Part shown: positions 1-56,055 of the stretch, one piece after another | How positions within the stretch are numbered: position 1 is the first letter of the stretch | Layout: the number at the start of each line of letters is the position of its first letter | Assembly: GCA_019634835.1 (NCBI GenBank) | Contig: JAHCAO010000014.1 | Location: 1 to 56,055, forward strand | Source of the DNA: Gammaproteobacteria bacterium | GTDB lineage: Bacteria > Pseudomonadota > Gammaproteobacteria > DSM-16500 | Direction of reading: 5' to 3' | Length of the DNA: 56,055 bases | Translations under genes and position numbers: made by a program | Notes under the pieces: model-generated | The model's input: the letters and a program-made list of their open reading frames with translations, nothing else | Database searches by the model: none | What the model was told of the DNA's origin: nothing

Positions 1-27
1 TCTGACTGGATCCGACTGGATGTGACA

Positions 28-1065
28 CTACAACACATCCTCGTTTAATCCGTGCTTTTCTAGAATCTCGCGCAAAGATTTAAGTGCAGTCATTTGAATT
101 TGACGCACACGTTCACGCGTCAGCCCGACCGCTTGACCCACTTCTTCAAGTGTTTGACGCTCATGTCCACTTAAGCCAAAGCGCCGGCATAACACTTCAC
201 GTTGTTTCTCATTTAATTCACCAAGACAAGACTCCAGACTTTCATGCAGATATTCACTCGTAAGCAATTCAGCCGGATCCATAGCACTTTTGTCTGCCAA
301 CGCTTCAACTAAAGGTTTACCCGGTACATTTTCACCAGAAATCTGCATATCTAACGAAATCATATGTTCATTCAATTCCATCATGTCTTTTACATCATCA
401 ATAGTTTTATCTAATGCCTCCGCAATCTCATGATAAGAAGGTTCATGATTTTGCGTTTTCATTAATTCCCGTGCTGTTGATAAATACATGTTTAACTCTC
501 TTAATACATGTATTGGCAATCGAATCGTACGAGTTTGATTCATGATTGCTCTTTCAATGGTCTGCCTGATCCACCATGTCGCATAAGTAGAGAAGCGAAA
601 TCCACGCTCTGGATCAAATTTTTCGACAGCACGCAGCAAACCTAAATTCCCTTCTTCGATTAAATCAGAAAACTCTAATCCCCGATTATAGTAATGACGT
701 GCTATTTTGACCACTAAACGCAAATTACTTTCTATCATTTTTTTTCTTGCAGCAGCATTGCCTCTTTTAACAAGACGACCATAATAAACTTCTTCTTTAG
801 CGGACAACAAAGGCGAAAAACCAATTTCTTTAAGGTACATTTGTGTAGGATCAAACGAATGGCTTCTTTCTTGTTCTTTTATTGGGTGCGAATTCAACTC
901 TGATTTAACTTCCACTTTAAGGCTTGATAAAGACAGATCATCTAATGGCTCATCCTCTATTAAATCAACATCCGTTTCCATTCCCTCTTTAATAAGAACC
1001 CCCTTTTTGTTCTTATCAAGGAAAGTTTTAGAATCTCGTTGCTTCTCTTTTTTATTTTTAGGCAT
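28..1065 (-). CDS. rpoS: RNA polymerase sigma factor RpoS
   Basis: Stationary-phase/stress sigma-70 family factor, 345 residues, close to the usual RpoS length (about 330-340). It directs core RNA polymerase to general stress promoters. Visible regions: region 1.2 ([11 protein letters not shown]), region 2 ([19 protein letters not shown], then [17 protein letters not shown] for -10 recognition and melting), region 3 and region 4 with the helix-turn-helix [20 protein letters not shown]. The N-terminal about 50 residues are charged and poorly conserved. It lacks the long non-conserved domain of RpoD, and the nlpD neighbour is the classic RpoS context. In E. coli rpoS is transcribed partly from within nlpD; here an inverted-repeat element (1175-1337) sits between the two genes and could affect that read-through (inference). 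Confidence 0.95.
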
Positions 1066-1174
1066 GATACCCTCTTATCAAAGAGTCTAATGATCTATAC
1101 GCTCATTATATCTTGAATTGAGCTCTCATAGATTATTTGGTTATAAGGAATAAATTGTTCAAAAGCATTCCAGA

Positions 1175-1337
1175 TTAGGTCTGTTTACCATTGCTTTCTC
1201 AAGCTGAAAACGCAGCCATCAAGTTAAAATTTGCAAAAATTTGAGGCGAATAGTAGGGATTACTTAACGAAAATTTTCGCAAATTTGGGCCGATAGCTGC
1301 GTTTTCAGCTTGAGAAAGCAATGGTAAACAGACCTTA
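1175..1337. mobile_element. MITE-like element (type GGTCTGTT) between nlpD and rpoS
   Basis: Perfect 40-bp terminal inverted repeats at 1177-1216 and 1296-1335, outer end AGGTCTGTTTACC. The interior is also largely self-complementary. No gene fits inside. The sequence TTA flanks both sides (1175-1177 and 1335-1337) and could be a 3-bp target duplication. TNA/TTA duplications are known for parts of the IS5 family, so a non-autonomous IS5-type relic is a reasonable guess. The right-hand TTA is also the stop codon (TAA on the minus strand) of nlpD. A related end sequence occurs at 39104-39245 and near 46268. Confidence 0.75.
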
Positions 1338-2105
1338 ATATAAAGAAATAGGATTGATTGGCTTACCTGCACGGCGTATTTCAAAATGCAGCATCACTCT
1401 CTCTGATCCAGTATTACCCATTTCAGCGATTTTTTGTCCTTGTTTCACCCAATCTCCTTCTTTGACCATCACACGACTATTATGAGCATAAGCTGACAAA
1501 TATAAACTATTATGCTTGATAATGATCAAATTCCCATAACCCCGTAGCCCATTTCCACTGTAAACCACTTTACCTCCCGCTACAGCATAAATAGGCTCGC
1601 CTAAATGATTAGCAATATTAATTCCTTTATTCATTGCAGAAAAAGCACTAACGACTCTTCCTTGTGCAGGCCAACGCCAGCCTGAAACAGAAAAATTAGG
1701 CTCTCTATTCATTTTCTGTGCGCTAGCAACCGGTTTTTCTGGCTGCCGTAATGAAGAAGCAATATCAGTTTTTGACGTTGGCATAGCACCAATATTATTT
1801 TTCACTTTTTTCACTAATACCTGCGGCACTGGAGCATGCTGATTCAAATAAATGATTTGATTAGATTGAATAGTATAAGGTGCTTTAATATGATTTAGCG
1901 CAGCGAGATAACGATAATCCAACCCATAACGCCACGCAATTTCATATAACGTTTCTCCTTGTACAATGCGATGAATTCCAGCTTTAGGAACCGGTTCAAT
2001 ATGACTTAAGTCAGTCACAGGTGCAAAATTACCCGTATCGCTGCAAGCAGTTACGCATAACCAGGTAACATGAATTAGGATCCGTTGCCATTTATTTCCT
2101 CTCAC
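1335..2105 (-). CDS. nlpD: NlpD-like lipoprotein, LysM + degenerate LytM (M23) domain
   Basis: Envelope lipoprotein expected to activate septal amidases in daughter-cell separation. The 256-residue protein starts with a lipoprotein signal peptide ending in the lipobox VTAC (Cys about residue 21). A LysM peptidoglycan-binding domain follows (HRIVQGETLYEIAWRYGLDY, about 45-90), then a variable linker and a C-terminal LytM/M23 domain (about 143-256). In active LytM enzymes a first His and Asp bind zinc; here that stretch reads KGINIAN, so both ligands appear lost, as in the amidase activators EnvC and NlpD. The second half keeps YAHNS and LHFEIR. It lies between surE and rpoS as in other gammaproteobacteria. 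The stop codon coincides with the edge of an inverted-repeat element. Confidence 0.9.
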   Translation of the reverse strand: MRGNKWQRILIHVTWLCVTACSDTGNFAPVTDLSHIEPVPKAGIHRIVQGETLYEIAWRYGLDYRYLAALNHIKAPYTIQSNQIIYLNQHAPVPQVLVKKVKNNIGAMPTSKTDIASSLRQPEKPVASAQKMNREPNFSVSGWRWPAQGRVVSAFSAMNKGINIANHLGEPIYAVAGGKVVYSGNGLRGYGNLIIIKHNSLYLSAYAHNSRVMVKEGDWVKQGQKIAEMGNTGSERVMLHFEIRRAGKPINPISLY

Positions 2106-2111
2106 GCTTTC

Positions 2112-2867
2112 TTACCCTATTTGCAACGATTGAATCCAAGAAGACAATTCATCCAATACCTTGTAGTGAGTCAAATCAAGGTGTAAAGGGGTAATTGAAA
2201 CATACCCACTATTAACAGCATAAAAATCAGTCCCAGGACCTGCGTCTTGTTCTGGGCCTGGTTGACCAACCCAATAAATTTTCCTACCTCTAGGATCCAT
2301 TCCTTTGATAGTAGGTTCTGCAATATGACGGGTACCAAGGCGAGTCACTTGTATGCCATGTAATTCTGAAAATGGTACATCAGGTACATTGACATTTAAT
2401 ATGGTATCAGAAGTCAAGGGTGTCTCACGTAAGCGCTCAATAAGTTTTTTTGCCACTTCTGCTGCTGTATCATAATGCTCACACCTTGGCCCTGAGAGTG
2501 AAACAGCGATAGAGGGTAAACCTAAAAACCGTCCCTCCGTTGCTGCTGCCACAGTACCAGAATAAAGCACATCATCACTAAGATTTGACCCTTCATTAAT
2601 ACCTGATACCACCATGTCCGGCATTTCTTTTAACAATCCTGTCACGGCAAGATGGACACAATCTGTCGGTGTACCGTTTACACTAAAAAAACCATTGGCT
2701 GCAGTAACAACACGCAATGGATTTTCTAGTGTCAATGAATTGCTTACACCACTACGATTACGATCAGGTGCTACCACTGTCACGTCTGCAATCTTACCAA
2801 GTGCGTTAGCAAGAAACATTAATCCTGGTGCATGCACACCATCATCATTACTAATTAAAATTTTCAT
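2112..2867 (-). CDS. surE: 5'/3'-nucleotidase SurE
   Basis: Metal-dependent survival-protein nucleotidase that removes phosphate from nucleoside monophosphates (family knowledge). The 251-residue length is normal. The N-terminus [16 protein letters not shown] carries the Asp-Asp pair that binds the divalent metal, followed by [17 protein letters not shown] and [20 protein letters not shown], both hallmarks of the family. It sits directly upstream of nlpD (6-bp gap), an arrangement widespread in gammaproteobacteria where surE, nlpD and rpoS form a stress-survival block. The pcm gene that often lies between surE and nlpD is absent here. Confidence 0.95.
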
Positions 2868-2898
2868 TTACTTTCCTTTTGGCCACCATGACCCCTAT

Positions 2899-3182
2899 TC
2901 AGTGCACAATTTGATAAAATGTTTCATCTTTTTTTATCATTCCTAACTCATTTCTTGCACGCGCTTCGACTGCATCCTGACTATTTTGAAGTCGTTGCAC
3001 CTGAAATAAAAGCGCTTCATTATGCTTTTTCAGCCTATCATTTTCTTGTGTTTGCCTAGCTAGCGTTTGCTTCAACTTTGCCATGTCTCGCAAACCACCG
3101 GATTCAAACCATAAGTGATACTGAAGCAAAAGGAGAACTCCCAACAACACGATGCCTGCTATATGTAAACTCCATTTGGACA

Positions 3183-3183
<1 letters not shown>
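2899..3183 (-). CDS. ftsB: Cell division protein FtsB
   Basis: Small bitopic septum protein that forms the FtsQLB complex. The 94 residues comprise a short cytoplasmic start, one transmembrane helix (IAGIVLLGVLLLLQYHLWF, about 8-26) and a periplasmic coiled coil with a leucine-zipper pattern (about 34-70), then the conserved NELGMIKKDETFYQIV end. Located immediately after eno as in E. coli relatives (eno-ftsB). The first base of its start codon is the last base of the eno stop, so the two are probably translationally coupled. ispD, often next, is not present. Confidence 0.93.
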
Positions 3184-4505
<1,322 letters not shown>

Positions 4506-4512
4506 TTAACCG

Positions 4513-5244
4513 TTAAATTTCTAATACTTCTTTTACAAAAGGGATCGTCAAACGCCGCTGCGCTGCAAGCGATACTTTATCCAAAACATCTAAAGCAGCA
4601 AATAATGTTCCCATATGTCGCGGGCAATGTGTCAAAATATATTTACCGACTTCTTCAGGCAAACTGATACCGCGACGATTAGCACGCATAATCAAAATTG
4701 ATAATTTTTCAGCATCAGTTAATGAATGTAATTGAAAGATAATCCCCCACGATAACCGCGAAACTAAATCTAGTAATCCAAGATTAATGGCTTTGGGTAA
4801 CCCATTCGCTGCAATAATAATTTTTCCACCTGAATCATAAATTCTATTATAAAGGTGAAAAATAGCTTCTTCCCAATCATGATGGCCTGCTGCCAAGTGT
4901 AAATCATCTATGCAAACAAGGCCAAGCAACTCCAAACCATTCAGTATTTCTGGTGTTAGCGAAATCAAGTTAGCTAATGGTAAATAAACAGAACTCATCT
5001 GATGTTGATGTGCGTAGTGACAAGATGCTTGAAGAAGATGACTAGCACCTTGCCCACGCATACCACAGACATAAATCACCTGTTCTCCTTGTCCCGCTGC
5101 AGTTTTCTTCAACTCAGTAACCACCTCACTATTTTTTCCAGCATAAAAATTAGCAAATGTGGCTTCATCTTTTAAACTAAGACCTAATGTTAATTGAGGC
5201 GACAATTTATGCATGAGTGCATGCTTCCATTTAAATCTCTTCAC
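4513..5244 (-). CDS. hda: DnaA-homologue Hda (regulatory inactivation of DnaA)
   Basis: AAA+ protein homologous to DnaA domain III; with the beta clamp it stimulates DnaA-ATP hydrolysis to limit re-initiation. The N-terminal segment HKLSPQLTLGLSLKDEATF contains the QLxL-type clamp-binding motif and the typical Hda start. The Walker A region is degenerate (GMRGQGASHLL), as often in Hda; Walker B is LVCIDDLHL; sensor II region is PRHMGTLFAALDVLD. Two starts are possible: GTG at 5244, which overlaps the upstream stop as GTGA, or ATG at 5214. No DnaA DNA-binding domain IV follows, which separates it from DnaA. It is coupled to the DUF2066 gene, a pairing seen in other gammaproteobacteria. Confidence 0.9.
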   Translation of the reverse strand: MKRFKWKHALMHKLSPQLTLGLSLKDEATFANFYAGKNSEVVTELKKTAAGQGEQVIYVCGMRGQGASHLLQASCHYAHQHQMSSVYLPLANLISLTPEILNGLELLGLVCIDDLHLAAGHHDWEEAIFHLYNRIYDSGGKIIIAANGLPKAINLGLLDLVSRLSWGIIFQLHSLTDAEKLSILIMRANRRGISLPEEVGKYILTHCPRHMGTLFAALDVLDKVSLAAQRRLTIPFVKEVLEI

Positions 5245-6158
5245 AAGTTTTGATTATGCCCATGCCGGGAATGCGGGCGCCTAACGGCGCCCTTCCGAAT
5301 GACATTCGGAGTAATATGCAATGGAAGCTCCTCTGATACTTGCTTCACCGAATTTTTAGATAGAGCACCGCTTCTTCGCATCATGACTTGATTAACTCGC
5401 TTTATTATTGATGCAATAACTGCTGATGTTGTTTTTTTATCTATTTTCCAACTCCATTGAGTATGACTCATAACCAGCTGCCACTGACTCTGCACATTTT
5501 GATCATGCTCAGTAATTTCACCAATTAAAAGTGCATCCGGAGAATAGCGTTTAGCTGCTTTTTTCAATGTACTCATTGATAACACAGTAATGTCGTTAGG
5601 AGAAACTTGATTCACCTCATCTACATCCATCATGGGAAAAATTAATGGCAATCCAAATTTTTTGCTTTCCTGACGTATGCTGGCATAAATACCACTAGGT
5701 CTCTCATGCGTCACAATATCCGCATCACGTTCTTGATTAGTGACCACCAGCCAAACTAGGACTAATGGCCTATTCTCCCCCCAATATGCCACGTTTGCTT
5801 TTCTTAATAAGCGATCCACGTCATTGCGTTCATATAAAATTTGCAACAAATATTGCGAAGAATCTGGTGTCGCTAATGAATAGCTGTATTCCTGCACATA
5901 ATACTCTGCTTTTTTCAAGCTAGCTCTTATTATAGGATTCTTATCTATTTGAGGATCCCCGCTAACTTTTATTAAAACCTCAAGAAAACCTTCTTTTATT
6001 GCTTGTTCTTTTATGTCTCCAGATTGAGAAATCACTGATATGCTGGCTTGATAAAGATTAACTACTTTCACTGCAAGAGCAGGAGTAATTGGAAAAAAAA
6101 ACGCCATTAAAAAAGCAATGAAGAGTCGCTTTCTCATATTCAACATTAAATATCCCAC
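5241..6158 (-). CDS. DUF2066 family exported protein
   Basis: Conserved gammaproteobacterial protein of unknown function. The 305-residue product begins with a signal peptide (hydrophobic core LFIAFLMAFFFPITPALA, cleavage probably after ALA near residue 29). Family-like stretches: EGFLEVLIKVSGDP, VQEYSYSL, RPLVLVWLVV and SPDALLIGEITE. It overlaps the next gene (hda) by 4 bases, so the two are likely cotranslated. The C-terminal coding segment near 5260-5310 contains two short perfect hairpins (GGCGCC-centred and CCGAATG/CATTCGG) that could slow transcription. Not Sec-lipid modified: no lipobox. Confidence 0.85.
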   Translation of the reverse strand: MGYLMLNMRKRLFIAFLMAFFFPITPALAVKVVNLYQASISVISQSGDIKEQAIKEGFLEVLIKVSGDPQIDKNPIIRASLKKAEYYVQEYSYSLATPDSSQYLLQILYERNDVDRLLRKANVAYWGENRPLVLVWLVVTNQERDADIVTHERPSGIYASIRQESKKFGLPLIFPMMDVDEVNQVSPNDITVLSMSTLKKAAKRYSPDALLIGEITEHDQNVQSQWQLVMSHTQWSWKIDKKTTSAVIASIIKRVNQVMMRRSGALSKNSVKQVSEELPLHITPNVIRKGAVRRPHSRHGHNQNL

Positions 6159-6311
6159 ATTAAAATGTATTTATTATATAGTATTTTAGAAAAATGTCTT
6201 GGTATGGTATGAAGCCTTAGGAATTCCACTACCTGCATTGTCAAAATCACTCGTCGAATTGAAATGGTTATGATAGATTTTGTGCTGCCAAATTCTAGTA
6301 GGTAAAACACA

Positions 6312-8006
6312 ATGCATATGCAGCCCGCACCGCTGCCAAACCATCAAAATCATTCCTGGTTAATTGATATCCTATTCCTCTTGCTTGTCCTGGGAGGGTT
6401 ATTCTTCATTCTCCTTGGCGTTCGCCCGTTATTTGTGCCAGATGAGGGCCGCTACGCTGAAATCGCTCGTGAGATGGTCGTGAATAGTGACTATATCACT
6501 CCCCATTTAAACAATATTAAATACTTTGAAAAACCCATTTTATTTTATTGGCTTGGGGCTGGTGCAATTAAACTAGCTGGCCTTAATCTATGGTCTCTGC
6601 GTAGTATCAATGCAATCTTAGGGTTACTGGGATGCTTACTGACTTATGTTACAGCACGTAAATTATATGATCGTACCACTGGAATATTAGCTGCGCTTAT
6701 CCTCGGAACCAGCATCTTATACTTTGTCATGGCGCACATGATTAGCTTGGATTTACCAGTCACGGTGTTCCTTGCTGCTACACTCTATTCTTTTTTACTT
6801 GGATCGCAGCATCCTCCTGGTCAAACCCGCCGTTTTTATCTATGGGGAGCCTCTATTGCTGCTGCCTGTGCTGTCTTGACTAAAGGTTTAATTGGAATTG
6901 TTTTTCCTTCAATGATCATTGTCTCCTGGATCGCACTAACGGAAGAGTGGCGAATTTTGAACCGTCTGTATTTACCTTCATGTGTCCTACTTTTTCTATT
7001 GATTGCTGTCCCTTGGCATATTTTGGTAGGCCAGCGTAATCCAGAGTTTTATTATTTTTATTTTATTCAGCAGCACCTCCTGCGTTATACCACCATGAAG
7101 GTCGGGCATTACCAACCTGCTTGGTTTTTCATCCCCAATTTAATGATTGGATTTTTCCCCTGGATAATATTTTTACCACAAGCACTGAGTAAAGCGCTGC
7201 CTACCTCTTGGCAACAACGGACAAAAAATAAAGTTGAGATATTTTTTCTGCTGTGGGCATTATTAATATTCACCTTCTTTTCTTTCTCTAAATCAAAATT
7301 AATTCCCTATATTTTACCTGTTTTTCCTCCTCTCGCTATTTTAACTGCCCACTACATACAACAATCGATTCGCCTCAATCAATACCAAGGAATAAAAATT
7401 GGTTACCTGTGTTTATTACCCGCAGCAGCCATCATTGCGATAGTTTTCTCTCTCTACCCACAATACACTCCTATTCCTGACCCTAAAACAGCTATCATTT
7501 ATCTTAATCTTGCCGCTTTAATCTTGATCATCAGCTCACTGACTGCTTATATTTATACATATCAAAACATAGCTAAATCTATTGTTATCACTATTTTCTC
7601 AACCTGGTTATTACTGCTTGTTTCGCTCGCCGCAATACCATCTATTGATAACCGCACTATTGCACCACTCGCTATGAAACTAAAATCCCTCTTAACTGCT
7701 GAAGATGAGGTCATTGCCTATAACCAATACTATCAAGATTTGCCATTCTATCTTGAACAACGTATTACCATTCTTAATTGGAAAAATGAACTATATTATG
7801 GCATGGCGCACCAAAATACAGATGAGTGGATGATTAAGGACTCTACTTTTTGGCAGCGATGGCACAGTGAAAAACGTATCTTTTCTCTGATGGGAACCAA
7901 GGAATATCAAGATTTTAGCGAACGCTTCGCGAATGAAAAGCATTACATCATAGGAAGAACGATTAACAATGTATTATTCAGCAACAAAAACATTTCCGCA
8001 TCTTAA
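6312..8006 (+). CDS. ArnT-like GT-C glycosyltransferase (PMT/ArnT family)
   Basis: Polytopic inner-membrane glycosyltransferase of the ArnT/PMT superfamily, 564 residues with about 11-12 hydrophobic segments. The first periplasmic loop has the family signature VPDEGRYAEIAREMV with the catalytic-type Asp-Glu pair, followed by YFEKPILFYWL. ArnT moves an aminoarabinose from undecaprenyl phosphate to lipid A; related enzymes move other sugars. The lipid-A-type role is inferred from similarity only: none of the other arn genes needed to make aminoarabinose are nearby, so the donor and acceptor are open. Stand-alone transcription unit. A second ATG two codons in (6318) is an alternative start. Confidence 0.8.
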   Translation: MHMQPAPLPNHQNHSWLIDILFLLLVLGGLFFILLGVRPLFVPDEGRYAEIAREMVVNSDYITPHLNNIKYFEKPILFYWLGAGAIKLAGLNLWSLRSINAILGLLGCLLTYVTARKLYDRTTGILAALILGTSILYFVMAHMISLDLPVTVFLAATLYSFLLGSQHPPGQTRRFYLWGASIAAACAVLTKGLIGIVFPSMIIVSWIALTEEWRILNRLYLPSCVLLFLLIAVPWHILVGQRNPEFYYFYFIQQHLLRYTTMKVGHYQPAWFFIPNLMIGFFPWIIFLPQALSKALPTSWQQRTKNKVEIFFLLWALLIFTFFSFSKSKLIPYILPVFPPLAILTAHYIQQSIRLNQYQGIKIGYLCLLPAAAIIAIVFSLYPQYTPIPDPKTAIIYLNLAALILIISSLTAYIYTYQNIAKSIVITIFSTWLLLLVSLAAIPSIDNRTIAPLAMKLKSLLTAEDEVIAYNQYYQDLPFYLEQRITILNWKNELYYGMAHQNTDEWMIKDSTFWQRWHSEKRIFSLMGTKEYQDFSERFANEKHYIIGRTINNVLFSNKNISAS

Positions 8007-8009
8007 GTA

Positions 8010-8235
8010 TACGGATAAAGCAACCCCATAACAGTATAGGTTTGGTGAACCCCTTGAAAAGATAGTCCTACAGTCCCCTTGCGGAGGCCGCTAATTGAAT
8101 TCGAAAGGATCACTGCTATTTCGCGGCCGAAGAGACAAGGGGGTTTAGTTACGGACTGGACTAGGCTAAGTCGCCTGGATACTGCAGACAAGCCGCAGTA
8201 CGACACCTCAATACAAAAAACCAGCGGATCGCCCT
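8010..8235. ncRNA. Candidate structured RNA, family not recognised
   Basis: Non-coding stretch more GC-rich than its flanks with dense nested complementarity. Stems seen: 8063-8068 with 8158-8163, 8075-8081 with 8136-8142, and 8086-8091 with 8123-8128, giving one long interrupted hairpin. A second hairpin pairs 8170-8173 with 8201-8204 and 8181-8185 with 8195-8199. A small hairpin lies at 8039-8051. I could not match it to tmRNA, RNase P RNA, SRP RNA or 6S RNA signatures that I know. Strand is uncertain because the stems fit both. A divergent family member (for example 6S) cannot be excluded. Confidence 0.45.
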
Positions 8236-8325
8236 AAAAACTATAAGCTTATGAATTTTATATTAATATTAAAAAAACAGTGGTAGCGCCAGTCATTTTA
8301 TTACAATTAAACAATAACATGCCTC

Positions 8326-8353
8326 TTGACATGCTAAGCCATTGAGTTATATT
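8326..8353 (+). promoter_or_regulatory. Probable sigma-70 promoter of ihfB
   Basis: TTGACA at 8326-8331, a 16-bp spacer and TATATT at 8348-8353, about 45 bp upstream of the ihfB start. This is the best match to a sigma-70 consensus that I noticed in the window. Confidence 0.65.
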
Positions 8354-8397
8354 GCAAGAATAAGCCATGAAACGGAGGCAGCAACTGCTGGACGGAT

Positions 8398-8736
8398 ATG
8401 CTGATCAAATCACAACTTATCGGCGAACTCAGCAAACACTTTCCTCACCTTCCAGAAAAAGATGTCGCTCTGAGTATAAATCGCATCATAGATCATATGA
8501 GTAATATACTCAGCCAAGGTGGAAGGATAGAAATACGAGGCTTTGGTAGCTTTAATCTTCACTTCCGCCCGCCACGACGTGCACATAATCCCAAAACAGG
8601 TGAGAAGTTAGTCACTAATCCCAAATATGCTGTGCATTTTAAGCCTGGTAAAGAATTGCGTGAAAGAGTGAATAATAACCGTGCAACACCAATTGAAGTA
8701 GTTTCTCAAGCTGATCTTGAGGATGAAACCGAATAA
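8398..8736 (+). CDS. ihfB: Integration host factor subunit beta
   Basis: DNA-bending HU/IHF family protein; as heterodimer with IhfA it bends specific sites in recombination, replication and transcription. Visible family core: IEIRGFGSFNLHFRPPRRAHNPKTGEK, with the DNA-intercalating beta-arm RxxRNPKTG region, and AVHFKPGKELRERVN. At 112 residues it is longer than the usual 94 because of an acidic C-terminal extension (ATPIEVVSQADLEDETE). The opening MLIKSQLIGELSKHF resembles IhfB rather than IhfA or HU. It is not preceded by rpsA, its usual neighbour. The GGAGG at about 8374 is far from the ATG, so the start region is only moderately supported. Confidence 0.9.
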   Translation: MLIKSQLIGELSKHFPHLPEKDVALSINRIIDHMSNILSQGGRIEIRGFGSFNLHFRPPRRAHNPKTGEKLVTNPKYAVHFKPGKELRERVNNNRATPIEVVSQADLEDETE

Positions 8737-8845
8737 CCCTGCGTCCATTAGCGTACTTTTTTGTATCGCATTACTAAACCCTGTTCAAGACTATAAGGAA
8801 GCAGGGTTGCAATTAATGAAATAAACTTATCCATCTTTGTTCATG

Positions 8846-8875
8846 GGGATAGCTATAGGATCCTATAGCTATCCC
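8846..8875. repeat. 30-bp perfect palindrome
   Basis: Each half reads GGGATAGCTATAGGA and the centre is a GGATCC site; no spacer. It lies about 110 bp downstream of ihfB. No U-run follows, so it is not a classic terminator. It could be a protein-binding site or a very small relic palindrome. Confidence 0.7.
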
Positions 8876-8925
8876 GCGAACGTACTGTGCTAAACTAGTT
8901 GGTGATTTCAACTATCAGCCAAATG

Positions 8926-9141
8926 GTAACCATTCACAGGGGTAGTTATAAGGCCCAAAAAACGGAAACTCTGCGATGTCGAAGCCATGAAGGCCCGTTA
9001 AGAGGGAAGCTAGCGAAGGAATAAAGGCTACAATTTTAACTCATCTATTGTATTTCAAAGCAGGCCGTCGTGATGACTTGAATGGTGCTATCTACCAGCT
9101 TCCGTTTTTTGGGCCTTATAACTACCCCTGTGAATGGTTAC
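8926..9141. mobile_element. MITE-like element with 42-bp terminal inverted repeats
   Basis: Terminal inverted repeats at 8926-8967 and 9100-9141, outer end GTAACCATTCACAGGGG and inner end AAAAAACGGAA; identical over 42 bp. The 216-bp unit has no intact gene. I saw no convincing target duplication. No second copy was noticed in the window. Together with the palindrome at 8846 it fills the otherwise gene-free 8737-9160 interval. Confidence 0.75.
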
Positions 9142-9160
9142 GCCAAATGAGATGGAAAGC

Positions 9161-9298
9161 TCATTTCAGTGATTGCATACGCTGCGCATCTCCGAGAAAC
9201 AATTCACCAATCAGAGCATCGTACCGTGGCCGTCCGTGGTCTACAGCCACAAACTGGTTTACCTCTATTTTGCTTTCTTCTTTGGTAGCAACCCATTC
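9161..9298 (-). pseudogene. Possible displaced C-terminal extension of the secreted protein
   Basis: Just past the stop of the 9265-11295 gene, a shifted minus frame stays open for 45 codons to a TGA at 9161. It reads EWVATKEESKIEVNQ and ends RYDALIGELFLGDAQRMQ plus three residues. The composition looks like real protein (balanced charges, amphipathic helix), unlike the neighbouring frames. One indel near 9290-9300 could have cut it from the gene upstream. It could also be a scrap of an unrelated gene beside the inverted-repeat element. Confidence 0.35.
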
Positions 9299-11295
9299 TT
9301 AGTGGAAGCCAATGGCGTGGTTGGCGGTGTACTGACATCATGTCCTGTAACAAAATTGATATTCACCCCTTCACACCAGGTATTACCACCCTCACATTGG
9401 ATGTAATCAGCCTTGTCCCCCCCCACAAAAGGCGGTGAAGCAATCAGGGTGAAGTGATACACATGATTATTACTGTCCATTACACTCACTTCACAAGGAA
9501 ATTCTACGGTCTGTACCTTAAAGGTCAAACTGCCAGTCGGTAATTGCTTGTTTGGTGTTGGTTGGCATATACCATAAAATACCCACGTAGGATCTGAACC
9601 AGATGGTGCACCTAAACCAACATTAACGATCTTGCTAGGATCATATGCATTTGGATTAGGCAATCCATTACCTCCTCCAACAGCAATGACCACACCATCC
9701 CCATCTTCATTCATATTGCCCACAGCATCATCTATCGAAAACGCATAGGCGTTCATACCAATGTAAGTAGAAGAATGAATAAACTCTACATAAGGGTTAA
9801 ATAATATTGATGGAGGTGGATTCAGCTCATAGTCGTACTGCAACGCCAAGAAAGCTTCTTGCGCCTGTTCATAGTTTGCTCCAGGTGTAGATTGAAGATC
9901 ATTAGCATGACTTGCACAGTTAAATGCTACCCAGCCATATACATGTTGCAGATACTCATCTAAAGTAGGTGCGGGCTGAGAGCACAATGATTGGTAATTC
10001 CCCGAGTTTTTGTCGAATAAATCTTTGACATGGCTGCAATGAGTAAATTCTGGATCGTTTGAATCTGTTGTACAAGCACTCCATTTTTGTTTAATCCTAT
10101 CGAATATGTCATTAGAAGTCAGTGGCTGATTCCCAATAATGACGTTATAAGTACCAGGAACTTTTGGATAAGGATATTGAGGTGTTTTAGTATAAATTGG
10201 CCAGTCTTTATCTGAGATAAACTGGTTAATCTTGCTTCTACAGGTAGGAATATCCAAAGTTGTACCTGTATAACCAATATTAGTATTACCATGAGGCTCC
10301 ATGGCCATGCAGAGATAAACATGGTCAACATAAGAAATATCATAATCAACAAATTGAGTATCTATCGGGTATGGCACACCTTGAGAGGTGATCACATTAG
10401 CAAAAGTATATTCTGTGAGTTGATATGGATCATTTAACGGTAAGCCGACAGTACTAGAGTAAACAGCCAATGGCTCACACACAGAACCTGGATCACAAGC
10501 CAAACTAGCCGTTGTTGGAAAAACAGGGTTTACTTTATCACTATCATAGACTGCTTGCAGTGACTCATGATGATCATAAATATAGACCCGCATTGCATTC
10601 CACCAATCAATGTACTGATCAGGCAGTGTGGGATCAGGGTGACTAACTAACTGAGAATAAAATGGAACTGTTATTTCTACCGAAGCACCTGGCTGAACAC
10701 CTGCTATTGGATTGACATAGACCCTGTGTATTTTCGTTTGTATATACTTGTTTGTATCAACGTCCGTTTGTGCAAATTGAGCTTGTAACCAAGCATCTCC
10801 AAATAACAAAATAGGCGCTTCAATGATGGGATAAATAGTCTCATTAGAATTGTTATAAATGACAACTTTTTTAGCTGGAACATCTGTTCCAGCTGAGGCA
10901 GTAGTTGTAATAGCAGGCATCTTCATGAAATAAAGACTACCTACTGATATTTGAAAATACAGTGTACGTTTTCCAGAAACAGGAGGATCATAACTCAACA
11001 CAAATTGACAAGTTCCACCAGACGCTATTTTTTGCGACAAACACGTTCCTGATAGATTAGCTCCTGCTTTATCACCTAAAATAGTTCCGCTTAGCTGGAT
11101 CGCGGGAAAAGAGCTGGGATAAGTATTGTCACATCGATAAGTATTAGCATAGGTTGTACCAACATGAGTAACAGCTGGAATACCTGCATTTTGCAGATAG
11201 CAAGTCAGGTGATCTACTGCATAAGCATCGACTGAAAAACAGAGAAAACTCAATAGTAAAAAAGCCAAATTAACACAGCGAAGATAGAGTTTCAT
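9265..11295 (-). CDS. Large secreted protein of unknown function
   Basis: About 676 residues. The N-terminal signal peptide (LAFLLLSFLCFSVDAYA) is clear; the mature protein is Cys-containing and rich in Pro, Tyr, Asn and Thr, as expected for an extracellular or surface protein. Residues about 45-135 resemble an Ig-like fold (LSGTCLSQKIASGGTCQFVL, then SGKRTLYFQISVG). From about 145 there is a carbohydrate-binding or glucanase-like flavour (VVIYNNSNETIYPIIEAP, PGASVEITVPFYSQL), but I cannot assign a family. I chose ATG 11295; TTG 11304 is an alternative. It follows the outer-membrane barrel gene by a few bases, so probably one operon. The C-terminus may be frameshifted: see the pseudogene-type entry just downstream. 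Confidence 0.75.
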   Translation of the reverse strand: MKLYLRCVNLAFLLLSFLCFSVDAYAVDHLTCYLQNAGIPAVTHVGTTYANTYRCDNTYPSSFPAIQLSGTILGDKAGANLSGTCLSQKIASGGTCQFVLSYDPPVSGKRTLYFQISVGSLYFMKMPAITTTASAGTDVPAKKVVIYNNSNETIYPIIEAPILLFGDAWLQAQFAQTDVDTNKYIQTKIHRVYVNPIAGVQPGASVEITVPFYSQLVSHPDPTLPDQYIDWWNAMRVYIYDHHESLQAVYDSDKVNPVFPTTASLACDPGSVCEPLAVYSSTVGLPLNDPYQLTEYTFANVITSQGVPYPIDTQFVDYDISYVDHVYLCMAMEPHGNTNIGYTGTTLDIPTCRSKINQFISDKDWPIYTKTPQYPYPKVPGTYNVIIGNQPLTSNDIFDRIKQKWSACTTDSNDPEFTHCSHVKDLFDKNSGNYQSLCSQPAPTLDEYLQHVYGWVAFNCASHANDLQSTPGANYEQAQEAFLALQYDYELNPPPSILFNPYVEFIHSSTYIGMNAYAFSIDDAVGNMNEDGDGVVIAVGGGNGLPNPNAYDPSKIVNVGLGAPSGSDPTWVFYGICQPTPNKQLPTGSLTFKVQTVEFPCEVSVMDSNNHVYHFTLIASPPFVGGDKADYIQCEGGNTWCEGVNINFVTGHDVSTPPTTPLASTKNGLLPKKKAK

Positions 11296-11312
11296 AAGTG
11301 TCAAAACCTTTT

Positions 11313-12068
11313 TTAACTAAAAAAATATACGAGTTGTAAATCAACTGAGCTCAAAGAAAGCTGATTAGTAAGACGGTCAGCAGATAAACTTCCTTCGCCG
11401 TGCCCCGATCTAACATTTCCCGTACAAGCATATTGATAACCTAAACTAGCTTGCAGATTATCTGCAAGCCAATAATCCAAACCAGCACCGATACTTTCAG
11501 CAAACTGTGTAGTGTGACCCGAGGTAAAACCATACCGCCTATTCCATATCGTTTCACCTGCAATAGGCGAGTCAGAATAATTATTCATGTTGTTAATAGC
11601 AACACCTACGCCGGCAGCGAGAAAAGGCATCAGCTCGTTCCAACGGTAAATATCCGCTTTAAAATTAAGCATGATTAAATGTTGATCAACATCATATCGA
11701 TAGTTAAAATTTCTTGTGTCAGGCAGGTTATTCACATAAATCACGCCTTTAACACGCGGCTGCGCATACGCATATTGCAAACCTAAACTATAAGCTGGCA
11801 ACCAATCTTGATCCCGCTGCCACTGGTAACCACCTGTGAGTAAAAGCTCAAGTGAATTTTTTGCATTATTTGCAACGTATTTATCATCAGGAAACCCTGG
11901 CATACCAGAACAAGCAAAGTCTGTTCTATGGCTAACTGACGGAAATGCCGCACCCGCACCCACACCTGCAAACCAACCAGATAACAAAAGCGCCTGTCTC
12001 GCATAAACATCGCTTATACAAAAAATGCTTAGAAAAATAAGACATCCAACTATTCTTTGCATTCTCAT
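11313..12068 (-). CDS. Outer-membrane beta-barrel protein (OmpA/OmpW-like porin fold)
   Basis: 251 residues: signal peptide (CLIFLSIFCISDVYA), then alternating hydrophobic strands typical of an 8-stranded barrel: GWFAGVGAGAAFP, SLELLLTGGYQW, YSLGLQYAYAQ, HLIMLNFKADIY, MPFLAAGVGVAIN, AESIGAGLDYWLADNLQASLGYQYA, and a last strand SSVDLQLVYFF ending close to a terminal Phe. That end fits the BamA recognition signal. No catalytic residues or peptidoglycan-binding domain. It precedes the secreted protein gene by a few bases, suggesting coexpression at the cell surface. The family is common in Legionellales; the function is unknown. Confidence 0.8.
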   Translation of the reverse strand: MRMQRIVGCLIFLSIFCISDVYARQALLLSGWFAGVGAGAAFPSVSHRTDFACSGMPGFPDDKYVANNAKNSLELLLTGGYQWQRDQDWLPAYSLGLQYAYAQPRVKGVIYVNNLPDTRNFNYRYDVDQHLIMLNFKADIYRWNELMPFLAAGVGVAINNMNNYSDSPIAGETIWNRRYGFTSGHTTQFAESIGAGLDYWLADNLQASLGYQYACTGNVRSGHGEGSLSADRLTNQLSLSSVDLQLVYFFS

Positions 12069-12166
12069 ACAACCCCCTTCCTTGACGCAGATTCGTCGTC
12101 AGAGTATCAGAATATATCTTGTAGTACAATGCTTGCATCCATAACGCTCTACATCATTCATCGAAA

Positions 12167-12297
12167 ATTCTGCTAAGGCCGTCACCTTATTGTTTTTAGG
12201 CGACTAGTTAGGCGACTAGATTGTAGGATGCAATCCTAAACGCCATGGATGGCGTGTTTGGAGCTAAAAAACAATAAGGTGACGGCCTTAGCAGAAT
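12167..12297. mobile_element. Inverted-repeat element family A, copy 1
   Basis: 131 bp with ~34-bp arms (outer end ATTCTGCTAAGGCCGTCACC, inner end TTATTGTTTTTAG). The loop carries two small hairpins (TAGGATGCAATCCTA and CGCCATGGATGGCG), and a 12-bp direct duplication TTAGGCGACTAG. The loop is nearly identical to that at 44940-45073. It lies between dcd and the outer-membrane barrel gene. Confidence 0.8.
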
Positions 12298-12307
12298 GCT
12301 TAATCAT

Positions 12308-12874
12308 TTATGTAATCGGCAATGTCACACCTTTTTGTCCTTGATACTTACCGCCCCTATCTTTATATGAAGTTTCACATTCTTCATCAGACTCAAGAAA
12401 TAATAATTGTGCTACACCTTCATTCGCATAAATTTTTGCTGGCAATGGCGTGGTATTAGAAAATTCTAACGTGATATGACCTTCCCACTCAGGCTCAAGC
12501 GGCGTAACATTCACAATAATGCCACAACGCGCATAAGTAGATTTGCCCAAGCAAATCACTAGCACATTGCGCGGTATCCGAAAATATTCAACACTGCGTG
12601 CTAAAGCAAACGAATTAGGTGGGATAATACATACGTCTGAAATAACATCGACAAAACTCTCAGAAGCAAAATTTTTAGGATCGACAATCGCTGAGTTGAT
12701 ATTCGTGAAAATTTTAAATTCACTTGAGCAACGGATATCATAACCATAGCTAGATGTCCCATGGGAAATAATCTTTCCATTTGACCCATTTCGAATTTGA
12801 CGTGGCTCAAAAGGTGCTATCATTCCTCTCTCTTGTGCCATACGCCGTATCCACTTATCTGACTTGATGCTCAT
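12308..12874 (-). CDS. dcd: dCTP deaminase
   Basis: Converts dCTP to dUTP, feeding thymidylate synthesis. The 188 residues are the normal length. Diagnostic segments: start [38 protein letters not shown], the active-site region [25 protein letters not shown] with the general-base Glu, and the C-terminal lid [15 protein letters not shown]. The arginine in the STYAR motif supports deaminase rather than plain dUTPase. It follows apbC with a 6-bp gap on the same strand, so the two are probably cotranscribed, an arrangement common in gammaproteobacteria. Confidence 0.96.
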
Positions 12875-12880
12875 GAAGTT

Positions 12881-13990
12881 TTACTCCGCCTTCTTATCAT
12901 GTTGCACAATAATTTTAGGGAATTTAATCGAATAGTTCTTAGTCTGCAACGCTAGTTTTGCAGCCACTTTCCGTGCTAGTTCACAAAAAATCTTAGAATG
13001 ACTGTTTTCAGCATCGTGAACAATGAGAGGATGACCGCCATCTGTCATCTCCCGTATCTGTAGATCAAGCGGAATAGCGCCTAAATGAGTGAGAGCATAT
13101 TCTTTTGCTAATTTAGCCGCACCACCCTCCCCAAAAATTTTCTCCTCGTGACCACACTGCTTACAGTGATAATGACTCATATTTTCGATCACGCCCAAAA
13201 TCGGAACATTCAACTTATTAAACATTTCGCAAGCCCGACGCACATCTAATAAAGCAAGGTCTTGGGGTGTAGTCACCACGACTGCACCACTGACAGGCAT
13301 CTTTTGGCACAATGTAAGTTGAATATCGCCTGTTCCTGGTGGCAAATCCACTATTAAATAATCCAAGGCATTCCACTTAGTGTCATACATTAATTGCTCT
13401 AATGCTTTACCTAGCATAGGCCCACGCCATGCCATCGCTGCAGTGGAATCCACTAAATAGCCGATTGACATAGATTGTATGCCATGACGCTCAATAGGCT
13501 CAATGGTGCGATCCTTGATAACAGGTTTTTCCCTTGCTGCGCCTAACATGGTGGGTTGACTTGGACCATAGATATCTGCATCTAATAATCCTATTCGAGC
13601 TCCTTCTTTTGCCAGTGCTAATGCCAAATTAACGGCTATAGTGGATTTTCCTACTCCGCCTTTACCTGAAGCGACAGCTATCATATTTTTTACGCCAGGA
13701 ATAACTGGCACACTTTGTTTTCCAGTATGAGCATCAATTTGCATTCCCAAATGGATATCAAGGGATTTTCCTGCACTAAATGGGGCTAATAAATTTGTTA
13801 TTGAGGTAATCATCTTATCTTTTAAACTAAAGTACGGATAACCTAGGACAATCTCAATGAAAATCTTATCTTCCATAATCGTGACATTTTTCACAGACTT
13901 AGCAGCGAACAAATCGATTCCTAAGTAAGGATCGCCATATTGGGCTAACTTATTCTCTATCTCTTTCTGCAACGTAACATTCTGCAACAC
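12881..13990 (-). CDS. apbC: Iron-sulfur cluster carrier protein ApbC/Mrp
   Basis: P-loop ATPase (MinD/Mrp family) that carries and delivers Fe-S clusters. An N-terminal MIP18/DUF59-like domain (about 1-85) precedes the ATPase domain. The deviant Walker A is [20 protein letters not shown], Walker B region [12 protein letters not shown], and the cluster-binding pair is HYHCKQCG. I chose GTG at 13990 because GGAGAG lies 4 bases upstream; a GTG at 14002 is also open. Divergent from metG with a very short shared promoter region. No signs of damage. Confidence 0.93.
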
Positions 13991-14015
13991 AACACTCTCC
14001 ACGGGATTTTAAATT

Positions 14016-14024
14016 TGCTATACT
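14016..14024 (+). promoter_or_regulatory. Extended -10 promoter for metG
   Basis: TGC-TATACT (14016-14024) forms an extended -10 element about 54 bp upstream of the metG start; no good -35 hexamer is seen at the right distance, which is usual for extended -10 promoters. Confidence 0.5.
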
Positions 14025-14077
14025 TTAGCACTTTTTATCAAAAGCCACAGCAGTCAAACAAGGTAAGGAAAGGAGCA

Positions 14078-16123
14078 ATGTCAGATAAACGTAAAATCTT
14101 AGTCACCAATGCGCTGCCATATGCAAATGGCCCGTTACACCTTGGACATATGGTCGGCTATATTCAAGCAGATATCTGGGTTCGCCTGCAAAAAATGCTT
14201 GGCCATGATTGTATATACATTTGTGGCAGCGATAGTCATGGTACCCCGATCATGATACAAGCAGAAAAAATTGGTCTGTCACCGGAGGTAATGATAGAAC
14301 GTGTTCAACACGATCATGAGAAAGATTTCAGCGATTTTCATGTTGGTTTTGATAATTACTACACAACACATTCAGAAGAAAATAAACAACTAGTAGAAAC
14401 TATTTTTAAGCGACATCTGGCCGCAGGCAATATAGTCAAACGTATTATCAAGCAATTATTTGATCCCGTTAAAAATATGTTTTTACCTGATCGCTACATC
14501 AAAGGCGAATGCCCTAATTGCAACGCCAAAGACCAATACGGTGATAATTGTGAAGTATGTGGCACTACTTATTTACCGACTGATTTAAAAAATGCATACT
14601 CAACCTTATCCGGCGCAAAGCCTATAGAAAAAGAATCAGAACATTATTTTTTTCAATTGCAAAATTATGAGAAATTCCTCAAAGCCTGGACACGTCATGG
14701 TCATCTCCAAGAACAAGTGACCAACAAATTAGATGAATGGTTCAAGAATGGATTAAGAGAATGGGACATTTCACGTGATGCTCCTTATTTTGGATTTAAA
14801 ATTCCTGGCGAGAAAGATAAATATTTTTATGTGTGGTTAGACGCACCCATCGGATACATAGCAAGCTTTAAGAATTTGTGCGCGCGCAAAAAAGAGTTAA
14901 ACTTTGATGAATATTGGAATAAAACCAGCCAAACTGAGCTATATCATTTTATAGGTAAAGACATTATTTATTTTCACGCTCTATTTTGGCCAGCAACCTT
15001 AGAGGGAGCAGAGTTTCGAACACCCACCGCTATTTTCGTCAATGGATACCTCACCATCGACGGACAAAAAATGTCAAAATCGCGCGGCACCTTTATTAAA
15101 GCCAGAACTTATCTCAATCATTTACAACCCGAGTATTTACGTTATTACTTTGCTGCCAAACTCAGCAACCGTATCGAAGATTTAGACGTTAATTTTGATG
15201 ATTTTACTCAGCGTATTAATTCTGATTTAGTTGGAAAATTTATTAATATCGCCAGTCGTTGCGCAAGCTTTATAAATAAATATTTTTCTGGAAAATTATC
15301 TGCGCAATGCGCGGAACAATCTCTTTACCAAGATTTTGCCAGTGTGGGTGATAGCATTGCCAATAGCTATAAAAAATTGGAATATAGCCATGCCATTAGG
15401 CAAATCATGGCATTAGCTGATCGTGCTAATCAGTACATTGATGAAAAAAAACCTTGGGCACTGATAAAAGATGCCAATCGGCAGCAAGAAGTCGAAGAAG
15501 TTTGCTCCGTCGGTATTAACCTCTTTCGTGTATTAATGATTTATTTAAAACCTGTTCTGCCGCAAACAGCAGAACAAGTGGAAGCTTTTTTAAATATCGC
15601 TCCATTGCAATGGAACGATAAAGACACCCCCTTGCTAAATCATATTATCAACGAATTTCAACCTTTGATTAACCGAATTGATCCTAAACAAATAGAGGCA
15701 ATGAAAATGGCAGCGCAACAAGATATTGAAAAATCCACTAACACTCCTGCTCCCAATGTTGAAGCAGCAACCCCTACCAAAGCACCAGTAAAAGAATCGA
15801 TTAGCATTGAGGATTTCAACAAAATTGACTTACGCATCGCTAAAATCCTTGAAGCCGAAGCAATAGAAGGAGCAGATAAATTACTGCGCCTAAAAGTAGA
15901 GCTAGTCAACGAAACCCGCCAAATTTTTGCTGGCATTAAATCCGCGTATCAACCTGAACAATTAATTGGCCGGCAAGTCATCATTGTCGCTAATCTAGCA
16001 CCCAGAAAAATGCGCTTTGGCGTTTCGGAAGGAATGGTCATTGCAGCATCTGGTGAAGACAATGCAAATTTATTCCTTGTCAGTCCAGACCCTGGCGCAC
16101 AACCCGGCATGAGAGTGAAGTGA
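14078..16123 (+). CDS. metG: Methionyl-tRNA synthetase
   Basis: Class I aminoacyl-tRNA synthetase charging tRNA-Met. I start at ATG 14078 ([19 protein letters not shown]) with AAGGAG 5-6 bases upstream; a longer in-frame reading from 14015 overlaps the promoter. About 681 residues. Motifs: HIGH as HLGH, zinc-knuckle cysteines [27 protein letters not shown], the KMSKS loop as [11 protein letters not shown], anticodon-binding helices (about 390-550), and a C-terminal Trbp111/OB-fold dimerisation domain (about 580-681, [15 protein letters not shown]). The architecture is the E. coli type. Confidence 0.97.
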
Positions 16124-16139
16124 TACACTTTGGAGACAA

Positions 16140-16225
16140 ATATTCGATGATAACAGTAAAGACTTGTCACTCCCGTGAAGGCGGAAACCTATTTATTCAC
16201 TAGCGCGAGAATGCCTAAGTGTTAT
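16140..16225. repeat. Degenerate CTCCCG/CGGG-type intergenic repeat
   Basis: The stretch with GTCACTCCCGTGAAGGCGG, followed by TAGCGCGAGA, looks like a decayed member of the common bacterial intergenic palindrome whose usual form has matching CCCGCG/CGCGGG-like arms. Only one copy was noticed in the window, so this rests on resemblance alone. Confidence 0.3.
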
Positions 16226-16291
16226 GTCGAACTCACGTTTGTATAACGATTAAAATTACTGACTTAAAGCCCCAAACTGGGTTACATAAAT

Positions 16292-16888
16292 ATGAATAAA
16301 ATTACCCCCGAGCAAATAGATGAATTATTGCCGCAAACTCAATGTGGTTTATGTGGCCATGGCGGATGCATGCCTTATGCTGAAGCAATACTATTTGAAA
16401 ATGCTCCTATTGATCTATGCCCCCCTGGAGGCGTTGAAACATTATTCGCACTAGGTAATTTACTAAATCAAGATCCCACTCCTTATGTTGCAGAAATGCA
16501 AACCAAAACTAAGCCTAAAATGCTGGCAACTATCCGTGAAGCAGAATGTATAGGTTGTACCAAATGCATACAAGCATGCCCTGTCGATGCAATATTAGGA
16601 TCTGCAAAACAAATGCATACTGTCATAATATCCGAATGTACAGGATGTGAATTATGCGTACCGCCTTGCCCTGTAGACTGCATAGACATAGCAGCGTTAT
16701 CTGATAAGGAAACAGAGGCAATAAAAAAAGAAAAAGCCAATCATGCACGGGATCGATTCCATGCAAAACAACACCGTTTAACACAAGAAAAATTAATGCA
16801 AGACACTTCACCGCACCACCCTTCGCTACTCAAAAAACAGCGCTACATCCAAGCAGCCATCATGCGTGCAAAAGCAAAGAAGAAGTAG
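16292..16888 (+). CDS. rsxB: RnfB/RsxB-like ferredoxin, soluble form
   Basis: Iron-sulfur electron carrier, 198 residues. The first part has the RnfB-type 4Fe-4S domain [16 protein letters not shown] with a distant Cys (LCPPGGV). Two bacterial ferredoxin motifs follow: [16 protein letters not shown] and [16 protein letters not shown]. The tail is Lys-rich. Classic RnfB has an N-terminal transmembrane anchor; this one starts directly at the cluster domain, so it is probably soluble. None of rnfA, C, D, G or E is next to it. In related bacteria a metG-rnfB-nth grouping occurs, so a role in cluster supply to endonuclease III has context elsewhere but is only an inference here. Confidence 0.85.
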
Positions 16889-17073
16889 GAATTCTGGCAA
16901 ATGTTCGGTGATAGCGATATCTGAGCAGGTCGCCCCTTTTATTTTTATATGAGGGAAAGTGGACAGGAGTCCACTTTAGCAAAAGCCGGAATGGAAACGT
17001 CTTTTGCGACCGAATATAAAAATAAAAGGGGCGACCTGCTCAGATATCGCTATCACCGAATATTTACGAATTC
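16889..17073. mobile_element. Long inverted-repeat element between convergent rsxB and yhdP
   Basis: Arms of about 60 bp at 16889-16950 and 17014-17073; the inner ~47 bp match perfectly (GGTGATAGCGATATCTGAGC through CCCCTTTTATTTTTATAT). Within the loop AGTGGACAGGAGTCCACT makes a small hairpin. The outer 12 bp are imperfect. It sits between two converging genes, so as RNA it would form a very stable hairpin on both strands and could act as a bidirectional terminator. It could equally be a MITE. Confidence 0.75.
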
Positions 17074-17093
17074 TGCTGAAGAAGCCAGAAATC

Positions 17094-20000
17094 TTACCTT
17101 GATAGCTTCACTGATTTCCACGTAGGATTATTCCAGGGCCCCCTCACAGCATAATAATTGGTTGCGGCACCTGGCATAGAAGAACCTAGCATGGTATTGA
17201 CGGCAAATGCCCCCAGTCCAATTAATGGATTGCCTGTGAGCAACGTTGCTGCAACTGGAATGCTAGAAGTAACATGCGCCGTGACTCCCAGAATCAGATC
17301 ATAATCTTTATTTTTTAAGCCAATCCGCCCATTAATTCCAATCCGCGCGACAGGGCCATCAAAGTATAAATTCTTGGTAAGAATATCGCCGTTCCGAATA
17401 ATCACATCACCACGAACAGAATCAAAACTATAGCCTTTTTGAAAAACATCACTAAAGTCCAACGTTAAACGCCGCGGAATAGTTTGCAGGCTAAAAATAC
17501 TGAGCATGCGTCCAAGATCCATTTTCGCACTATCTCGGCCGATGTCTACAATGCGACCTGGCCCTAACACCAATAATGCTTTTCCATTCATGTTTGATAT
17601 AGATGGAGCGTAAGGCCCACCGTTCCAAGTCACATCAAAATTAAGACTACCATTGCTAGACACAAAGTTATGCACATCCATTCCAAAACTATTCAGCAAA
17701 CTACTTACGTGTGCTGATGTTGCGCTTCCTTTTAAATGGGTAATATGATTATTGCCGCTCTGTGTCCAATTGCCTGATGTCCGTAAATCAATCCGCGAAG
17801 ACAAAATACGCAATGTTTGTATTGTTAATCCATTAGCACTAGGCGTTGCCTCAAATGTAATTTGCCCCAATGGAATATCATTATATTGAACATTGTTGGC
17901 AACTAGGTTAATAGCTGGCAGGGTTTTTACATCAAACATCATACTAGATTGTTTAGCATTAAGATCTGAATGCATATGGATTTTCTGGATTTGCGCCGTA
18001 ATCATCCTCTGCCTATTTAAATTTTGCGGTACTATAAACTGGCCAACTATCTCAGGACTATTGATGTTTACATTCCAATCATTTTGAATAGGGACTACTT
18101 GTAAACGAACGCGAGTTAGTTGCTGTCCACCTAAATTTAAATAATTAACACGAACATCAACCTCTTTTAGTGCAACATCAGAAAGATAAGTATTCGATGA
18201 TCTTCCCATGTAAGTCTTGATTTTGTCCCAATCCAGTTTATCAAATTCACCCGTAATATAAATTCCTGCTGTTTTTGGCCAATCTATCTTGCCGCGACCA
18301 AATCGCAAATTAGTGCTGATTAAACTATATTTTTCCTTTTTTCGGCTAAAAACAATAGCAGTACTCAGCAAATTACCATAACTCACCTTCACTCGTAGCG
18401 GTTGATTTTCTTGAGCAATAATATCTGCGGAAAAATCCCTCGCTTCTTGTGCGTTCTTACCATATTGATCAGCAAGATTAATCGCAACACCCATTAGATT
18501 TGAGCTTAAACGAATCTCAATAGGAGCATTCAAGGAAAAATCTATGGCTCCCTTTACCATCGTGGAACCTTGAGCCATTTGAGACAATGGCAGCTTGAGC
18601 CAGTTCTCAATGTCTTTAATATTTAAACTGCTGGTAAAGCTTGCTTGAATAACTGATACATCTTTAGTTTTTTGCTGGGTAGTTAAGTCAAATTGAAAAG
18701 GTTTATTAAACAACCAAGCGCGAATATTTTTTGCTTCTGCTGTCGTTTCAGTAAATTTAATTTGTCCATTCAATTTATTCAGTTTTAAATCCCAAGGAAC
18801 TAAATGAATTTGTCCATTTTGAATATCCAAGCTACCTTGGACTTGAGTGTTATCTGGATCTTTCAATGGGATCATTAAACCAAGTTTTAGTTTGATCGGA
18901 CCATTCATTTTCATGTCCGCGAACATTTTGCCAATAGATTTTTCTAGCGGACTTGAATGAACATATTTTAGTCCTTGAACAAAATTCGTCTGAATATCGC
19001 CCGTTTCAACTTGTAAAATTTGCGGTTTGTCATCCCCTAAGTATGGAATAACGCCATGTACTTTTGTTGCAGTAATACCAAGTGTTTCTGCATGATCAAC
19101 ATCAACCGTGATTTTTCGTCCTGTAAACGCCAATGTGCCAGTCACATGCTGCAATATAGGCCAGTCTGGCGCAAAACGAAAATCCACATTATTCACTTTG
19201 CCTGTAATACTGAATAATCCATGGTTTTTATCGAATGGAAAATCTGCCAATGCTCCACGCAATACCGCTTGCCCCGCTTGCACCTCGCCAGATAAAAATG
19301 CTTCTTGCAACCACTTAGCTAAATCCGCATCAAAAATTTTTATTGGTAAATAGCGGGCAACATGTGCTGCTTTACGCAGAATAAAATTCGCACTGATGTC
19401 AGTCACAAGGGGTTTATCTGGCGAAATAGTAATAGCTCCCTTCGCGTTAACCACTGCATCATTATTTAACATTTGCATTGAAGATAAACGCAGCAGCCAA
19501 CGATGGTTTTGATCACGCTGCCACTCCATTTCTCCAGATAATTGATCAATCGCAATTTCATGCATAAAGATAGCATCATATTGAAGTACAACGTGTGTGC
19601 TAGTTAACTTCAAATCACCTTCTGCACCATTCCATTTCACCATTCCAGTCAGATTGGCCACTCCTGGATATTTTCTCCATGGTGATACGCTTAAACGAGT
19701 AAAATTAGCATTAAATGAGATATGGTTTATATCATTCCATGCTCCTAAAAATACCACTGCTACATTTTGTAACGCGCCAGCTAATTTCAATTCAGTAGCA
19801 GTTTGCAGCAAGGAAGCAGGCAATAATTCAGAGGAAGACAACATAAATTGTTGAACGTCATCTAAGTCAACGTAACCAACATTAGCTGCTTTAGGTGTTA
19901 GCACGCCGTTTGCATCTGATACGAGAGAAATATAAAAATTAGTCATAGGCCAAAGATGTGCGGGGAGATCAATTAAAACATCATCGCCAGCAAAAACCTG

Positions 20001-20969
20001 ATGGTTCCCATGCCGCTTCCAACCAACATTTCCACTAAAGCGGTTAACTTGATGAATAGATTTGTCAGTTTGCGAACGCAGCACCAACCCATAAGATTGG
20101 AATGAGCTTTGAATTTGTTGGAATGCACCATGGCCCCAATCAGCCCATATTTTAGCACTCACAATACCTTCGTCGGCCTGCCAACCTTTCCATACATACC
20201 CTTTTGCCCATTGTGAAATCGAGAAACCAGTGACATATAAATAAACATGGGCCTTAATTTGTGACAAATCAACACCTGTACCATTCCATTGAATTGCCAC
20301 AGCAATTTCTGTAGGCAATGTCTGATGCAAGATCGCTTTACCTAGAATGTAATGTCTAGTTTTTGTATTTTTAAAATTTAATTCGTGTAACGTAACAAAT
20401 TTCTTTTGACCATCCGGCCCAGTGTAATGAACATCAATATCACGTAAAATCAAATGAGGTTCTTGAGATATCCAAGCCGCCGCATCCATCCATCCCGTTT
20501 CGCTAGAATGAGGCTGTTGATTAAAGCTTAACGCAGGAAAGCCTTGTAATGTTAATTCGCCAGTGGCAGCTTGATTAACATTCAACGCTGTACCAGATAC
20601 CATCATTCCGTTGGTCACCACCTTCCACTGCCATAGGCTTTGCGGAATCGAAAATAGAATATTGATTTTCTTGACTTGTAGTGTTGGCTGCTGAGATGCT
20701 TTATCTCGTATCGTCACCTGATTCAGGCTAATCACCGGCTGGTATTGATACCAAGAGAGTTGGACATTTTTGATCGCAACTGGCATTTGCAATAATTGGC
20801 TAGCTAGTTTTTCAAAATCAGTGCGATGCTTATCCAGGATTGGGGTAAGAAACTGGGCAACACAAACAATAACTGCAGCAACAATGATTAATGCAGCAAA
20901 TACATACGCTGCTTTTCTAATAAGGGACTTTAGAAATGCTTTCACAACACTACCTCTTGGCTTTCTCAT
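17094..20969 (-). CDS. yhdP: YhdP-type AsmA-superfamily envelope protein
   Basis: Very large bridge-like protein (1291 residues, family usually about 1250-1300). YhdP-TamB-YdbH proteins are linked to phospholipid transport to the outer membrane. A single N-terminal transmembrane helix (AAYVFAALIIVAAVIVCVAQF, about 19-39) is followed by a beta-rich periplasmic body with repeated LNxxNGxI / KMDLGRML-type segments, then the DUF3971/AsmA_2 C-terminal region (about 1100-1270: GRIVDIGRDSAKMDLGRML, NGDILTKNLYFDGPVARI) and a hydrophobic tail (VAATLLTGNPLIGLGAFAV). Its ATG overlaps the mreD stop by 4 bases (ATGA), so it is the last gene of the mre operon, as in other gammaproteobacteria. Confidence 0.9.
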   Translation of the reverse strand: MRKPRGSVVKAFLKSLIRKAAYVFAALIIVAAVIVCVAQFLTPILDKHRTDFEKLASQLLQMPVAIKNVQLSWYQYQPVISLNQVTIRDKASQQPTLQVKKINILFSIPQSLWQWKVVTNGMMVSGTALNVNQAATGELTLQGFPALSFNQQPHSSETGWMDAAAWISQEPHLILRDIDVHYTGPDGQKKFVTLHELNFKNTKTRHYILGKAILHQTLPTEIAVAIQWNGTGVDLSQIKAHVYLYVTGFSISQWAKGYVWKGWQADEGIVSAKIWADWGHGAFQQIQSSFQSYGLVLRSQTDKSIHQVNRFSGNVGWKRHGNHQVFAGDDVLIDLPAHLWPMTNFYISLVSDANGVLTPKAANVGYVDLDDVQQFMLSSSELLPASLLQTATELKLAGALQNVAVVFLGAWNDINHISFNANFTRLSVSPWRKYPGVANLTGMVKWNGAEGDLKLTSTHVVLQYDAIFMHEIAIDQLSGEMEWQRDQNHRWLLRLSSMQMLNNDAVVNAKGAITISPDKPLVTDISANFILRKAAHVARYLPIKIFDADLAKWLQEAFLSGEVQAGQAVLRGALADFPFDKNHGLFSITGKVNNVDFRFAPDWPILQHVTGTLAFTGRKITVDVDHAETLGITATKVHGVIPYLGDDKPQILQVETGDIQTNFVQGLKYVHSSPLEKSIGKMFADMKMNGPIKLKLGLMIPLKDPDNTQVQGSLDIQNGQIHLVPWDLKLNKLNGQIKFTETTAEAKNIRAWLFNKPFQFDLTTQQKTKDVSVIQASFTSSLNIKDIENWLKLPLSQMAQGSTMVKGAIDFSLNAPIEIRLSSNLMGVAINLADQYGKNAQEARDFSADIIAQENQPLRVKVSYGNLLSTAIVFSRKKEKYSLISTNLRFGRGKIDWPKTAGIYITGEFDKLDWDKIKTYMGRSSNTYLSDVALKEVDVRVNYLNLGGQQLTRVRLQVVPIQNDWNVNINSPEIVGQFIVPQNLNRQRMITAQIQKIHMHSDLNAKQSSMMFDVKTLPAINLVANNVQYNDIPLGQITFEATPSANGLTIQTLRILSSRIDLRTSGNWTQSGNNHITHLKGSATSAHVSSLLNSFGMDVHNFVSSNGSLNFDVTWNGGPYAPSISNMNGKALLVLGPGRIVDIGRDSAKMDLGRMLSIFSLQTIPRRLTLDFSDVFQKGYSFDSVRGDVIIRNGDILTKNLYFDGPVARIGINGRIGLKNKDYDLILGVTAHVTSSIPVAATLLTGNPLIGLGAFAVNTMLGSSMPGAATNYYAVRGPWNNPTWKSVKLSR

Positions 20970-21439
20970 GCAAGCTTAAACCACCTACGGCAGTCACGCA
21001 TGACAACAAAAAGCCATGGCCACAGCAACATACTCGTAACAGCAGACAACCAGTACAAATGACTACCTGGTAATTGTCCAATAAATCCCTGAATACAATA
21101 TAGGATAAACAAGTATAATAGCACAAATACTAAAATGCTGATCCCTTGTTGTAAAAGGGGATACATACGCAACCGAATATGCATTCTTGAGACAAAATAT
21201 ACGACTATGGTAAAAGCCAGCGCATGCTCTCCTAAGAGCGTGCCATTTAACAAATCAACCACAAGCCCCATTAACCAAGCCACGCCAACACTCACTTGAT
21301 AAGGAGCCATCATGGCCCAATAAATGAGCACCATTAATACCCATGCTGGACGCAACCATACTGTCCAATCTGGCATGGGTAATAGCGCCAAAATAAGAGC
21401 AATCAGCAATGTCGTCGAGATGGCAAAAAAACTATTCAT
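20966..21439 (-). CDS. mreD: Rod-shape protein MreD
   Basis: Polytopic inner-membrane subunit of the elongasome, about 157 residues with five to six hydrophobic helices (FFAISTTLLIALILALLP, WVLMVLIYWAMMAPY, VGVAWLMGLVVDLLNG, LAFTIVVYFVSRM, GISILVFVLLYLFILYC, WLSAVTSMLLWPWLFVVM). The segment PAWVLMVLIYWAMMAPYQVSVGVAWLMGLVVDLL is split here by family alignment into the typical MreD signature. GTG at 21448 (overlapping the mreC stop as GTGA) is an alternative start; I prefer the ATG at 21439. Sits between mreC and yhdP with overlapping ends. Confidence 0.9.
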   Translation of the reverse strand: MNSFFAISTTLLIALILALLPMPDWTVWLRPAWVLMVLIYWAMMAPYQVSVGVAWLMGLVVDLLNGTLLGEHALAFTIVVYFVSRMHIRLRMYPLLQQGISILVFVLLYLFILYCIQGFIGQLPGSHLYWLSAVTSMLLWPWLFVVMRDCRRWFKLA

Positions 21440-21444
21440 TTCAT

Positions 21445-22263
21445 TCACTGGCTCCAGATTAACAATACTTGCCTGCTGCTATCTAGGCGTGCACTAGGTT
21501 GTAAATAGACTTCTGCAAATTGATGCGCAGGATCTTTGTTCGCAGATATCACTTTGCCAACAGGATAACCTTCAGGATAACGATCTCCTAAACCAGACGA
21601 CAGAAAAACATCGCCTACAGTAATATCAGCAGTATTTGGTACATACATAAGCCGTAACTTACCACTATAACTATCTCCTGTTGCAATCGCGCGTACACCA
21701 TTGCGTACATTTTGCACAGCAATACCGCTACGAGGATCATTAATCAATAAAACCCGACTCGTAATAGGTCCAGCTGAAACAACCTGACCCATGATGCCGG
21801 TTGCATCTAATACTGGTTGTCCTACAAATACACCATCGCGAGTCCCCTTATTTAACACCACTTGGTTCACAAAGGGCTCAAAATCAACTGCGAGCAACTC
21901 AGCAATTAATGTTTTACCTTTTACTTGTTTAGAAGATTGAAATAATGCTTTGAGGTAGTTATTTTCTGATTCAATGGCGATAAGCCGTTGTAATTGAGAG
22001 CGGAGCAATAATTGTTCAGCCTTGAGGCTCAAGTTTTCATTGACTAAGTCATCATGAGTACTAATGGCGCTTTTCACATTATCAATAAAATTCGTAGGCC
22101 AGCTTACAACATATTGCAGTGGTGCAAGCGGCAGCGACAAAGCTGCCCGAATTAGTGCGAAAGCTTCCATTCTCTTATCCATGACCATCAAAGCAACAGA
22201 TAAGAAAATCAGAAGGATCGCACGTAATCCAGGCTGTGATTCGCGATGAAATATGGAGCGGAT
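21445..22263 (-). CDS. mreC: Rod-shape protein MreC (non-ATG upstream start proposed)
   Basis: Bitopic elongasome scaffold linking MreB/MreD to PBP2. The periplasmic part is clear: coiled coil (LVNENLSLKAEQLLLRSQLQ), then NQVVLNKGTRDGVFVGQPVL, GIMGQVV, SRVLLINDPRSGIAVQ and SSGLGDRYPEGYPVG. The first usual start codons (TTG 22191, ATG 22188, ATG 22182) would delete the N-terminal cytoplasmic stretch and most of the membrane helix. In frame upstream lies RSIFHRESQPGLRAILLIFL, closely matching the normal MreC start (PSLQIRLILAVL in E. coli). The only start-like codons there are ATC at 22263 or ATA at 22254, preceded by the purine-rich GAGAGGGTAGGG. So an unusual start codon, or N-terminal truncation, is implied. 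Confidence 0.85.
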   Translation of the reverse strand: MRSIFHRESQPGLRAILLIFLSVALMVMDKRMEAFALIRAALSLPLAPLQYVVSWPTNFIDNVKSAISTHDDLVNENLSLKAEQLLLRSQLQRLIAIESENNYLKALFQSSKQVKGKTLIAELLAVDFEPFVNQVVLNKGTRDGVFVGQPVLDATGIMGQVVSAGPITSRVLLINDPRSGIAVQNVRNGVRAIATGDSYSGKLRLMYVPNTADITVGDVFLSSGLGDRYPEGYPVGKVISANKDPAHQFAEVYLQPSARLDSSRQVLLIWSQ

Positions 22264-22276
22264 AGCCCTACCCTCT

Positions 22277-23365
<1,089 letters not shown>

Positions 23366-23443
23366 TTAACCCTAGTCTTGCATTCTAATCAATTTAAGTC
23401 TAAGACGCTACGTAAAAGTTAGGAATTTTCATCTCACATGCAT

Positions 23444-23449
23444 TATAAT
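23444..23449 (+). promoter_or_regulatory. Probable -10 box for gatCAB
   Basis: Perfect TATAAT about 38 bp before the gatC start; the -35 region is poor. It lies in the divergent gatC/mreB intergenic region. Confidence 0.45.
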
Positions 23450-23487
23450 GCGTGACTCTTCGTAAACAAAATTAGGAACTGATCCCG

Positions 23488-23781
23488 ATGTCTCTAACTT
23501 CAGATGACGTAAAAAAAATCGCCCATCTTGCACGCTTGAACTTGTCTGAAAGTGATATTACCTTTTACACGCCACAATTATCATCCATTTTACATTTCAT
23601 AGAACAACTAAACCACGCTAGCACATCAAGTGTAGAACCACTCGCACATCCATTGGATATTTCACAGCGTTTACGCGCCGATGTGGTGACTGAACCCGAT
23701 CTGAGAGATAAATACCAGCATATCGCACCTCAAGTAAACGCTGGACTTTATCTCGTCCCCAAAGTGATAGAAGAGGTATAA
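23488..23781 (+). CDS. gatC: Asp/Glu-tRNA amidotransferase subunit C
   Basis: Small subunit (97 residues) that stabilises the GatA-GatB complex. Typical beginning [20 protein letters not shown], the segment [14 protein letters not shown], and the end [11 protein letters not shown]...[18 protein letters not shown]. First gene of gatC-gatA-gatB, 5 bp before gatA. The complex converts Glu-tRNA-Gln and/or Asp-tRNA-Asn to the amidated forms. Confidence 0.96.
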
Positions 23782-23786
23782 GAATA

Positions 23787-25238
23787 ATGCACCATAAAAC
23801 GATTGCTGAATTATCCACTGAATTAGCAGCAAAACGAATTTCTAGTGTTGAGCTGACCCGACTGTACCTTGAGCGTATCCAACACTTTAATAACATATTA
23901 AATAGCTTTATTACCATCACGGAAGAACATGCACTCCAAGCAGCAAAACAAGCTGATGAGCTGCGTTCACAAGGAAAAGCTGGGGCATTAACCGGTATCC
24001 CTATTGCTCAAAAAGACATTTTTTGCACGGATGGTATTAAAACAACTTGCGGCTCTAAAATGCTAGATAATTTTATTGCGCCTTACGATGCAACCGTGGT
24101 GAAAAATCTTAAATTAGCAGGCACCGTAATGTTAGGCAAAACCAACATGGATGAATTTGCCATGGGATCTTCGAATGAAACCAGTTATTACGGCCCTACT
24201 AAAAACCCATGGAATATCGATTACGTGCCTGGTGGATCATCAGGCGGTTCCGCCGCCGCAGTAGCAGGATGCTTGACTCCTGCAGCAACAGGAACAGACA
24301 CAGGCGGCTCCATTCGTCAACCTGCCGCTTTATGTGGCATCACAGGCATCAAACCCACTTATGGGCGTGTTTCACGCTTTGGTATGATTGCGTTTGCTTC
24401 CAGCCTAGATCAAGGCGGGCCGTTAGCCAAGACAGCAGAAGATTGCGCTCTTTTGCTAAATGCCATGTCAGGTTTTGATGAAAAAGATTCAACGAGTGTT
24501 AATCAACCTGTCCCAGATTATACCGCAAACTTAAATCACTCCATCAAAGGCATACGCATCGGATTACCCAAGGAGTATTTTAGCCATGGACTCAGCAATG
24601 AAGTGGCAACTGCAATACAAACTGCTATTAAAGAATATGAAAAACTAGGGGCTGTGATTGAAGAAATCAGCTTACCCAACACAGGATTATCTGTGCCTGT
24701 TTATTATGTGATTGCCCCAGCAGAATGCTCTTCTAATTTAGCCCGATATGATGGTGTACGGTATGGGTATCGTTGTAAAGATCCTGTCGATTTACAAGAT
24801 CTTTACAAGCGCTCGCGCAGTGAAGGATTTGGCAGTGAAGTCAAACGGCGCATCATGGTCGGCACGTATGTTTTATCTGCCGGCTATTACGATGCCTATT
24901 ATTTAAAAGCCCAAAAAGTACGCCGGTTAATCCGCGATGACTTCGCCCAAGCATTTAAAAAAGTTGATGTGATTTTATCACCTACCACCCCAACACCAGC
25001 TTTTAAATTTGGTGAAAAAACCCATGATCCGATCAGCATGTATCTTTCTGATATTTACACGATTGCAGTTAACCTTGCCGGCTTACCTGGAATTTCTATT
25101 CCCGCTGGATTTGTGAATCGTCTACCGATAGGCATGCAATTAATCGGCAACTTATTTGACGAAGCTAAACTACTCAATATCGCACATCAATACCAAAAAA
25201 TTACTGATTGGCACAAACAAATTCCGGAGGGATTTTAA
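23787..25238 (+). CDS. gatA: Asp/Glu-tRNA amidotransferase subunit A (amidase)
   Basis: Glutaminase subunit that frees ammonia from glutamine for transamidation. The 483 residues are normal. Amidase-signature catalytic triad: Lys in [14 protein letters not shown], cis-Ser in [14 protein letters not shown], and nucleophile Ser in [16 protein letters not shown]. Further family pieces: [17 protein letters not shown] and [21 protein letters not shown]. All residues appear intact. The gatB start lies 2 bp after its stop, so translation is probably coupled. Confidence 0.97.
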
Positions 25239-25240
25239 TC

Positions 25241-26677
25241 ATGGAGTGGGAAGTTGTCATTGGTCTTGAAATACACGCGCAATTAGCCACTAAAAGTAAA
25301 ATATTTTCTGCTGCGGCCACTCAATATGGTGCAGAACCCAACTCACAAGCCTGTGCTATAGACTTAGGCTTACCTGGTGTACTGCCCGTATTAAACGAAA
25401 AAGCCGTCGAAATGGCGATAAAATTTGGGTTAGGTGCTAATGCAGAAATCGCACGCCAATCTATTTTTGCCCGCAAAAATTATTTTTATCCAGACCTACC
25501 TAAAGGCTATCAAATCAGCCAATATGAATTACCCATTGTTGGTAAAGGTTATGTAGACGTACCACTCGATGATCATTCCAGTAAACGCATCCATATTACC
25601 CGTGCACATTTAGAAGAAGATGCGGGTAAATCTTTACACGAAGATTTTCATGGATTAAGCGGAATTGATTTAAACCGTGCCGGTACACCACTGCTAGAAA
25701 TCGTCTCTGAACCTGATATACGTTCTGCCAAAGAAGCTGTCGCTTATCTTAAAACGATTCATTCACTCGTGCGCTACTTAGACATATGCGATGGTAACAT
25801 GCAAGAAGGGTCTTTCCGTTGTGACGCCAATGTATCTATTCGACCTAAAGGGGAAACGACATTTGGAACACGTACAGAATTAAAAAACATTAATTCATTC
25901 CGTTTTGTAGAACGCGCCATTAATCACGAAGTAGAACGCCAGATTAATATTATTGAAAATGGCGGAAAAATCGTACAAGAAACACGCTTGTATGATCCTA
26001 ACAAGAATGAAACACGTTCCATGCGCAGTAAAGAAGAAGCAAATGATTATCGCTATTTTCCTGATCCCGATTTACTTCCGCTGATTATTACCGATGAACT
26101 CATTGAATCAGTCCGCCAAGCATTGCCTGAATTGCCTCAACAAAAACGTCAACGATTCATAGAACAGTATGGATTGAATGCTTATGATGCTAGCATTTTA
26201 GTCAGCAGTAAAGACATGGCTAATTTTTATGAAACCACTGTAAAAGAGTCTGGCAATCAACCCAAATTAGCAGCAAATTGGATTATCAGCGAATTATTAG
26301 GTGCGTTAAATAAAGCTGGATTAGATATCAACGAAAGCCCTATTTCATCCACTCAATTAGGAAAATTGGTTTCACGCATTGCTGATCACACTATTTCCGG
26401 CAAAATTGCTAAAATCATTTTCGAAGCACTTTGGAACAAAGAAGGCGATGTAGACGATATCATTGAACAACGTGGATTAAAGCAAGTCACTGATACTGCT
26501 GCCATTGAAACGCTCATCGATGAAATCATCGCTGCCAACCCTCAGCAAGTAGCCGATTACCGCGCTGGTAAAGAGAAACTACTTGGTTTCTTTGTGGGGC
26601 TAGCGATGAAAGCCTCTGGTGGAAAATTAAATCCTGGTCAATTAAATGAATTATTGAAAAAGAAGCTGCAAGGGTGA
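25241..26677 (+). CDS. gatB: Asp/Glu-tRNA amidotransferase subunit B
   Basis: Subunit that phosphorylates the misacylated tRNA end and performs the amide transfer. Start at ATG 25241 ([20 protein letters not shown]), with CCGGAGGG 8 bases upstream. About 478 residues. Core motifs: [57 protein letters not shown]. The C-terminal YqeY-like tail domain (about 330-478) ends in [16 protein letters not shown]. Third gene of gatCAB. Confidence 0.97.
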
Positions 26678-26690
26678 AAACAATAGCATC

Positions 26691-29600
26691 ATGACCACAC
26701 ATCCTGAGTTACACCTAAATGATTTTACCTTCAGCGAGTTATTTCACTCAGATGGATTACACCACCTAGACCAAACTTTTTTAACTTATTTAAGAGAAAG
26801 AAACCTAACACTACATGACAAGTTACTCGCTTACCGTCAAGCAACCAACCCATTCACCACATTAGAAACCAGTGAATTATTAATTCGTTGTGCCATCATA
26901 CTCGAGGGTTTTCTCGCTTCATTCTTCCAGATTGAAGAAGCAACCACCATACGTCAGGCTACCACCACTTCTTTCAATCCTATCTCAACTTTTAAAAAAT
27001 ACTTTGTCTTGCGCCGCGCCAAAAAAGAAATAAGCAAAGTTGAATCATTTCCTTCTTTCACTGAACTGAACGAATGGCTAACAACAGAATTAAAAAAAAC
27101 ACCACTTCAATCTCAAGATAAAGAACTCGCAGTGTCTTTGCTTGGCACACATTATCTCAATAATCCAGACGGGTACACGCAAGAAATTGAAAAGCTCGTG
27201 CAATGGTGTACCCGTGCATTGACATCGACGCAAGGTCAACAAATCATTGCTCATTGGGTTAGTTTTAATATTCCTGGACGCTTGGAATACACCAATTTAG
27301 TACACACCATACCGATTGAACACGACAAATGCGGCCGCGTAGCTGCGCCGGATGGAACATTACGATTACGTGATGGATTTAAATTAACTGATCCACGCAT
27401 GAGTGCTCGCAAAGCCCAAGATGAAATCAATTATTGTATTTATTGCCATGATCATGATGGTGATTTTTGTTCTAAAGGTTTTCCCGTTAAAAAAGGAGAT
27501 CCCACACAAGGATTTAAAAAAAATCCCTTGGACGTCACGCTAACCGGCTGTCCTTTAGAAGAAAAAATTTCAGAAATGCACCTTCTTAAAAAAGAAGGTT
27601 ACACCCTCGCCTCGCTTGCCATGGTCATGGTAGATAACCCCATGTGTCCTGTTACAGGGCATCGCATTTGCAATGAGTGCATGAAAGCTTGTATTTATCA
27701 AAAACAAGATCCTGTCAACATTCCACAAATTGAAACACGTGTCTTGACTGATGTGTTGGAGCTGCCCTGGGGAGTAGAGATTTATGATTTACTCACGCGC
27801 TGGAACCCGCTGCGGCAACAGCAATGGATCATGAAGCCTTATAACGGGCTCAAAGTCATGATTGCTGGCATGGGGCCAGCGGGATTCACACTAGCACATC
27901 ACTTACTACTAGAAGGTTTTGCTGTAGTAGGATTTGACGGTCTCAAAATTGAACCTCTGCCAGAAGCGTTGATTCATCAGCCTATTTATCGTTTTGCTGA
28001 TTTACAAGAATCACTAGACGAGCGTTTAATGGCGGGATTTGGCGGCGTCGCAGAATATGGCATCACTGTACGTTGGGACAAAAACTTTTTAAAGCTCATT
28101 TATCTTAGCCTGATGCGCCGTCCTTATTTCCAAGTATTTGGCGGAGTACGTTTTGGCGGTACCATCACGATAGAAGATGCTTGGGAGATGGGCTTCGATC
28201 ATTTTGTCGTTGCAGTGGGTGCAGGCTTGCCTAAAGCCTTATTTATTCCTGGCAGCCTAGCACCTGGGATGCGTCAAGCTAATGATTTTTTAATGGCATT
28301 ACAGTTAGGTAACGCCGCCAAATCCAGCAGCTTAACGAACCTGCAAATCCGTTTGCCTGCTGTAGTCATTGGCGGTGGATTGACTGGCGTCGATACAGCA
28401 ACAGAATTGCAAGCGTATTACATCACGCAAGTAGAAAAAATCCAGGTACGCTATGACATTCTCTGTGCGGAATATGGAGCAGAGGTGATCCACCAACAAC
28501 TGGATCCCGCTTCGCGCGAAATTCTGGCAGAATATTTACGCCACGGCATTGCCGTGCGCAAAGAACGCGATCGCGCTAAAGCGCAAGGCCAACCGCCTAA
28601 TTTTATCAAGTTAATACGCGAATGGGGTGGTGTCACCATTGTCTATCGTCGCTCTATGCAAGAATCACCTGCTTATATTAATAATCATGAAGAATTACAA
28701 AAAGCCTTGGAAGAAGGGATTTATTATTGTGAAGGATTAGAGCCTACCGCAGTCGATTTAAATGAGTACGGCCATGTTGAAGCGCTGGTTTGTCATCAGC
28801 GCACACGAAATCCACAGCATGAATGGGTCACCACGACAGAAGAAAGACGTCTCCCTGCACGTTCGATTTTAGTCGCCACTGGCACACAACCCAATACCGC
28901 TTATGAATTTGAACATCGTGGCACCTTCAACCGCTTAAATTTGCAATACCAGCATTACGAAGATAATCATAACGAATTAAATGCTGCACATGGTGTAGCA
29001 CATTGTAAAGATCCACAATTTGGCCCCTTTACGTCTTACCACAAAGCCCATCAACGCGTCAGTTTGATTGGTGATACGCATCCGGTGTTTCATGGCAGTG
29101 TAGTAAAAGCTATTGCTTCTGGCTTGCGCACGTATCCTAAAATACTCGCTATTTTACAAGACAAGTTAAGCCAACGTGGAAATGAAAAAGAATATACTCA
29201 ATTTGCTGAACGAATGAATTATTTATTTGATGCGCGTGTCAAAACAGCTTCACGTAAGACAAAAAATGTACTGGAATTGACGATTCAAGCACCACTCGCT
29301 GCCAAACATTTTAAACCAGGGCAATTTTATCGATTACAAAATTTTGAAACACTGGCACCACGCATTGATCACACCCTGTTACAAATGGAGCCGCTCGCGC
29401 TTGTCACAGCACATTGTGATACTGCACAGGGTGTGCTGACTTTTTGGGTCACAGAAAATACTGCGACAGCTAAATTGTGTGCCACGTTAAAGCCGGGTGA
29501 ACCTGTTTCACTCATGGGCCCGACGGGTGTGCGCGCGAAAATTCCTACTGAACATGAGACGGTATTAATCATCGGTAATACTGCGAGTTTCGCTTTTTTA

Positions 29601-30191
29601 CACAGTTATGGAACAGAAATGCGAGCAGCAGGTAACCGCGTGATTTACCTCGGCCAATTGGAGCATCCCGAGGAAATTTATTGCCAACAAGAACTGGAAC
29701 AATCAGCCGATACCATTATTTGGCTCTTCAAAAACAGTAGCACGATGAAAACAAAACGTGATAGCGATTACGTTATCAACAGCGATCATATCATCACAGC
29801 GTTAACGCAGCAGGCACATGCCATTTCTCTGGCTGATGTGGATAGAATTTTTATTATCGGCAGCACCGAGTTATTACGTTCTTTCCAAGCAGCACGTCAC
29901 TCATTACTCAAAAAGTATCTTTTAAAAGATCCTAAAGTATTTGGTGCTGTCTACGGTAACATGCAATGCATGTTAAAAGGAGTATGTGCCCAATGCTTGC
30001 AATGGCAAATCGACCCTGAAACCGGTCAACGAACCAAGGCCGTCTTCGCTTGTTCCTGGCAAGACCAACCGTTAGAACTCATTGATATCGACCACATTGA
30101 CGCCCGTCAATCACAAAACCGCTTGTTAGATCAACTTAGTTGCTTGTGGGTGGATCATGTGTTTAAAGCGTATCAAGTGGAGCGAGTGTGA
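26691..30191 (+). CDS. Giant flavin / iron-sulfur oxidoreductase (GltD-like + PyrK-like fusion)
   Basis: 1166 residues; function unassigned. From the N-terminus: a helical region (1-230) without a known match; a Cys-rich section like the Fe-S domain of GltD/dihydropyrimidine dehydrogenase (NYCIYCHDHDGDFCSKG about 245-262, CPVTGHRICNECMKACIYQ about 320-340); an FAD Rossmann motif GMGPAGFTLAHHLLLEG (about 392); a second dinucleotide motif VVIGGGLTGVDTATEL (about 560); then a ferredoxin-reductase/PyrK-like module from about 850 (FKPGQFYRLQNFE; SLMGPTG; LLIIGNTASFAFLHS-like). It ends in a [2Fe-2S] cysteine set C-x4-C-x2-C...C around MLKGVCAQCLQW and FACSW. So it probably moves electrons between NAD(P)H, flavins and a partner. 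It starts 13 bp after gatB. Homologues are known to me in Legionellales-type bacteria only as uncharacterised oxidoreductases. Confidence 0.8.
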   Translation: MTTHPELHLNDFTFSELFHSDGLHHLDQTFLTYLRERNLTLHDKLLAYRQATNPFTTLETSELLIRCAIILEGFLASFFQIEEATTIRQATTTSFNPISTFKKYFVLRRAKKEISKVESFPSFTELNEWLTTELKKTPLQSQDKELAVSLLGTHYLNNPDGYTQEIEKLVQWCTRALTSTQGQQIIAHWVSFNIPGRLEYTNLVHTIPIEHDKCGRVAAPDGTLRLRDGFKLTDPRMSARKAQDEINYCIYCHDHDGDFCSKGFPVKKGDPTQGFKKNPLDVTLTGCPLEEKISEMHLLKKEGYTLASLAMVMVDNPMCPVTGHRICNECMKACIYQKQDPVNIPQIETRVLTDVLELPWGVEIYDLLTRWNPLRQQQWIMKPYNGLKVMIAGMGPAGFTLAHHLLLEGFAVVGFDGLKIEPLPEALIHQPIYRFADLQESLDERLMAGFGGVAEYGITVRWDKNFLKLIYLSLMRRPYFQVFGGVRFGGTITIEDAWEMGFDHFVVAVGAGLPKALFIPGSLAPGMRQANDFLMALQLGNAAKSSSLTNLQIRLPAVVIGGGLTGVDTATELQAYYITQVEKIQVRYDILCAEYGAEVIHQQLDPASREILAEYLRHGIAVRKERDRAKAQGQPPNFIKLIREWGGVTIVYRRSMQESPAYINNHEELQKALEEGIYYCEGLEPTAVDLNEYGHVEALVCHQRTRNPQHEWVTTTEERRLPARSILVATGTQPNTAYEFEHRGTFNRLNLQYQHYEDNHNELNAAHGVAHCKDPQFGPFTSYHKAHQRVSLIGDTHPVFHGSVVKAIASGLRTYPKILAILQDKLSQRGNEKEYTQFAERMNYLFDARVKTASRKTKNVLELTIQAPLAAKHFKPGQFYRLQNFETLAPRIDHTLLQMEPLALVTAHCDTAQGVLTFWVTENTATAKLCATLKPGEPVSLMGPTGVRAKIPTEHETVLIIGNTASFAFLHSYGTEMRAAGNRVIYLGQLEHPEEIYCQQELEQSADTIIWLFKNSSTMKTKRDSDYVINSDHIITALTQQAHAISLADVDRIFIIGSTELLRSFQAARHSLLKKYLLKDPKVFGAVYGNMQCMLKGVCAQCLQWQIDPETGQRTKAVFACSWQDQPLELIDIDHIDARQSQNRLLDQLSCLWVDHVFKAYQVERV

Positions 30192-30236
30192 GGGGTGTTT
30201 TCCGTGTTAGGATATGTTTCTAATATGCTACTTTCT

Positions 30237-32060
30237 TCATCGCCCACACAAAAGACGCCTGAACACAGACCCTTTCTTCTTTTTCTTCTTTCCATCAAGA
30301 ACAGCTTCTAACTCCCGTTGTGTTTTGCTCCTCAGACCACCAAAAAGGTTTAACCCTCGATATGCGATTGCCCTTTTATACCATTCATTCTCCTGAATCT
30401 CTTTTATAATAGCAGTATGGTCTTTTCCCTTACCAGGCTGCTGCAGTCGTCTTTCTAACACTTCTCTTAATTGATTTAATGCCTCAATTTTTTTCTTTTG
30501 CCCTATATGATGGCTTTCTTGAACTCGATCTATGGAGCTTTGAATCTTCTCGATTAAATTATCTATTATTTTTTTATTTTCATCATTGGTTCTTTCCCCT
30601 CCTAAGTTTTGCTCTTGTTTTTTTCGCTCTTCCTCCACCACTATTTTCACTACTACCTTTGGGGTGTTCCTAACTATATCATGTAACTCTCCTTTCACTT
30701 TCACTTTCACTTCCATTTCTTTGCAAATCATCTCTATCTCATCCTTGACATTTACTTCCACCTCTTCCTTTCCTCCTTGCAAATTCCTATATCGGATCTT
30801 CCCTGCTGCTAATTTCGGGTTCTCCTGTGCCCATGTTCTTAATTTATTCACGTAAACTGCTATATCCTCCGGACTCCCCAACTTCGCTCTATCCAGCTGC
30901 TGTATTAGGTTAAGTATTTGCACTTGTGCTGATATATCATTCACTCTTTCTTTATATTTATTCGTCAGCCTAGCAATACGATCAATACTGCTTTTGATAT
31001 CAGCTTCACTCTGCTGTACTTTTTGATTCATATTTTCCAATTCATTTTTCACCTGCACAATAAACCGACGTTTTTCCTCTATTGACGCTTCATGTTGAGC
31101 AATCTCTTTCTTTACAACCTGATCTGTAGTGGAAGAGGTTGATGCACGATATTGTGCAATTTTTTCTTCTAATTGCTTACTTTCCTCTAATAACTCTCCC
31201 TTAACGCGACCAAGCTGAATAACTCTTTCCTCTAAGGATGCTGAATACCGTTCAATACTCTCCTTAGTCGCCTGAATTGCTTGCCTCACCTTTTCATACT
31301 CATTTCGAATCTGTTCGTCTCTACCCAGGATGTCTTTAGATACCGTTGGATCTATTACCAATCCAGCCTCTTTGGCATGCTGTATCTTCTCTGTTCCATT
31401 CTGACGACCTAAAGCATTCTGTGCAATCTCTGCAACCTTACCAACCTCCCCCTCCAATAACGCCATCCACTTCGATTTTTCCTCTACTTCTTTTTTATAG
31501 ATTTTCTCTTCAGGCCATGCTTCTTGTTGCTTTTCTAATTTTTTCTTTTTACTTTCCAAATTATCTTTTTCTTTTTTGACTCCTTGTGTTATGAGAGAAT
31601 TTACTTTTTCTTCTTGTTTTTTTGCCCCTTCCACTTGCTTTACATGCTGCCTAATATATGCATCTCTTTCACTTTTTTCCTTCTCTAGCAAATCAAGGTT
31701 CTCTTTTGAAGAAACAACTTTTTGTAAAAAACTTTTCAAGCTGGTTATTTCATCATTATATTTAGTAATAACATTCTCCCGGCTTATTTTTTCTAATTTG
31801 AGAATAAGATCATTAACGAGAACCTCTATTTCTTTGTAGCTCTGATCGTTAATAGTAGTAATAGTAAGTGCATTAATTTTTCTTGCAATAAATTGGAGAA
31901 TTCTTTGTGCTTCCTCCTCTGTTTCATTTAGCTCGCCTGTTATGCCTTTCAATTTTTTGTTTATCTTATCTATCAACTGATAATATTCTTCACGAATTTC
32001 TCGTATTTCATCACTAAATCGAGTGACTACATTCCTATCCTCTTGACGTGAGCCAGCCAT
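30237..32060 (-). CDS. Coiled-coil protein of unknown function, candidate secreted effector
   Basis: 607 residues, extremely rich in Glu, Lys and Gln. Long heptad-repeat regions cover about 10-170, 245-395 and 490-560. There is no signal peptide, transmembrane helix or enzyme motif. A more globular section (about 395-470) contains VYVNKLRTWAQENPKLAAGKI. The C-terminus is strongly basic (GKKKKKKGSVFRRLLCGR). The start is supported by GAGAGGAG 7 bases upstream of the ATG. It stands alone, convergent to the oxidoreductase gene and separate from the lpx operon. Large stand-alone coiled-coil proteins in Legionella and Coxiella are often Dot/Icm effectors; that role is an inference from type and setting, not shown here. 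Confidence 0.75.
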   Translation of the reverse strand: MAGSRQEDRNVVTRFSDEIREIREEYYQLIDKINKKLKGITGELNETEEEAQRILQFIARKINALTITTINDQSYKEIEVLVNDLILKLEKISRENVITKYNDEITSLKSFLQKVVSSKENLDLLEKEKSERDAYIRQHVKQVEGAKKQEEKVNSLITQGVKKEKDNLESKKKKLEKQQEAWPEEKIYKKEVEEKSKWMALLEGEVGKVAEIAQNALGRQNGTEKIQHAKEAGLVIDPTVSKDILGRDEQIRNEYEKVRQAIQATKESIERYSASLEERVIQLGRVKGELLEESKQLEEKIAQYRASTSSTTDQVVKKEIAQHEASIEEKRRFIVQVKNELENMNQKVQQSEADIKSSIDRIARLTNKYKERVNDISAQVQILNLIQQLDRAKLGSPEDIAVYVNKLRTWAQENPKLAAGKIRYRNLQGGKEEVEVNVKDEIEMICKEMEVKVKVKGELHDIVRNTPKVVVKIVVEEERKKQEQNLGGERTNDENKKIIDNLIEKIQSSIDRVQESHHIGQKKKIEALNQLREVLERRLQQPGKGKDHTAIIKEIQENEWYKRAIAYRGLNLFGGLRSKTQRELEAVLDGKKKKKKGSVFRRLLCGR

Positions 32061-32225
32061 AACTAAACTCCTCTCTCGTATAAAAATACGAATAAAAGCG
32101 CCTTAACCTAATTTAAAGTATAGAGGATTTAAAAATTTTGGAATTTATTGAATAAAAATAAAGACTTTCAGAGAATGTGAGTCAATACTTGGTTAACCTA
32201 TCATCCGTTGAGCAGATAAATGATT

Positions 32226-33386
32226 TTATTGAATATGACTCGACGATACTTCCAATACAGCTTCCGCAATACTGCTAACAGAACCCGTGCGTAATTCCTG
32301 ATGGAGTTCAATAAATTTAGTTTGCAGTGCTTGAATTTTTTCTGGGTCATCAAGGTAATCAATAATATGTTGGCATATTTTTTCAGGCTGAGCAGCCTCT
32401 TGAATGAGCTCGGGTACGAGTAATTGGTTTGCCAATAAATTCGGTAATCCTGCATAAGGTGTTTTTACCACTCGTTTAGCTAATTGATAAGTCAGCCACG
32501 ACATACGATAACTAATAATCATGGGCTTTTTAAACAACATCGCTTCGAGGGTAGCAGTACCTGAGGTAACAACAACTATATCCGCTGCTGCCATCACATC
32601 CTGCGAACGCCGCGTGAAAAACTCTAATGGCAAATCTGGAGCATAGTGCTGATAATTCGCATAAAATTCTTGGTAACGCTGTTCATTAATATGTGAGGTC
32701 AAAAAACGTAGGTTCGGCCGCTGCTGCCATGCAAGTTTTGCTGCGTGCAAAAAAGGCGCCGACATGTAACGAATTTCTTGTCGTCTACTACCTGGTAACA
32801 ACGCAACATAGGTGGCATTTTCATCTATACCTAATGCGCGCCGTGCTGAAATTTTATCCGGATGCAAAGGAATCTGCTCTGCTAAAGGGTGGCCAACGTA
32901 GCGAACTGGTACATTGTGCTGCTCGTAAAACTTTGCTTCAAATGGCAGTAATGTCAGCATCAAATCGACTGCTTTCGTAATCTTGTGCACTCTGTTTTGC
33001 CTCCACGCCCAAACACTTGGACTCACATAATGCACTACAGGTATTCCTGCTTGTCGTAGTTTTAATTCCAAACCAATATTAAAATCAGGCGCATCAATGC
33101 CAATAAAAACATCAGGAGGGTGATGAATAAAATGCTGGTATAAATCACGACGTAACTTGATGAGATCCGGCAAGCGGAACAAGGGTTCAATGATACCCAT
33201 CACAGCTAATCGTTCCATGTCAAAAAGACTATGACAACCTGCCGCTATCATCTCCGGCCCACCTATTCCTTCAATCTGTACGTTAGGACAGTAGCTGCGT
33301 AAGGCATGAATTAGCTGAGCACCCAGTAAATCGCCAGATGCTTCACCTGCGAGAATACCAATTTTTTTTATCGCATATTTTTTCAA
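32226..33386 (-). CDS. lpxB: Lipid-A-disaccharide synthase
   Basis: GT19 glycosyltransferase that joins UDP-diacylglucosamine and lipid X to form the lipid A disaccharide at the inner membrane. 386 residues. Motifs: KIGILAGEASGDLLGAQLI, IEGIGGPEMIAAGC, GIDAPDFNIGLELKLR, HYVSPSVWAWRQNR, YVGHPLAEQI, LLPGSRRQEI, SGTATLEAMLFKKPMIISYR. Last gene of lpxD-fabZ-lpxA-lpxB, 12 bp after lpxA. Confidence 0.97.
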   Translation of the reverse strand: MKKYAIKKIGILAGEASGDLLGAQLIHALRSYCPNVQIEGIGGPEMIAAGCHSLFDMERLAVMGIIEPLFRLPDLIKLRRDLYQHFIHHPPDVFIGIDAPDFNIGLELKLRQAGIPVVHYVSPSVWAWRQNRVHKITKAVDLMLTLLPFEAKFYEQHNVPVRYVGHPLAEQIPLHPDKISARRALGIDENATYVALLPGSRRQEIRYMSAPFLHAAKLAWQQRPNLRFLTSHINEQRYQEFYANYQHYAPDLPLEFFTRRSQDVMAAADIVVVTSGTATLEAMLFKKPMIISYRMSWLTYQLAKRVVKTPYAGLPNLLANQLLVPELIQEAAQPEKICQHIIDYLDDPEKIQALQTKFIELHQELRTGSVSSIAEAVLEVSSSHIQ

Positions 33387-33398
33387 GCAAACCTCAAG

Positions 33399-34163
33399 TC
33401 AGCGTACGATGCCAACACTTGATGTTTCTATAAATTGAATTAACTGATTAATTTCTGGCGATTCCATTTTTTGTAATTCTTCTATTGCTTTGGCAACAGT
33501 CAAACCATTACGATAAACAACCTTATAAGCACGGCGTAGTTGACTAATGGTTTCTTCAACAAAACCACGGCGCTGCAATCCAACGGTATTTAAACCAAAT
33601 GGCTTTGCATAATAACCTGATACTTTAACGTAAGGCGGCACATCTTTGATAACCACAGAATTAGTGGCAATAAAGCTATGCATCCCAACGCGGCAACGTT
33701 GAAATACACCAGAAAAGCCACCTAGTGTCACATAGTCTTCTATGACAGCATGTCCAGCTAATGACGCATTATTTGAAAAAATAGTATGATTTCCAATTTC
33801 ACAATCATGGGCAACATGCACGTACGCCATAAAAAGATTATCATTACCTATTTTCGTAATTGACTTATCTTGTATAGTCCCACGATTAATTGTGCAAAAT
33901 TCACGTATAACGTTTCGATCACCTATCTCTAAATAAGTTTCTTCTCCCTTGAACTTCAAATCCTGTGGCATTTCACCAATAGAGGAAAATTGAAATATTT
34001 TATTCTCTCGCCCAATACGAGCTGGCCCTTGAATGACAACATGCGGCCCTATCCAAGTACCTTCTCCAATTTCAACATTGGGCCCAATGACAGAATAAGG
34101 ACCAATATGCACATTGCTACCAATTTTAGCTGAAGAATCAATTATTGCGGTCTTATCAATCAC
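33399..34163 (-). CDS. lpxA: UDP-N-acetylglucosamine acyltransferase
   Basis: First enzyme of lipid A synthesis; adds the 3-O acyl chain. About 254 residues of left-handed beta-helix hexapeptide repeats, then a C-terminal helical bundle. Catalytic His is in YVHVAHDCEIGNH. I chose GTG at 34163, since VIDKTAIIDSSAKIG aligns with the usual MIDKSAF start and AAGGAGG lies 8 bases upstream inside the end of fabZ. An ATG at 34190 would overlap fabZ and add 9 unrelated residues. Confidence 0.95.
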   Translation of the reverse strand: MIDKTAIIDSSAKIGSNVHIGPYSVIGPNVEIGEGTWIGPHVVIQGPARIGRENKIFQFSSIGEMPQDLKFKGEETYLEIGDRNVIREFCTINRGTIQDKSITKIGNDNLFMAYVHVAHDCEIGNHTIFSNNASLAGHAVIEDYVTLGGFSGVFQRCRVGMHSFIATNSVVIKDVPPYVKVSGYYAKPFGLNTVGLQRRGFVEETISQLRRAYKVVYRNGLTVAKAIEELQKMESPEINQLIQFIETSSVGIVR

Positions 34164-34167
34164 AGCT

Positions 34168-34617
34168 TCAGCCTCCTTGTTTTCGTGCACTCATAAAATC
34201 AGCTGAGCAAGCTAATTCACCATCAACATATGCAAAACCCTCCAGTTTCCAAACTTCGCGCTTAGCACGAATCACTTTCACCTCCAAACGAAGCTGATCC
34301 CCTGGCTCTACGACACGGCGAAACCTAGCATTATCAATACCAGCAAAATAATATAACGTACCGTCATCCGGAGAAGTATTAGAGGATTTATACGCAAGCA
34401 CTCCGCCTGCTTGCGCCATCGCTTCAAGAATCAATACACCAGGCATAACAGGGCGGCTTGGAAAATGACCTGTAAAAAAAGCCTCGTTCATGGTAACGTT
34501 TTTTAGTGCAACGAGTGACTCTCCTGGGGTGATCTCAATCACTCTATCAATCAAAAGAAATGGGTAACGGTGAGGCAGGAATTTTAATATTTCATGTATG
34601 TCCATAACAGGTTTCAT
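34168..34617 (-). CDS. fabZ: 3-hydroxyacyl-ACP dehydratase FabZ
   Basis: Hot-dog-fold dehydratase for fatty acid elongation, about 149 residues. Catalytic motif [14 protein letters not shown] (His) and the helix [20 protein letters not shown] (Glu). It overlaps the lpxD stop by 4 bases (ATGA) and its end contains the lpxA ribosome-binding site, so lpxD-fabZ-lpxA are tightly coupled. An ATG four codons later (34605, MDIHEI) is also possible. Confidence 0.96.
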
Positions 34618-35675
34618 GACTTATTTCTCTCTGTGAGTTCTTTTAAAGCAAGTTCTGCTGTTTTAACACGCTGTATTAAATTTTCTAAGCGGTGAAATCT
34701 AGCATTATTTTTACGAAATTCTTTATTTGTCACCGCACCCACAATGCCAGAAGAATAAACGCCTGGCTCACGGATCGATTTGGTGACCGCGGTCATCCCT
34801 GTAATCATGACATGATCAGAAATAGTAATATGGCCTGCAAAACTAGATGTTCCACCTATCATGCAGTTTTTGCCTATCACTACACTACCAGCAATGGCAA
34901 CACCACCTGCAATAATGGTGTTTTCTCCAATACAAACGTTATGACCCACTTGAATTAAATTATCTAACTTGACACCATTTCCAATTATTGTATTTTCAAC
35001 AGCGCCTCTATCAATTGTTGTATTGGCGCCAATATCCACATCATCGCCAATTTCAACACTACCAAGCTGCGGCACTTTATGCCAAACACCTTTTTGATTT
35101 GCAAAACCAAAGCCATCACTGCCTACCACAGCACCACTTGCAATACGTGAGCGCTGCCCAATTTTAACTTTATGATAAATTGTGGTACGTGCATCTAATT
35201 GCGTTGCTTCGCCAATTTCCACACCATCACCAATCACACTGCCATGACCAATGACAACATGCGCGCCAAGCTTTACATTGTTACCAATCACACAATTTGC
35301 ACCCACCACTGCCGATGCATCAATTTGGCAATGAATTCCAATAACAGCAGTAGGATGAATTCCCACCGTCATCTCAGCTTGTTCAGCAAAAAATGCCGCT
35401 ATTTTTGCATAAGTAAAATAAGGATTGTGGCTAATGACTGCATTCACTGTACAACTGGCAGCATCGTCTTCAGTCAAGATAACCGCTGATGCTTGAGTGG
35501 TAGCAAGATATTTACGATACAGTGAATTCGTCAGAAATGTAATATGCCCAGGCTGTGATTGTTGAATAGGACTGACTCCACCAATCAAGCAATTTGGATC
35601 ACCTTGAAGAGTAACGTCTAACCCGCTAATCAAATCAGCTAATTTATATAGCGGTGTCTTAAGCGACGATTTCAT
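34614..35675 (-). CDS. lpxD: UDP-3-O-acylglucosamine N-acyltransferase
   Basis: Third acylation-path enzyme of lipid A synthesis, 353 residues. The N-terminal uridine-binding domain (about 1-100: [18 protein letters not shown]) is followed by hexapeptide beta-helix repeats (about 105-310), including the catalytic-His segment [14 protein letters not shown] and [20 protein letters not shown], and a C-terminal helix. Separated from skp by an inserted inverted-repeat element and a strong terminator, so it may need its own promoter here. Confidence 0.97.
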
Positions 35676-35707
35676 AGGTTTTAAATACCTTTCTAAGGTT
35701 AACTACA

Positions 35708-35896
35708 AGTAGCAGAGGGTACATGGCGAGTGTTTGCAACGAGAAGACACAGGTATTTTTCCTTCACCCTTCACCGCAAAACACACTCATCCCTGATTGG
35801 GTTTTGCTCTCGCAGACTCCTGTCTGCAAGTGAATGGTTCATACAAAATACCCGTGTCTTCTCGTTGCAAACACTCGCCATGTACCCAGTAGCAGA
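35708..35896. mobile_element. MITE with perfect 9-bp target duplication, between lpxD and skp
   Basis: AGTAGCAGA is present directly at 35708-35716 and 35888-35896. Between them lies a 171-bp unit with inverted repeats of about 40 bp, outer end GGGTACATGGCGAGTG and arm CAACGAGAAGACAC, with one mismatch. The loop has no gene. A 9-bp duplication points to mobilisation by a transposase making 9-bp staggered cuts (IS1- or IS4-like; inference). The clean duplication suggests a fairly recent insertion. Confidence 0.88.
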
Positions 35897-35914
35897 TTTC
35901 TTATACATTAAAAA

Positions 35915-35941
35915 AAATCTCCTCCATAGTGGAGGAGATTT
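35915..35941 (-). terminator. Rho-independent terminator after skp
   Basis: 11-bp stem (AAATCTCCTCC at 35915-35925 with GGAGGAGATTT at 35931-35941) and a 5-nt loop. On the minus strand it is followed by a run of eight T. It lies about 30 bp after the skp stop, so it likely ends the bamA-skp transcript and separates it from lpxD. Confidence 0.8.
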
Positions 35942-35973
35942 AAAACTCCCAGTACTCTAGCGGAGTGATGCGA

Positions 35974-36513
35974 TTAACTTTTAGTGTTAAACTGCTTTGT
36001 TACATCCTTGGTAATATCGTTTCCGCCACCATAAATAACAGCTTGCGAATCAAGCACTAATGCATAACCTTGGGTCTTTGCGATACTAGAAACAATGCCA
36101 TTTAGATCGCTCAAAATACCTTGCATTACTTTATTTTGTTCTTTTTGTAAATCTTGCTGATATGCAACCACCTTGCTGACTAACTCAGATCGATCAGCAG
36201 CAATTTTCTTTTGTGTAGCATCTTTGTCTTTCTGGCTCATTGTTGGCGATTCTTTTTTAAACTTATCCAATTCATCTTGTAATGATTTTTGTTGCTCGCT
36301 AATTTTGGCTTGGCGATTTTTAAACTCACCTTCTAGTTTTTTGCTAAGCTCAGCCACACGCGGTGATTGCTGTAATACTTGCTGAACATTCACAATAGCC
36401 ACTTTCAATTGTTCACCTGGTGCTGCTACCGCATCAGCTGCTTGACACACTTCTACACCTGTAGCAAGTAAAAGCGCACTCACCAAAATGCCAAATTTTT
36501 TTACGATCTTCAT
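35974..36513 (-). CDS. skp: Periplasmic chaperone Skp/OmpH
   Basis: Chaperone for unfolded outer-membrane proteins on the way to BAM. Start at ATG 36513 (MKIVKKFGILVSALLLATGV) with GGAG 6 bases upstream; longer readings upstream run into bamA. About 179 residues: signal peptide (cleavage near CQAADA), then core VAIVNVQQVLQQSP, long helical tentacles (about 45-140, KQKSLQDELDKFKKE-like), and a return strand GYALVLDSQAVIY. Located between bamA and lpxD as in E. coli. Confidence 0.94.
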   Translation of the reverse strand: MKIVKKFGILVSALLLATGVEVCQAADAVAAPGEQLKVAIVNVQQVLQQSPRVAELSKKLEGEFKNRQAKISEQQKSLQDELDKFKKESPTMSQKDKDATQKKIAADRSELVSKVVAYQQDLQKEQNKVMQGILSDLNGIVSSIAKTQGYALVLDSQAVIYGGGNDITKDVTKQFNTKS

Positions 36514-36628
36514 GATATTCTCCAAAATAAAATTAATTGCCATTTTCCCTATACAACAACCCATTTGTACCAACAACCGCAAGTCCATCGCACCTCTGAT
36601 ACAACGAAACACAATGATGCCATGTTTA

Positions 36629-38971
36629 TTAGAAATTCGCACCAAGAGAAAGCTGGAACACTTCTCTTTCATCATTTTTACGCAAATTCAGCGGCTGAGC
36701 TAAGCTAACCGTAATAGGCCCAAATGGGGTTAGCCAATCTGCTTCAATACCGGTAGAGTAGCGTGGCGGACCTGAGTTGGTGCTCCTACCACCAAAGTTC
36801 CTGTTATTCACAGGACTATAAACATTACCCCCATCCACGAATAAGCTAGTGCGTAGATTATCCGAAATATAATTCGGAAAAATCAAGCTAATACTTGCAT
36901 CAAGCAAAATACTACCGCCAAACGGATGGAAATTTGAATCTCTAGGCCCTAAAGAATAACCTTGATAACCGCGAACGGTATCAATTCCTCCTGCATAATA
37001 ATTCTTAAAAAATGGGAAGTCATATGCTCCATGCAGCCCATTTCCATAACCCAAATTAGCCCGACTCAGCAAGATAAATTGATCTGTTAATGGTAGATAA
37101 TACTTGCCCGCATAATTTAATGTATAAAAACTAACCGATCCGCTATCCAATGGTGCATAAACATCTAAGAACAAAGATTGGGAAGTTCCTTTAGTTGGAA
37201 AAATAGCTCTATCTCGACTATCACGAGAAATACCCAATTTAAAATCTGCTTCCTGGAAATGCCTGCTATGGCGAGCAACAAATGTACTAACCTGATTTGA
37301 GACTCTTCCTGATATTAAGTGAATTAAAATATTTTGGTAACTCACACCTGCCAAGATACGACTAAAAGCCCCGCGCTCTTGGCCAATAGGTATGCCATAT
37401 AACACACCTAGGTTAAACTCGTTACTCGTATACCCTGAAGAAACCCCTGCACCCGCTGGATCTACGCGTGACATAGAAAAACTGATGCTGCGACTTATCC
37501 CATCTTCTGTGTAATAAGGGTTGGTGTAATCAATACCATAAAATTGCTCATATTTACTGCGCGAGAAATTAATGCCTAGTGTATTCCCTGTGCCTAAGAA
37601 ATTCTTTTGGTTAAGGCCAGCGCCAAATATCAAGCCATAAACCTGAGAATACCCCATCTTAAATGAAGCTTGTGCAGAACTGTCTTCTTTTACCTTGTAA
37701 TTCACGTCCACTTGATCGTCCACGTCAGGCACTGGCTTGATCGCCATATCTGCTTCTTTGATATAAGGTAATAAGAGCAACCGTTGTTTAGACTCCTCGA
37801 GCTTGGACGAAGAAGCAGGAGCAGCTTCCATCTGTTGAATTTCGCGACGCAGCACAACATCATTGGTACGTGTATTATCTGAGAAAGTCACTTGCCGCAC
37901 ATAAGCACGCTTACCTGGCTTAATATCAAACATTAACGAAACTTTGCGTGATGCTTCATTCACTACCGGACGAATTGAGATATTGGCAAACAGGTATCCT
38001 TTATCACCGTAAGCATTGGCAATCAATTTCTGTGAATCAAGAACTTTCTGTCGGGAAAATATAGCACCTGGCTTGATTTTAATACGCTTCATTAAATCTT
38101 CACGCGGCACGATAGTACTACCTGTCACATCCACATTTTCTACTGTATAGAGTTGGCCTTCCGACACCACAATGGTAATGTAAACTGACTTTCGGTCTGG
38201 TGTAACTTGTGCCTGAGCAGACTTCACTTCAAACTTGAGATAACCACGGTCCATATAATAACTACGCAATTTATCCAAGCTTGAATCTAATTTTTCTTCT
38301 GAGTAACGATCTGTTTGAGTAATGAATGTAATGTATCCAGAAGTCGTAACATCCATTTGTTTGATCAATGTGCTTTCATCAAATACATGATTACCAATAA
38401 TAGAAATACGACGAACCTTAGCCACTAAGCCTTCAGAAATATCTATCTTAACTAATACACGGTTACGCGGCATGGGTGTCACATTAACATCAACACGCGC
38501 CGTATAACGGCCCAGTTGATAATATTGATTCAAAAGACTTTGCTTGATTTTCTCTAAAATAGAGGGATTATACACACGCCCTTCAGCAACATCTAATGAC
38601 TTCATTACCGTGGTTAATTTGTCCGTGGGAATAACAGAGTTACCGGAAATTTTTAATTGTCCGATGGTAGGGCGCTCTACGACTTGTATGATTAATGTAT
38701 TACTTTCTCTTGATAAATTGACCTGTTCAAAAAATCCGGTCTGATACAATGATCTGAGAATTTCAGCTGTTTTTGCCTGTTGCAATACTTGACCACGCTT
38801 AATGGGCAAGTAACTCTCAACGGTTGCTGATGAAACGCGCTGCAACCCTTGGATTTCAATTTTTTTCACAACAAATGATTGTTGCGCCCATGTTCCATTG
38901 TTAATCAACAATAGAAACATCGCTAAACTAAAGTATACTAATTTTTTCATTGTACTTATTTTTATACGCAT
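36629..38971 (-). CDS. bamA: Outer-membrane protein assembly factor BamA
   Basis: Omp85-family core of the BAM complex, 780 residues. Signal peptide (LVYFSLAMFLLLINNGTWA), five POTRA domains (about 30-430; first begins FVVKKIEIQGLQRVS), and a 16-strand barrel (about 450-780). The lid-loop motif is VRGYQGYSLGPRD (VRGF in E. coli), and the last strand ends QLSLGANF with C-terminal Phe. An alternative start is the ATG at 38950. In this block dxr and rseP, normally between cdsA and bamA, are missing. Confidence 0.96.
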   Translation of the reverse strand: MRIKISTMKKLVYFSLAMFLLLINNGTWAQQSFVVKKIEIQGLQRVSSATVESYLPIKRGQVLQQAKTAEILRSLYQTGFFEQVNLSRESNTLIIQVVERPTIGQLKISGNSVIPTDKLTTVMKSLDVAEGRVYNPSILEKIKQSLLNQYYQLGRYTARVDVNVTPMPRNRVLVKIDISEGLVAKVRRISIIGNHVFDESTLIKQMDVTTSGYITFITQTDRYSEEKLDSSLDKLRSYYMDRGYLKFEVKSAQAQVTPDRKSVYITIVVSEGQLYTVENVDVTGSTIVPREDLMKRIKIKPGAIFSRQKVLDSQKLIANAYGDKGYLFANISIRPVVNEASRKVSLMFDIKPGKRAYVRQVTFSDNTRTNDVVLRREIQQMEAAPASSSKLEESKQRLLLLPYIKEADMAIKPVPDVDDQVDVNYKVKEDSSAQASFKMGYSQVYGLIFGAGLNQKNFLGTGNTLGINFSRSKYEQFYGIDYTNPYYTEDGISRSISFSMSRVDPAGAGVSSGYTSNEFNLGVLYGIPIGQERGAFSRILAGVSYQNILIHLISGRVSNQVSTFVARHSRHFQEADFKLGISRDSRDRAIFPTKGTSQSLFLDVYAPLDSGSVSFYTLNYAGKYYLPLTDQFILLSRANLGYGNGLHGAYDFPFFKNYYAGGIDTVRGYQGYSLGPRDSNFHPFGGSILLDASISLIFPNYISDNLRTSLFVDGGNVYSPVNNRNFGGRSTNSGPPRYSTGIEADWLTPFGPITVSLAQPLNLRKNDEREVFQLSLGANF

Positions 38972-39103
38972 TTATTTTTGCACGCGATTATCGTCAACAT
39001 TAGAGCTGCCAATTATCTTGGCTTTTCAGTGTAAAATCCAGTTCTTTATTTTCCAACTTATGATTACCCCAAATTTTCAACTTCTATCCACTGGTTTAGT
39101 ACT

Positions 39104-39245
39104 AGGATCTGTTAACAATTCGCTAGACTAGGCTAGAAACAGCTGATTTTTGAGAACCACAGCTCTTTAGATAGAAGTCCATGAGTAGCGGATCACAGAA
39201 AAACAGTTATTTCTAGCCAGGATAGTACATTGTCAACAGACCTTA
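39104..39245. mobile_element. MITE-like element (type GGTCTGTT) between bamA and cdsA
   Basis: Imperfect inverted repeats: left end GGATCTGTTAACAAT with GGCTAGAAA inside, right end (reverse) GGTCTGTTGACAAT with GGCTAGAAAT. The right end matches the outer bases of the element at 1175-1337. The TTA next to it (39243-39245) is the cdsA stop codon read on the minus strand. The arms have more mismatches than at 1175, so it is probably an older copy. It fills the place where dxr and rseP are usually found. Confidence 0.65.
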
Positions 39246-40058
39246 ATCAAAATACATCCCCAACAACATACTACCTAGCACGAAAATAGGCGCAGCCGCA
39301 GTCAAACTATCAATTCTGTCTAGTAATCCGCCATGACCAGGTAATAAACTCCCAGAATCTTTTAATCCGGCTTGACGCTTCATCATGCTTTCAAATAAAT
39401 CACCAATAACAGAAAAAATGACAGTGACAACAGAAAGCAGAATAGCCCACGGCCATACTACGAAAGAAGTATGAAAAATAGATAAGGTCAACACAGTAAT
39501 AAGGATTGAAAAAATAATTGCGCCATATAAACCCTGCTTGCTTTTACCTGGACTAACAAAAGGTACTAATTTATTTCTACCCCATTTTTTCCCAATAAAA
39601 TACGCGACAGAATCAGCGCCCCAAATAAGAACAAATAAGAACAATAATGCATAAAGGCCATCATCCTGATCTCGAATATAATTGATTGCTACCCAGCAAG
39701 GCAGCAACACGAACATACCCATGACACCACGCCAAGCTACACTTTTGCTCCACCAGCCACCGCTTTGGGGATAATAAAAAATGAGTGCACTAGCAAATAA
39801 CCACCAAGCTAAAACAAAAATAAAAACCGCTAAGTTAATCGGTATAAAAATCGCCACGCCAAATAACAATGCCACCAAAACCACATACAGAGAACGCTTT
39901 GAAGTTAACTGAATCTCCATTAATCCTGTCCATTCCCAAGCTCCGCCTAATGCAATAGCAGCGGTAAGAATGCGAAATACAGCAGGCGGAAGATAAAACA
40001 AAACTACCAATACGATAGGAATAAGAATAAAAGCTGTCATTATCCGTTGTTTGAGCAT
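39243..40058 (-). CDS. cdsA: Phosphatidate cytidylyltransferase
   Basis: Makes CDP-diacylglycerol, the precursor of membrane phospholipids. 271 residues, about eight transmembrane helices. The C-terminal family signature is present: [20 protein letters not shown] then [12 protein letters not shown], with its conserved acidic residues. Start ATG overlaps uppS by 19 bp. Stop codon coincides with the end of an inverted-repeat element. Confidence 0.95.
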
Positions 40059-40777
40059 ATTAACTCGCTTAATTGTTCACTACTGTATCCAAAACGCCGC
40101 TCACGGCCCGCATAATGAGCGAGTGCTTTTTCCAATTCACTCGCATCAAAATCTGGCCACAATGTATCAGTAAAATAAAGTTCAGAATAAGCAAGCTGCC
40201 ACAGCATGAAATTACTAATTCGTAATTCGCCACTGGTACGTATAAATAAATCAGGATCAGGTAAATCAGCAAAAGAAAGTTTATTGTTAATCATCTCAGG
40301 TGTGATATCAGAGCCTTGTAGTGTGCCTTGTGAAACTTCACAAGCTAATTTACGCACTGCTTGCCAGATATCCCATTTACCGCTGTAATCCACAGCAATA
40401 ATTAATACCATCCCCGTATTTGCATTTGTTAAATTTTCAACTTCAGCGATTTTCTTACTCAGTTTTTCGCTAAATCGTGAGCGATCGCCAATAAAACGTA
40501 ATTGAATGTTATTATCATGCAACATGCTGACTTCACGCTCTAGTCCAGTCAGAAAAAGTTCCATTAAATAACTGACTTCTTGAACAGGACGACGCCAGTT
40601 TTCACTACTGAAAGCAAAGAGCGAAAGAACTTTGATATTTTGTTTAGCACAATTTTTAACAACTTGGCGCGCAGACTCTACTCCAGCACGATGTCCAGCA
40701 ATACGAGGCAGAAAACGCTGCTTGGCCCAACGGCCATTTCCATCCATAATAATGGCAACATGCTGCGGCAAACTCAT
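40040..40777 (-). CDS. uppS: Undecaprenyl diphosphate synthase
   Basis: cis-Prenyltransferase that builds the C55 lipid carrier for wall and LPS precursors. I start at ATG 40777 ([20 protein letters not shown]) with AAGTGA upstream; GTG 40786 is an alternative. About 245 residues. Motifs: [13 protein letters not shown] with catalytic Asp, [51 protein letters not shown] split across two conserved blocks. Standard place between frr and cdsA. Confidence 0.96.
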
Positions 40778-40792
40778 ATCATTCACTTAACA

Positions 40793-41347
40793 TTATATTG
40801 CCATTAGATCAGACTCTTTTGCTGCCGTTAGTTGGTCAATTTCAGCAACAAATTTATCTGTTATTTTTTGTACGGCGTCCATGAGCCTACGTTCTTCATC
40901 TTCGGTAATTTCCTTGCTTTTCAGCAATTCTTTTAACTCAGCGTTTGCATCACGGCGTAGATTTCGAATACTGACACGCGCTGCCTCAGCTTCATTTCGC
41001 ACAACTTTAATTAATTCTTTTCTTCTTTCTTCGTTTAATGGCGGCATTGGTACACGAATGACGGTACCCGCTGTCGCTGGATTCAGACCTAAGTCTGAAT
41101 TCAAGATCGCTTTCTCAATCACAGGGACCATATTTTTTTCCCATGGTATAATGGTCAATGTACGCGCGTCAGTCGCATTAACGTTTGCAACTTGGTTGAG
41201 AGGCATTTCATTGCCGTAATAATCAATACGAATATGTTCTAAAATGCCTGGGTGCGCACGGCCAGTACGCAATTTTGCTATTTCCGCTTTATAAGAATCT
41301 ATACTTTTTCGCATTCGCGCTTCCGCGTCTTTCACTATCTTATGCAT
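40793..41347 (-). CDS. frr: Ribosome recycling factor
   Basis: Splits post-termination ribosomes together with EF-G. Start ATG 41347 with GAGAGAG six bases upstream gives 184 residues (E. coli 185). Typical: [43 protein letters not shown]-like [20 protein letters not shown], and [17 protein letters not shown] with the C-terminal TDKFVAEID. Between pyrH and uppS. Confidence 0.97.
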
Positions 41348-41433
41348 AGTCACTCTCTCATTCTGAAGCCAGTTATTCCACTTTTTAGTAAGTGCTTACC
41401 CATCATATGCGGAGGCAGGGAATGCTGCAGCGT

Positions 41434-42171
41434 TCAGTCATTTCCCTTGATTAATGTCCCAATATCTTCACCTAACATAATACGCTTTAAAACACCTTGT
41501 TTATTCATGTTAAAGACCCGCAATGGCAACCCGTGATCTTGACACAATAATATGGCTGTTAAATCCATCACACCAAGACGCTTGCTAATCACTTCATCAT
41601 AATTGAGCTGTTGATAACGCTCTGCTTTGGGATTCTTGATTGGATCATCGTCAAACACACCTTCCACTTTTGTCGCTTTTAGTACGATATCAACACCTAC
41701 TTCTATACCGCGCAGCGCTGCAGCAGAATCCGTGGTGACCAATGGATTACCTGTACCTGCTGACAAAATAACCACTCTACCTTGTTCCAATTTTTCCTGC
41801 ACTTTTGAGCGATCATATTGATCTGCGATACTAGGCACAGCAAACGCTGACATTAAAGTAGCAGGGATAGATTTTTTCTCTAAGGCGTCACGTAATGCCA
41901 AACCATTTATCACCGTTGCTAGCATTCCCATCTGATCCGCAGTAATACGATCCAATCCCGCAGCACACAAATCAACACCGCGAATGAGGTTCCCACCACC
42001 GATTACTAAAACAACTTGTACACCGAGTTGGGTAACCCCTGAAATTTCTAGTGCAATACGCGACAATTTACTCGCATCAATCCCAAATAAATGATCCCCT
42101 TGCAGCGCCTCGCCGCTTAGCTTAAGCAAAATACGTCTATAAACTGCCTTTGCAGATATGTCGATTTCCAT
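41434..42171 (-). CDS. pyrH: UMP kinase
   Basis: Amino-acid-kinase-fold enzyme phosphorylating UMP to UDP. About 245 residues. Motifs: [25 protein letters not shown] (nucleotide loop), [38 protein letters not shown] and [20 protein letters not shown]. Follows tsf in the conserved rpsB-tsf-pyrH-frr order. The start ATG lies 6 bp after the tsf stop, with AAGG about 12 bases upstream. Confidence 0.97.
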
Positions 42172-42176
42172 AGAGT

Positions 42177-43070
42177 TTAGCTGCCTTGCACTTGTGACAT
42201 CACTGCTTCTTTAAAATCTTCAGAAGCTTTTTCTATTCCTTCACCCACTTCGTATCGATAAAACGCCAATACCTTTGCACGATGTTTGTTCAGCAAGCTA
42301 CCTACTGTCATATCAGGATCTTTAACAAAAGGTTGTCCTGTCAGGCTGACTTCATCCAGGTATTTTTTCAACCGGCCGAGTACCATTTTCTCTATAATCT
42401 CTTGTGGCTTACCGCTAGTTGCAGCTTGCGCCATATAAATTTCTTTTTCTTTTGCCACAATATTCTGCGGAACACTGTCAGGAGACACGACAATCGGTCG
42501 ACTAGCTGCAATATGCATAGCGATATCGCGAGCCAATTCTTTGTTATCTGTATCCAACTCAACAACAACACCAATACGATTACCGTGTAAGTAAGTGCCC
42601 GTAATGGCAGCAAGAGGGTTGCTCAATACAATACGACGAATCTGCACATTTTCGCCTACTTTTGCCACTAATTCTTGACGCGCTTCTTCTACTGTTTTTG
42701 AACCATTGTCCTTTAAAGACAATGCAGAAAATTTACTGACATCTTGTTCTTGAGCTGCCAGCGCAGTTTCCGCGACTGATTTAACGAATGAAGTAAAATG
42801 ACTATCACGCGCAACAAAGTCAGTTTCACTATTGACTTCCACCATGACAGCTTGCTTACCATTATCACTAATCACAATAGCACCTTCAGCTGCAATACGG
42901 TCAGCTTTTTTACCCGCTTTTGTAATGCCCGCCTTGCGTAACTCTTCAATCGCGCGTTCCATGTCACCGCCGCTAACGGTGAGTGCTTTCTTACACTCCA
43001 TCATACCGGCACCAGTACGCTCCCGTAGTTCTTTGACTTGAGAAGCAGATATATTTGCTGCATTTGTCAT
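42177..43070 (-). CDS. tsf: Elongation factor Ts
   Basis: Nucleotide exchange factor for EF-Tu. 297 residues, near the usual 283-295. The N-terminal UBA-like part is [19 protein letters not shown]; the core has [20 protein letters not shown] and [17 protein letters not shown]; and the C-terminal module has [18 protein letters not shown]. 12 bp downstream of rpsB. Confidence 0.97.
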
Positions 43071-43082
43071 CTCATCACCTCA

Positions 43083-43871
43083 TTACTTGCTTGACTCATT
43101 TTCACCTGGCTGACCATTGTCCACGACTACTGGAGCTTCTTCAGTCGATCCCGCTATTTCTACGAACTCGTCCGCTTCACTACCTTCCAGCGTGCTTGCG
43201 CGAGCTTCTAAAATCACATCAGCAGCACTGGATGCGAAAAAGCGGATTGCGCGAGTAGAATCGTCATTGCCAGGAATAACATAAGCAATACCATCTGGAT
43301 CATTATTAGAATCAACCACGCCAATAACAGGAATGCCAAGACGATTAGCTTCACGAATAGCAATTTTTTCATGGCCCACATCAACAACGAACAACGCATC
43401 CGGGATGCCACCCATGTTTTTAATACCGCCTAAGCTATTCATCAGCTTGTCCTTTTCACGCTCAAGACCCAGAATTTCTTTTTTAGTCAGACGGCCAAAC
43501 TTACCGGATTCAAACATAGCTTCTAACTCTTTAAGACGCTTAATGGATTGACGAATGGTCTTATAGTTCGTCAACATACCACCTAACCAGCGACGATTAA
43601 CATACGGCATTTTACAACGTTCAGCTTCTTGTTGAACAATGTCTTGAGCAGCATACTTCGTACCAACGAATAGAATTTTACCTTTTTTTGCGGCTGTGCT
43701 ACTGATGAAGTTCAATGCGTCTTGAAACAATGGCAGCGTCTTACCAAGATCAATAATATGAATTTTATTACGGGCACCATAAATGTACGATGCCATTTTA
43801 GGGTTCCAATAGCGGGTCTGGTGACCAAAATGCACACCAGCTTTCAACATATCTTGAATAGATATTTGCAT
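43083..43871 (-). CDS. rpsB: Ribosomal protein uS2
   Basis: Small-subunit protein S2, 262 residues with a charged C-terminal tail ([19 protein letters not shown]). Typical beginning [26 protein letters not shown] and motifs [29 protein letters not shown], and [31 protein letters not shown] in two adjacent conserved blocks. GAGG lies about 9 bases before the ATG. First gene of the large minus-strand cluster; its long leader (43872-44000) is where S2 autoregulation acts in other gammaproteobacteria, though I did not resolve a specific fold. Confidence 0.97.
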
Positions 43872-44162
43872 TTGCGTTTCCTCTTTGGGTTAAGCCTCCG
43901 CTCTATCCTGTCCGCCAACCTTATCCTTGAACAAGGCACCCAGCGAAAAGTTGTGACAAGCGTGTGGACTATATTAAATTAATGATTAATGTCGCTTATA
44001 TAAGTTAGTAATTATCGCTTAACAAAGCACGCCTTTATACCCTTTATACCATAAAATCAACTATGTTACAAATACACCCATCACCCACAATTTTTATTCC
44101 TAAAATTGAAACACTGCGGGTATAGGACTACAATCCACTTCATAGAGAACATAGGGTTAATC

Positions 44163-44933
44163 ATGACAGGAATTACCATCAAAGATAATGAAGATATTGA
44201 AAAAATGCGCATAGTTGGACGACTGGCTGCCGAAGTCTTAGAAATGATCGCCCCCTATGTCGTAGAAGGCATCACAACGGAAGAATTGGACAATATCTGT
44301 CATGATTATATTACCAACATACAAAAAGCCATTCCTGCTCCTCTCAATTACCATGGCTATCCCAAATCTATTTGCACATCCGTCAACCACCAAGTATGTC
44401 ATGGTATACCTAGCAAGAAAAAATTAAAAAATGGCGATATCGTTAATATCGACATCACTGTTTTAAAAGATGGTTATCACGGCGATACGAGTAAGATGTT
44501 TATGATAGATAAACCATCTGTCCTCGCAGAACGTTTGGTGAAAATCACTCAAGAATGCTTGCAACTCGGCATCGAGCAAGTCAAACCGGGCGCACATTTT
44601 GGTGACATTGGAGAAGTAATACAACAGTATGCAGAAAAAAATCGGTTTACTATTGTGAGAGAATATTGCGGCCATGGTATTGGAAAAATTTTTCATGAGC
44701 CACCCAATGTTTTGCATTATGGCAAAGCAGGTACGGGCGAAATAATGAAAGCCGGCATGATTTTTACCATTGAGCCCATGATTAATGCTGGCAAACGTGA
44801 TGTAAAACTCTTGCCAGATGGCTGGACCGTCGTCACTAAAGACCATAGTTTATCTGCGCAATGGGAACATACCATATTAGTAACCCCTACAGGTCATGAG
44901 GTTTTAACATTGCGTGCAGAGGAAAGAATATAA
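44163..44933 (+). CDS. map: Methionine aminopeptidase, type I
   Basis: Removes N-terminal methionine from new proteins. Start ATG 44163 (MTGITIKDNEDIEKMRIVGR), weak ribosome site AGGGTT; about 256 residues. Metal ligands are visible: Asp in VNIDITVLKDGYHGDTSKMF (two Asp), His in GHGIGKIFHEPPNV, Glu in IFTIEPMINAG and Glu in QWEHTILVT. Divergent from rpsB, which is the usual gammaproteobacterial arrangement. Confidence 0.96.
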   Translation: MTGITIKDNEDIEKMRIVGRLAAEVLEMIAPYVVEGITTEELDNICHDYITNIQKAIPAPLNYHGYPKSICTSVNHQVCHGIPSKKKLKNGDIVNIDITVLKDGYHGDTSKMFMIDKPSVLAERLVKITQECLQLGIEQVKPGAHFGDIGEVIQQYAEKNRFTIVREYCGHGIGKIFHEPPNVLHYGKAGTGEIMKAGMIFTIEPMINAGKRDVKLLPDGWTVVTKDHSLSAQWEHTILVTPTGHEVLTLRAEERI

Positions 44934-44939
44934 AATCAG

Positions 44940-45073
44940 CAGGCATTCCCGCTGAAAGCAGTCGCCCTGTTGTTTTTAGGCGACTGGATTGCAGGATGCA
45001 ATCCTAAACGCCATGGATGGCGTGTTGGGAGCTAAAAAAACAACAGGATGACTGCTTTCAGTGGGAATGCCTG
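44940..45073. mobile_element. Inverted-repeat element family A, copy 2
   Basis: 134 bp with ~40-bp arms (outer end CAGGCATTCCCGCTGAAAGC), a few mismatches. The loop matches copy 1 at 12167-12297 almost base for base (AGGATGCAATCCTAAACGCC and CATGGATGGCGTG), but the arms differ from copy 1 at many positions while still pairing with each other. It lies between map and sodB and overlaps the region where a sodB promoter would be. Confidence 0.8.
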
Positions 45074-45140
45074 TAAAATTAGCTGCCAGCAACAGAATTT
45101 AACGATAAAAATACAATCTGTAACAATTAAGGAGAAACAC

Positions 45141-45719
45141 ATGTTCGAATTACCCAAACTGCCATATGCATTAGATGCCTTACAACCTGTCTTATCCAAA
45201 GAAACACTCGAATATCACTATGGCAAACACCATCAAACTTATGTTAATAACCTAAATAATCTAGTGAAAGAAACCGAATTTGCAGAGATGTCCTTAGAAG
45301 ACATTATCATGAAATCAAGCGGTGGTATTTTTAATAATGCTGCTCAGATATGGAACCACACTTTTTATTGGAATAGCATGACACCCAACAGTGCGGGTGA
45401 ACCCAATGGAATCTTAGCTGATACCATCAAGAAAAAATTTGGATCATTTGATGAATTCAAAAAATTATTCAGCCAATCTGCAACAACATTATTTGGTTCT
45501 GGTTGGACTTGGCTTGCTAAAAACGCTCAAGGTGAATTGGAAATTATGAACACAGGCAACGCAAGTCTTCCGATGAAGGATGGTAAAAAAGCACTATTAA
45601 CCTGTGATGTATGGGAGCATGCTTATTACATTGATTATCGTAATGTCCGTGCCAGCTATGTGCAAAATTTTTGGAAACTGGTGAATTGGGATTTTGTCGC
45701 TAAAAATTTTGCGGAGTAA
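45141..45719 (+). CDS. sodB: Superoxide dismutase (Fe type)
   Basis: Dismutates superoxide. Start ATG 45141 with AAGGAG 6 bases upstream; about 192 residues. Metal ligands: His in TLEYHYGKHHQTYVNNL, His in IWNHTFYWNSM, and Asp/His in CDVWEHAYYIDYRN. The sequence AQIWNHTFYWNSM and FGSGWTWLA favour the iron-type SodB. No signal peptide, so cytoplasmic. Confidence 0.96.
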   Translation: MFELPKLPYALDALQPVLSKETLEYHYGKHHQTYVNNLNNLVKETEFAEMSLEDIIMKSSGGIFNNAAQIWNHTFYWNSMTPNSAGEPNGILADTIKKKFGSFDEFKKLFSQSATTLFGSGWTWLAKNAQGELEIMNTGNASLPMKDGKKALLTCDVWEHAYYIDYRNVRASYVQNFWKLVNWDFVAKNFAE

Positions 45720-45752
45720 TGCTCACTTAGAACATATTGTATTTATTGCACT

Positions 45753-45779
45753 AACCCTGCAGACAACAGCAGGGTTTAT
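45753..45779 (+). terminator. Likely sodB terminator
   Basis: 8-bp perfect stem AACCCTGC (45753-45760) with GCAGGGTT (45769-45776), 8-nt loop, then a short T-run. Starts about 33 bp past the sodB stop. Confidence 0.55.
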
Positions 45780-45789
45780 GCAATTAACT

Positions 45790-45864
45790 CAGGAACTCGC
45801 TGAAAGCCGGTACTCTCTTTAAGAGCCAAAAAATAATAGAGTAATGGTTTTCAGCGAGTTCCTG
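45790..45864. mobile_element. Inverted-repeat element family A, copy 4 (short)
   Basis: 75 bp: arms CAGGAACTCGCTGAAAGCC and GGTTTTCAGCGAGTTCCTG pair closely, extending inward with a few mismatches (GGTACTCT with AGAGTAATGG). The inner part GAGCCAAAAAATAATAGAG corresponds to GAGCTAAAAAACAATAAGG in copy 1, so it belongs to the same family but lacks most of the loop. Located between sodB and the Mth938-like gene. Confidence 0.6.
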
Positions 45865-45874
45865 GTAGTTGATA

Positions 45875-46249
45875 TTAACTGACAATTAGCGCAGCCATGA
45901 TTTTCCGATTTTCAGATGAAAGCACGTTAAATGTGCGACACGCAGCACTAGTACTCATCACTTCAACTCCTATGCCTAAATTAATCAGTTCGCCATAAAC
46001 TTCCACGGGTATCAAGACTAATGTACTACCCGTACCTAATAACAAAATGTCTGGTTTAAATGAGATAATTGGAGTCAACGATTCAGCCTTTAATTCATCA
46101 ATTGCTTGTGGCTGCCAGTCTTCAATTAATTTATCAGGAGCAATAAGAATACTTCTAGTAAAAATTTTCTCATTTACCTGTATATATCCTGGTTGATAGG
46201 AGCGAATTTGGAATTGCGCTGAATTATCATCTAAATCTAACGTTGCCAT
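45875..46249 (-). CDS. Mth938-like domain protein (DUF498/DUF598)
   Basis: 124-residue protein of the Mth938/NDUFAF3 superfamily. In mitochondria NDUFAF3 helps assemble respiratory complex I; bacterial members are mostly uncharacterised. Characteristic features: FQIRSYQPGYIQVNEKIF, the glycine-rich loop PDILLLGTGSTLVLIP, and GIGVEVMSTSAACRTFNVL with the conserved Ala-Cys-Arg-Thr-Phe-Asn segment. The start is preceded by GGGG. Monocistronic, divergent from the small membrane protein gene. Confidence 0.85.
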   Translation of the reverse strand: MATLDLDDNSAQFQIRSYQPGYIQVNEKIFTRSILIAPDKLIEDWQPQAIDELKAESLTPIISFKPDILLLGTGSTLVLIPVEVYGELINLGIGVEVMSTSAACRTFNVLSSENRKIMAALIVS

Positions 46250-46265
46250 TCTTTACCCCAAAGAA

Positions 46266-46360
46266 AAGGTCTGTTGACACATATGGATCCGAGTTAAGAT
46301 TGGTTATGTTATCATTAAAAACACCAAAATTATAAAATGGATTCCATATGTCAATACCAC
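46266..46360. repeat. Inverted repeat and solitary GGTCTGTT end
   Basis: AAGGTCTGTTGACACATATGG at 46266 onward carries the outer end of the element type seen at 1175 and 39104. Its inner half (TTGACACATATGGATCC) has an inverted partner GGATTCCATATGTCAA around 46339-46355, which includes the start codon of the next gene. Probably a decayed element that now supplies the 5' region of that gene. Confidence 0.45.
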
Positions 46361-46617
46361 AATCGCAGTCTCATTCTACATTGCCCTATAAAAGCGTCGC
46401 TGGAGCACTTCTCTTTAGTGTTATTTTAGGTCCTGTTGGCCTGTTGTACGCTTCTTTTTGGGGGGGCTTAGTCATGATTATTTTAAGTATCATCGTCATT
46501 AGTGGCAAATTTTTCTTTGTTACATTATTGCTTTGGTTAATCTGTTGTACGTGGAGTGTCGGTGCGGTTGAATCTTACAACAGAAAGCTTGTAAACAACT
46601 CATCACGCACCCTATAA
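46348..46617 (+). CDS. Small two-helix membrane protein
   Basis: 89 residues, unknown function. Two hydrophobic segments: AGALLFSVILGPVGLLYASFW (about 18-38) and GLVMIILSIIVISGKFFFVTLL (about 40-61), plus WLICCTWSVGAVESYN. GPVGLLYASFWGG resembles small TM2/proteolipid-like proteins that share a Gly-Leu-Tyr motif. There is no clear ribosome-binding site; the start lies in an inverted repeat. Precedes recJ by 26 bp on the same strand. Confidence 0.65.
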   Translation: MSIPQSQSHSTLPYKSVAGALLFSVILGPVGLLYASFWGGLVMIILSIIVISGKFFFVTLLLWLICCTWSVGAVESYNRKLVNNSSRTL

Positions 46618-46643
46618 AAACTGATGACAGTTAGGTAAATTAC

Positions 46644-48380
46644 ATGAGAAAACAAATTATCCGCCGTCCATTTCAACAAGAGCTCGCAGACTCTTTGCAA
46701 AGCCTCCCTGTTCTACTACGCCGTATTTACGCAGCACGTGAAGTCAAGTCTCCCCAAGAATTAGACAGAACCATGGAGAGTTTATATCCATATCAATCTC
46801 TTCATGGCATAGATCATGCCGTTTATTTATTAGCGGATGCGGTGCAGAAAAACCAGAGGATATTAATTGTCGGCGATTTTGATGCAGATGGTGCAACGAG
46901 TACTGCATTAGCAGTGAGAGCATTACGCAGTTTTGGTGCAGAACGTATTGAGTTTCTCGTGCCAAACCGCTTTGCTTACGGCTATGGATTGACCCCTGAA
47001 TTAGTGGCGGTTGCCAAGAATTTTAATCCTGATCTTATCATTACTGTGGACAATGGCATCGCCAATCATGCTGGTGTCGCGGCAGCCAAAGCATTAGGAA
47101 TGCGAGTTATCATCACTGATCATCATTTACCTGCCACCACCCTACCTTCTGCTGATGCAATTATTAATCCCAACCAACCAGGCGATACCTTCCCCAGTAA
47201 AAATCTAGCAGGAGTCGGCGTTATTTTTTATGTCATGTTGGGTCTACGCCGTTACTTAGTCAGCACAGGATGGTTTACAAAGAAATCTATTCCTGAACCC
47301 AACATGTCGCGATTACTTGATTTAGTGGCCTTAGGCACAGTAGCGGACTTAGTACAGCTGGATCGTAATAACCGTATTCTCGTCCATCAAGGACTGCGGC
47401 GTATCCGCGCAGGACAATGTATCCCTGGAATTATCGCATTATTAGAATTATCTCATCGCGATTTTAGCCGTGCCGTCACTTCTGATCTTGGCTTTGCCGT
47501 TGCCTCTCGCTTAAATGCTGCAGGGCGATTGGATGATATGTCATTAGGCATTGAATGTTTATTATGTGATGATTCTATTCGCGCAAGAGAAATTGCTCGC
47601 ACCCTAGATCAACTAAATGACGAACGCAAAAGTATAGAACACGATATGCAAGCGCAAGCATTAACCGTATTGAATAACTTATACGTTAACTTAAAAAATG
47701 AATTACCTAGAGGATTATGCTTATTCGATGAATCGTGGCATCAAGGCGTCATAGGCATTCTTGCTTCACGGATTAAAGACCGCTTTAATCGTCCCGTGAT
47801 TATTTTTGCGCCCGGGCAAGATGATGAATTAAAAGGCTCCGCACGATCTATTGCTGGGCTACATATTCGTGATACTCTAGCGCTGATTGATGCACAACAT
47901 CCAGGGTTAATTGCCAAGTTCGGCGGTCACGCCATGGCAGCTGGATTGACTTTATTAGCGAGTCAATTGAATAGTTTTATGAAGATATTCGATGAGACCG
48001 TTTCCAAACAATTGACTGATGCTCAATTACAACATTTACTCATGAGCGATGGCGAACTACTGTGCGAAGATCTTAATCTTGAAGTAGCCAGCATGCTGCG
48101 TGATGCAGGGCCTTGGGGCCAGGCATTTCCTGAGCCCATTTTTGACGATGTGTTCCGTATTCTTGAACAAAGAATAGTAGGTGATAAGCATTTAAAACTG
48201 CGTTTAGCAAAAGAAGATAAGATAATCGATGCGATGTCTTTTTTTGTTGACACTACATTATGGCCCAATCATAGAGTGGAATTTATTCGAGCAGCTTATC
48301 GTCTTGATGTGAATGAATATAAAGGTCGACGCACTATTCAGCTAATTATTGAATATATAGAAAGTGTGGATCATCATTAA
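46644..48380 (+). CDS. recJ: Single-stranded-DNA exonuclease RecJ
   Basis: 5'-3' ssDNA exonuclease of the DHH phosphoesterase family, used in recombination and mismatch/base repair. About 578 residues. Motifs: IVGDFDADGATSTALAVRAL, LIITVDNGIANHAG, VIITDHHLPATTLPSADAI with DHH, NPNQPG, and the DHHA1 part KFGGHAMAAGLTL. The C-terminal OB-like domain is also present. Motifs look complete. Confidence 0.96.
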   Translation: MRKQIIRRPFQQELADSLQSLPVLLRRIYAAREVKSPQELDRTMESLYPYQSLHGIDHAVYLLADAVQKNQRILIVGDFDADGATSTALAVRALRSFGAERIEFLVPNRFAYGYGLTPELVAVAKNFNPDLIITVDNGIANHAGVAAAKALGMRVIITDHHLPATTLPSADAIINPNQPGDTFPSKNLAGVGVIFYVMLGLRRYLVSTGWFTKKSIPEPNMSRLLDLVALGTVADLVQLDRNNRILVHQGLRRIRAGQCIPGIIALLELSHRDFSRAVTSDLGFAVASRLNAAGRLDDMSLGIECLLCDDSIRAREIARTLDQLNDERKSIEHDMQAQALTVLNNLYVNLKNELPRGLCLFDESWHQGVIGILASRIKDRFNRPVIIFAPGQDDELKGSARSIAGLHIRDTLALIDAQHPGLIAKFGGHAMAAGLTLLASQLNSFMKIFDETVSKQLTDAQLQHLLMSDGELLCEDLNLEVASMLRDAGPWGQAFPEPIFDDVFRILEQRIVGDKHLKLRLAKEDKIIDAMSFFVDTTLWPNHRVEFIRAAYRLDVNEYKGRRTIQLIIEYIESVDHH

Positions 48381-48549
48381 AAATTATTCTACCAGGATTT
48401 TTTTCTGAAGAACGATAAAAAGAGTTGCAAAGCTAACTGCTCTATTTTATATTCAAATTTCACTACTCGTTACAATCCTACGCTTCGCACTAAAATCCAA
48501 AAAATTACACGCCAATTAAGAACACGACCATAAATGGTCTACAAACTAT

Positions 48550-48612
48550 CAGGAGTTTCCTTGAAAGCAGTCATCTCAAAACAATAAGGTGACTCGCTTC
48601 AGCAGAATTTCT
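48550..48612. repeat. Inverted-repeat element family A, copy 3 (loop deleted)
   Basis: Left part AGGAGTTTCCTTGAAAGCAG TCATC resembles the arm of copy 2, and right part ACAATAAGGTGACTCGCTTC AGCAGAAT resembles the arm of copy 1, with the central loop gone. It lies just upstream of the diiron-oxidase-like gene. The rest of 48381-48550 shows nothing recognisable. Confidence 0.55.
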
Positions 48613-48660
48613 AATAACCTATTTTTCCGTAATTCTCAATATAATCTTAAGGAGATTAAT

Positions 48661-49578
48661 ATGCATATATCAGGAAGTGATTTATCTATTGCATTTAAAA
48701 TGAATCATGGCAGTTACTTAAAAAAAATACATCAATTATTGAATGATCGCTATTACATCATGATGTTCAATGACAATGAAGAGCAAGCACTCAATACAAA
48801 GGACATTATTGAATTAAAACACATAGAACAAATGTGGATAGAGCATGAGAAAAGTGATTGCTTAAATAGATATGATTGTTATAGACCAATAAAAAATGGC
48901 GCCATTGTTGAATCGGCATTACAGGACCATCCCGTATCGGATCATCCATTGTTTAAATATTTAAGACAAGACGCAACATTAGAGGAGATAAAAAACTTTA
49001 TTCTAAGTGACTCGATTCTCAATCTAGAATTTTTTGATTATCTAGCCATGTCCATTATTGGCGTTTCAGATCGAGCAAAACTAGAAATAATTTCTAATTT
49101 ATGGGATGAAGCAGGAAGAGGCCATATTCCACAATTTCATACAACAAAATTTTCGCAAGTCATGGTTAGTTTAAATCTCAAATACAATAGAAAAAATATC
49201 ATCGCAGATATGTCTTGGGAAGGATTAGCTGGAATTAATTTATTTAGCTATCTCTCACTTTATTCTTTTAATAAAACAAAATTTTTTGGGCTGCTTGCTG
49301 CCACCGAAATGTTAGATCCGCCGCATTATGGCCAATTGATACAGGGTTTAATGAGAATGAATAAAAGTACCAAGATAAATCTTGACTATTATCAAGATCA
49401 CCAAAGCATCGATATTGAGCATGCAAATGGCTGGTTAAATAACGTTGCCTTGCCTATATTGCTTAAACAACCCCAAAAAACTCCAGAATTCTGGCTTGGT
49501 TTTTATCTACGATTAGACTCAGCGCAGCGTTATTACGATAAAATTCTCGCTAATTTTATGACTAAAAAAGCCGCTTAG
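48661..49578 (+). CDS. Heme-oxygenase-like diiron oxidase (iron-containing redox enzyme family)
   Basis: All-helical protein of the HDO/CADD superfamily, 305 residues; start ATG 48661 with AAGGAG 5-6 bases upstream. Likely ligands: Glu about 123 (LNLEFFDYLAM), Glu about 150 and His about 160 in NLWDEAGRGHIPQFH, Glu about 216 (AATEMLDPPHYG), and the run H247-x3-D251-x2-H254 in YYQDHQSIDIEHANGW, whose spacing equals that reported for CADD. Members cut or oxidise amino-acid- or fatty-acid-like substrates. The next gene is a methyltransferase 9 bp downstream, suggesting a small biosynthetic operon. The substrate is unknown. Confidence 0.78.
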   Translation: MHISGSDLSIAFKMNHGSYLKKIHQLLNDRYYIMMFNDNEEQALNTKDIIELKHIEQMWIEHEKSDCLNRYDCYRPIKNGAIVESALQDHPVSDHPLFKYLRQDATLEEIKNFILSDSILNLEFFDYLAMSIIGVSDRAKLEIISNLWDEAGRGHIPQFHTTKFSQVMVSLNLKYNRKNIIADMSWEGLAGINLFSYLSLYSFNKTKFFGLLAATEMLDPPHYGQLIQGLMRMNKSTKINLDYYQDHQSIDIEHANGWLNNVALPILLKQPQKTPEFWLGFYLRLDSAQRYYDKILANFMTKKAA

Positions 49579-49587
49579 GAGGAAGTG

Positions 49588-50418
49588 ATGAGTTATATGC
49601 TAACTTCTTGCGAAAAACAGATTGCGCATGAATGGGAAAAATATAAAGGCTTTACTGTCAGGCCTTTACCCAGCACAATAGAATATTATACCCATATCAT
49701 TCACTCTTGTTCTCATCATAAAAATTATCTTATTTACGGCAGCACGCCTGAAATTCGCACGATATTTCAAACATTCAATCTCCCCGTGCACTTGGTAGAT
49801 AGATCAGCAGAAATGGTGCGTGCAATGGGCTTATTAACAAAAGAAAAAATTCCCTTGTCTGTCAATGAGAAATTTCTGCATGATGATTGGCTTAATCTTT
49901 CTTCCATAGGAAAAACGTTTGACCTACTTATAGGTGATGATGCAATCAACATGGTAAATTGGAATCAATTTGATTTATTTTTATCAAACGCATCCAATCT
50001 TCTTAACGAAAATGGATTATTTATCTGTCATTTGTTAATCAAACCAGATGATGATTTAATCCATCAAACCTTCGAGCAAGTCATCAGTGAATTTAATACA
50101 GGAAAAATTAATACTTCATATGATTTAGCAAGTCGATTAAATTTTATTTGTTTTGATGAAAAAAACTATAGTATGGGCTGGCAACAAACGATAGAAAAAA
50201 TTGGCAACGTTAATTTAAGCCAAACAATTGATGATTTTAATTTTATTGATACATTCGGTTTATGTAATAGCCAATTCTATTGCCCTCCGCAAAATGAATT
50301 TGAAGCTTTGGTAACAAAATATTTTATGATTGAAGAAATATATTATCCAAGTGAGCATGCCTATTGTATTTTCGAACCTATTTACCTCTTAAAAAAGATA
50401 AGGCGTGATATTACATAA
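49588..50418 (+). CDS. Divergent class I SAM-dependent methyltransferase
   Basis: 276 residues. AGGAGG lies 5 bases before the ATG at 49588. The Rossmann motif I is weak (NYLIYGSTPEIRTIF), but acidic motif II VHLVDRSAEMVRAM, motif III-like DDWLNL and motif IV FDLLIGDDAINMVNW followed by LLNENGLFICHLLI are typical of the fold. It overlaps the operon of the diiron-oxidase-like gene. The substrate is unknown. A DUF559 element (50431-51024) begins 13 bp after its stop and separates it from a hydrolase gene. Confidence 0.7.
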   Translation: MSYMLTSCEKQIAHEWEKYKGFTVRPLPSTIEYYTHIIHSCSHHKNYLIYGSTPEIRTIFQTFNLPVHLVDRSAEMVRAMGLLTKEKIPLSVNEKFLHDDWLNLSSIGKTFDLLIGDDAINMVNWNQFDLFLSNASNLLNENGLFICHLLIKPDDDLIHQTFEQVISEFNTGKINTSYDLASRLNFICFDEKNYSMGWQQTIEKIGNVNLSQTIDDFNFIDTFGLCNSQFYCPPQNEFEALVTKYFMIEEIYYPSEHAYCIFEPIYLLKKIRRDIT

Positions 50419-50430
50419 CTTCATATATGG

Positions 50431-51024
50431 ATAAGGGCGGCAATGGGCGAACGCTAATTTAATGGCACTAACTTAAGAAAGCTTTTAGAAAAGTTACTGC
50501 GAAATTCAGTTAGGAAGCCTTCCCAACAGGGGAAGGTGCCCGAAGGGCGGAAGGGGGAATTAAAATGCAATCATTGCTTCAACAACGAGCGCGGCAACTT
50601 CGTAAAAAAATGCCAGAAGCTGAAAAAAAATTGTGGCATAGATTACGGCGGCGACAGTTAAGAGGTCTTCGCTTTCGAAGACAAGTAGCCTTTGATAAAT
50701 ATATTGTCGACTTTGCTTGCTTTGAGCCAAAAATCATTATTGAGGTTGATGGATCACAACACGCAATACAAGTTGCTTATGATGATCAACGGACAAAATT
50801 CCTGCGGTCATTCGGATATACCGTGTTACGATTTTGGAATAATGAAATATTAGGTGACATAGAAAATGTATTGCAAACCATCTGGAATGTTTGCACTCCC
50901 CCTTCCGCCCTTCGGGCACCTTCCCCTGTTGGGAAGGCTTCCTAACTGAATTTCGCAGTAACTTTTCTAAAAGCTTTCTTAAGTTAGTGCCATTAAATTA
51001 GCGTTCGCCCATTGCCGCTCTTAT
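50431..51024. mobile_element. DUF559-nuclease element bounded by ~127-bp inverted repeats
   Basis: Left arm 50431-50557, right arm 50897-51024; nearly perfect complementarity over ~127 bp. Outer end ATAAGGGCGGCAATGGGCGA, inner end GAAGGTGCCCGAAGGGCGG then AAGGGGG. Weaker similarity continues outward for about 25 bp (TTCATATATGG and CTCATATCT). Only one gene lies between the arms. No transposase and no obvious direct target duplication. The arms contain the gene's ribosome site and its final codons. Confidence 0.85.
50565..50945 (+). CDS. DUF559 (Vsr/PD-(D/E)XK-like) endonuclease
   Basis: 126 residues. The domain begins ARQLRKKMPEAEKKLWHRLR, then FRRQVAFDKYIVDFACFEPK and the catalytic segment IIIEVDGSQHAIQ, giving D49, E60-x-D62 and H66 as the likely active site, and ends FGYTVLRFWNNEIL. 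DUF559 is related to very-short-patch repair endonuclease; a nick or cleavage activity on DNA is expected but specificity is not known. The ribosome site (AAGGGGGAATTAAAATG) comes from the left inverted repeat, and residues about 111-126 plus the stop are encoded by the right repeat. So gene and repeats behave as one unit. Confidence 0.85.
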   Translation: MQSLLQQRARQLRKKMPEAEKKLWHRLRRRQLRGLRFRRQVAFDKYIVDFACFEPKIIIEVDGSQHAIQVAYDDQRTKFLRSFGYTVLRFWNNEILGDIENVLQTIWNVCTPPSALRAPSPVGKAS

Positions 51025-51041
51025 AGATATGAGGTTACATA

Positions 51042-51611
51042 ATGAATCATACAAACATTATCATCATCCATGGTGCCTATGGTTACCCGAATGAAAATTG
51101 GTTTGGTTGGTTAAACAATCAATTGCAGCTACTGAGAATACCCTGCCATGTTCCGTCACTCCCTTCACCTGAAGGACAAAATCTCTTATCTTGGCTTGAT
51201 GCATTCAATCAATCTGCTGGTCATTTGGTGAATGAAAACACTATCTTAATTGGACATAGTTTAGGAGCAGCATTTATTTTTCGATGGCTAGAGCAACACC
51301 CATGTCAGTTAAAATCCGTGATTACAGTAGGTGCATTTATTGGAAAAATAGGAGTAGTAAAATTTGATCTAATTAATGAGAGTTTTTTTCAATTTGATTT
51401 TGATTGGAATACCATTAAATTACGTAGTCAGCATTTTGTTTGTTACTATGGAACAAATGATAATTATGTTTCCAGGCAGCAATTCGAAAATATTTCGACT
51501 CGCCTAAATGCAAGAAAAATTATTGTGTCAAAAGGCGGGCATTTCAACATAGCCTCTGGATATGCACAATTTCCACACCTATTGTTCCAACTAAAACAGA
51601 TGACAAGATAA
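51042..51611 (+). CDS. Serine hydrolase of the RBBP9/YdeN family
   Basis: Small alpha/beta-hydrolase, 189 residues. Beginning TNIIIIHGAYGYPNENWFGW, nucleophile Ser in the elbow LIGHSLGAAF, acidic residue in YYGTNDNYVS and His in KGGHFNIASGY complete the triad. Family members are often general esterases. It starts 17 bp after the DUF559 element, on the same strand as the methyltransferase; the original operon may have been diiron-oxidase, methyltransferase, hydrolase before the element inserted. Confidence 0.87.
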   Translation: MNHTNIIIIHGAYGYPNENWFGWLNNQLQLLRIPCHVPSLPSPEGQNLLSWLDAFNQSAGHLVNENTILIGHSLGAAFIFRWLEQHPCQLKSVITVGAFIGKIGVVKFDLINESFFQFDFDWNTIKLRSQHFVCYYGTNDNYVSRQQFENISTRLNARKIIVSKGGHFNIASGYAQFPHLLFQLKQMTR

Positions 51612-51641
51612 AAACTCGTCCGTTTTCGGCCGAGTTTTTTT
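51612..51641 (+). terminator. Rho-independent terminator after the hydrolase gene
   Basis: AAACTCG (51612-51618) pairs with CGAGTTT (51631-51637); an inner CCG/CGG pair closes a TTTT loop, followed by a T-run to 51641. It overlaps the stop codon region of the hydrolase. Confidence 0.8.
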
Positions 51642-51667
51642 GATGCTGCACAGCAGTTCCACTAACC

Positions 51668-53767
51668 TTAATTTAAACTCGCCACTTTTGCTGGTAACTG
51701 GTCAATGAGCGGTGAAACATCTGGTTGAGGTTTTACCGTTTGTTCTATGCGCGGCGACATAGGCAAGATGGACGCGTTACGTGCTCTACCACTAAAAAGA
51801 CCGATGCCTGGTGTGCTAAACCATGTCGCAGCGATTTCAGGTGAAACGATACTCTGAATTCCCCGCATTGCCTCAGCTTGCACACGAGTAAGCTCCAGAC
51901 TAAGTAATCCAGGATACGTGTCAAATAATTTCGCACGTTTTTCCATGTTTGTTATTTGAGCTTCATTTTCCAACCGCATACATTCAACTTTTGCTTCATA
52001 TTCAATTCTAACAGCCTCAGCTCGTAATTTTGCAGCCTCTAACTCAGCTTTAGCTTTAATCGTAATTGCTTCACCCTCCCATTCCGCTTGAGCAATTTTA
52101 TTGAGTTTCTCTCGATCTGTTTGTATTCGTTGTTGTTCAGAAGCTTGTGTTGCTTGTTGCTGTTTGATTTGCAAATTCAAATCCAACACAGAGACTTCCG
52201 CCCTCGCCTTAGCATTTAATAATGAATTCTGTGCCATCTCAGCAGCAATTTTTTCATCTAAAATTTTAGGCGGCTCAACACGTAATTGAGTCAACCTAAT
52301 ACCAATCTTAAGTAAATCCTCTGCTAATGGTTTGGTGTCTTTTTGCATTTGACTATAGAAAGGTGAAGATTGCGAAGGAGCTTGGAATATACTTAAATAA
52401 TCACTCCAGTCTTGCTTATTAAACTCTTCCACTGCATTTTGGCCCGTTTTTTGAAAATCAGATGAACTGCAACTTTGCACAATACTTCCTATGTGCGCCA
52501 CCACAACATTTTCTATATGTCTTTGAATTTCATCTTTAGGTAATGCTGTCAACGTTAATTGTGGTTTTTCTATTTCGTAAGCTACCAATACTTTAACTCC
52601 AACGGGAAGATTGTCGCTGGTTCTAAATATTTCATAGGCAATAGCATTTTCATCTTTTGGATTTTTTTTACGCCGCTCTTCTTGCTCTTTTTCACTGGGA
52701 AGCAATAAGGTTTGCCGATTGACTTGTAAAAATCCATCTACAGTGAAAGTAGGCGAATCTACAATATAAGGCTGGCCTGTTGCCCCAATAGTTATTAACT
52801 TACCATTATCATACGTAATAGCAACGGAACCTGTTCTTGGCAGTAATCGGGTAATGGATCCATGCACAATACATTCTTCTGAAGCATTCGCGAAGCTTTC
52901 AAGTTTATCACCGACTTTATGTTGGACAAGTTGAAATGTAGGATCGTTGAAAACGTAAGGCTCAGGGCTTGACTCCAATAAATAAGGCATCCCATTTAAC
53001 GAAATCTTTGCTAGCTTTCCACGTGGCACACGTATCATTGCATAATTACCGTGCGTGATAACATTCTGTGATAAATCAACTAGCGGCGATTTGTCTAATT
53101 GAAAATTTTGATGACGAATCACATGCGGCCCTTCTCCTAAAAAAATAGGATTGATTCCCTCCCACGCTTTGACTAATTTTCCTTGTGGCACATTAACAAG
53201 GTATCGTCCATGTGCGCCAACACAAAGATCTGTTTGCTTATATACACCAATTTCTTCCGTCACTCCCGTAGCATACACTCCTAACCTTCTTGGTCTGGGC
53301 GTGTATGGTACTAATTGTGGCACATTATTACGATGCACCAAGCGAATTTCATTAGTGTCAATCCGTTTACCAAAAGGAATGGATTCTAAAGTAAAATCCT
53401 CTTTGTTCCCATGATTAAATTCATCAACAATTTTTTTTGTTTGTACCATTGGGTTGGCATCACACAAAGTAGATAACCGGATCACGTCATTGAGTTTAAT
53501 TTTTTTTAATTTAGCATTTAAATCAGCATTAAAATTATCTACTTTTTCTTCTGCCATCGCCAATGGTGCGGATGGATGAACCTGTGGTTCAAGAGTAGAG
53601 TAATGATAATTTGGTAGTACATTCGTAAGCGCTGATGAATACGGAGGACTATAAGAAGATGAAGGCTGTGGCATCGTACTAAGATTAGGGTCATTAAAAG
53701 AAGATACATTTCGCGTGTCGTTAAAATTCTTCTCGCTACCTCTTTGCAGTTGTTCATTATGCAACAT
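51668..53767 (-). CDS. Vault-like SPFH protein (MVP-type repeats + Band 7 + coiled coil)
   Basis: 699 residues, no signal peptide. Residues 1-90 are Ser/Pro/Tyr-rich and probably disordered. Three repeats follow (about 186-225, 239-281, 302-345) sharing HG-x-Y-x2-V-x-VP-x-GKL-x-K and NG-x-P-x2-L-x2-GP; one reads RYLVNVPQGKLVKAWEGINP. A Band-7/SPFH-like domain covers about 350-500 (VGVKVLVAYEIEKPQ), then a Gln/Ala/Glu coiled coil (about 503-615) and a tail. This order is that of the eukaryotic major vault protein (repeats, shoulder, cap helix), and of flotillin-like proteins. AAGGAG lies 5 bases before the ATG. The vault assignment is an inference from pattern, not alignment. Stand-alone gene; divergent from the next membrane protein gene. 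Confidence 0.7.
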   Translation of the reverse strand: MLHNEQLQRGSEKNFNDTRNVSSFNDPNLSTMPQPSSSYSPPYSSALTNVLPNYHYSTLEPQVHPSAPLAMAEEKVDNFNADLNAKLKKIKLNDVIRLSTLCDANPMVQTKKIVDEFNHGNKEDFTLESIPFGKRIDTNEIRLVHRNNVPQLVPYTPRPRRLGVYATGVTEEIGVYKQTDLCVGAHGRYLVNVPQGKLVKAWEGINPIFLGEGPHVIRHQNFQLDKSPLVDLSQNVITHGNYAMIRVPRGKLAKISLNGMPYLLESSPEPYVFNDPTFQLVQHKVGDKLESFANASEECIVHGSITRLLPRTGSVAITYDNGKLITIGATGQPYIVDSPTFTVDGFLQVNRQTLLLPSEKEQEERRKKNPKDENAIAYEIFRTSDNLPVGVKVLVAYEIEKPQLTLTALPKDEIQRHIENVVVAHIGSIVQSCSSSDFQKTGQNAVEEFNKQDWSDYLSIFQAPSQSSPFYSQMQKDTKPLAEDLLKIGIRLTQLRVEPPKILDEKIAAEMAQNSLLNAKARAEVSVLDLNLQIKQQQATQASEQQRIQTDREKLNKIAQAEWEGEAITIKAKAELEAAKLRAEAVRIEYEAKVECMRLENEAQITNMEKRAKLFDTYPGLLSLELTRVQAEAMRGIQSIVSPEIAATWFSTPGIGLFSGRARNASILPMSPRIEQTVKPQPDVSPLIDQLPAKVASLN

Positions 53768-53992
53768 AACAGCTCCTTAAATGATGTTGGTTTTTTTGAT
53801 TTGATTTCCTTTGACCATTGCGAATATACAAGATTAAATCTGACAAAATGCTGACAAATAGATTAAAAAATCATAAAGTTAAAATGAAACAAAAAGGACA
53901 ATTTAGTGTTATTTTAATGATAAATTAATGACATGACATTTAATCACCTCACTTTTACTTTTTACCTAATTATCTCTTAAGCAAGAAAAGTA

Positions 53993-53998
53993 TATAAT
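53993..53998 (+). promoter_or_regulatory. -10 box upstream of the acidic-tailed membrane protein
   Basis: TATAAT 40 bp before the start at 54038. The upstream 53768-53990 is very AT-rich and holds no gene; no clear -35 or PmrA-type box was seen. Confidence 0.4.
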
Positions 53999-54037
53999 GA
54001 CCCTTCAAAAAATATCTAAAAAAACGAGGGTGAGTGA

Positions 54038-55684
54038 ATGCAAACACGATCTGATGCGCCAGCGCCAGTTGATCTTATGACTGAAGATGAAATTAACCAT
54101 TCTTGCTTATTACCCGTTGATGAAGAAACCAATCTTGCAGACAACCATGCTCATTCTAACACCGATGAACTGCCATCAAACCATCTAACTGAAGAAGAAG
54201 TGCTCCCGCACGAGATCAACCTAAATAATCATCACGAAGATAATGACATATGCACACCATCGCCTAAAGACATTGAGATAGGTACCGCAGAATCTCAGGA
54301 TGAGAGGGATGAAAATAAAACACCCGATAGTTATGATAACTGTTGTGCAATAGCAAAACCATTTCGCCCGCTCTTATATATTGGCCCTGTGTCTGTTGCA
54401 TTAACGGAAGCAGCTGATATAGGTAGAAGCTTATATACATCGGATACCACTTCACTTTATATTGTCTTGACCGCAAGTATTGCTGCGTTCGTATCTTCAC
54501 TTGGATTAACCGGTGAAACTACCATCGAAAATTTCAACGAAACTTGTGACACTATCAAAAACCGTGCGCTGCCACACGATTGGCCAAAATTACCTAAAAA
54601 TAAAGAAATTGCGGCCATTGGTTTATCTATTCTTCCTGCTGTATGGGGCCCTATTTCTGAAGGCATGCAAGCTTACTTTTTCGTGAGTGGCATCCCTTCT
54701 GAGTATCAATTTTCTAACAAAGTGAATCCTAATCTTTGGTCTGCGATCAGTGGAGGCATTGCCACCGGCGCTGGTCTCACTACTACACTCACTGAAAGCG
54801 CTGAAATGTATAAAGTGGTTAGAGAAAAGTTAGCAGGAACAAGCACTCCTTATCAAAATACTATCAGTCGATTTGTCAGCCCATGGTTCGGTGGGTCATT
54901 AGGCGCTCTTAAATCGCTACAAGATTCTATACAAGGATATATAGCAATAAAAAGTATATTCAACATTTCAAGCACATCTGGCAAAGTTCTTATTGGGCTA
55001 CCTAGTTTGGTTAATACGGTACCTAACTTCTGCTTTGCTGGAATGTTCAACATCAATGCTTTAGATGAATTTTTTGGATATACCCAACAAAGTATACAAA
55101 ACAGAAAAGTTGAGACGATTAAAATAGCCGCATTTTCTATCTCCTTAGGGATAGCGGTTTATCTGGCTTATTGGAAAACTGCTTTGAATAAATCATTTTA
55201 TCATGATGTCACTAGCGATTTTGGTCTTGAAGCTGATGTGGTACCCGAACAAGCTTATGAAGCATTAACCTGGGCCATGTTCGTGCAAGAATCTATGCAA
55301 GCCACTGCAGCATTATTTCAACCAACACATAATTTATTACACGGTGTTACATCGAAAATTAGCCAAGGGTGTCAATCCATCTATCGTTTCTTTTGTCCTC
55401 CTTCCACGGATAAAGTCGATGAAAAGAAACCGTTACTAGAAGAAGAACCGGTTTTACTTTCTGATGAAGAAGAAGCAAGGACATCACCCTCTCTCATTAT
55501 TAACGATTCCAGTTATGGAGAGAGTGATGAAGATAATGTGTTTGCTCCTGAAGCGGCAAACTATTCTCCTACTCTACTGGGAGGTTGGGGCAACACTCCG
55601 AACACAAGGCAAGGCAATAGTGTAGGTGTGAATGGTGTGAGTTCTAGGAATAATTCTTACTCATCTTCTGCACCACTGTTCTAG
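54038..55684 (+). CDS. Multi-pass membrane protein with acidic cytosolic-type tails, candidate effector
   Basis: 548 residues, not recognised. Residues 1-100 are hydrophilic and acidic (TEEEVLPHEINLNNHHED). The middle has about seven to eight hydrophobic stretches (about 107-128, 138-158, 190-218, 234-252, 316-340, 360-380, 405-428) with small-residue-rich helices such as ISGGIATGAGLTTTLTESA. The C-terminal 95 residues are again acidic and Ser/Asn-rich (KPLLEEEPVLLSDEEEA). No signal peptide. Membrane proteins with hydrophilic tails and Glu-rich C-termini are common among Legionella/Coxiella type IV effectors; here it is an inference. GAGGGTGAG precedes the ATG. Its stop codon shares a CTAG with the stop of the converging partial gene. 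Confidence 0.65.
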   Translation: MQTRSDAPAPVDLMTEDEINHSCLLPVDEETNLADNHAHSNTDELPSNHLTEEEVLPHEINLNNHHEDNDICTPSPKDIEIGTAESQDERDENKTPDSYDNCCAIAKPFRPLLYIGPVSVALTEAADIGRSLYTSDTTSLYIVLTASIAAFVSSLGLTGETTIENFNETCDTIKNRALPHDWPKLPKNKEIAAIGLSILPAVWGPISEGMQAYFFVSGIPSEYQFSNKVNPNLWSAISGGIATGAGLTTTLTESAEMYKVVREKLAGTSTPYQNTISRFVSPWFGGSLGALKSLQDSIQGYIAIKSIFNISSTSGKVLIGLPSLVNTVPNFCFAGMFNINALDEFFGYTQQSIQNRKVETIKIAAFSISLGIAVYLAYWKTALNKSFYHDVTSDFGLEADVVPEQAYEALTWAMFVQESMQATAALFQPTHNLLHGVTSKISQGCQSIYRFFCPPSTDKVDEKKPLLEEEPVLLSDEEEARTSPSLIINDSSYGESDEDNVFAPEAANYSPTLLGGWGNTPNTRQGNSVGVNGVSSRNNSYSSSAPLF

Positions 55685-56055
55685 GAGGATTTGCCTCTTA
55701 TTCCTATAGTGATAGTCTTAGATGACTCTAGCTTCTTCTTATTCTCTTCAACACTCGGCGAATCAGGAGTAGGAGGGAGAGGTGGTATTATTATTACAGA
55801 AGCAGATTTTTTTTCCCCATTCGGCGTGCGTACTTGTGACCTGGATGACATGGTCTGAGAAGCAGATATCGGTTGCTTTTGTGTTGTTTGATTTTGCATT
55901 TGTGCCACCGCTGCTTTATCTTCCTCCCTAGGATCTGAATCCGCAGGTTGGTTTTTTTTCGAACTTATATTCATGTCATCGAGCAAGTCCTCGTACTTGT
56001 ACGCTACTGGCCTTGCTTGATTTCTTTTCTCAATCCCGTCAGAGATACCTTTAAC
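55681..56055 (-). CDS. C-terminal part of a hydrophilic protein, cut by the window edge
   Basis: The minus frame is open from the window edge (56055) to the TAG at 55681, 124 codons, with no credible internal start before the edge, so this is the end of a longer gene. Opening residues at the edge: VKGISDGIEKRNQARPVAYK. The rest is disordered: Gln/Ser/Lys-rich with a Pro patch (IIIPPLPPTPDSP) and a Lys/Ser-rich end. No family is recognised. The composition resembles the tail of an effector-type protein like its neighbour. Confidence 0.55.
   Translation of the reverse strand, partial: VKGISDGIEKRNQARPVAYKYEDLLDDMNISSKKNQPADSDPREEDKAAVAQMQNQTTQKQPISASQTMSSRSQVRTPNGEKKSASVIIIPPLPPTPDSPSVEENKKKLESSKTITIGIRGKSS

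Follow-up and report, generated by a model that had tools for sequence, protein, structure and literature searches.

A DUF559 nuclease unit with triplex-type ends as a probable nuclease-only mobile element

The unit and its insertion site

The window analysed here, a stretch of 56,055 nucleotides, carries at 50565..50945 on the forward strand a gene for a protein of 126 amino acids. This protein matches the DUF559 profile PF04480 with 148.5 bits against a cut-off of 20.6 (E 7.6e-44), and the family identity proposed in the preliminary description was thus confirmed by profile search. The gene is bounded by two inverted arms of 141 nt, at 50425..50565 (forward) and 50890..51030 (reverse), which are 96% complementary (135/141 positions) and leave 324 nt between their inner ends. 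Their score of 261 compares with 28 at the 99th percentile of 698 control placements; the near-identical inverted repeats noticed earlier are real, although slightly longer than the ~127 bp first given. The inner end of the left arm carries the start codon, 7 nt past GGAAGGGGG, a run that is both Shine-Dalgarno-like and the third purine strand of the end structure described below, in agreement with the earlier placement of the ribosome-binding site at the end of this arm. The end of the gene and its stop codon fall, as had also been described, within the right arm, over about 18 codons rather than about 16.

The likely outer limits of the unit, 50419..51034 (616 bp), show inverted termini (CTTCATAT / CCTCATAT) and are bracketed by two forward-strand copies of TTACATAA, at 50411..50418 and 51035..51042, which form a candidate target duplication of 8 bp. 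In a chance test of this repeat, which had been spotted by eye beforehand, 83 out of 20,000 draws of random 20-mer pairs shared at least 8 nt. Four other listed open reading frames of 52-60 amino acids lie in the unit, all overlapping the nuclease gene and none matched by Pfam. No DDE or other known transposase was found by Pfam among the reading frames of the unit, nor any HUH transposase gene, the nuclease gene matching only DUF559 and MTES_1575, so that the description of the unit as lacking a transposase holds. A single NCBIfam match (PRK09767) was found below its cut-off, and the only Rfam match inside the gene was sub-threshold and taken as chance.

The nuclease keeps conserved acidic and histidine residues and a Vsr / I-Bth0305I-like fold of the PD-(D/E)XK superfamily. 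Residues D49, E60, D62, H66, D73, R76 and R89 are invariant in 48 aligned sequences, and E20 is kept in at least 90% of them; for these alignments 11 of 65 loci were skipped (in-frame stop, over-long or short), five further loci were dropped from alignment A1 by choice and L113 from alignment A2 by rule. The protein shares fold and conserved residues with the Vsr-like nucleases (3hrl, I-Bth0305I, Vsr and E. coli YcjD), whereas none of these is linked to triplex-ended mobile units in the literature passages available to us. The nuclease is under purifying selection, with a dN/dS of 0.07 (112 codons; dS 1.6) measured on one pair, the window gene and that of a genome of the same genus, G014; the copies of genome G066 gave no usable value (frame failed in C308, too few changes between C78 and C192).

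Both neighbours lie outside the unit and on the same strand. Upstream is a methyltransferase-like gene (49585..50418; Methyltransf_25, E 6e-4, below its cut-off), the TAA stop of which falls in the left TTACATAA, and downstream a serine hydrolase gene (51042..51611; PF06821, E 6.2e-16), the ATG of which starts on the last base of the right copy. When the flanks are joined at one TTACATAA copy they read ...TACATAATGAATC..., where upstream stop and hydrolase start overlap as TAATG; the preliminary description had proposed that the unit interrupts a likely operon of three genes. The hydrolase was present in 10 of the 56 genomes searched, counting the window's own and a weak match in G026. In all eight clear relatives it is preceded by an ATP-grasp gene (Pfam was run on two of the eight) and not by the unit, and a nuclease search of these eight hydrolase loci found none; in six of them the methyltransferase-like gene was matched farther upstream. 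The ATP-grasp protein of one relative, G005, had no match in the window's genome. From this comparison, the site is without the unit in relatives and the ATP-grasp gene is absent here. The DUF559 unit occupies the place of the relatives' ATP-grasp gene between the methyltransferase-like gene and the hydrolase (49585-51611; L054-L061).

Triplex-type ends at DUF559 genes

The inner part of each arm has a particular build. At the left end (50518..50557, forward), a pyrimidine run Y (CCTTCCC, 50518-50524) is followed by a loop (AACAG), its complement R1 (GGGAAGG, 50530-50536), a small hairpin (GCCCGAAGGGC, 50538-50548) and a purine run R2 (GGAAGGGGG, 50549-50557) that is the mirror of R1. The right end (50898..50937, reverse) has the same parts inverted, with Y at 50931-50937, R1 at 50919-50925 and R2 at 50898-50906. 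Folding of the DNA gave z-scores of -2.40 for 50500-50564 and -2.46 for 50895-50955, with a program that has no triplex term. Taking R1 as (G)GGGAAGG and R2 as GGAAGGGG, the order Y-loop-R1-spacer-R2 with a mirrored R2 is that of the intrastrand triplex motif. Judged by their sequence, the inner arm ends are the motif (TM/PIT) of Holder et al. 2015, named TM, formerly PIT, and present in E. coli MG1655 (PMC4666352). The strict motif pattern CCCTCTCCC is absent from the window's genome, its purine run being GGGGAAGG.

The same build, a pyrimidine run, a loop, the complement R1, a spacer and an R2 adjoining the gene, on both sides and inverted, was seen at DUF559 genes of Gammaproteobacteria and in records labelled Omnitrophota, Deltaproteobacteria, Helicobacter, Rickettsia, Hyphomicrobiaceae and Pseudobutyrivibrio. 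Among 64 loci given, which were high-scoring family matches and not a random draw, 63 were scored; flanking inverted repeats exceeded the 99th percentile of the 698 controls placed in the same loci at 51 of these and were at or under the threshold at the other 12. This test omitted L101-L107 and L112, where the DUF559 match is weak or partial, as well as L008, the sequence of which is identical to L086. Two structural subtypes of end were observed, in which R1 and R2 are separated by a spacer of two or three bases or by a second small hairpin (GCCCGAAGGGC, CAGCGCAGCTG), as noted at L084, L085, L094, L124, L131, L136 and L023.

Of the 128 arms, 76 were usable, and in 56 of these the third strand is a faultless mirror of R1, placing G over G and either A or T over A. 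For 30 distinct asymmetric R1 runs, the mirror fitted better in 21 and the direct order in 2, with 7 ties (p 3.3e-5), and a tail scored 0.926 with its own locus against 0.796 when tails were shuffled between loci (p 2e-4). Examples are GGAGGAAAGGGG with GGGGAAAGGAGG (L096) and GGAGGAGAGGG with GGGAGAGGAGG (L087). R2 thus mirrors R1 as a purine-motif triplex needs, and we propose that such folding may take place inside cells once the ends are single-stranded or extruded. Triplex folding of the E. coli motif was demonstrated in vitro (PMC4666352); Holder et al. found no stable triplex in vivo, and their 2015 survey of the motif found no mobility gene for it.

The association between gene and motif was measured in 369 genomes of the class, counting as positive those with PF04480 at E<=1e-20 (73 genomes) and as motif carriers those with the strict pattern (98 genomes); a reversed control pattern was found in 1 genome of the 369. 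The motif was present in 49/73 positive and 49/296 negative genomes (OR 10.3, p 1.5e-16), and at least 10 copies were present in 26 of the former and 12 of the latter. The association persisted within families (in the 22 informative families, 20 were observed where 11.5 were expected; z 3.77) and when each family was reduced to a single genome (23/35 against 20/147). Twenty-four positive genomes, the window's own among them, have no strict motif, and of the 12 negative genomes with at least 10 motifs, 7 belong to families with a positive genome in the sample and 5 to families without one. DUF559 was the sole gene family covered by this test.

Copies, dimers and target sites in related genomes

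One further copy of the unit is present in the window's own genome (C1:172329-172639; L025 1530-1840), partial and inside-out, in the order gene start, hairpin, arm, then arm, hairpin, gene end. It was observed that remnants of both nuclease gene ends lie outside the two hairpins, as if the copy had arisen via a tandem or circular intermediate. Genome G014 carries a full unit of 80% identity, identical to that of L008, which matches only positions 82-526 of the query, so that conservation covers the inner part of the unit and not the outer arm. Nine more loci of G014 have the conserved ends without an intact nuclease, one of them (C42) retaining gene remnants. Beyond the core, seven of the nine have flanks with an inversion that extends over 38-88 nt, and on reading by eye no target duplication was noted at the G014 copies. 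Genomes G002 and G003 (64% and 67% complete) also bear window-type ends, yet the DUF559 gene found in each has other ends, which we count against our main reading.

As the window unit and the G014 unit have different outer arms (~85 nt), an inverted duplication of the flank made on insertion was considered as their origin, and was rejected because the same outer arm is found in C42 as in the first G014 unit, and in the C1 copy as in the window unit. The outer arm, as far as its sequence comparison indicates, belongs to the unit and changes fast. A 22-nt piece of it recurs in G019, G032 and G033. Its reading as an insertion sequence end was also rejected, since no transposase was recognised by eye among the reading frames at two of these places (L038, L044) and at a weak match within the own genome (L052).

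A second DUF559 gene of G014 has another hairpin, CCCCTCTCCCGGAGCGC..., of which exact copies number 70 in G014, 5 in G003 and 0 in the other 54 genomes searched, with a pattern derived from the G014 and G003 DUF559 loci themselves. All five G003 copies adjoin its own DUF559 gene, which carries the same hairpin. Fifty of the 70 G014 hairpins pair as 25 inverted dimers, 72-77 bp apart and without a nuclease. In the 20 dimers that were read, the repeat stops at R2 and the flanks differ, save for a second palindrome common to some. Four of these 20 lie above the 95th percentile of cross pairs for centring in a palindrome, and the mean is high (p 5e-4), giving a weak hint of insertion at palindrome centres in G014, with most such dimers sharing one palindrome family. 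At L199, L206, L213 and L218 of G014, dimers centred in the second palindrome were observed; those at L199, L206 and L218 belong to one kind (...GCGCAAAAAGCG), so that the repeats are nested. R2 points outward in the second-type dimers of G014 and in the C1 copy, and inward in the nuclease units and the window-type nuclease-less copies; these mixed orientations do not fit a single transposing unit, and a mechanism must account for both.

Whole units were compared at 20 loci from six genomes with at least two DUF559 genes. In G066, copies C78 and C192 share 98.3% identity over 534 bp, with C308 at 91%; identity stops at the arm ends, and the flanks of the three copies are unrelated. All three are flanked by direct repeats, AATCTGCACC in C78, GTTACAAACC in C192 and, with a mismatch, GTTACAAACC/GTTAAAAACC in C308, of 9-10 bp since one base is ambiguous. 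C192 and C308 sit within the palindrome GTCAAGGTTACAAACCTTGAC, which gave 37 matches in G066 at up to 3 mismatches, equivalent to 29 distinct unbroken places because palindromes match on both strands. The family of this landing site of two copies, GGTCAAGGTTACAAACCTTGACCCGC (for instance L179-L183), is itself a palindromic repeat, the core of which recurs at 29 places when up to 3 mismatches are allowed. Related DUF559 pairs within one genome were also found in G034 (94-97%), G382 (84%) and G392 (81%), and none was found among the fetched loci of G198 and G158. An automatic duplication test of 44 arm-bounded loci gave 0/44 at >=8 nt and 6/44 at >=6 nt, against 6.8% expected; its borders overshoot, missing the window's own repeat, so that it is weak in either direction.

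With the C1 copy and those of G014, the mobile unit without transposase proposed in the preliminary description is not confined to one locus. Empty sites were found both as the eight hydrolase-bearing relatives in which the site lacks the unit and as the unoccupied target copies of G066, and target duplications at copies elsewhere were found at the three G066 copies, which share their borders.

Mobility of the unit and rival explanations

RAYT enzymes are HUH transposases. The REP/REPIN-RAYT systems resemble what we describe in their short palindromes, which are scattered both as single copies and as inverted dimers, and in having one gene that these palindromes enclose (PMC3733652). They differ in that here the enzyme is a Vsr-like PD-(D/E)XK nuclease, a third purine strand is present and the GTAG tag is not: at the base of the window hairpin no GTAG was found, GTTAGGAAG adjoining it instead. 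Dispersed palindromes, often as inverted dimers, occur in the relative G014, and the own genome holds its one further copy. As neither the HUH enzyme nor the GTAG tag is found, the unit would act in the manner of REPIN-RAYT without belonging to that group. Intrastrand triplex motifs share the Y-loop-R1-loop-R2 purine order, the inverted pairs and the many copies and genomes (PMC4666352), whereas in the present analysis they are tied to DUF559. MITEs and insertion sequences share the terminal inverted repeats, present in the window unit, and the internally deleted copies (in G014), whereas no DDE or other known transposase was seen in the unit. Target duplications, another feature of theirs, were seen in G066 and as a candidate in the window, and at none of the 44 loci of the automatic test at 8 nt or more.

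We consider it likely that the unit is a well-preserved copy of a nuclease-only mobile element with triplex-type arm ends, the nuclease of which would cut the folded ends and so move its own unit as well as nuclease-less relatives. In such an element the ends would fold when single-stranded or extruded, and the Vsr-like active site would nick or cut at the folded ends. The piece, or its copy, could then enter the apex of an existing palindrome, where a staggered break at the target would leave a duplication of 8-10 bp, and host replication or repair would complete the transfer. The preliminary description had suggested that the nuclease or its hairpin drives the movement; dispersed copies of such a unit were found, and the nuclease as its mover is what we infer.

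Other explanations deserve consideration. An unlikely one is that another enzyme (RAYT, an insertion sequence transposase) or replication slippage moves the ends, with DUF559 as trapped or kept cargo. It would suit the 49 genomes that have the motif without DUF559, the dimers in both orientations and the case of Legionella pneumophila, where three repeated segments with a transposase and a DUF559 gene are recombination hotspots (PMC12308824); these segments fit mobility, yet leave room for such a passenger. Against it, inward motifs enclose members of one gene family in several phyla, the association persists within families, the nuclease is the sole gene seen in the window unit, and the CCCCTCTCCCGGAGCGC... 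hairpin is confined to the two genomes whose DUF559 genes bear it and supplied the pattern. We find it quite improbable that the nuclease is instead a homing endonuclease which cuts unoccupied alleles, the unit spreading by same-site recombination and the hairpins serving as mere terminators or protection: the G066 copies lie at non-homologous places with short target duplications, which speak against homing into homologous alleles at its own cleavage site, or into an intron or intein, the dispersed nuclease-less dimers are unlike allelic homing, and mirrored third strands would lack a role.

It is still harder to believe that DUF559 serves in mismatch or hairpin repair or in defence, and that inverted repeats merely gather at its gene. 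Such house-keeping would agree with VsrA of Caulobacter, a protein with a DUF559 domain linked to cytosine methylation (PMC12907096), and with the DUF559 protein of E. coli, YcjD, the gene of which is found at one site, fabI-sapF, in 3,333 of 5,426 genomes. On the other hand, none of the PADLOC defence models matches the nuclease, and whole units recur with their arms and end at the arm ends. The E. coli gene was rejected as proof of mobility, as it stays at one fixed place where one flank has an eroded motif and the other has none. In a parallel to the window, ycjD occupies the position that the eef operon has in other lineages. Three phage records matched the E. coli triplex-motif query, and 32 plasmid records have DUF559 relatives. 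Those of cyanobacterial plasmids (L140-L142) were observed near DUF1156, PglX or PIN-domain genes, possibly reflecting another role of the family.

Returning to the nuclease-only mobile element, we lean, with less assurance, towards a broader proposal, in which DUF559 proteins would act as transposases for a class of mobile elements, so far unrecognised and spanning phyla, with intrastrand-triplex ends. The scattered PIT repeats, those of E. coli included, and BoxC, which we take to be the same repeat, would be its non-autonomous offspring, and YcjD would be the resident or domesticated enzyme of E. coli. As far as the literature was searched, the link between DUF559 and triplex repeats is unreported: in the open-access literature we found no report of it and no paper treating DUF559 together with inverted repeats. 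If true, the proposal would join two questions, the role of DUF559 and what spreads the intrastrand-triplex repeats, and would add a class of elements outside those of the DDE, HUH, serine, tyrosine and Cas1 enzymes. E. coli K-12 holds both ycjD and the repeats, which makes the proposal testable there, and DNA triplexes would gain a possible biological role as transposon ends.
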